DNA of 27,482 nt from positions 1 to 27,482 of IMG/VR virus record IMGVR_UViG_3300027771_000076. The stretch is one strand, 5' to 3'. Shown here piece after piece: positions 1 to 27,482 of the stretch (its first letter is position 1; every line of letters starts with the position of its first letter). Made by a program: the position numbers and the translations under genes. Under the pieces are notes generated by a model. The model was not told where the DNA came from. It saw only the letters and a list, made by a program, of their open reading frames with translations, and ran no database searches. Source of the DNA: a virus.

Positions 1-204
1 ATGTTGACGCTACGTTCAAAACTCGATTCTATCCCAACGATGTGGAAAGATCATTTGGCCCTTTCAATATGGCTAACCCCACTAGCCTACGTTTTACTGG
101 GCGACAAGTCAGGATACGCATTGAAGGCGTTAATGCTGATGATTGGCGTGTTGGTATTAATAGATTGGAAGTCATACAGGGTGGCAGGCGATGAGCATAC
201 TTGA
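1..204 (+). CDS. Small two-helix membrane protein, possibly 5'-truncated
   Basis: The 67-residue product has two hydrophobic stretches, about residues 19-34 and 39-56, separated by a short GDKSG turn, and a charged C-terminus. It is therefore probably an inner-membrane hairpin protein. The first base of the window is the A of its ATG, so no upstream ribosome site can be checked and the true start may lie outside. Its end overlaps the next gene by 14 bases, which suggests translational coupling in the late virion operon. I do not recognise the family. A holin-like or virion-associated membrane role is possible, but a better holin candidate lies at 12691. Confidence 0.6.
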   Translation: MLTLRSKLDSIPTMWKDHLALSIWLTPLAYVLLGDKSGYALKALMLMIGVLVLIDWKSYRVAGDEHT

Positions 205-559
205 CAGCCCTCCAAGGTTAATTAACCTTAATTGGTTACAGTGGGCGCAAAGAACATCGGTTTGGCTGGCGACAACTCGCAGTGCTTTACGTCATCGTGG
301 CGCAAGCGAATCAGCCGCAGAAGATGGTGTATTGCTCTGGAATCAAACTGGTGAATACCCTGTCGTTTCAGTTAATGGTGCTTATATACCTGTTCAGATT
401 GCTAGAGGTTATACAGTGTCGGCATTGCCTACTGGTGTCATTGGTCAACGGGCCTATGTGACAGACGCAGCCTCACCCAGTTTTGGCTCTGCGGTATCGG
501 GTGGCGGTGCGGTGGTTATACCCGTATTTAGAAATGCTAGTGCTTGGATTGTTGGGTGA
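191..559 (+). CDS. Phage virion-associated protein with conserved Gly-rich C-terminal end
   Basis: The product has 122 residues. The last 45 or so residues follow a pattern often seen at the ends of podoviral and siphoviral structural or tail-associated proteins: LPTGVIGQRAYVTDA, then a Gly/Val-rich turn (SGGGAVVIPVF) and a final NASAWIVG. The middle part (VLLWNQTGEYPVVSVNGAY) is beta-rich. The N-terminal 35 residues are unlike the rest and contain Trp and Arg. The start overlaps the preceding gene by 14 bases and the stop overlaps the next start in a GTGA arrangement. A role in the tail or tail-fibre attachment zone is inferred from the C-terminal pattern and the neighbours. Confidence 0.7.
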   Translation: MSILDSPPRLINLNWLQWAQRTSVWLATTRSALRHRGASESAAEDGVLLWNQTGEYPVVSVNGAYIPVQIARGYTVSALPTGVIGQRAYVTDAASPSFGSAVSGGGAVVIPVFRNASAWIVG

Positions 560-912
560 CTGAGTTACAACGCTGCAAAGGCTGGATTGAATCGGCACTA
601 GAATATGGTGGTGGAACACACATTTATGACGACATTGTGACGGCTATCGTTGAGGGCAAGATGCAACTATGGCCTGCTGAAAATTCATGCTTGGTTACTG
701 AAATTACGCAGTACCCTAGAAAGAAGGTTTTGCACGTATTTTTGGGCGGTGGAAATTTAGATGAAATTAAAGGTATGCAGGGTGATGTGATTGCGTGGGC
801 AAAAGCGCAAGAATGTGAAAGTTTAACAATGAGTGGTCGTAAAGGCTGGTCAAAAGCATTGGCAGACATTGGTTGGAAATCCCAGCTAGTGCTACTTGAA
901 AAGAGGTTTTAA
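556..912 (+). CDS. Small conserved virion-module protein, GNAT-like layout
   Basis: I chose the GTG at 556, which overlaps the previous stop as GTGA. A TTG at 544 is the alternative. The product of about 118 residues starts with TELQRCKGWIESALEYGGGTH and contains DDIVTAIVEGKMQLWPAENSCLVTEI and KVLHVFLGGG. This reads like the first half of a GNAT acetyltransferase fold: an acceptor-site strand, then a mixed sheet, then helix AWAKAQECESLTMSGRKGW. Short GNAT-like proteins of this kind recur among podoviral head and tail genes, where their role is unknown. No clear acetyl-CoA P-loop (Q/RxxGxG/A) is visible, so enzyme activity is doubtful. Confidence 0.65.
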   Translation: MTELQRCKGWIESALEYGGGTHIYDDIVTAIVEGKMQLWPAENSCLVTEITQYPRKKVLHVFLGGGNLDEIKGMQGDVIAWAKAQECESLTMSGRKGWSKALADIGWKSQLVLLEKRF

Positions 913-913
913 T

Positions 914-2197
914 ATGTCCAAAGGCGGCTCAAGTTCACAAACTACTGAGATCCCAGCATGGTTAGAAAATGCTGCGATTCAGAATATAAACAGGGCAAAC
1001 GATGTCTCCCAGATTGGGTACACGCCCTATTATGGGCCAGACGTTGCAGCGTTCTCGCCTATGCAACAGCAAAGTATGCAATCTACTGGCAATGCGGCTA
1101 GCGCCTTTGGTTTAGCCCCTCAAGGCTACGATGCAATGGCAGGAATGCCACAGGCCCAGACATTTGCAAACGGCATGCAGGGCTATTCTAGCGCCCCTTT
1201 ATATCAAGAGTCTGTTGACCAATTGCAAGCTAATCGCCCCGCTCAGTTCCAAGCTATGGCTGATATGTTCATTGATCCCATAACAGGCGCACCAGCAAAA
1301 AACAATTACCAAGCTAGCCCAGCACAAGTGCAGCAGATGTTTAGTAATAGCGGTGGTGGCGGTGGCGGTATTTCACCTAATGGCGGTGGTGGTAATAGTA
1401 GTGGTAACAATGATGGTGAGTATTTTGGCGTTAACAGCCAGTACAATCCATACGGCTATAGCACCCCAACAGAGGACATTAGCGGTGATGGCATTGTTGA
1501 TTATCGAGATATGAGTTTTGGTGAAGGTGGTCGTAGAGATATAGGTTTTGGTGAAAATGCTGGAAACTTCCTTAAGAATCTTACAGGAATTAGTACGATT
1601 GAACGAGGCATTGATTATGGTCAAGGCTTGGCAGACGGTTTTACTCCTAGCCCATTTGATAATGGCTTACTGTCACAAACTAGCGGAGCCTCTATGACTC
1701 CAGAAGAGTCTATGCGTATCGTTAATGAGAATGCTGATAGGTATGCTAGATTAAGTAATGACCGTGGATTTAACCCAATTTCATTAGGTAGTGTTGGAAG
1801 CGGCATGAGAGATGAAATGTTGCGGAACGATACATACTCATCACCAGCAGGTAGGCAAAGCCTTTTAGATAATATATCGTTTGGAGGCTCAAATCCTATA
1901 CCTCCAGAGCAGCAGATTATAATTAATCAACAATTTCAGGATCTATTAGATAGACAGGCTTTTGAAGATAATCAAGCGGCACAAATAGCCCCCGTTACCC
2001 CATATCAAGCGCCAGTTATTAAGCCATTACCGCCAGTAGTTATTAAGAAAAAGAAAAAGAAAATAGTAAGTAATAGCGGCAGCAAAGATCGTGAGCCAGA
2101 TAACTGGTCGCCTCCAAAGAACAACGGCTACTCAGGGCAAAGCGGAAAGAAATCTACTAAGGGCAAAGCCAGAACTGGCTACAGCTTCGGATTATAA
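914..2197 (+). CDS. Low-complexity virion protein with an EF-hand/dockerin-type loop
   Basis: The start is the ATG at 914, which is preceded by AAGAGG and follows the previous stop by one base. The 427-residue product opens with MSKGGSSSQTTEIPAWLENA and a YTPYYGPDVAAFSPMQQQ segment, an N-terminal pattern common in podoviral tail or ejection proteins. A poly-Gly/Asn stretch lies in the middle. From about residue 188 comes DISGDGIVDYRD, a full 12-position calcium-loop pattern (D1, S3, D5, G6, V8, D12). The C-terminal part has a Pro-rich stretch followed by KKKKKK and ends in basic residues. It is probably a structural protein exported with or injected from the particle; function is inferred from composition and position. 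Confidence 0.7.
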   Translation: MSKGGSSSQTTEIPAWLENAAIQNINRANDVSQIGYTPYYGPDVAAFSPMQQQSMQSTGNAASAFGLAPQGYDAMAGMPQAQTFANGMQGYSSAPLYQESVDQLQANRPAQFQAMADMFIDPITGAPAKNNYQASPAQVQQMFSNSGGGGGGISPNGGGGNSSGNNDGEYFGVNSQYNPYGYSTPTEDISGDGIVDYRDMSFGEGGRRDIGFGENAGNFLKNLTGISTIERGIDYGQGLADGFTPSPFDNGLLSQTSGASMTPEESMRIVNENADRYARLSNDRGFNPISLGSVGSGMRDEMLRNDTYSSPAGRQSLLDNISFGGSNPIPPEQQIIINQQFQDLLDRQAFEDNQAAQIAPVTPYQAPVIKPLPPVVIKKKKKKIVSNSGSKDREPDNWSPPKNNGYSGQSGKKSTKGKARTGYSFGL

Positions 2198-2208
2198 GGA
2201 ATAAGATT

Positions 2209-3333
2209 ATGGCAGGTTCAGGCAACGGAATTAACGGGCAAGTACCACAAGGTACTAATCAGCAAGGCTTTAATGAAGGTATCAGGGTGACTGAGCATGG
2301 GCCTATGCCTCAGCCTAAGCCTAATAACATTACTTATGATGGAACTGGTATGCCTATAATGGGAGCGCCTATAGATGACATGGGCGACTGGGTTCCTCCT
2401 CACTTGAGGGATATACACAACCAGATGCGTAAAAGCAATGGTGAAGCTCCACGCCTTGACTTTGGCCCTGATTCACTAGAGGACTATAACGCAGCGAATC
2501 CTGAAAACTTCCAAGTTATGAAAGATAACAACCTAAGAAATGCACCCCCACAGGGTTATGCTGGCGGTGTAACCCCTAAAGGTGGGCCGCAACAAATACG
2601 GCAACCTATGCAACAGCCTCAAGGCTTTAACGTCAACCAAGCAGCAGCGCAAGGCATTCAGCAGGCACAACAGGGCGCATCTTCTGAGATGGGTTATCGG
2701 CCTATGGCTATTGGCGCGCCAAGCCAAGCTAATCTGCAGCAGTACACTAACCCGTATGAGTCGCAAGTGGTTAACCAATCACTGGATGATTTAGAGCGTA
2801 GCCGCCTAATGGCTCAGAACGCAGGTGACGCACAAGCAGGTGCGGCTAATGCCTTTGGTGGTTCACGCCATGGAATTGCAGCAGCAGAGACTAATCGCGG
2901 ATTTGCAGATCAGGCAGCACGTACAGCTTCAGGACTACGAATGGGAGGCTACCAGAACGCACAGGATATGGCTCGACAAGCTAGCATGGCTAATCAGCAG
3001 GCAGGGTTCCAAGGCTCTCAACAGCGTCTAAATGCAGGCTCACAGCTTGGTAACCTGTCTAACTTAGGCTTTGGTATGGGCCAGACAATTCAAGGTAATA
3101 TGGATCGGCAGGGAATGATGCAGCAGGCGCTTAATCAGCAGCTAATTAATGACGCTAAGGGCCAATATGCTGGCTATACAGGCGCACCAGCTAATAGCTT
3201 GCAGTATTTGCTACAGGCAGTAGGTGGCGCACCTAACTCAAGCACTACTTCAGGCGGGTATAGTCCGGGCTTGTTTGATTACTTATCACTAGGTGTAGGT
3301 AATGCGGCTGGTATCAAGAAAGCGTTCTTTTAA
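2209..3333 (+). CDS. Gln/Ala/Gly-rich virion protein, probable ejection or tail-associated protein
   Basis: The 374-residue product is rich in Gln, Ala, Gly and Asn. Its C-terminal two thirds carry NPYESQVVNQSLDDLERSR, FGGSRHGIAAAETNRGF and a long helical stretch with Gln at regular spacing (NQQAGFQGSQQRLNAGSQLG). It ends near GYSPGLFDYLSLGVG. The same segments occur in internal or tail-associated proteins of many podovirus-like phages, usually next to another such protein as here. No enzyme motif is seen. The start ATG lies 11 bases after the previous stop and is preceded by AAGGAATAAG. A role in DNA ejection is inferred from family context, not shown by a motif. Confidence 0.68.
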   Translation: MAGSGNGINGQVPQGTNQQGFNEGIRVTEHGPMPQPKPNNITYDGTGMPIMGAPIDDMGDWVPPHLRDIHNQMRKSNGEAPRLDFGPDSLEDYNAANPENFQVMKDNNLRNAPPQGYAGGVTPKGGPQQIRQPMQQPQGFNVNQAAAQGIQQAQQGASSEMGYRPMAIGAPSQANLQQYTNPYESQVVNQSLDDLERSRLMAQNAGDAQAGAANAFGGSRHGIAAAETNRGFADQAARTASGLRMGGYQNAQDMARQASMANQQAGFQGSQQRLNAGSQLGNLSNLGFGMGQTIQGNMDRQGMMQQALNQQLINDAKGQYAGYTGAPANSLQYLLQAVGGAPNSSTTSGGYSPGLFDYLSLGVGNAAGIKKAFF

Positions 3334-3346
3334 GGGAAGATGAATC

Positions 3347-4417
3347 ATGGGTTTGTTAGATAATATCGGTAAATTTTTAAGCGATGAAGAGAACCAGTTG
3401 AATCTGGCTTCTGGCTTTGCAGGCATGAGTGGCAACCCCAACGCTGGTAATATCCAGCAGGGATACCAGAATCGCCTAACAGCTTTGCGAGATGACCGCA
3501 AACTAAAGGCTAAGACTGACTTAGCATCTTCACAGGCCAACGCTACCTTCGCGGCCTTAAAAGCCGCTGGAGTGCCAGAAGATGTTTTAGCAGTAGCTAG
3601 GACTAATCCATCGCTAGCGAAGACTATTACATCATCCTACCTTACAGCGAAGATGGGTAAGGGTGGCATGGTTAAGTTTTCTAGCCAGCAGATTGACCAA
3701 AAAACAGGGCAGTTATTTACGATTATGTCAGACCCAAATAACGAGACTTCTGTCAGGATAGATGTTGAAGGTGCTATAGGGTTGACGCAGGATCAAAAAC
3801 TAGCCCTAGAAGGTAAGGCATCTAGCAGGGTTGATGATATAGCAATGGCTAAAACTAAGGGATTTGCCGCCTTTGATCGAGCCAATAGTATTGATGAATC
3901 TCTAGGTAAGTTGGAGAAAGCTAGGCAGGCTGTTAATAATGGCGCATCTTCTGGTGTTATGGCAGGATTTTTCCCGTCATTTAAAGCAACAACAACAGCA
4001 TTAAGAACTACTGCCAACTCGCTAGGTATAGATATTATCAACAGTGCCACTTTTGGCGCATTGAGCGAGAAGGAACTACAGTTAGCATTAAGCACTGGTT
4101 TAGACTTGAGTTTGCAGGGAGATGAATTAAAGCTACATATTGCAGATAAAATAGCAGCGCAAACAAAGATGCGTGATTGGCTAATGTCGCAAGCCAAGAT
4201 ACTCACTAAAGGTGATACAACTTATTCTAGCTATATACAGCGGTATCACGAAGAATCGCCTAGAGCAAATCCAATTGTAAACTACGGTTCTCCTCAAGCT
4301 GCATCTGGATCTGGTACTGCTGGAGGTGGTTTTACGCTATCATTAGCGCAGATTAAGAAAATGACACAAGCCCAGAAAGATGCGTTTGAGAAGCTAACTG
4401 GTCAAAAGCTGCCATAG
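3347..4417 (+). CDS. Probable internal virion (ejection) protein
   Basis: The 356-residue product begins MGLLDNIGKFLSDEENQLNL, followed by a Gly/Asn-rich turn and long predicted helices (RLTALRDDRKLKAKTDLASSQANATFAALKAAG; described here only by composition). The middle part, about residues 160-275, is Ala/Leu/Lys-rich and helical, and the C-terminus has GFTLSLAQIKKMTQAQKDAF, a small domain that also looks helical. Proteins with a short amphipathic start followed by long helices are typical of podoviral internal core proteins that exit with the DNA. It sits between two other such genes. The ribosome site GGAAG precedes the ATG by about 6 bases. I cannot assign it to a named core protein. Confidence 0.65.
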   Translation: MGLLDNIGKFLSDEENQLNLASGFAGMSGNPNAGNIQQGYQNRLTALRDDRKLKAKTDLASSQANATFAALKAAGVPEDVLAVARTNPSLAKTITSSYLTAKMGKGGMVKFSSQQIDQKTGQLFTIMSDPNNETSVRIDVEGAIGLTQDQKLALEGKASSRVDDIAMAKTKGFAAFDRANSIDESLGKLEKARQAVNNGASSGVMAGFFPSFKATTTALRTTANSLGIDIINSATFGALSEKELQLALSTGLDLSLQGDELKLHIADKIAAQTKMRDWLMSQAKILTKGDTTYSSYIQRYHEESPRANPIVNYGSPQAASGSGTAGGGFTLSLAQIKKMTQAQKDAFEKLTGQKLP

Positions 4418-4429
4418 TAAGGAATATTT

Positions 4430-6352
4430 ATGTCTATATCAGATGAACAGTTTGAGCAGTTACTAGGTCAGCTAGATGATATTCAGCCTGACGATGAAGT
4501 GGCAAGATTAATAGCACAGGGCGCATCATTAGGATTTAGTGATGAAATTGAAGCTTTAGCTCGTACACCATTTCAAAGTGAAAGTTACACAGAAATACGT
4601 GATGACTTGCGTAGGAAGATAAACGCCCATAGAGAACGCGAACCAATTCAAGCTATAGCCTTAGAGGGCTTAGGAGCAATGCTTCCAGCAATAGCTACAG
4701 CTGGTGCGTCTACACCATTGTCAGTTACTAACGCAGCTAGACCAGTAGTAAGGGCTATTCAACTTGGTATGGGTGAGGGTGGATTAGCAGCTATAGGATT
4801 AAGTGAACGTGAAGGTGTTGACAGCTTAAAGGATGCTCCATTAGGCGCTACTATAGGCGCTCTTACAGGCCCAGCAGGTTATTACGCTGGTAAGCTTGTA
4901 GGAGGTGCTTCAGATAGATTTCTAGAGTTTATACGCCAACGTGGTAATACCCGCATGGGTACAGTTATTGAGAAGGAGTTAAACCGTTTGGCTGATCAAA
5001 CAGGGTTATCACGGGATGAACTTTTTGAAAAGATTGCTGCTGGTGAAACCATGTCAGATAATCAAAGCCTACATATGACAGTAAGGTCGTACATGTCTCA
5101 AGGTGGCGAGTCAGAATCAATGATAAGGAATGCTGTGCCTGCTAGAGCAGATACTGCACGATCAACTGCTAAAGAAGCGGTTCAGGTTGGTTTAACTGGA
5201 GGCACACAAAAGAACGTATTAAAGTTTGCCCAAATGAAAGAAGGTGATTGGAAGAAAGCGCTAGGGCAAGCTTACGACAAAGTTTTTGAAGTTAATGGTA
5301 AGAAAGTTGAAGCAAATCCAGATTTAAGTAGGCAGGCTTTAGAAGTAGTTCAGCGCGTACCAGAAGCGCTAACTGAATTAAAAAAACTTTACCAAGTTCG
5401 CAACTTAGTGCCATTGTTTAAAACTGCTGATAACGGTGCAATAGAAGTCAGTCGAGTGCCTACATTAGAAGATGTGGAAATAATCAGGCGCATGACAAGT
5501 GAACAGGCTCAAGTCGCTGGTCGTGAAGGTCGAGGCGCATTGAAGTCTGAGCTTATGTTGCTAGAAGATAATCTGAAAACAAACATTGATGGTTTTAGCC
5601 CAGATTTAAAAGATACTCGCGCTGGTTGGTCAAGAATGGCTGATGCTAGAGATGCTTTTGATAGCGGTAAAAAAGCGTTTACAGGTGATGTTGAAGCCTT
5701 CGAGATATTTGCAGAAAAAGTAATGTCTTCTTCAGATCCAGCTAAAATATCAGCTTTCCGTGAAGGAATAATGTCCAGCATTAACAATAAGATGGCTGTT
5801 AATGGATCTAAGCGATTCTTGGCAAAGCTAGCTAACCCAGAGCTAAGGGAAGGCAGGGTGTTTGCTAATGTATTCCCAGAAGATCAGCAAAAGTCTGCAC
5901 TTGTTAAATTAGCACTACAAGGTAAGACTCAGTTATCTTATGAACAGATAATAACTGGGCCAAGCACACAGTTAGTTGACGCAGCAACTAAACAGCAAAA
6001 TCTAGGTATTGGTGTTGATGAGATGTTAAGCGCATCTGCTGGTAATTTAGCATCTGGTATTAGCGTGGGCATGAAGGCGATTAAATCGCTTGCTCCAAAT
6101 CTAACCGACACTCAACGTAGACAGATTACAGAAGTTCTTTTAAGTGAAGACCCACAATTTGTTAAGAATGCAGTATCAGATAGTGGTAAAATGGCTCAAC
6201 TACAAGCTAGAGTTAAAAAGTTAACTGATATGATTACTTCTGGAAGTGTTGGAGCAGGTGGATATACAGCAGGTAAGGCTTCTGAATTTGCCATGAAAGG
6301 TCTATTAGGTGAAGTACAACCAGAAAGTACAACGCAACAAGGTGCAATGTAA
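4430..6352 (+). CDS. Large helical internal virion protein, ejection candidate
   Basis: The 640-residue product is mostly helical and charged. Residues 1-60 contain DEVARLIAQGASLGFSDEIEA, a short segment often found at the head of large phage internal proteins. Residues 75-130 are Ala/Gly/Leu-rich (MLPAIATAGAS and LGATIGALTGPAGYYAGKLV) and may interact with membrane. The remainder is repeated helices with no catalytic motif that I can see. The gene follows AAGGAATATTT and its final TAATG shares one base with the portal start, so the two are tightly coupled. By size and place it is the best candidate for the largest DNA-ejection protein, one that could help cross the cell envelope. No lytic transglycosylase motif was found. 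Confidence 0.66.
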   Translation: MSISDEQFEQLLGQLDDIQPDDEVARLIAQGASLGFSDEIEALARTPFQSESYTEIRDDLRRKINAHREREPIQAIALEGLGAMLPAIATAGASTPLSVTNAARPVVRAIQLGMGEGGLAAIGLSEREGVDSLKDAPLGATIGALTGPAGYYAGKLVGGASDRFLEFIRQRGNTRMGTVIEKELNRLADQTGLSRDELFEKIAAGETMSDNQSLHMTVRSYMSQGGESESMIRNAVPARADTARSTAKEAVQVGLTGGTQKNVLKFAQMKEGDWKKALGQAYDKVFEVNGKKVEANPDLSRQALEVVQRVPEALTELKKLYQVRNLVPLFKTADNGAIEVSRVPTLEDVEIIRRMTSEQAQVAGREGRGALKSELMLLEDNLKTNIDGFSPDLKDTRAGWSRMADARDAFDSGKKAFTGDVEAFEIFAEKVMSSSDPAKISAFREGIMSSINNKMAVNGSKRFLAKLANPELREGRVFANVFPEDQQKSALVKLALQGKTQLSYEQIITGPSTQLVDAATKQQNLGIGVDEMLSASAGNLASGISVGMKAIKSLAPNLTDTQRRQITEVLLSEDPQFVKNAVSDSGKMAQLQARVKKLTDMITSGSVGAGGYTAGKASEFAMKGLLGEVQPESTTQQGAM

Positions 6353-8529
6353 TGTCAAAGATGTCAAAGGACGAAATACAAGGCGCAATCACAGACGCTA
6401 TACAAGCTGCTATTGATTACGTTGATAGTGATATTGCACCGCAGAGAGAACGCGCACAACGGTACTTTGATGGCGCTGTAGACCTAGAGCATGAAGATGG
6501 ACGCTCTAAGGTAGTTTCCACCAAAGTTCGTGACGTAGTGCGTGGTGCGAAGCCTAGCTTAATGCGTGTGTTTATGTCTAACGACAAGTTTGTGGAGTTC
6601 ACACCTAAAGGCCCAGAAGATGTAGCTAACGCAGAGCAAGCCACGGCCTACACGCACTGGGTGTTTAACAAGTGCAATGGCTATAACATACTAAGTAATG
6701 CTATACACGACTCTCTAGTTAAGAAGGTTGGTCTAGCCAAGGTATGGTGGAACACAGAAACCATTGCCAAGACTTACACCTATGAGAACCTATCTGACGA
6801 AGAGGTTCAGATCCTAGTCAATAAAGATGGTGTTGAGGTTGTAGAGCATAGCCAAGAAGTAGAGATTGAAGTTGATGAAAGCGGCTTTGAAGTAGAGAGC
6901 AATACCCACAGCATGGTTATTTCTCACAAATTTGAAGAAGGTGAGATGGTCATTGAGGGTATCCCTCCAGAAGAGTTCTACATTGACGGTTCAGCTAAAT
7001 CTATTGATGACGCTTACATTGTTTGCCACCGCACAGAGAAACGTGCAGGCGATCTAGTTGCTATGGGATACAGTGAAGACGTTATTGACGGCTTATCTGG
7101 CAATGATGACAGTGGAGTTAGTGGCGAAGTAGAGAAAACCCAACGCTTTGGTGAATCTATAGAAACGACTGACGGCCTAGCTAACGATCCCTCTATGCGT
7201 ACTATTATAGTTACCGAAGCCTATATGCGTATTGATGCTGAAGGTGACGGCATCCCAACTCTGCATAAGTTCTTATGCGGTGGAACAAGCTATGAAGTAT
7301 TAGATATGGAGCCTTGGGATAAAGTTCCTTTTGCTGACTTCCATGTTGACCCAGAGCCACACGCATTCTACGGACGCTCACTGGCTGAGTTGGTAATAAA
7401 CGACCAAGACACGACCACTAGCGTACTAAGAGGTATTTTAGACAACGTGGCTTTAGTAAACACCCCAAGACTTGAAGTAAACGAAGACCTAATTAACATC
7501 GATGATGTGCTTAATAATGAGATCGGAGCAATCATCCGATCAGAACAGATTGGTTCCGTTAACCCCCTCACGGTTCCATTTGTAGCTGGTTCAACTCTGC
7601 CAGCCCTACAATACTTAGATATGCTAGTTGAAGAGAAGACAGGCATCACTAAAATGAGCATGGGCCTAAACCCAGATATGCTTCAAAACACTTCAGCTAC
7701 AGCCGCAGCACTGACTGCACAAGCTGGCGCTGGTCAGGTTGAAGTAATGGCTAGAAACCTCGCTGAAGGCACTAAGCGGTTATTCCAGCTAATGTTACAC
7801 GTAGCCGTTAAAAACTCTCCTGACGAGCAGATGATGCGCCTGAACGGGCAGTTTGTCCCAGTAGACCCAAGTGTTTGGGATATTGAGATGGATATGGAGA
7901 TCAACGTAGGTTTAGGGACAGGACAAGAAGACGTTAAAGCAGCCGCACTAATGCAAACATTCCAAACACAGCAGCAGATCTGGCAGACCTACGGCCCTAC
8001 TAATGGCCTAGTAAGCATGACACAAATGCGCAATACGTTAGCTGATACGCTTGCGTTGAGTGGGTTTAAGAATGCAGACCGCTATTACGCACCTATGAAT
8101 CCAGAAACCGAGCAGCAGTTAATGGCTCAGATGGCAGAAGAGGCGGCACAGGCAGAACAAGCGGCATTAGAACAAGGTCAGCAGGGCGACCCAATGGCAC
8201 AGGCACTAATCCAAGCAGAGCAGATTAAGGCACAGGCCAGTATGCAGGGCCAGCAGATGAAGTTGCAGGGCAAGATGCAGGGCGATCAAATCAAACTGCA
8301 AGCCAATATGCAGGTTAAGGCTGCTGAGATGCAATCCGAACAAGGTAAAGAATTGGCTGAATTGCAGCTTAAATACCGTGAATTGCAGCAGGGCGATGAC
8401 CTTAACCGCGATAAAATGAACCAAGAGCTACTTATTGAGGCCGCTAGGATATTGGGCCAATACGGCAGTGCTGTTGACGTTGAGCGGGTTAGAGCCATGC
8501 AAGCATCACCAAGAATGGGCAATATCTAA
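6352..8529 (+). CDS. Portal protein
   Basis: The 725-residue product matches the size and layout of podoviral portals, the dodecameric ring through which DNA enters and leaves the head. Signs include an N-terminal helical region (DYVDSDIAPQRERAQRYFDG), the RSKVVSTKVRDVVRGAKPSLMRVF segment shared by many P22/podovirus-type portals, FYGRSLAELVINDQDTTTSVLRGILDN in the core, and TGITKMSMGLNPDMLQ followed by an Ala/Gln-rich stretch. The C-terminal 130 residues are a Gln/Ala/Met/Lys heptad-like coiled coil, which fits the barrel or crown helices of portals. It overlaps the preceding and following genes by one base each (TAATG). Residues 160-190 form a very acidic insert. Confidence 0.9.
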   Translation: MSKMSKDEIQGAITDAIQAAIDYVDSDIAPQRERAQRYFDGAVDLEHEDGRSKVVSTKVRDVVRGAKPSLMRVFMSNDKFVEFTPKGPEDVANAEQATAYTHWVFNKCNGYNILSNAIHDSLVKKVGLAKVWWNTETIAKTYTYENLSDEEVQILVNKDGVEVVEHSQEVEIEVDESGFEVESNTHSMVISHKFEEGEMVIEGIPPEEFYIDGSAKSIDDAYIVCHRTEKRAGDLVAMGYSEDVIDGLSGNDDSGVSGEVEKTQRFGESIETTDGLANDPSMRTIIVTEAYMRIDAEGDGIPTLHKFLCGGTSYEVLDMEPWDKVPFADFHVDPEPHAFYGRSLAELVINDQDTTTSVLRGILDNVALVNTPRLEVNEDLINIDDVLNNEIGAIIRSEQIGSVNPLTVPFVAGSTLPALQYLDMLVEEKTGITKMSMGLNPDMLQNTSATAAALTAQAGAGQVEVMARNLAEGTKRLFQLMLHVAVKNSPDEQMMRLNGQFVPVDPSVWDIEMDMEINVGLGTGQEDVKAAALMQTFQTQQQIWQTYGPTNGLVSMTQMRNTLADTLALSGFKNADRYYAPMNPETEQQLMAQMAEEAAQAEQAALEQGQQGDPMAQALIQAEQIKAQASMQGQQMKLQGKMQGDQIKLQANMQVKAAEMQSEQGKELAELQLKYRELQQGDDLNRDKMNQELLIEAARILGQYGSAVDVERVRAMQASPRMGNI

Positions 8530-8753
8530 TGATTTTAAAATCTCAGGCTTTGAAATTGTTAGCCGATGATACTTTTGTTGCCGTTTTTGATAGTGTACGA
8601 GCAGAACAGGTAAAAAGGTTCTTGCAATCTGGCAAAGATGATTCTGAAGCTAGAGAAGATGCCCACGCAATGACGCGGGCTTTAAATGAGTTCGAGAATA
8701 CCCTCAAGCGTGTAATAACGAATGAGGATATGAAAGACAAGCGTAGTAAATAA
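8529..8753 (+). CDS. Small helical protein between portal and scaffold
   Basis: The 74-residue product is charged and helical (LADDTFVAVFDSVRAEQVKRFL, then SEAREDAHAMTRALNEFENTL). Short proteins with this DETF-like start and a central SEAREDAH-type helix are common in the head modules of tailed phages. Their function is not known. The ATG shares one base with the portal stop, so it is translated with the portal. It may assist portal or scaffold assembly, but nothing in the sequence shows this. Confidence 0.72.
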   Translation: MILKSQALKLLADDTFVAVFDSVRAEQVKRFLQSGKDDSEAREDAHAMTRALNEFENTLKRVITNEDMKDKRSK

Positions 8754-8763
8754 GGATAGCACC

Positions 8764-9744
8764 GTGGAAACGACTAACCAAAGCATTGAAAGTGCAGTTG
8801 AGGCGCTTATGGCTCCTAGTGAGTCAGAGATAGCCGAAGTAGACACTACCGAAACCGAAGTGGCAGAAGTAGAAGAAGCGGAGGTTGAGCAGGAAGCCGA
8901 ATATGAAGATTCTGATGACGATGCAGAAATTGCAGAAGATGAAGATGAAGATGACGGTGATGAATATGATAAGCCTGATAATGAACTAGACGATCAAGAA
9001 GAGCCTGCGCTCCACCCCGTAAAAGTTGACGGAGTAATTTCGCATGTAACTCTCGAAGATTTAATCAAAGGATTTGGCGGCAACCAATTCGTCCAACAAG
9101 GCATGAAGCAAAACGCAGAGGTGCGCAAACAAGCCGAGGAAGCCTATAACGGGCTAAATCAGCAAAGAGCGCAACTTGAACAGCTTATGCAACAGGTTCA
9201 ACAGCAAGGTGTAATGGCACAGCCTGCTCCACCCACGAAAGAGCTTTTAGCTGATGACCCGCTTGGGTACATCGAAGCAGATGCTAATTATCGTGAAGAG
9301 ATGGGCAAGTACCAGCATCAGCAGCAGCAATTAGGACAGCAGCATCAAGCCATGCAGCAGGCGCAAGAACAGGCTAATAAAGCCAACTTGCAGAATCAGC
9401 AGCAAGAACTTAAACGACTAATCCCCGATTTTGCAGATGCTAAAAAAGCAACAAAATTAAAGGACAGTCTTATTGAGCATGGCAAAAAGCGTAATTTTAC
9501 TGAGGCTGAATTAAATTCAGTGGTAGATGCACGAACCATGCACGTTCTTCATGAAAGTATGTTGTGGCGACAGTCATTGGAAGGGAAAAGTAATGTGCAA
9601 GCAAAACTGAAAAAAGCCCGCCCATTGATGAAAGCTGGATCTAAAAAGCAACCTGAATCTGATAGCAAAAAGCGCAGTAAGCAAATGTCACAATTGAAAA
9701 GATCGGGCAGCGTAGCAGACGCAGCCGCGTTATTGTTTGAATAG
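8764..9744 (+). CDS. Scaffolding protein candidate
   Basis: The start is GTG at 8764, preceded by AAGGATAG. The 326-residue product has three zones. Residues 1-85 are extremely acidic, with runs of Glu and Asp. Residues 115-220 are Gln-rich and coiled-coil-like and include LLADDPLGYIEADANYREEM, a segment frequently seen in phage scaffold-like head proteins. The C-terminal 60 residues are strongly basic (KKARPLMKAGSKK, then SKKRSKQ). An acidic, helical protein with a basic tail placed directly before the major capsid gene is the usual position and form of a scaffold, which templates procapsid assembly and is then removed. No protease domain is visible. Confidence 0.78.
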   Translation: METTNQSIESAVEALMAPSESEIAEVDTTETEVAEVEEAEVEQEAEYEDSDDDAEIAEDEDEDDGDEYDKPDNELDDQEEPALHPVKVDGVISHVTLEDLIKGFGGNQFVQQGMKQNAEVRKQAEEAYNGLNQQRAQLEQLMQQVQQQGVMAQPAPPTKELLADDPLGYIEADANYREEMGKYQHQQQQLGQQHQAMQQAQEQANKANLQNQQQELKRLIPDFADAKKATKLKDSLIEHGKKRNFTEAELNSVVDARTMHVLHESMLWRQSLEGKSNVQAKLKKARPLMKAGSKKQPESDSKKRSKQMSQLKRSGSVADAAALLFE

Positions 9745-9774
9745 TTAATTTAAATTATTTAGGAAGAAATTATC

Positions 9775-10722
9775 ATGGCACAACCAGCAAACACATTTGA
9801 TACATACGATTCAGTCGGCATTCGTGAAGATTTGTCGAACGTAATCTATAACGTATCCCCAGAAGAAACTCCTTTACTTAGCTCTATTGCTAAAGTATCG
9901 GCAACCAACACTTTACACGAATGGCAGACCGATGCTAACCGCGCAGCGATTGCAACGAATGCTCATATCGAAGGTAACGATACTGCTGGTGATGCAGTTA
10001 CAGCCACGACTCGACTTGGAAACTACACCCAGATATTCAAGAACGCTTGTGTAATCTCAGGTACAGATGAAAGCGTTACCAATGCAGGTCGTGGTAAAGA
10101 AATGTCTTACCAAATCGTGAAAATTGCCGCTGAACAAAAAACTGACATTGAGATGTCTTTGTTTGCTAACAATGCTCGCGTAGCTGGTAATGCTACTACT
10201 GCCCGTGAGATGGGTGGTTTAGGTTCATTCGTTAAGACCAACGTAACTAACGTAGGCTCTAACGGTGCTAACCCTGCTGGTAACGGTACTGATGCTCGTA
10301 CAGACGGTACTGCAACTGTATTTAGCCAAGCGGACTTTGACCTTTGTATGCAAGAAATTTGGGCAGAAGGTGGAAAGCCAGATACTGTTTATTTGTCTAC
10401 ATTCCAGATGAATAAGGCACTTGGCTTTACTGGTAACAACAACCAGCGTAGCACTGGCGCATCTGGCAAGGTTGAAAACTTGTTAAATGTTTATATGACA
10501 CCTTGGGGAAGTGTTACGTTTACCCCTTCTCGTCATAACCGCACCAAAGATGTTTGGATTATCCAGAAGGATAAGCTAGCACTTGCATCTTTACGTGCAA
10601 TGAAGAACGAAGCGTTATCTAAAACAGGCGATAACGAGAAGCGTCAAATTCTGTGCGAATCCACTTTGGTCGTCAGAAATGAAAAGGCGTTAGGCTTGAT
10701 CGCTGACTGTACTACCAGCTAA
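9775..10722 (+). CDS. Major capsid protein (SU10-type, DUF5309-like)
   Basis: The 315-residue product begins with MAQPANTFDTYDSVGIREDL and continues with SPEETPLLSSIAK and HEWQTDANRAA, features of the SU10/DUF5309 major capsid family with the HK97-type fold. Further family-like segments are NYTQIFKNACVISGTDESV, EQKTDIEMSLFANNARV, VYLSTFQMNKALGF and WIIQKDKLALASLRAM. The length fits. The insert around residues 155-180 (GANPAGNGTDARTDGT) is Gly/Asn-rich and may be a surface loop. AGGAAG precedes the ATG, and a strong terminator follows the stop by about 20 bases, which matches a highly expressed structural gene. Confidence 0.9.
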   Translation: MAQPANTFDTYDSVGIREDLSNVIYNVSPEETPLLSSIAKVSATNTLHEWQTDANRAAIATNAHIEGNDTAGDAVTATTRLGNYTQIFKNACVISGTDESVTNAGRGKEMSYQIVKIAAEQKTDIEMSLFANNARVAGNATTAREMGGLGSFVKTNVTNVGSNGANPAGNGTDARTDGTATVFSQADFDLCMQEIWAEGGKPDTVYLSTFQMNKALGFTGNNNQRSTGASGKVENLLNVYMTPWGSVTFTPSRHNRTKDVWIIQKDKLALASLRAMKNEALSKTGDNEKRQILCESTLVVRNEKALGLIADCTTS

Positions 10723-10742
10723 ATCGTATATTTGTTATACGC

Positions 10743-10771
10743 AAGGGGGTGCTTCTGCATCCCTTTTTTTT
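10743..10771 (+). terminator. Intrinsic terminator after major capsid gene
   Basis: The arms GGGGTGC and GCATCCC can form seven pairs (one of them G-U) around a TTCT loop, directly followed by eight T residues; two A residues precede the stem. This is a textbook rho-independent terminator. It lies 20 bases after the capsid stop and ends 11 bases before the next start, so downstream head and lysis genes probably rely on read-through. Confidence 0.85.
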
Positions 10772-10782
10772 AAGGAAATATT

Positions 10783-11067
10783 ATGGCAAAGATTGCAGAG
10801 CAGTGGTACGAAGAAGACGGCAAGCTAATCCACGTTAAACAGCAGGATTGGACACCTATGCTGGATCGTGCAGAAGAGTTACGACAGAACGGCAATGCTG
10901 ATTTTGGTGATTCTAAGTTGGTAGGCGTAATAGACGCTGCACTAATAAGCGAATGGCTTAAAGAAGCGGGTATTGGTTGGGATGACCCAGCTATGGATGA
11001 TGTCGTAAAGCGCAAAATGCTCAGTGGCGAGTTTGACAAGTTACGAGTATGGAAAGGCAATTATTAA
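10783..11067 (+). CDS. Small conserved head-module protein
   Basis: The 94-residue product starts MAKIAEQWYEEDGKLIHVKQQDW and continues with a helical, charged C-terminal part (VIDAALISEWLKEAGIGWDDP; then DDVVKRKMLSGEFDKLRVWKG). It is preceded by AAGGAAAT, which shares bases with the end of the terminator's T run. Its place right after the capsid gene suggests a head-completion or head-associated role, but no motif proves this. I do not recognise a named family. Confidence 0.72.
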   Translation: MAKIAEQWYEEDGKLIHVKQQDWTPMLDRAEELRQNGNADFGDSKLVGVIDAALISEWLKEAGIGWDDPAMDDVVKRKMLSGEFDKLRVWKGNY

Positions 11068-11091
11068 GTAATCGGTTTAATGGAGTTATTC

Positions 11092-12270
11092 ATGGATCTG
11101 GAATCTCTTAAAGAATTTGCAACCGAGCGCCAATGCGAGATTATTGACGCTGTATTGAAATATGGATCTCAAGCTAAGGCAGCTACAGCACTAGGCATTA
11201 ATTCAAGAGGCTTAGAACGGACGCTTAAACGCGCTAAAGAACAAGCTGCAAAACGTGGGTGGGCACCAGAATTTAGCTATTTACACCCAACCCCATCAAC
11301 TCATGTAGCTAAGGGTATCTCCACCTACTACGATCTACGGACAGGGGAACCTCTTCGCCAATGGGTCAAGAGTGATCTAAAGAAAGAGAGCCTTGTCGCT
11401 GATCTTGAGGGCGTTGCAAGCGGTTTAAGCCAAGAACTAACCAAGTACAAGCCGTTACCATTCAAGCCTGACAAGGCCGTTAAAGAGCGCCTAGCTACTG
11501 TGATTATCGGTGATGCCCATATTGGTATGTTGGTAAAACGCAATTATGGGGGAGGCGATTGGAACCTCAATATCGCTGAAACAGTAACCCTTCAAGCAAT
11601 TAAGCAATTGATTACTAATTGCGGAAAAGGTACTGAGTTTTTGCTTCTAAACGTGGGTGATTTTTTGCACTGTAATACGCCAAATATCACGGCGGCAGGG
11701 ACAAGCCTAGACAGTTCGGGTCACTGGATTGACTCGGTGGAATCTGCTGTAAGAATCTATAGACAAACCGTTGAGTGGGCGTTGGAGCTAAACCAAAAAG
11801 TCACCCTAATGAACACACGTGGAAATCACGATGAAGACCTAAGCATGGTAATAAATTCCATGTTAACCGTCTTTTATGAAGATGAACCAAGAGTAAATGT
11901 ACTTTCTAATGTTTCAAAATTCATTCACTACCAATATAAAAACGTATTACTAACAAGTCATCATGGCGATAAAGGCATCAAGCATCAACGCATCTATGAA
12001 TATTTTACAAGAAATCACGCCAAACTTTGGGGCGACACCACAGCCCGATATTGTCACTTAGGCCACATCCACCACAAACAGCAGTCTGAGGTAGGTGGGG
12101 CCATGCTGTTTGAAAGCTGGAACAGCCTAGCAGCCGTTGACGAATACCACCACCAAGCAGGTTATGGGTCAGGCCGTTCAATGTCTGCCGTAATTTACGA
12201 TCCAGTGTGGGGAGAGATTCAGCGGTTTAGAGTAGGAATAACCCAATTATACGATGAGGCAGCAGCATGA
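11092..12270 (+). CDS. Metallophosphoesterase with N-terminal helix-turn-helix
   Basis: The ATG at 11092 is chosen because GGAG at 11082-11085 lies about 6 bases before it; an ATG at 11080 would add MELF. In the 392-residue form, residues 10-60 are a helix-turn-helix (AVLKYGSQAKAATALGI followed by SRGLERTLKRAK). A calcineurin-like phosphoesterase follows with all metal motifs: GDAHIG (140-145), VGDF (188-191), GNHDE (244-248), SHHGD (289-293) and GHIHH (324-328). It should bind two metal ions and cleave a phosphomonoester or phosphodiester. DNA is a plausible substrate because of the HTH, but this is inferred. Phages often carry this gene among head genes. It overlaps the lysozyme start by four bases. 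Confidence 0.88.
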   Translation: MDLESLKEFATERQCEIIDAVLKYGSQAKAATALGINSRGLERTLKRAKEQAAKRGWAPEFSYLHPTPSTHVAKGISTYYDLRTGEPLRQWVKSDLKKESLVADLEGVASGLSQELTKYKPLPFKPDKAVKERLATVIIGDAHIGMLVKRNYGGGDWNLNIAETVTLQAIKQLITNCGKGTEFLLLNVGDFLHCNTPNITAAGTSLDSSGHWIDSVESAVRIYRQTVEWALELNQKVTLMNTRGNHDEDLSMVINSMLTVFYEDEPRVNVLSNVSKFIHYQYKNVLLTSHHGDKGIKHQRIYEYFTRNHAKLWGDTTARYCHLGHIHHKQQSEVGGAMLFESWNSLAAVDEYHHQAGYGSGRSMSAVIYDPVWGEIQRFRVGITQLYDEAAA

Positions 12271-12689
12271 CTATGATTATAGAGATTTTGAGAGCGCATG
12301 AATCCGTAGAAACTTACGCTTATAAATGTTCTGCTGGGAAAATCACTATTGGCGTGGGCCGTAACATCGATTCTGGTGGTGGCTTAGGTTTATCTGATGA
12401 CGAGATTGATTACTTATTAGCCAATGATTTGCAACGTGTCGAAGCAGAACTACTGCAATCCTTTGAGTGGTATGACGATCTAAACGATGCTCGAAAAGAT
12501 GCAATGATGGATATGTGCTTCAACATGGGCTTACCAAGACTGCGGAAATTCAAACGCGCATTAGCAGCTATGTCTGCAAACTTTTATGAGATTGCTGCGG
12601 TTGAGTTCCTAGATAGTTTATGGGCTAGACAAGTAGGTCACAAAAGATCGACCACCATTTCAGAAATGATTAGGACAGGGGAGTATTAA
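12267..12689 (+). CDS. Endolysin, T4-type lysozyme (GH24) with Cys in the Asp position
   Basis: The 140-residue product is the right length for a phage GH24 lysozyme, which cleaves the glycan strand of peptidoglycan. The catalytic Glu is E12 in LRAHESVE. The TIG/VGRN segment supplies T27, aligned to T4 Thr26. The residue aligned to T4 Asp20 is C21 (YKCSAGKITIGVG). An E-8-(D/C)-5-T pattern is known in phage lysozymes, and a Cys replacement at Asp20 of T4 lysozyme is known to keep activity, so it is probably functional. There is no signal peptide or N-terminal membrane segment, so release needs a holin. It overlaps the previous stop as ATGA and is followed after one base by the holin candidate. 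Confidence 0.88.
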   Translation: MTMIIEILRAHESVETYAYKCSAGKITIGVGRNIDSGGGLGLSDDEIDYLLANDLQRVEAELLQSFEWYDDLNDARKDAMMDMCFNMGLPRLRKFKRALAAMSANFYEIAAVEFLDSLWARQVGHKRSTTISEMIRTGEY

Positions 12690-12690
12690 C

Positions 12691-13056
12691 ATGGGCTGGT
12701 TCTCAAGTTTAATGGGTGGCGGTATAGTTAGCTCGGTAGAAAAGCTGGCATCCGAGTTTATAGAAACCGATATGGAGAGCGCAGAAGCAAAGGCGCTAAT
12801 GATTAAGACGCTAGATCCTAACGGTTTAATGAGGCGTGATTTGTCTAAATTCGCCTGTCGTGCCTATGGGTTCTATCTAGTGGCAATGGTTGGTTTGAGT
12901 TTCATGGTGGCGTTTAGTGTGGGCAATGTCGTAGGCGCTAAAGAAGCCGCAGAGATGATGGTCGGCTTATTCCTACCAATCACCACCTCATGGGCCGCTA
13001 TCGTATCTGCCAGCTTCGGTGTTAATGCTGCCAATGTAATCAAGGGCCGCACTTAA
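12691..13056 (+). CDS. Holin candidate
   Basis: The 121-residue product has a soluble, slightly amphipathic start (MGWFSSLMGGGIVSSVEKLA), then two strong hydrophobic stretches at about residues 60-82 (FYLVAMVGLSFMVAFSV) and 88-113 (MMVGLFLPITTSWAAIVSAS), with a short basic end KGRT. This layout resembles the holins of the gene-transfer-agent/3TM type. It is coupled to the lysozyme with a one-base gap. Pore formation to let the signal-less lysozyme reach the wall is inferred from topology and neighbour. No spanin gene is seen nearby. Its stop abuts, with no spacing, the stop of the convergent gene on the other strand. Confidence 0.78.
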   Translation: MGWFSSLMGGGIVSSVEKLASEFIETDMESAEAKALMIKTLDPNGLMRRDLSKFACRAYGFYLVAMVGLSFMVAFSVGNVVGAKEAAEMMVGLFLPITTSWAAIVSASFGVNAANVIKGRT

Positions 13057-13473
13057 CTAAACTAATGCTTCTTTAATTAATTGATTTCGTTTTTTGTCTA
13101 TTTTGTCATAAAGGTTTTGTGATTGAACAATGCCGCTACAAGCACCAGAAGATCGCTCAATAAAATACTTAGAACATTCCTTGTAAGACAATCCAACAGC
13201 ACGAAGGTTAATTATTTTTCTCAACTCTTCACTGCTCCAAGTTACTGATTCACGCGCTGTAATATGCGATTTTATTTCTTTATTTGTTGAATGATCTGAG
13301 TTAGTTTCCCACTTATACGAACCTTTGGCTGTTGCTTTATCAGATAACATCATTACATCACTTTCAGAATAAATAATGCTTGAAAGATCATCTGATTTTC
13401 TTTTTGTAAATATTAAGGCTCCTTCTCTCCATATTTTTTGCATTGCTAAATCAAAATCTGAATCATTGTTCAT
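13057..13473 (-). CDS. Hypothetical protein with C-terminal helix-turn-helix
   Basis: The 138-residue product has a helical N-terminal part and a DNA-binding-like region at about residues 79-116: a W-S-S-E-E-L start, then RKIINLRAVGLSYKECSKYF and ERSSGACSGIV. That order (Trp, acidic helix, Gly-Leu-Ser turn, recognition-like helix) resembles Myb/GcrA-type and sigma region 4-type helix-turn-helices in phage proteins. AAAGGA precedes the ATG, and the ATG shares one base with the stop of the upstream gene. It is the last gene of a reverse-strand cassette. A role as a transcription regulator is inferred only from the helix-turn-helix pattern. Confidence 0.68.
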   Translation of the reverse strand: MNNDSDFDLAMQKIWREGALIFTKRKSDDLSSIIYSESDVMMLSDKATAKGSYKWETNSDHSTNKEIKSHITARESVTWSSEELRKIINLRAVGLSYKECSKYFIERSSGACSGIVQSQNLYDKIDKKRNQLIKEALV

Positions 13474-13787
13474 TATTTCGTCCTTTTTGAGCCGTAATTA
13501 CTTAGGATACACCAGCCCCAAAAATCACCATCAATACCATCAATGTAACAATCGTCCCAAAACAAGCCAGCTTTAAAGCCTTCACTTTTTAAAATCTGCA
13601 ACGCAATCACAGCTTGCAGTGCGCCATCACTTACCCAATGCACATGACTGTCGGATAAATCAAACTCTTTTATTTCGTCACCATCTTCCCAGATAAAGCG
13701 ATCATAATTAGACATTTCAATTCCGTCAGTTGAACATTGCGCATGACTAAACATTTTAAAGTGCTTCAAGGTTAGTTCAAGATTCAT
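13473..13787 (-). CDS. Hypothetical acidic protein with an exceptionally strong ribosome site
   Basis: The 104-residue product is acidic and aromatic-rich (YDRFIWEDGDEIKEFDLSDS, then FWDDCYIDGIDGDFWGW). No domain is recognised. Its ATG is preceded at the best spacing by TAAGGAGGTGAT, a 12-of-12 match to the anti-Shine-Dalgarno end of 16S rRNA. This is far stronger than other ribosome sites in the window and points to high translation. It overlaps the end of the upstream ribbon-helix-helix-like gene by 11 bases and shares one base with the downstream gene. High output of a small acidic unknown protein next to attP suits an accessory or host-takeover gene, but this is inference. Confidence 0.68.
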   Translation of the reverse strand: MNLELTLKHFKMFSHAQCSTDGIEMSNYDRFIWEDGDEIKEFDLSDSHVHWVSDGALQAVIALQILKSEGFKAGLFWDDCYIDGIDGDFWGWCILSNYGSKRTK

Positions 13788-13971
13788 GTATCACCTCCTT
13801 ATTAGCTGCATCGTTAAGCGCATTAGTCACCCACTCTGCCAGCTTTTTACCCTTAGCAGCATGAACCCATACCGCTTTCTGTTGTGGGGTGCAGCGTACC
13901 TCAAGGCGTGAGGACTTGGTTAGCTCTTTGCTGGCATTCTTCTGGCCTGTCATTCCATGCTCAATCATCAT
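13777..13971 (-). CDS. Ribbon-helix-helix-like small protein
   Basis: The C-terminal 45 residues (SSRLEVRCTPQQKAVWVHAAKGKKLAEWVTNALNDAA; described in parts) follow the order short strand, helix with Trp, then helix with AEWV. This is the usual ribbon-helix-helix layout of small phage and plasmid regulators, and RLEVR-type strands contact DNA in that family. The start is uncertain: TTG at 13980, ATG at 13971 or 13968, or ATG at 13953 (MTGQKNASKEL) are possible, and none has a strong ribosome site. It overlaps both neighbours. A regulator or an antitoxin-like function is possible. No matching toxin is evident, although the two neighbouring small genes are candidates. Confidence 0.66.
   Translation of the reverse strand: MMIEHGMTGQKNASKELTKSSRLEVRCTPQQKAVWVHAAKGKKLAEWVTNALNDAANKEVIHES
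13790..13801 (-). promoter_or_regulatory. Full-length Shine-Dalgarno, 12 of 12
   Basis: On the plus strand this reads ATCACCTCCTTA, identical to the bacterial 16S rRNA 3' end. On the minus strand it gives TAAGGAGGTGAT, 2 bases before the ATG at 13787, with six bases between AGGAGG and ATG. It is inside the last codons of the upstream gene (Asn-Lys-Glu-Val-Ile-His). Confidence 0.85.
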
Positions 13972-14227
13972 ACGCCCCAAGTTCTTTCATGGTTAAATCT
14001 TGGTTTTCTTCAAGGTAAGATTTTTTATCTTGATAAACATACTTAACATTTTCTAACACTGCTTTAATTGTGTATTCGTGAATACATGAGGTGCCATTTA
14101 GATATTCATACCAACTAGGCTGTAAGTAGAGCCAAGTACCGCCACCATCAAGGCCATTACCATCATACTCGACACTTTTAAATTTATATGGATGCTTTTT
14201 CATAAGCCGATCAATCTGTTTACTCAT
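13961..14227 (-). CDS. Hypothetical small protein of the reverse cassette
   Basis: The 88-residue product has a basic start (MSKQIDRLMKKHPYKFKSVEY), a Gly/Tyr/Trp-rich middle (GNGLDGGGTWLYLQPSWYEYL) and a charged end. AAAGGAA precedes the ATG. A UNCG-loop hairpin lies about 15 bases further upstream in the message. No family is recognised. It is transcribed with its neighbours from the promoter at 14855-14883. Confidence 0.66.
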   Translation of the reverse strand: MSKQIDRLMKKHPYKFKSVEYDGNGLDGGGTWLYLQPSWYEYLNGTSCIHEYTIKAVLENVKYVYQDKKSYLEENQDLTMKELGAYDD

Positions 14228-14243
14228 GGTAATTCCTTTTAGT

Positions 14244-14257
14244 GGGGCCGTAGCCCC
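14244..14257 (-). promoter_or_regulatory. Intergenic RNA hairpin with UACG loop
   Basis: On the minus strand GGGGC-TACG-GCCCC forms five G-C pairs around a C(UACG)G loop, one of the UNCG class of extra-stable tetraloops. It sits just upstream of the ribosome site of the gene starting at 14227. No U run follows, so it is probably an mRNA stability or processing element and not a terminator. Confidence 0.6.
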
Positions 14258-14265
14258 TTTATTAA

Positions 14266-14511
14266 TTAACAGTCGTAAGGTACATCATTAAATTTATCGT
14301 AATCACGAACATCATCTATAGCACTTTTACCCCACGATATTTGCTTGGCTGCATGTTTAGCAGTATTAGGGTAGTAATAATTAAATAAAACTTTACGCAT
14401 GGAGCTGATGTTATTGCTGTAACAAGCCCGCTCATAGTCACGATTATCATCGTCTAAAAAAATACGCTCATGGATATAGTCTGGCGAAATAAATAATGTT
14501 TGGGTATTCAT
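14266..14511 (-). CDS. Hypothetical small protein of the reverse cassette
   Basis: The start at 14511 is preferred because GGGAG lies 6 bases upstream; a longer reading from 14565 would run through a stable hairpin. The product of about 81 residues starts MNTQTLFISPDYIHERIFLDD and continues with an aromatic, charged region (RKVLFNYYYPNTAKHAAKQI) that ends with several Asp residues. No family is recognised. Many Tyr, His and Asp residues suggest a small globular protein. It lies between two UNCG hairpins in the same message. Confidence 0.66.
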   Translation of the reverse strand: MNTQTLFISPDYIHERIFLDDDNRDYERACYSNNISSMRKVLFNYYYPNTAKHAAKQISWGKSAIDDVRDYDKFNDVPYDC

Positions 14512-14524
14512 GTGATGCTCCCTT

Positions 14525-14538
14525 GGGGCCGAAGCCCC
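14525..14538 (-). promoter_or_regulatory. Intergenic RNA hairpin with UUCG loop
   Basis: On the minus strand GGGGC-TTCG-GCCCC gives five G-C pairs closed by C(UUCG)G, the most stable tetraloop class. It has the same stem as the element at 14244 and the same place, about 14 bases before the start codon of the next small gene. No U run follows it. Confidence 0.62.
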
Positions 14539-14546
14539 TATTGTTG

Positions 14547-14813
14547 TTATGCTACCCGAATCCAAACTGCTAGGTCATTTCCTTGCTGATAAGCTTTCTT
14601 GCCGTCACGAGAAAAATAATTAAACATATCAATGTCGCCACTAACGTAAGTCCCATTAACACCGTAAACAAGGCCAATGTCTTTTCCGTAGTCTTTAGAA
14701 GAATCACGAACTACAATTTCCGTAATTGCATAAACGAAACCTTCTTTCAACATATGATCGCCAATTTTCATTTCAGTTGGCTCAATGCGCTTTGTGTTTA
14801 ATAAAGTATTCAT
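14547..14813 (-). CDS. Hypothetical first protein of the reverse cassette
   Basis: The 88-residue product starts MNTLLNTKRIEPTEMKIGDHM and has a beta-rich middle (GFVYAITEIVVRDSSKDYGKDIGLVYGVNGTYV; described in parts) followed by a Lys/Gln-rich end. The KIGDHMLKEG and GLVYGVNGTYVSGD segments suggest a small beta-barrel, but no family is recognised. AAAGGT precedes the ATG. It is the first gene after the sigma70-like promoter at 14855-14883. Confidence 0.66.
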   Translation of the reverse strand: MNTLLNTKRIEPTEMKIGDHMLKEGFVYAITEIVVRDSSKDYGKDIGLVYGVNGTYVSGDIDMFNYFSRDGKKAYQQGNDLAVWIRVA

Positions 14814-14854
14814 AATTAATTACCTTTTATTTATTAACTTGATTCAATAACTTA

Positions 14855-14883
14855 ATTGTACGGACAAATTGAATAGATGTAAA
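14855..14883 (-). promoter_or_regulatory. Sigma70-type promoter for the reverse cassette
   Basis: On the minus strand TTTACA is followed after exactly 17 bases by TACAAT, each a 5 of 6 match to the consensus. The predicted transcript start is about 35 bases before the ATG at 14813. It would drive the five small genes down to 13057 and is independent of the early operons. Confidence 0.72.
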
Positions 14884-14906
14884 GGGGTTTAGGAAAATAA
14901 ATTATC

Positions 14907-15156
14907 TCGCCTAATATACAGTGGTTTGAAAGTAAATAAACCGCGTATTTATTGGGGTGTTTTTTTATAATTAGTTAGGCGAGGGGGTGGTATCTTGTTG
15001 ATTTATAAGAAAAAACCTACAGATTGCAAATCCGTTTACCCCAGTTCGATTCTGGGTTCGGCCTCCATTATACGGGCGTTTCAGCGATAGCGGTTACTCT
15101 CGCCTAACACCGCCTAATATTTCGCCTAATATACAGTGCTGGATTTATATACAGTA
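14907..15156. repeat. Integrase arm-type repeats around attP
   Basis: The 17-base word TCGCCTAATATACAGTG occurs at 14907-14923 and again at 15122-15138. Shorter related copies are the inverted GTTAGGCGAG at 14974-14983, CTCGCCTAAC at 15099-15108, CGCCTAATAT at 15111-15120 and TATACAGTA at 15148-15156. They lie on both sides of the tRNA-Cys fragment. This is the layout of arm-binding sites for a tyrosine integrase N-terminal domain. This 349-base gap (14814-15162) otherwise holds the cassette promoter and the attP core, and no further gene was seen in it. Confidence 0.72.
15016..15067 (+). other. attP core: 3' part of a tRNA-Cys gene
   Basis: The segment reads as the anticodon loop TTGCAAA (GCA anticodon, 15024-15030), the 3' anticodon stem TCCGT, a T arm CCCAG-TTCGATT-CTGGG (15040-15056), a 3' acceptor strand TTCGGCC, a U discriminator and CCA (ends 15067). 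These are the traits of tRNA-Cys. There is no D arm or 5' acceptor strand, so it is not a working tRNA. At 15021 an A would mismatch the stem C at 15033, so identity to the host gene probably begins at about 15022. Integration here would rebuild the host tRNA 3' end. The integrase stop lies 96 bases away. Confidence 0.85.
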
Positions 15157-15162
15157 GTTGGG

Positions 15163-16167
15163 TTATTTTAAGGTTGGAACGATCTTTATTTTGCGTGAAT
15201 AATTTTGAGCTTGCGCTTCGGTCTTGTGACCTGAGAACTCTTGCAAGTTTCCTGTGTAATCACTTATTGATTTAGCCTTGATGTCGTGAAAATTAAAATC
15301 GTTTATCCACTCCCCAGTATGATTTTCCCAAGCCTCTTTTCTGGCAGCCGAATACCACTTAGCCATCGTTGTCTGCATTGGATGATTACCATTCTTATCT
15401 GCGAACACATATTTCATACTCATTACGGTCTGAACTGATAGGGCCAGATCAACAGCAGCCATTAGTCGTGGGTTCCACATCTTAATTTGTTTAGCACCAG
15501 TCTTGTTTTGGCGAATGTAAATACCCTCTTCACGCAAGTCTGCGCGCGTCAAATTCCAAACATCCCCTTGTCTGGCAGCGCAACAGTAACTTATCTCCAT
15601 TGCAGCCGCTAACAGGGGCCACCTTGCATAAGCCTGCCCCAATACTTTGTTATACTCCCAATCCTCAATGTAACGCTCACGATGCGGCTCTGCGAACTTA
15701 CGAACACCTTTACATGGGTTAGCCTTAACCTTGCCGTTCTCATACGCCCATGAAAACACAGCACTCATAAACGAGTGTTCGCGGTTTGCTTGAACAATTG
15801 TGGTCTTTGCTCTTTGATCCATGTAGCGTCTTATATGATGGGGCTGAATACGATGCTTATTTGTCTTAGAAAACACAAGACCCACCCGATTTCCATAACC
15901 TAAATAATCTTTCTTTGTCCTAGTGCTTAGTTTTAAATAATTAGACCCTGCGAAATACTCACGCATCAATTGAGCAAACGCGCCAGTGGGTTCTTCGCTC
16001 AAAGACACTGCTGCATAATACTTAGATAATATAATTTCTTTATCTTCTGTCAACGCACCCAACCTAACTGAGCCGCCAGACTTTGGGTGGTACTCATAAG
16101 ACACCCGCCCCATGTAGCAGCGAGTAGGTAGCCATTCTGGCCCTTTGGTGCGTTTGCGAGGAGACAT
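15163..16167 (-). CDS. int: Tyrosine-type site-specific integrase
   Basis: The 334-residue product has an N-terminal arm-binding region, a core-binding domain at about residues 62-160 (TGAFAQLMREYF, SFMSAVFSWAYENG, KANPCKGVRKF) and a C-terminal catalytic domain. Visible catalytic residues are R199 (CCAARQGDVWNL), K222 (RQNKTGAKQI), H294 and K297 (FHDIKAKSISD), H314 (SGHKTEAQ) and the nucleophile Y323 (AQNYSRKI). The usual HxxR is HxxK here, a variant common in this integrase group. It catalyses recombination between attP at 15022-15067 and a host tRNA-Cys gene. It is the last gene of the leftward early operon and reads toward attP. Confidence 0.93.
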   Translation of the reverse strand: MSPRKRTKGPEWLPTRCYMGRVSYEYHPKSGGSVRLGALTEDKEIILSKYYAAVSLSEEPTGAFAQLMREYFAGSNYLKLSTRTKKDYLGYGNRVGLVFSKTNKHRIQPHHIRRYMDQRAKTTIVQANREHSFMSAVFSWAYENGKVKANPCKGVRKFAEPHRERYIEDWEYNKVLGQAYARWPLLAAAMEISYCCAARQGDVWNLTRADLREEGIYIRQNKTGAKQIKMWNPRLMAAVDLALSVQTVMSMKYVFADKNGNHPMQTTMAKWYSAARKEAWENHTGEWINDFNFHDIKAKSISDYTGNLQEFSGHKTEAQAQNYSRKIKIVPTLK

Positions 16168-16169
16168 AA

Positions 16170-16412
16170 TTAACCCATTGCCGAGAAGTCTGGTTCATGT
16201 TCTTTTAATCTTACTAGCTCTGATTCATTTTTGCGAGGCGGGTTATTGAACTCCCACCAAGTTAGGCGGGGCTTTCCGTTGCCGTTCTCAATAAATGTAC
16301 AACCCTTATGTTTTAGCCTATCACACTGCTTTGACGCGGCTTTAAAACCCGTTCCTTCTTCTAAGTCATCGGAAGTCATAAACGTCATCATTGGGTGATT
16401 CATATTATTCAT
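16170..16412 (-). CDS. DUF4224-type small protein, possible excision factor
   Basis: The 80-residue product contains FMTSDDLEEGTGFKAASKQ, CDRLKHKGCTF and NGKPRLTW. This matches the pattern of DUF4224 proteins (a short L/SDxELxxLTGyk segment, a KQxxxL helix and a GxPR strand), a family usually found next to phage integrases. It ends two bases before the integrase start and overlaps the previous gene by four bases. Its position suggests it controls integrase direction or aids excision, but that role is inferred. It has the small winged-helix size typical of directionality factors. Confidence 0.75.
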   Translation of the reverse strand: MNNMNHPMMTFMTSDDLEEGTGFKAASKQCDRLKHKGCTFIENGNGKPRLTWWEFNNPPRKNESELVRLKEHEPDFSAMG

Positions 16413-16630
16413 AGTGGTGGCTCCTTAATTAATTCGTGATACTTAGCCACCCAGTTAGCAGCAGAATTAGCGGCAGCATCAGCCTTAGCATAAGCAGCAT
16501 TAGCAGCAGCAGCATAATAAGCAGCATTATAAGCGGCAGTAGCATTAACAGAATTAGCCTTTAATTCTGATTGACTAACTGAGTCATTATCAGCTAACCA
16601 CTTTTTTACAAGTTCTATTTGTTTATTCAC
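16409..16630 (-). CDS. Ala/Tyr/Asn repeat protein
   Basis: The 73-residue product has a normal start (MNKQIELVKKWLADNDSVSQ), then a tract of Ala with Tyr, Asn, Asp and Lys at short intervals (AAYNAAYYAAAANAAYAKAD), and ends NWVAKYHELIKEPPL. The same start joined to an Ala-rich tail occurs in several phages. Its function is not known. The tract is coded by GC-rich repeats of GCA/GCT-type codons and could change length by slippage. It overlaps its two neighbours by four bases each. Confidence 0.68.
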   Translation of the reverse strand: MNKQIELVKKWLADNDSVSQSELKANSVNATAAYNAAYYAAAANAAYAKADAAANSAANWVAKYHELIKEPPL

Positions 16631-16887
16631 AGTGTTGGCTCGGTTTTGGTTCCGTCATATCGCAAAGTTAGCAATGATTCAGCCGCCTTTTCTACTTCGC
16701 TGCGACAATCCCAGTTTTCTACCTTAGTGCTTGGGCTTAATCCTAGCTTCACCCTGTCTTTGAACTTAGTAGGGGTGACAACTTTCTTGCCAAATATCCG
16801 ATCAAAATTAGCTTTAAACTTTTCGCTATTGCCTCGGCTGGCTAATCGGTCGCCTGTAATGTCGTTAGTTGCTGTTGCTGCCATCAT
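16627..16887 (-). CDS. Conserved small phage protein
   Basis: The start at 16887 follows TAGGAGAG at good spacing; an in-frame start at 16923 is less likely. The product of about 86 residues begins MMAATATNDITGDRLASRGN and continues with SEKFKANFDRIFGKK. The TGDRLASR-FKANFDRIFGK segment recurs in small phage proteins near SSB and recombination genes, but no activity is known. It overlaps the next gene by four bases. The 107 bases between this gene and SSB, plus the first 36 bases upstream of the start, hold no further gene. Confidence 0.72.
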   Translation of the reverse strand: MMAATATNDITGDRLASRGNSEKFKANFDRIFGKKVVTPTKFKDRVKLGLSPSTKVENWDCRSEVEKAAESLLTLRYDGTKTEPTL

Positions 16888-17030
16888 GATTACTCTCCTA
16901 GTAGTTACTACCAAAAAACCCAAATTAATGGGCTATGGCGGCGTCTTTCCGCAAAGTCATCTAAGAAAACTTGGCCATTCAATGAGAATACCTAGAAATA
17001 CCTTTTTTTACCTTAGTAACAAACTATGTG

Positions 17031-17531
17031 CTAAAACGGTATATCGTCATCAAACGAAGCATCAAAGCCACCTTCCACTGCTTGCCTTGCCTGCTGCTGG
17101 TTCTGCGCCTGCTGTTGTGGTGCTTGCTGACGCTGCTGAGGCGCTTGCTGTTGCTGCCGTTGCTGTGGCGCTTGCTGCTGCTGCTGCGTACCACCTTCGC
17201 GGCTGTCTAGCATTTGCATTTCAGAAGCCACTATCTCAGTGCTATAGCGTTTTACGCCATCTTGTTCCCACTGGCGTGTGCGCAAAGAACCTTCCACATA
17301 AACCTTTGAGCCTTTCTTAACATACTCGCTAGCAATCTCAGCCAAGCGGTTAAAGAAGACTACGCGGTGCCATTCTGTACGCTCCTGAGCCTGCCCTGTT
17401 TGCTTATCCTTCCAAGATTCTGAGGTAGCTATACTAAGGTTAGTTACTGCCCCGCCACTGGGCATGTATTTTGTTTCTGGATCACCGCCCACGTTACCCA
17501 CTAAAATAACTTTGTTTACACCCTTTGCCAT
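17031..17531 (-). CDS. ssb: Single-stranded DNA-binding protein
   Basis: The 166-residue product has a full bacterial-type OB domain in residues 1-110 ([55 protein letters not shown]). A linker of about 45 residues, nearly all Gln, Ala, Pro and Arg, contains the imperfect repeat QQAPQQRQ. The C-terminus is DDDIPF, the conserved acidic tip that binds host replication and repair proteins. It should coat ssDNA during phage replication and recombination. It lies between Gp157 and small early genes in the leftward operon. Confidence 0.95.
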
Positions 17532-17543
17532 GCTGTACTACTC

Positions 17544-18065
17544 CTATTTAATTTCTAATCGCTGACCAGATACTAGGCTAATCCCTTTAATAACTTCGCC
17601 AGCCTGAATTGCCTTTTTTAACTCTGCCTTATTCGCAGTGGTCGTTGTAATAACCTTAGTTGTGCGGTAATTCTCGTTTAGCGACTCAACATCAAGCCCA
17701 CTTTCAATAATCACGGCTGCTGGCGTCTTTTTAACTTTTACGTCAAAGTACACGCCATTAACTGCGGTGAACCCGTTTTGAGTCATGTTTTGTAACAGGT
17801 ATTTAGTTAGTCCCGCTGCATGGTTATCTAGTGACTTAGATCGTTTAGCCATATCTAGCATCGCGTTCTTGATAGACTCAGCCTGTGCTTTTGTGTTGCG
17901 AATATATGCCGCCACGCGCTTAATCTTTTCTGAAACTTCGCCCTCTAAACCTTCCATTGTGTCGAGAAAAGTATCTGCGTCTATGGCACCTGTTTGCTCC
18001 ATATCGTAAAGTTCAGTTAATGCGTGGCTGTATTCTTTACTGACTTCAAATAGTGTTGTGTTCAT
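17544..18065 (-). CDS. Siphovirus Gp157-family protein
   Basis: The 173-residue product has the Gp157 layout: an acidic helical N-terminal half (DADTFLDTMEGLEGEVSEKI, then KRVAAYIRNTKAQAESIKN), AKRSKSLDNHAAGLTKYLL in the centre and a beta-rich C-terminus with DVKVKKTPAAVIIE and NYRTTKVI. The family sits in phage recombination and resistance loci beside annealing proteins and SSB, as here. A biochemical role is not settled. The ATG overlaps the stop of the Sak3-type gene by four bases. Confidence 0.88.
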   Translation of the reverse strand: MNTTLFEVSKEYSHALTELYDMEQTGAIDADTFLDTMEGLEGEVSEKIKRVAAYIRNTKAQAESIKNAMLDMAKRSKSLDNHAAGLTKYLLQNMTQNGFTAVNGVYFDVKVKKTPAAVIIESGLDVESLNENYRTTKVITTTTANKAELKKAIQAGEVIKGISLVSGQRLEIK

Positions 18066-18652
18066 GCTGCTACTCCTTCGTGTACCATTTCATTAATAGC
18101 AGTTTGCGTTTGGTTATTTAAACATTCCCAGACATTATCTAACTCTGTAGGGTCTATCTCATTCCATGCTTCAATGCATGCTCCTCTATCGTTATTCATA
18201 ATCATTTTCATTAAGGCATTTGCAGTTTCATTTTTTGCTATTGTTTGTGTTTTTTTGGCCTCAGCTTCTACTTCTGGTAAATCTTCCCCAGCGTATATGT
18301 AAACTCCCAAGCCAACCATTGCCAAAGCTTTAACAAGTGTTCTCATTCTTGCCTTGTTAATGGCAGTTGATGATGGGTTAGTTATCGCTTCATTTTTATT
18401 GCCCATAACAGGCAACCACATGCTTCTCACAAGCGTTTCATCACCGTCAATAATGGTTAACTCACACGTTATTTCCATCGTACCATCGTTAAAAACGCGG
18501 TCAGTAAAGGCGTATGTGGTGTTAGGGTATTCAGACATCATGGCTGACCATGCCCAAGTCCAACTTAAATATGTAAACTTCCCCTTTACTTCTGTATTTT
18601 CATTAACATTTATAGTGCTAAGGTTTTCCCAAACTTTTTTTGCAATAGTCAT
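18062..18652 (-). CDS. Single-strand annealing protein, DUF1071/Sak3-type
   Basis: The 196-residue product starts with KVWENLSTINVNENTEVKG and the family signature KFTYLSWTWAWSAMMSEYP. It continues with ITCELTIIDGDETLVRSMWLPVM and NKARMRTLVKALAMVGLGVYIYAGEDLPE, which match the DUF1071/Sak3 group of Rad52-like annealing proteins. It should promote pairing of complementary single strands in phage recombination. It lies beside Gp157 and SSB. No exonuclease partner such as lambda Exo is seen in the window. The start shares one base with the stop of the preceding small gene. Confidence 0.87.
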   Translation of the reverse strand: MTIAKKVWENLSTINVNENTEVKGKFTYLSWTWAWSAMMSEYPNTTYAFTDRVFNDGTMEITCELTIIDGDETLVRSMWLPVMGNKNEAITNPSSTAINKARMRTLVKALAMVGLGVYIYAGEDLPEVEAEAKKTQTIAKNETANALMKMIMNNDRGACIEAWNEIDPTELDNVWECLNNQTQTAINEMVHEGVAA

Positions 18653-18816
18653 TACATACCCCTTTGAACATTTTCATACATTTGCAAAAGCGCATTAAAT
18701 CGGCTTTCGTATTCTTTAAAATCTTTGCTGCCAACCTTGTACGGATTGTAATTTTCTGCCGTGTCTTGGTAGTCAATGCCAGCTTTCATGCTGGGCGTCA
18801 TAGTTATGTTATTCAT
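18652..18816 (-). CDS. Small protein (54 aa), upstream partner of the Sak3-type gene
   Basis: The reading frame from ATG at 18816 to TAA at 18652 encodes 54 residues with a Tyr/Lys/Asn-rich helical part (AGIDYQDTAENYNPYKVG, then DFKEYESRFNALLQMYENV). AGGGGTG lies 6 bases before the start, and its stop overlaps the Sak3-type ATG as TAATG, so it is very probably translated. No family is recognised. Confidence 0.65.
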   Translation of the reverse strand: MNNITMTPSMKAGIDYQDTAENYNPYKVGSKDFKEYESRFNALLQMYENVQRGM

Positions 18817-18869
18817 AGATGCACCCCTGATAAAATTAAAATTATTATTAAAATGGCTAAGTCGTTCAT
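18813..18869 (-). CDS. Possible 18-residue hydrophobic peptide
   Basis: A frame from ATG at 18869 encodes 18 residues with a run of Leu and Ile (LAILIIILILSGV). Its TGA overlaps the ATG of the 54-residue gene. The ribosome site (GTAGG about 9 bases upstream) is weak, so this could be chance. The remaining bases up to 18957 hold no other gene. Confidence 0.22.
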   Translation of the reverse strand: MNDLAILIIILILSGVHL

Positions 18870-18957
18870 GCTGAAATGCCTACCCAAAACCAAATTGAAA
18901 TACTTGCCCAAATCAAACACCCAGCGGTGTTAATGATTAGCGTTTCTTTTGAGATAT

Positions 18958-19296
18958 TCACAGATCCCCCTTCTGGTAGTCAGGCACAATATTAGAATTG
19001 TAGAAGTCGTTAGCAGCGGCATTCATTAGAGCCACTAATCCGCGCCATTTGGTTGCGGCATCGGCATCAGTGAGTGGTTCACCCTTTAGCGCGTCCATCT
19101 GTATAGCGTCATGGGCAATCTGGCGAGTGGAGAAGTCAATATGCTCAAGCAAGTCGTTAGGCTCAACACTTCCTTCTGGCGTTGTGAATGAATCCTGTGC
19201 GGTAAACTCAGCAATAAAATCTGAAAGATCAGGGGTTACGATTTGCCCACATTCATTACGATTGAAGTGCTTGTTAATTCTGTTATATGCGTTCAT
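18958..19296 (-). CDS. Hypothetical early protein, first gene of the leftward operon
   Basis: The 112-residue product is acidic. It begins MNAYNRINKHFNRNECGQIV, then has DLSDFIAEFTAQDSF and a helical second half with HIDFSTRQIAHDAIQMDAL and WRGLVALMNAAANDFYN. No family is recognised. It is the first gene after the leftward promoter and operator at 19330-19358, so it should be expressed earliest in infection or induction. Many first-position early genes act on host functions, but nothing here proves that. Confidence 0.68.
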   Translation of the reverse strand: MNAYNRINKHFNRNECGQIVTPDLSDFIAEFTAQDSFTTPEGSVEPNDLLEHIDFSTRQIAHDAIQMDALKGEPLTDADAATKWRGLVALMNAAANDFYNSNIVPDYQKGDL

Positions 19297-19329
19297 AGCT
19301 CTGCTCTTTTGTTACTGTGTATGCGTTCT

Positions 19330-19358
19330 AGTGTAAGTCAACTAACACTGCAAAGCAA
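19330..19358 (-). promoter_or_regulatory. Leftward early promoter overlapping an operator
   Basis: On the minus strand TTGCTT (19353-19358) is followed after 17 bases by TACACT (19330-19335). It points to the leftward operon starting at 19296. The palindrome at 19332-19347 covers the -10 and the following spacer, so a bound repressor would block it. Confidence 0.6.
19332..19347. promoter_or_regulatory. Operator OL, imperfect 16-bp palindrome
   Basis: TGTAAGTCAACTAACA matches 13 of 16 bases of the operator at 20375. The palindrome can be extended outward to AGTGT...ACACT. It overlaps the leftward promoter. A half-site (AGTGTGAGTT) lies at 19388-19397. Confidence 0.65.
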
Positions 19359-19482
19359 GCAGAATAGATAAAATGAGTGGAAAAGTTAGTGTGAGTTGCT
19401 AAAAAATAGGTTTTATGAGGATTTACCGGGGAGTTTCAGGCTGTAATAAAGGCGGGGCCATTGATATTTTTGTAAAGTTTAT

Positions 19483-19692
19483 TTAGTTAACTAGAGGGGG
19501 TCCAGTGTGCTTGTTCGCTAACTGGTTAAGTCCCATGGGAACTAAGCTAAAATTACAGACTGGCACGGGATTTGTCCGTGGCATTAAGTCGTCCATCCAG
19601 TCCGTGTGCACGATAAACCAAGGGTAAATGTCGATTTCTCGCATCCACGCTAGTTTTCTGCAGCGGGCTTTTGATTGGTTTAAGCTATTCAT
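19483..19692 (-). CDS. Hypothetical protein downstream of the repressor
   Basis: The 69-residue product is Trp/Met/Pro-rich and basic at its start (SKARCRKLAWMREIDIYPWF, then VHTDWMDDLMPRTNPVPV). It begins 4 bases after the repressor stop on the same strand, so it would share the repressor transcript and be expressed in the lysogen. The ribosome site is weak. Genes in this place often alter superinfection or host traits, but no motif supports a specific role here. It could also be non-coding; the 186 bases beyond it up to 19296 hold the operator region. Confidence 0.45.
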   Translation of the reverse strand: MNSLNQSKARCRKLAWMREIDIYPWFIVHTDWMDDLMPRTNPVPVCNFSLVPMGLNQLANKHTGPPLVN

Positions 19693-19696
19693 TATA

Positions 19697-20329
19697 TTAT
19701 TCAGCCATGTATGAGCCGACTATTACTCCTATTATTTTGGTATATTCGTTAAATTGTTGAATAGGGTAGGCCACATTAAGCGGCTTTAAATATTTTACAC
19801 CCCCATCTAACACGTATTCTCTGAATACAGATTCATCGGTAAATGTATTAATTGCAATAACCCTATCTCCTGTTTTTGGGGTTTTTGTTTGGTCAATAAA
19901 AATTAGCGTTCCTTTAGAGTATGACCTGCCATTAGGCGCGGTCATGACATCATTTTTTACTTCTAATGCAAAAGAATTGTCCCCGATGTCGTAAGGGCAT
20001 CCTACAAACTGGTCATTATCACCCATTTCAAATGAGCCTTTTATTATACTAGGCAAAGAACTCCAGCTTATTACTGGGAGTTTCTTTGTAATCGGTTGAA
20101 GTTTCAAACCTTTCAAGAGTCCAAGCTCGTCATCTGAAATCAATTGTTCAGTTGAGTACCCGAATGCTTTTGCTAGAGAAACTAAGGTATCGCCCTTTAC
20201 CTCGGCTAGAGGGTTAGTTTCGATTTGGGCAATGCGCCCACGACTTAAGTTAGTTCTTTTTGATAAATCAAGTTGTGTCCAGCCCTGATCTTTCCGTAAA
20301 CCTTTAACTCGCTTTCCGAGGTCTAACAT
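19697..20329 (-). CDS. CI-like repressor with degenerate S24 domain
   Basis: The 210-residue product has an N-terminal helix-turn-helix in residues 4-60 (GKRVKGLRKDQGWTQLDLS, then LSRGRIAQIETN) and a C-terminal LexA/CI-like domain in residues 84-208. In cleavable repressors of this type the linker reads SWxxAG, the Ser lies in a GDSM or GNSM motif and the Lys in FTFK or VKR. Here the aligned positions are L92-P93 (ISWSSLPS), V128 (VKNDVMTAP) and R170 (SVFREY). The fold remains (YLKPLNVAYP; IGVIVGSY), so dimerisation is likely, but self-cleavage is not. AAAGGA precedes the ATG. It should bind the 16-bp operators at 19332, 20375 and 20432. Confidence 0.9.
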   Translation of the reverse strand: MLDLGKRVKGLRKDQGWTQLDLSKRTNLSRGRIAQIETNPLAEVKGDTLVSLAKAFGYSTEQLISDDELGLLKGLKLQPITKKLPVISWSSLPSIIKGSFEMGDNDQFVGCPYDIGDNSFALEVKNDVMTAPNGRSYSKGTLIFIDQTKTPKTGDRVIAINTFTDESVFREYVLDGGVKYLKPLNVAYPIQQFNEYTKIIGVIVGSYMAE

Positions 20330-20374
20330 TTTAAATCCTTTGCTATAAGTTGTTGTGGCTTTTTGCTTCTTTCT

Positions 20375-20390
20375 TGTAAGCCAGCTTACA
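20375..20390. promoter_or_regulatory. Operator OR-a, perfect palindrome
   Basis: TGTAAGCCAGCTTACA has perfect 7-base arms around a 2-base centre. It lies between the repressor start (20329) and the rightward promoter, a good position for control of the repressor's own transcription. Confidence 0.75.
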
Positions 20391-20410
20391 TGTTATTAGT
20401 GTTCAAGAGG

Positions 20411-20439
20411 TTGACAGCAGAATGTGCCTGCAGTAACAT
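20411..20439 (+). promoter_or_regulatory. Rightward early promoter (PR-like)
   Basis: A perfect TTGACA (20411-20416) is followed after 17 bases by TAACAT (20434-20439, 4 of 6). It faces the Cro-like gene. The expected transcript start, about 7 bases after the -10, coincides with the ATG at 20447. Confidence 0.75.
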
Positions 20440-20447
20440 ACCTTACA
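20432..20447. promoter_or_regulatory. Operator OR-b overlapping the -10
   Basis: AGTAACATACCTTACA matches 11 of 16 bases of the perfect operator at 20375. The CTTACA arm is complete. It covers the -10 and the transcription start of the rightward promoter. Confidence 0.6.
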
Positions 20448-20629
20448 TGAAAATACTTAAAGCAGAAGCCGTAGACACATTCGGTGGTGTCACAAAACTA
20501 GCGATTGCTCTTGGAATTCAGCACTCAGCCGTTTCTCAGTGGGGCGAATACGTTCCTGCTTTGCGCGGCTACCAGATTCATGAGCTTCTAACTCAAACAA
20601 ATCGAACTGCTCAGTCAAAGGTGGCGTAA
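20447..20629 (+). CDS. Cro-like repressor, predicted leaderless
   Basis: The ATG at 20447 gives a 60-residue product: MKILKAEAVDTFGGVTKLAI, then LGIQHSAVSQWGEYVPALRGYQIHEL. The FGG-VTKLA-LGI-AVSQWGE-VP order is the short Cro family of P22 and related lambdoid phages. It is a one-domain helix-turn-helix with recognition helix SAVSQWGE. There is no Shine-Dalgarno before this ATG and the promoter -10 ends 7 bases upstream, so the message is probably leaderless. An upstream TTG at 20363 would place promoter and operator inside the gene and is not favoured. Its stop shares one base with the next start (TAATG). It should bind the same operators as the repressor. Confidence 0.87.
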   Translation: MKILKAEAVDTFGGVTKLAIALGIQHSAVSQWGEYVPALRGYQIHELLTQTNRTAQSKVA

Positions 20630-20847
20630 TGACTGAAAAGTATAAAATGACCGTTAACTTAGATTTAGATAAAGATCTAGTGTTTGGCAAGATGTGTGCC
20701 GCATTAGGGGTATCTAAAACTGAACGTATAAATTTACTCATTTCTCAAGACCTCGAATTCCATAAGCGTTTACATCATGAATTATCTGATGCTTTCCCTG
20801 TCATCTCAAAGGATGTTCAGAGAATACGTGAGAGGGGCTTAGGGTGA
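20629..20847 (+). CDS. Small ribbon-helix-helix-like protein in the cII position
   Basis: The 72-residue product starts with a short strand (KYKMTVNLDLDKDL) followed by two helices (VFGKMCAALGVSKTERINLL, then ISQDLEFHKRLHHEL). This resembles a ribbon-helix-helix DNA-binding fold. It lies directly between the Cro-like and the replication gene, where lambda has cII, but its sequence is not that of CII. Its end overlaps the next start as GTGA. A transcription regulator of the lysis-lysogeny choice is a fair guess, based on position and fold only. Confidence 0.68.
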   Translation: MTEKYKMTVNLDLDKDLVFGKMCAALGVSKTERINLLISQDLEFHKRLHHELSDAFPVISKDVQRIRERGLG

Positions 20848-21704
20848 ACCTCCTTATTTCTGAACCGCCATTGCAGATCCTTCCACAGTTCGCCCTCAAG
20901 GTTGGATTGAACGAAGCGATTCTTGCGCAGCAAATTCACTACTGGCTATTGAAGTCAGACAAGGTGCGTGACGGTCAGAAATGGATATATAACACTCAAG
21001 ACGCATGGCTAGAGCAATTCCCGTTTTGGTCTAAAGCTACCCTCAAACGTGTAATAGCCAGCCTTAAAAAGCAGGGAATTATCGTTACTGGCAACTACAA
21101 CAAAATGAGCATGGATAGAACAATATGGTATTCAATTAACTATTCTCATGCAGCCTTATCTAGTGTCATAAGCAATCATCAAGAACCTGTAAAACAGCTT
21201 GAAAGCCAGATAGATCAACCATTAGCTCAAAATGACCTCAGTATAAGCTCAGATTGCACTCAACATAAGGTCAATATGACCCGCTCTCATAAGGTCAATA
21301 TGACCTCAGCAATACCAGAGACTACAGAGACTACTACAGAGACTACAACAGATATAAAAGAAGATATTGATTTTGGGTATTTAACAGCTTCTGAATTTAG
21401 GGAGTTAACAAACATACGAATTGATAATTATAAGGCTCAAAAAAAGAAAGCTCCTGCCATGAGCCAACGAATTGCCAACACCCTAATCAACCAAATCAGT
21501 TTAGCGATAACAGCTAACTATTCTATTGACGATGTTTTGAATGAATTCGCTACACGAGGCTGGTTGTCAATCAAAGCTGAGTGGATGCAATCAACTGCAA
21601 GCAACAAACCCAAAGAAATCATGGTAAGCGGATCTGGCTTTAACCAGAAGCAAATCAAGAATCAAAACTTAACATCAGCAATTTTAAACCCAGAACCTTG
21701 GTAA
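20844..21704 (+). CDS. Phage replication initiator, O-type with internal iterons
   Basis: The start is GTG at 20844. The 286-residue product has an N-terminal winged-helix region in residues 1-100 (LPQFALKVGLNEAILAQQIH, then QKWIYNTQDAWLEQFPFWSK and ATLKRVIASLKKQGIIVTG). This is the usual front half of phage replisome organisers, which bind the origin. A linker from about residue 105 contains two HKVNMT repeats and a Thr/Glu-rich tract. The C-terminal part (ASEFRELTNI, then INQISLAI and EFATRGWLSIKAEWM) is helical and should recruit helicase. No P-like loader is recognised after it. Like lambda O, it holds repeated palindromes inside the gene (21225-21305). Confidence 0.82.
   Translation: MNLLISEPPLQILPQFALKVGLNEAILAQQIHYWLLKSDKVRDGQKWIYNTQDAWLEQFPFWSKATLKRVIASLKKQGIIVTGNYNKMSMDRTIWYSINYSHAALSSVISNHQEPVKQLESQIDQPLAQNDLSISSDCTQHKVNMTRSHKVNMTSAIPETTETTTETTTDIKEDIDFGYLTASEFRELTNIRIDNYKAQKKKAPAMSQRIANTLINQISLAITANYSIDDVLNEFATRGWLSIKAEWMQSTASNKPKEIMVSGSGFNQKQIKNQNLTSAILNPEPW
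21225..21305. repeat. Iterons inside the replication gene, candidate origin
   Basis: The palindrome GGTCAATATGACC occurs at 21269-21281 and 21293-21305. It is part of an 18-base direct repeat CATAAGGTCAATATGACC (21264-21281 and 21288-21305) with a 24-base period. A degenerate third copy, GCTCAAAATGACC, at 21225-21237 matches 11 of 13. A purine-rich tract of GAGACTAC repeats and an AT-rich region follow. This resembles lambda ori, placed within the linker part of the O gene. Confidence 0.68.
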
Positions 21705-21733
21705 ACAACAATAATCACTTTAAAGGACTAAAC

Positions 21734-22006
21734 ATGATTTCAGGCGAAAACGTAATAACAACTAACCCAGCACTAAAGAACGCAGTCACAGCCTCAATCG
21801 CTGCTGGTAGCCGAAGGGTTACTGAGAAGAACAGACAGTTAGCCGTTGATAACGAGATTAAGTTAATGCGCTGGCACCAAGAGGCCGGCCACCAAACACC
21901 CGAAGAATTCGCCCGTTCGGTTAAAACTGTTCAGATGCTTAAAAAAGAACATCGCAGATTCAACCTTGCAAGAGGCTTCCAGAGTCATGCGGATTTATAC
22001 CTATGA
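21734..22006 (+). CDS. Small conserved phage protein, basic and helical
   Basis: The ATG at 21734 follows TAAAGGACT and is a better start than the TTG at 21698. The product of about 90 residues begins MISGENVITTNPALKNAVTA and is basic and helical further on (GSRRVTEKNRQLAVDNEIKL, then TVQMLKKEHRRFNLARGF). No enzyme motif is visible and no family is recognised. Its stop overlaps the next small gene's ATG as ATGA. Confidence 0.66.
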   Translation: MISGENVITTNPALKNAVTASIAAGSRRVTEKNRQLAVDNEIKLMRWHQEAGHQTPEEFARSVKTVQMLKKEHRRFNLARGFQSHADLYL

Positions 22007-22179
22007 AATATTACCTAAAGCCACTAAGCCCTAAAAGCCTGTATGACGAGTTGATTGGTGATTACAAAGGGCCAGTAACCAAGGCTGGCTGGGGTGAGTC
22101 AGGCGGCTTAACGCACATCATCAAGTCACAACTTAATCCATTAGCTCGTAAGAAGTATTACAAGGAGAGGGCAGCATGA
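22003..22179 (+). CDS. Small hypothetical protein (58 aa)
   Basis: A frame from ATG at 22003 to TGA at 22179 encodes 58 residues that are basic and Tyr-rich (MKYYLKPLSPKSLYDELIGD, then NPLARKKYYKERA). It overlaps the previous stop and the next start as ATGA on each side and fills an otherwise empty gap in the operon, so it is very probably real. Function is not known. Confidence 0.68.
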   Translation: MKYYLKPLSPKSLYDELIGDYKGPVTKAGWGESGGLTHIIKSQLNPLARKKYYKERAA

Positions 22180-22436
22180 TCCACGAAAACAGCCAAGCAG
22201 CATATCACTGTGCTGATCGTAAAAAGAACGCTGAATCACAGCAGGCCGAAATATTAAAAATTGTTAAAGAAAATCCAGAGCTAACGTCAAGTGAAATATC
22301 GCTAAAAACAAAAACATTATTCGCTGTCTGGAAGCGTTTGCCAGAGCTGCGGTCTCAGGGCCATGTTCACAACCCATACACTCGCTCATGTGAAGTGTCA
22401 GGTAAAAAAGCAATGGTATGGGCTGTTGCAGTATGA
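22176..22436 (+). CDS. Winged-helix small protein
   Basis: The 86-residue product has a clear helix-turn-helix plus wing layout: QAEILKIVKENPELTSSEIS, then WKRLPELRSQGHVHN and a C-terminal VSGKKAMVWAV. Proteins with this KRLPELRSQGxV motif are common in phage replication and nin regions and are usually small DNA-binding proteins with no assigned target. Start and stop both overlap the neighbours as ATGA. Confidence 0.7.
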   Translation: MIHENSQAAYHCADRKKNAESQQAEILKIVKENPELTSSEISLKTKTLFAVWKRLPELRSQGHVHNPYTRSCEVSGKKAMVWAVAV

Positions 22437-22747
22437 GAATACTTGACCTAGATGAATGTAAGGTTGTAATTAAAAAGATTAATTCTGGCGTTGCTGCAAA
22501 GGTTATTGCCAAGAAGTTTGAAGTGGATCTTTACGATATAACCCTAATAAATCGGTGCAGGTCGAGCAAGTTTCCGCTAGACGACTATAAGTTAATTGAT
22601 GACCCGAATTACAGGCTAGAGGCTATCGATCATAAGTGCAAAATTGCCGAGCCTACAGGCAAGAATTTAGGATCGCAAGGATGGGATATTCGCATGAGCA
22701 TGAAGCTATCACGGCTACCTATGAGTGCTTGGGCGGCTGCTTTATGA
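22433..22747 (+). CDS. Hypothetical nin-region protein
   Basis: The start ATG at 22433 overlaps the previous stop as ATGA. The product of about 104 residues has a helical, possibly DNA-binding start (DECKVVIKKINSGVAAKVIA, then KKFEVDLYDITLINRCR) and a charged tail (LEAIDHKCKIAEPTGKN). No family is recognised. Its stop overlaps the PAPS-reductase-like start as ATGA. It belongs to the tightly coupled early operon. Confidence 0.65.
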   Translation: MRILDLDECKVVIKKINSGVAAKVIAKKFEVDLYDITLINRCRSSKFPLDDYKLIDDPNYRLEAIDHKCKIAEPTGKNLGSQGWDIRMSMKLSRLPMSAWAAAL

Positions 22748-23628
22748 ATAATCAGGTGCCGAAATACAATGTCGTTAGTTTTAGTGGAGGTAGAACTTCG
22801 GCGTATATGATTCATAAGATACAGACAATGGTGTCACAAGGCGCAATAGATAACGTCAAATATGTGTTTATGGATACTGGCGCTGAACACCCCAAGACCT
22901 ACGAGTTTATAAGGAATGTTGTTAAGCACTTCGATATAGATTTAGTGTGTATCCGCGCTGTAATGACCACCGAGGTAGGTATTGGCCCTAAGTTTAAAGA
23001 AATAAGTATCGATGATATTTGTGATGATTATGGCCCGTGGAAAGAAATGATGAAGTGTTATAGCACTCCATTTATTCACGGGCCTATGTGTACTGACCGT
23101 ATGAAGACAGCCCCATACAAAAAATATTGCGACCAGACTTTTGGGCGTAATAATTACACCTCATGGCTGGGCATTAGGATCGATGAACTAAGGCGATTAA
23201 ACCCTAAGAAGGGCTACAGGTTTTTGGCTGAAATATCGCCTATGGATAAACAAGACATTCTAGGATGGTGGAAGGATCAGCCGTTCGACTTAGGTATTGA
23301 CGAGTGGCTAGGCAACTGCGTGTTTTGCATTAAGAAAGGCGTTAACAAGATTGCCCTTGCTGCCATAGACGAGCCTGAACTAGCTAAGGAATTTTGGGAC
23401 ATGCTTAACACTCAGCCTATACGGATTATTGAGACAAGAGAAGATGCCCCACTAATTATGTATCGCGGTAATAACACATTCCAGAGCGCACAAGATTCGT
23501 TTGCAGATTTCAGTAGGGACGAGATCTTATCTAGGATGCGAGGGAATAATGGTGGATGCGCTGAAAGTTGTGAGGTGTTCGGCTGTCAAGGTGACTTATT
23601 CAAGGAAAGCGAAGGGGCGGTAGCATGA
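22744..23628 (+). CDS. PP-loop phosphoadenosine phosphosulfate reductase-like protein
   Basis: The ATG at 22744 overlaps the previous stop as ATGA. The 294-residue product has a PP-loop SFSGGRTSAYM (residues 12-22), a second strand YVFMDTGAEHPKTY (40-53) and TDRMKTAPYKKYC (117-129), all typical of the PAPS-reductase/ATP-pyrophosphatase fold. It has an unusual set of Cys at 105, 116, 129, 192, 195, 272, 276 and 281, with CVFC at 192-195 suggesting an Fe-S or Zn site. The family activates sulfate or uses sulfur chemistry; in phages its substrate is usually unknown. DNA sulfur modification (DndC-like) or cysteine metabolism is possible. It sits among nin genes in the rightward operon. Confidence 0.82.
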   Translation: MNNQVPKYNVVSFSGGRTSAYMIHKIQTMVSQGAIDNVKYVFMDTGAEHPKTYEFIRNVVKHFDIDLVCIRAVMTTEVGIGPKFKEISIDDICDDYGPWKEMMKCYSTPFIHGPMCTDRMKTAPYKKYCDQTFGRNNYTSWLGIRIDELRRLNPKKGYRFLAEISPMDKQDILGWWKDQPFDLGIDEWLGNCVFCIKKGVNKIALAAIDEPELAKEFWDMLNTQPIRIIETREDAPLIMYRGNNTFQSAQDSFADFSRDEILSRMRGNNGGCAESCEVFGCQGDLFKESEGAVA

Positions 23629-24035
23629 ATGGTGAACACTGGACAGTAAATAGCGATACAAGCCTAGAAAACTTTATTAAGCACTTGCGCGAACTTTACG
23701 AATTAAAGAAGTACGTGCAGGTGAAATGGTCAACAGATAAGGCCATTACTGGGACGCAACGTAACTCTGTTTACTTGTACTGTGACCTACTGGCTAACAA
23801 TTTAAATGATCGCGGTTTAGATATGGTCAGCACGTTGCAGTCAGGTGTGGAAATCCCGTGGTGTAAGGATAGTGTTAAGAAACACATCTGGGCAAAGATT
23901 CAGCAAACAAAATACGAGAACAAGTCAGTTAATCAGCTAAAGACGCATGAAGTGAGCGAGATATACGATGTGATTAACCGCCACCTGTCTGACAAATTTG
24001 GTGTTCATGTGCCATTCCCTAACAGAGACAGGTAA
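23625..24035 (+). CDS. Conserved nin-region protein (NinB position)
   Basis: The 136-residue product has WTVNSDTSLENFIKHLRELY, TGTQRNSVYLYCDLLANNLN, DRGLDMVSTLQSGVEIPW and a conserved end with YDVINRHLSDKFGVHVPFP. This family is common in temperate phages, beside NinG as here. The TxxQRNSxY start and overall layout recall NinB, a nuclease-associated recombination protein, but similarity is too weak for me to name it so. It overlaps the preceding gene as ATGA and shares one base with NinG. Confidence 0.75.
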   Translation: MNGEHWTVNSDTSLENFIKHLRELYELKKYVQVKWSTDKAITGTQRNSVYLYCDLLANNLNDRGLDMVSTLQSGVEIPWCKDSVKKHIWAKIQQTKYENKSVNQLKTHEVSEIYDVINRHLSDKFGVHVPFPNRDR

Positions 24036-24625
24036 TGGCTAATACAAAGAAGAAGTGCAGGCATTGCAAAGAGTTTGTTTTAGCTGAATCAGGGGTAACT
24101 GTGCCGCTAGGCTTCTTCTGCAACAGAGATCATGCACTAGAACATCAACACGCGAAAGCTATGGCTGCTTTGAGCAAGATACGCGCTAAAGCTATCCAGT
24201 TAGCCAAGAAAGATATAAAAGCCCGTAAGCAGGCCATTAAGAGCTTAGGGGAGCTACACAAAGAAGCGCAACCAGAATTTAACAGGTATATCCGATTACG
24301 GGATAGGGGACAGCCCTGTATTAGTTGCCAGAGACACCACACAGGACAGATCCACGCAGGGCATTACAGGTCGGTAGGGGCAGCAGCAGAGCTTCGGTAT
24401 GACGAAAGCAACGTACACGCTCAATGTGCGCCATGTAATAACCACCTATCGGGTAACGCTATTGATTACCGTATCAACCTAATTAAGAAGATCGGGATAG
24501 ATGGGGTAAAACTATTAGAGGGGCCAAATGATCCAGCAAAGTATAACCGTGAAGACATTATGGCAATTAAAGCGAAGTACAAACTCAAATACAAAGAGCT
24601 TGAAGCTCAACAGGAGTTGTTATGA
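24035..24625 (+). CDS. ninG: NinG/Rap recombination nuclease
   Basis: The 196-residue product begins with a Cys zinc-binding pair (CRHCKEF) and a later FFCNRDHALEH. It contains QPCISCQR, HAGHYRSVGAAAELRY, NVHAQCAPCNNHLSGN and DYRINLIKKIG. The HAGHYRS-VGAA-LRYDExNxHAQC-PCNN order is the signature of the NinG/Rap family, an HNH-like enzyme that cleaves branched DNA such as Holliday junctions and D-loops. It is next to the terminase, the usual place for processing replicated DNA before packaging. It overlaps the following small gene by four bases. Confidence 0.92.
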   Translation: MANTKKKCRHCKEFVLAESGVTVPLGFFCNRDHALEHQHAKAMAALSKIRAKAIQLAKKDIKARKQAIKSLGELHKEAQPEFNRYIRLRDRGQPCISCQRHHTGQIHAGHYRSVGAAAELRYDESNVHAQCAPCNNHLSGNAIDYRINLIKKIGIDGVKLLEGPNDPAKYNREDIMAIKAKYKLKYKELEAQQELL

Positions 24626-24801
24626 GTGATAAACAGCATGACATAATTATGGAGGGGGCAAACATCATCGCTTTGCTGATTAACACAGTGATTGATGTGG
24701 AGTATAGGCCGCGCAATGAAGAAGACGATCTATTGATGGAAAAGGCAGAAGAATGGGTTGATGAAAATGGCCCGATTTCATTAGATTTAACGGAGTATTA
24801 A
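24622..24801 (+). CDS. Small acidic protein (59 aa) between NinG and terminase
   Basis: A frame from ATG at 24622, overlapping the NinG stop as ATGA, to TAA at 24801 encodes 59 residues. It has a hydrophobic-acidic middle (EGANIIALLINTVIDVEYRP) and an acidic end (EDDLLMEKAEEWVDEN). AGGAG is found 6 bases before the ATG and the terminase small subunit follows after one base. The coupled context makes it very likely real. Function is unknown. Confidence 0.7.
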   Translation: MSDKQHDIIMEGANIIALLINTVIDVEYRPRNEEDDLLMEKAEEWVDENGPISLDLTEY

Positions 24802-24802
24802 A

Positions 24803-25171
24803 ATGGCACGACCAACGAAGTACACGCCAGAGCTATTAGCAAAGGCTCAAGATTACCTAGATAATGAAAGTAACTCATTTCCTAGTCACATAGGGCTGGC
24901 ATTTGAGTTAGGCATATCTAATTCAACCTTGTATGAGTGGATCGGAAACGAAGATAAGCATGAGTTTTCGGACATCGCAGAGAGAGTTATGCAACGTCAG
25001 TACATTAGCCTTACCACTAATGGCCTAGACGGTACGTTTAACGGTGGTATTACAAAGCTAATGCTAACCAAGCATGGTATGAGCGACAAGGTTGACCAAA
25101 CTAGCAGTGATGGCTCAATGACACCACCAACAACGATTAATCTGGTTGCGAAGGAGTTTGAGAATCTTTAA
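24803..25171 (+). CDS. terS: Terminase small subunit
   Basis: The 122-residue product starts MARPTKYTPELLAKAQDYLD, with a helix-turn-helix (HIGLAFELGISNSTLYEWIG). The next part, RVMQRQYISLTTNGLDGTFN and ITKLMLTKHGMSDKV, suits the oligomerisation helices of small terminases. This start and HTH are typical of phage DNA-packaging small subunits that recognise the pac or cos site. It directly precedes the large subunit with one base overlap. Confidence 0.88.
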   Translation: MARPTKYTPELLAKAQDYLDNESNSFPSHIGLAFELGISNSTLYEWIGNEDKHEFSDIAERVMQRQYISLTTNGLDGTFNGGITKLMLTKHGMSDKVDQTSSDGSMTPPTTINLVAKEFENL

Positions 25172-26481
25172 TGACAGAAATTGATATTGAGTTGCCGCCT
25201 AAGTTGGTTCCAATCTTTCAAGGGGAGGCAAGATACAGAGCCAGTTTTGGAGGCCGAGGCGGGGCAAAATCAAGAGCCTTTGCCATGATGACTGCTGTAT
25301 GGGGCTACAAGTTTGGTAAGAGTGGCAGATCAGGCCAGATCTTATGCTTACGCCAGTATATGAACAGCCTTAGCGAGAGTTCATTCGCAGAGATTAAGAG
25401 CGCAATACAGGCAGTGCCATTTTTAAACGATTATTATGACTGTGGCGATCATTACATCCGCAGCAAGGACGGACGGATCAACTACAGCTTTGCAGGCTTA
25501 ACACGCAACATCGACAGCATTAAATCCAAGGCCCGTATCATCCTCGCATTCATTGACGAAGCTGAGACAGTGAGCGAAGAGGCTTACATGAAGCTACTGC
25601 CATCGATACGTGAAGAGAATTCAGAGTGCTGGGTGATATGGAATCCACAGTCTAAGGAATCAGCCACGCATAAACGATTCAGATTAAACACACCCGAAAG
25701 CTGCAAGATTACCGCAATCAATTGGCAAGATAACCCGTGGATGCCCAAAGTGCTTACTGAGCAGCGCCTAGAAGACCTAGAGCAACGCCCAGACACTTAT
25801 GGGCATGTATGGAACGGAGACTTCTTAGAGTTTCCAGAAGGGGCTTTCTGGCTACGAGAGATTAACAAGGCTCAAGCTGATGGACGCATATCTAAACTGC
25901 CAGTAGTGGAAGCACATCCTTGCATGACGTTTTGGGATATTGGAGCAAGTGACGGTTGTGCCATCTGGGTAGTTCAGCAGGTAGGGCTAGAGTTCAGGTG
26001 TATCAACTTCTACGAAGCATGGGGTGAATCATACTCACACGCTGTGAAGTGGATCAAGAGCTTGGATCTAGTGTTTGAGGATATGTATCTACCGCATGAT
26101 GCTGACCATAAGCGCCAAGGACAGACTAATAACAAGTCACCTAAGCAGATGCTAAAGGAACTAATGCCTAGCTCTAACTGGCGAATAGTGCCACGCATTC
26201 AGGACATTTTATGGGGTATTCAACAAACCAGTGACGTATTCCCGTACTTGTACATTGACGAGGACAAGTGCGCTAAGGGGCTAGATCACCTCAAAGCATA
26301 CAGGCGTAAGTGGTCAAATAGTGAGCAACGCTGGTCACACATCCCAGATAAGTCTGAGGGCCACAGTGAGGCTGCTGACGCATTACGACAGCTAGCACAA
26401 GCCTTTGCAGCGGGTGATCTTGGGCGTTCTAAGAAAAAACACAAAGGAGCGTTAAAACGCAATGTTAAAGGGCTAGCATAA
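25171..26481 (+). CDS. terL: Terminase large subunit
   Basis: The 436-residue product has an ATPase domain with Walker A-like GGRGGAKSR (residues 27-35), Walker B IILAFIDEAE (123-132; D129 and E130) and the coupling segment WVIWNPQ (154-160). The nuclease domain has FWDIGASDG (254-262; D256, D261), PHDADHK (308-314) and HSEAADALRQL (398-408; D403) as metal-site acids. This is the PBSX/Terminase_3-like type. It pumps DNA into the procapsid through the portal and cuts concatemers. The end is Lys-rich (SKKKHKGALKRN). Confidence 0.94.
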   Translation: MTEIDIELPPKLVPIFQGEARYRASFGGRGGAKSRAFAMMTAVWGYKFGKSGRSGQILCLRQYMNSLSESSFAEIKSAIQAVPFLNDYYDCGDHYIRSKDGRINYSFAGLTRNIDSIKSKARIILAFIDEAETVSEEAYMKLLPSIREENSECWVIWNPQSKESATHKRFRLNTPESCKITAINWQDNPWMPKVLTEQRLEDLEQRPDTYGHVWNGDFLEFPEGAFWLREINKAQADGRISKLPVVEAHPCMTFWDIGASDGCAIWVVQQVGLEFRCINFYEAWGESYSHAVKWIKSLDLVFEDMYLPHDADHKRQGQTNNKSPKQMLKELMPSSNWRIVPRIQDILWGIQQTSDVFPYLYIDEDKCAKGLDHLKAYRRKWSNSEQRWSHIPDKSEGHSEAADALRQLAQAFAAGDLGRSKKKHKGALKRNVKGLA

Positions 26482-26492
26482 TATGGTATAAT
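26465..26492 (+). promoter_or_regulatory. Extended -10 promoter after terminase
   Basis: TATAAT at 26487-26492 is a perfect -10, preceded by TGG (extended -10). A weak -35 (TTAAAG at 26465-26470) lies 16 bases upstream. It overlaps the end of terL and faces the small basic genes, so it may add late expression of the virion operon. Confidence 0.65.
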
Positions 26493-26517
26493 GCGCTAAC
26501 AATTTGTAAGGTGCGCC

Positions 26518-26589
26518 ATGATGACAAGTAAGCCTAAGAAAAAGCCAGCTAAGAAACCTGCTAAAAAGCCAAAGAAAATGGCTTATTAA
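26518..26589 (+). CDS. Lys/Pro-rich mini-protein (23 aa)
   Basis: The 23-residue product begins MMTSKPKKKPAKKP and has repeated PAKKP units; 10 of 23 residues are Lys and 4 are Pro, ending MAY. AAGG precedes the ATG and the gene is 26 bases after the -10 promoter, with the next start two bases after its stop. Such peptides resemble the tails of histone H1-like proteins and may bind DNA. This is inferred from charge only. Confidence 0.55.
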   Translation: MMTSKPKKKPAKKPAKKPKKMAY

Positions 26590-26591
26590 CA

Positions 26592-26867
26592 ATGGCTATT
26601 GAGTACAGGGGTGAGAAGTTTGCAGGCTATAACAAGCCCAAGGCTTCAGCTAAAGGTACAAAAAGCCACGTTGTACTTATCAAAGATGAAGGTAAAGACC
26701 GCATGATACGCTTTGGTGAGAAAGGTGCTAGCACAGCAGGATCACCCAAGGCTGGTGAGTCAGCCGCAATGAAAGCTAAAAGGGCTAGTTTTAAAGCTAG
26801 GCATGGCAAGAACATAGCCAAGGGCAAGACTAGCGCAGCTTATTGGTCTAATAAGGTTAAGTGGTAG
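26592..26867 (+). CDS. Small basic virion-type protein (DUF6321-like)
   Basis: The 91-residue product has MAIEYRGEKFAGYNKPKASA, a strand VVLIKDEGKDRMIRFGEKG and a C-terminal RASFKARHGKNIAKGKTSAAYWSNKVKW segment (in parts). The RFG...RASFKARHG...A.YWS pattern is that of DUF6321-type phage proteins, small basic proteins found among tail and head genes of many phages. Function is unknown but particle association is likely. It starts two bases after the mini-protein stop. Confidence 0.75.
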   Translation: MAIEYRGEKFAGYNKPKASAKGTKSHVVLIKDEGKDRMIRFGEKGASTAGSPKAGESAAMKAKRASFKARHGKNIAKGKTSAAYWSNKVKW

Positions 26868-26877
26868 GAGAATTAAC

Positions 26878-27036
26878 TTGAGCCTGTACAGAAACATAGC
26901 AGCTAAAAAGAAACGCATTAAGGCTGGCTCTGGCGAAACTATGAAGAAAGCAGGGGCTAAAGGTAGACCCACGGCTAATGCTTTTAAACAGGCAGCTAAG
27001 ACAGCAAAGCCCGTAACAAAAAAGGCTAAGAAATAA
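26878..27036 (+). CDS. Small Lys-rich phage protein (52 aa)
   Basis: The start is TTG at 26878, with AGGAG 7 bases upstream. The 52-residue product opens with (M)SLYRNIAAKKKRIKAGSG and continues with KKAGAKGRPTANAFKQAAK, ending in TKKAKK. The SLYxNIxxKKxxxKAG start recurs in small phage structural-module proteins next to the DUF6321-like gene. Function is not known; high charge suggests DNA or portal contact. Its stop shares one base with the next start (TAATG). Confidence 0.72.
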   Translation: MSLYRNIAAKKKRIKAGSGETMKKAGAKGRPTANAFKQAAKTAKPVTKKAKK

Positions 27037-27200
27037 TGAAAGGCGTTAAACATTATTTAAAGAACGGCACCGAGCATAAAGGCGCAATGCACAAGACTAA
27101 TGGAACACCCATGACAGGGGCTAGGCACACTAGCACCAGTAAAGACCTGTTTCACAAGAAAGACTTGTCGGCAGCAGTTAAAAAGCGAATGGCTAAGTAA
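27036..27200 (+). CDS. Small basic phage protein (54 aa)
   Basis: The 54-residue product starts MKGVKHYLKNGTEHKGAMHK, then MTGARHTSTSKDLFHKKDLS, ending with AVKKRMAK. Phages that carry the two preceding small genes often carry a similar KHYLxxGTxxKGxxHK...MTGxxHTxxSxxLxH protein next to them. Function is unknown. It is tightly coupled on both sides (TAATG overlaps). Confidence 0.74.
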   Translation: MKGVKHYLKNGTEHKGAMHKTNGTPMTGARHTSTSKDLFHKKDLSAAVKKRMAK

Positions 27201-27482
27201 TGGGTTTATTAAATGACTACATGGCCCAAGTTCAAGACTACAAAAAAGCTGGGTCTATTGGTGCTGGATTGCTTGCAGACAGGCCAGACTTGTCTTTAGG
27301 AAAAAGCGGTTTGCTTAGTCAAATGCAATCAGCAGAAGCTAAGTATATGGAGCGAGTAAACGACCCTGTACCTTATTACCGACAGAACCCAGAAGCACAA
27401 GGAATATTAAGCGTATCTCCTGAGTTAGATCTCTTGGATATGCTTACTGGTGGCGGCAAGATGGCTATGGTTGCTGCAGCTC
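27200..27482 (+). CDS. Virion gene, 3' end outside the window
   Basis: The ATG at 27200 overlaps the previous stop. The first 94 residues contain MGLLNDYMAQVQDYKKAGSI, LADRPDLSLGKSGLL and YYRQNPEAQGILSVSPELDLL, then an Ala/Gly/Met-rich stretch at the window end. The start resembles the MGLLDNIGK start of the 3347 gene and suggests another virion or ejection-type protein. The length cannot be judged. Confidence 0.62.
   Translation, partial: MGLLNDYMAQVQDYKKAGSIGAGLLADRPDLSLGKSGLLSQMQSAEAKYMERVNDPVPYYRQNPEAQGILSVSPELDLLDMLTGGGKMAMVAAA

Follow-up and report, generated by a model that had tools for sequence, protein, structure and literature searches.

The window, a stretch of 27,482 nucleotides of viral DNA, encodes a P22/lambda-type CI repressor that lacks the site of self-cleavage as well as the two catalytic residues. 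We consider it very probable that this protein is the operator-binding CI of a temperate phage, stripped of self-cleavage, and that the prophage is induced by a route other than repressor self-cleavage. cI would maintain lysogeny through its operators at PR and PL, and its C-terminal domain would now be merely a fold for assembly. Activated RecA would be unable to trigger self-cleavage, and repression would be released by another factor. The repressor gene and the codons that matter here are as follows.

19697 to 20329, minus strand: cI, 210 aa, helix-turn-helix (HTH) and S24-fold C-terminal domain, self-cleavage residues absent
20051 to 20056, minus strand: codons of L92-P93, by alignment at the place of Ala-Gly in P22 C2 and lambda CI
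19946 to 19948, minus strand: codon of V128, aligned with the catalytic Ser (V in 25/30 sequences, L in 5/30)
19820 to 19822, minus strand: codon of R170, aligned with the catalytic Lys (R in 30/30)

Pfam matched HTH_3 at residues 10-62 (1.1e-10) and Peptidase_S24 at residues 114-204 (2.4e-13) of cI, which matched PHROG 4, 'transcriptional repressor'. A phmmer search against solved structures gave lambda CI C-terminal domains (best E 3.4e-13). In this alignment, EVKNDVMTAP of cI pairs with EVEGNSMTAP of lambda CI, which places V128 opposite Ser149, and ESVFREYV pairs with EFTFKKLI, which places R170 opposite Lys192 (lambda numbering). The chain of 8gmu, lambda CI in its complex with RecA, reads FAKL at the R170/Lys192 place and so marks this column. 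When cI was aligned with the repressors of P22 (C2), phage 21 and lambda and with 11 further ones, L92-P93 fell opposite Ala-Gly; these 14 outgroup repressors, taken from an annotated phage collection, all keep Ala-Gly, Ser and Lys. Judged as a self-cleaving CI, the protein has the HTH and the S24-fold domain, and has neither the Ala-Gly site (L92-P93 instead) nor the Ser-Lys dyad (V128 and R170 instead).

An AF2 model of cI, built from 17 sequences, had a mean pLDDT of 80.7 and superposed on lambda CI of 8gmu with Z 15.8 and 2.7 A over 123 residues. The aligned ranges are consistent with the register of the sequence alignment, on which the proposed pairing of V128 with Ser149 and of R170 with Lys192 is based. 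Segment 89-97, the former cleavage segment, is a helix in the model. An earlier note, made by eye, had claimed that Ala-Gly was replaced by L92-P93, the catalytic Ser by V128 and Lys by R170 while the fold remained. The first replacement is borne out by the alignment with 14 repressors, the other two by that alignment and the one with lambda CI, and retention of the fold by the S24 match and the superposition on 8gmu. Since all three elements of self-cleavage are lost and the fold is kept, RecA-stimulated cleavage appears very unlikely and another route of induction would be needed. R170 could in principle act as a weak base; Ser has no substitute at the aligned position.

The surroundings of cI were examined for operators and promoters.

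20374 to 20391, unstranded: predicted CI operator TTGTAAGCCAGCTTACAT, between cI and cro, rank 1 in the window (score 23.0)
19331 to 19348, unstranded: predicted CI operator GTGTAAGTCAACTAACAC at PL, rank 2 in the window (score 15.2), at the same place in relatives
20433 to 20446, unstranded: palindrome GTAACATACCTTAC across the PR -10, a weaker operator-like site found by eye
20411 to 20439, plus strand: PR, TTGACA, 17 nt, TAACAT (10/12), consensus-like
19330 to 19358, minus strand: putative PL-like promoter, TTGCTT, 17 nt, TACACT, beneath the operator at 19331 to 19348, found by eye
20447 to 20629, plus strand: cro, P22_Cro family (Pfam PF14549, 1.1e-16)

The ranks and scores come from a matrix made from operator-like sites of relatives only, with which the whole window was scored. 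Operators thus flank cI on both sides, which argues for a working repressor, very probably a non-cleavable one, and cI would be expected to bind DNA at these predicted sites. As a separate observation, the -10 of PR ends 7 bases ahead of the cro ATG at 20447 (stretch 20434-20447), so the cro mRNA may be leaderless and may be translated as such.

The genes and the site for integration were located as follows.

15163 to 16167, minus strand: tyrosine integrase (int)
16170 to 16412, minus strand: excisionase (xis; PHROG 1266, 5e-16)
15010 to 15070, unstranded: attP core, the 3' half of a tRNA-Cys gene

The presence of int, xis, attP and cro indicates a temperate phage, and the intact attP shows that the record does not come from an integrated prophage. 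The attP core matched tRNA-Cys genes of several groups at 77-85%, and scans of genome contigs found no true relative. The lineage is known solely from environmental viral contigs, which are probably marine. Repeats of ACTGTATATTAGGCG, probably integrase arm sites, occur around attP in the window (15120-15155) and in two relatives (L027, 11518-11560; L028, 11620-11660), with one half overlapping a site that resembles a LexA box. Six small minus-strand genes without PHROG matches lie on the other side of attP (13057-14813), and the early region carries a phosphoadenosine phosphosulfate reductase-like gene (22636-23628; PHROG 33262, 1.7e-99).

We then asked how far the altered residues are shared. 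Relatives, all of them metagenome contigs, were collected from scans of viral contigs with both N-terminal and C-terminal patterns, and their repressors were 59-100% identical. Among 30 aligned sequences, L92 and R170 were fixed and residue 128 was V or L in the proportions given above. N126, D127 and S167-V-F-R-E-Y172 were also fixed, and residue 93 was free (P/E/S/R/V/I/A/K). All three elements were absent from 13 of 13 clade representatives. The recurrence of L92, V/L128 and R170 in 30/30 sequences indicates that they reflect neither chance nor sequencing error. Sampling by the integrase (at least 63% identical), which is blind to the repressor, gave no exception: every cI found lacked Ala-Gly, and the contigs without cI stop no more than about 2.5 kb upstream of int, short of the expected place of cI.

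The loss of active-site residues could also be read as decay of cI in a phage that is turning virulent or defective. We regard this as exceedingly improbable, and it is already contradicted by purifying selection. In pairs with unsaturated dS (more distant pairs were saturated), dN/dS was 0.05-0.13 over cI as a whole and 0.06-0.16 over its C-terminal domain. Reading frames are intact in all relatives, and the operators, int, xis and attP are conserved. The low dN/dS indicates that the C-terminal domain is held by selection without its catalytic parts.

Related repressors of other types were examined for the order of loss. Type B repressors (L129, L137 and L149), which came up in the integrase sample, keep GDSM and TFK and have V-N or V-S at the place of Ala-Gly. 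A further scan with type B and C queries gave 17 close relatives, and all 17 lacked Ala-Gly. Ser and Lys are both kept in L159-L167 and L175, Gln stands at the Ser place in L168-L172 and L174, and L173 has Leu there and keeps Lys; one scan pattern included the Lys motif, so that retention of Lys is biased in this sample. L129, L116 and L159-L167 carry an intact-looking dyad without Ala-Gly, and have nothing of their own to cut. In a tree of C-terminal domains, support was 100/100 for type A, 99/94 for B+C and 93/89 for A+B+C, the last being under the starred support level, with canonical repressors outside. A single loss of Ala-Gly in the common ancestor of A, B and C is likely, not certain. 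The site would have been lost first, because the sister types still hold Ser and Lys; this one tree suggests that Ser was then lost more than once and Lys last, in type A. A further repressor, type E, was not placeable in the tree (branch 9.8), and its nearest phage relative, PP9W, reads IFKRL where type E has HIRRA.

Repressors of P22, phage 21 and lambda are cut with RecA. They resemble cI in combining HTH and S24 domains, in being divergent from a P22_Cro-type cro and in having operators on both sides, and those of P22 and phage 21 are 31-33% identical to it. They keep Ala-Gly, Ser and Lys, whereas cI has none of the three. Non-cleavable repressors are already established, namely 186 CI with Tum (PMC7708051), those of Gifsy phages (PMC3121763), and those of N15 and many telN phages (PMC10432266). 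Coliphage 186 is the nearer analogue. Its CI shares the lambda-type C-terminal fold found in cI, and Foldseek with the cI model finds the lambda-186 hybrid 7jvt. The inducer of phage 186 is Tum, which is made from a LexA-controlled promoter (PMC7708051); its induction does not depend on repressor self-cleavage. It differs in belonging to another phage group and in having Tum, whereas no such gene was found here. The comparison with Gifsy prophages drawn in the earlier note holds in part: the repressors GfoR and GtgR are not cleaved on induction and are controlled by LexA-regulated antirepressors, which lie outside the immunity region (PMC3121763). It does not extend to the architecture, as Gifsy repressors are about 136 aa long without the signature cleavage motif (PMC3121763), whereas cI has 210 aa and an S24 domain. 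The N15 repressor was shown to be non-proteolytic, and 210 of 271 predicted cI proteins of telN phages, in which no catalytic sites were called, were labelled putatively non-autoproteolytic and set aside in that study (PMC10432266). N15 and the telN phages are a different phage group, whereas the phage here has an integrase, xis and a tRNA-Cys attP. Within the literature searched, a lineage with stepwise loss and a tied hypervariable gene appears to be new.

As to how repression might be released, two small early genes had been proposed as antirepressors.

18958 to 19296, minus strand: gene at the head of the PL operon, 112 aa, at least three unrelated types in relatives
20629 to 20847, plus strand: gene behind cro, 72 aa, weakly ParG/ribbon-helix-helix-like, exchanged in relatives

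Neither candidate was retained. The first is predicted to lie under the operator-controlled PL-like promoter and the second under PR, downstream of cro, so that in a lysogen neither should escape repression by CI. Unrelated or very different genes take the place of each while cI stays more than 99% identical; between L014 and L033, for example, identity is 99.5% for cI, 31.5% for the first PL gene and 35.4% for the gene behind cro.

A LexA-controlled antirepressor elsewhere in the genome, like Tum of phage 186, would be an arrangement already known for repressors that are not cleaved (PMC7708051, PMC3121763), and one LexA-like site, CTGGATTTATATACAG at 15139-15154, was found at two mismatches from the ideal, with 0.2 expected by chance. 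This site lies inside the attP arm-repeat array beside the end of int, and L027 and L028 carry counterparts in the corresponding position. An integrase arm site is therefore the likelier identity, and the site would be at the prophage end. Sites of the form CTGT-N8-ACAG with at most one mismatch were at chance level in the window (11 found, 10.9 expected), and LexA-box scans found no convincing box ahead of an early gene, with the proviso for both results that the LexA motif of the host may differ. In a comparison of eight contigs, some of which are fragments, only cI, cro and the neighbouring gene orf69 were found in every one. We regard such an antirepressor as improbable here.

The common neighbour follows cI directly.

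19483 to 19692, minus strand: orf69, 69 aa, hypervariable C-terminal half, 4 nt after cI, no known family

Homologues (L002-L175) have 66-80 aa, and orf69 starts at most 19 nt after cI in the type A loci and in integrase-sampled contigs with a readable downstream gene; in L037 and L046 it either overlaps cI by 4 nt or begins a few nt further on. Wherever that downstream gene is readable, orf69 lies 3' of the site-less cI genes sampled by integrase. In the type B and C scan it was present beside 17/17 site-less relatives and 0/63 other repressors, of which 60 keep Ala-Gly and three (L211, L213 and L233) have neither Ala-Gly nor orf69. The loci are related, so a Fisher value for this association is not a true probability, and the association across A, B and C may be a single event. 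An independent search with a degenerate DNA pattern for the orf69 N-terminus found the gene also beside three more repressor types. Type D has no S24 match, no Ala-Gly and no match in the phage collection; type E has an S24 match with Ser replaced by Ala and Lys by Arg; type F is an HTH-only protein of 114 aa. All three look non-cleavable. At the type F locus (L110, 6486-7086) the order is reversed relative to other loci, with orf69 in front and overlapping the start of the repressor, which lacks a C-terminal domain. A hand-made orf69 consensus used as a query returned known loci only, no credible match was found in Pfam, PHROG or NCBIfam, and an AF2 model of Orf69 was not confident (pLDDT 55, pTM 0.21).

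orf69 is the most variable gene of the region. Orf69 is 49-69% identical in several pairs whose cI is 99-100% identical. DNA identity is about 95% before the gene, about 40% in its second half and about 90-95% right behind it. L028 and L029 agree at 41 of the first 42 residues and at 5 of the last 25. Different, unrelated repressor types are found with the same C-terminal cassettes. This pattern resembles cassette exchange; a dedicated inactivator of CI would fit it less well than a gene for exclusion or immunity specificity.

The likeliest reading, which we hold tentatively, is that orf69 is expressed in the lysogen for exclusion or immunity specificity, travels with the cI cassette and is unrelated to induction. 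Its place directly behind cI is that of lambda rexA, and the drop of identity inside the gene with recovery after it would fit cassette exchange under competition between phages. This reading alone leaves the absence of orf69 beside Ala-Gly repressors unexplained. The association with site-less cI genes (17/17 in types B and C, against 0/60 Ala-Gly repressors) and with the non-cleavable-looking types D, E and F points instead to a role in place of RecA cleavage. Orf69 could be a signal-sensing partner that inactivates CI or delivers it to a protease; alternatively, it could be a co-repressor, and the promoters would be freed by its loss. Such a role is possible but rather unlikely, as orf69 varies far faster than cI, its tails shared among unrelated repressors are ill-suited to a specific CI binder, and it is probably co-transcribed with cI and hence made together with it throughout lysogeny. 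The possible single event behind the association and the three site-less loci without orf69 also weigh against it. We think it doubtful, though worth stating, that control of lysogeny passed, on the loss of self-cleavage, to Orf69 as a novel type of partner with an exchangeable specificity tail acting as a sensor or as a phage-to-phage recognition tag.

The preferred reading, a CI stripped of self-cleavage with induction by another route, provides an ordered series for the loss of RecA control in one phage lineage, including intermediates with the dyad but no site. By the same reading, such prophages may go unnoticed in mitomycin C assays. The link between one conserved hypervariable gene and non-cleavable repressors is directly testable. 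If Orf69 did take over control, a whole phage lineage would have left RecA control for another signal.
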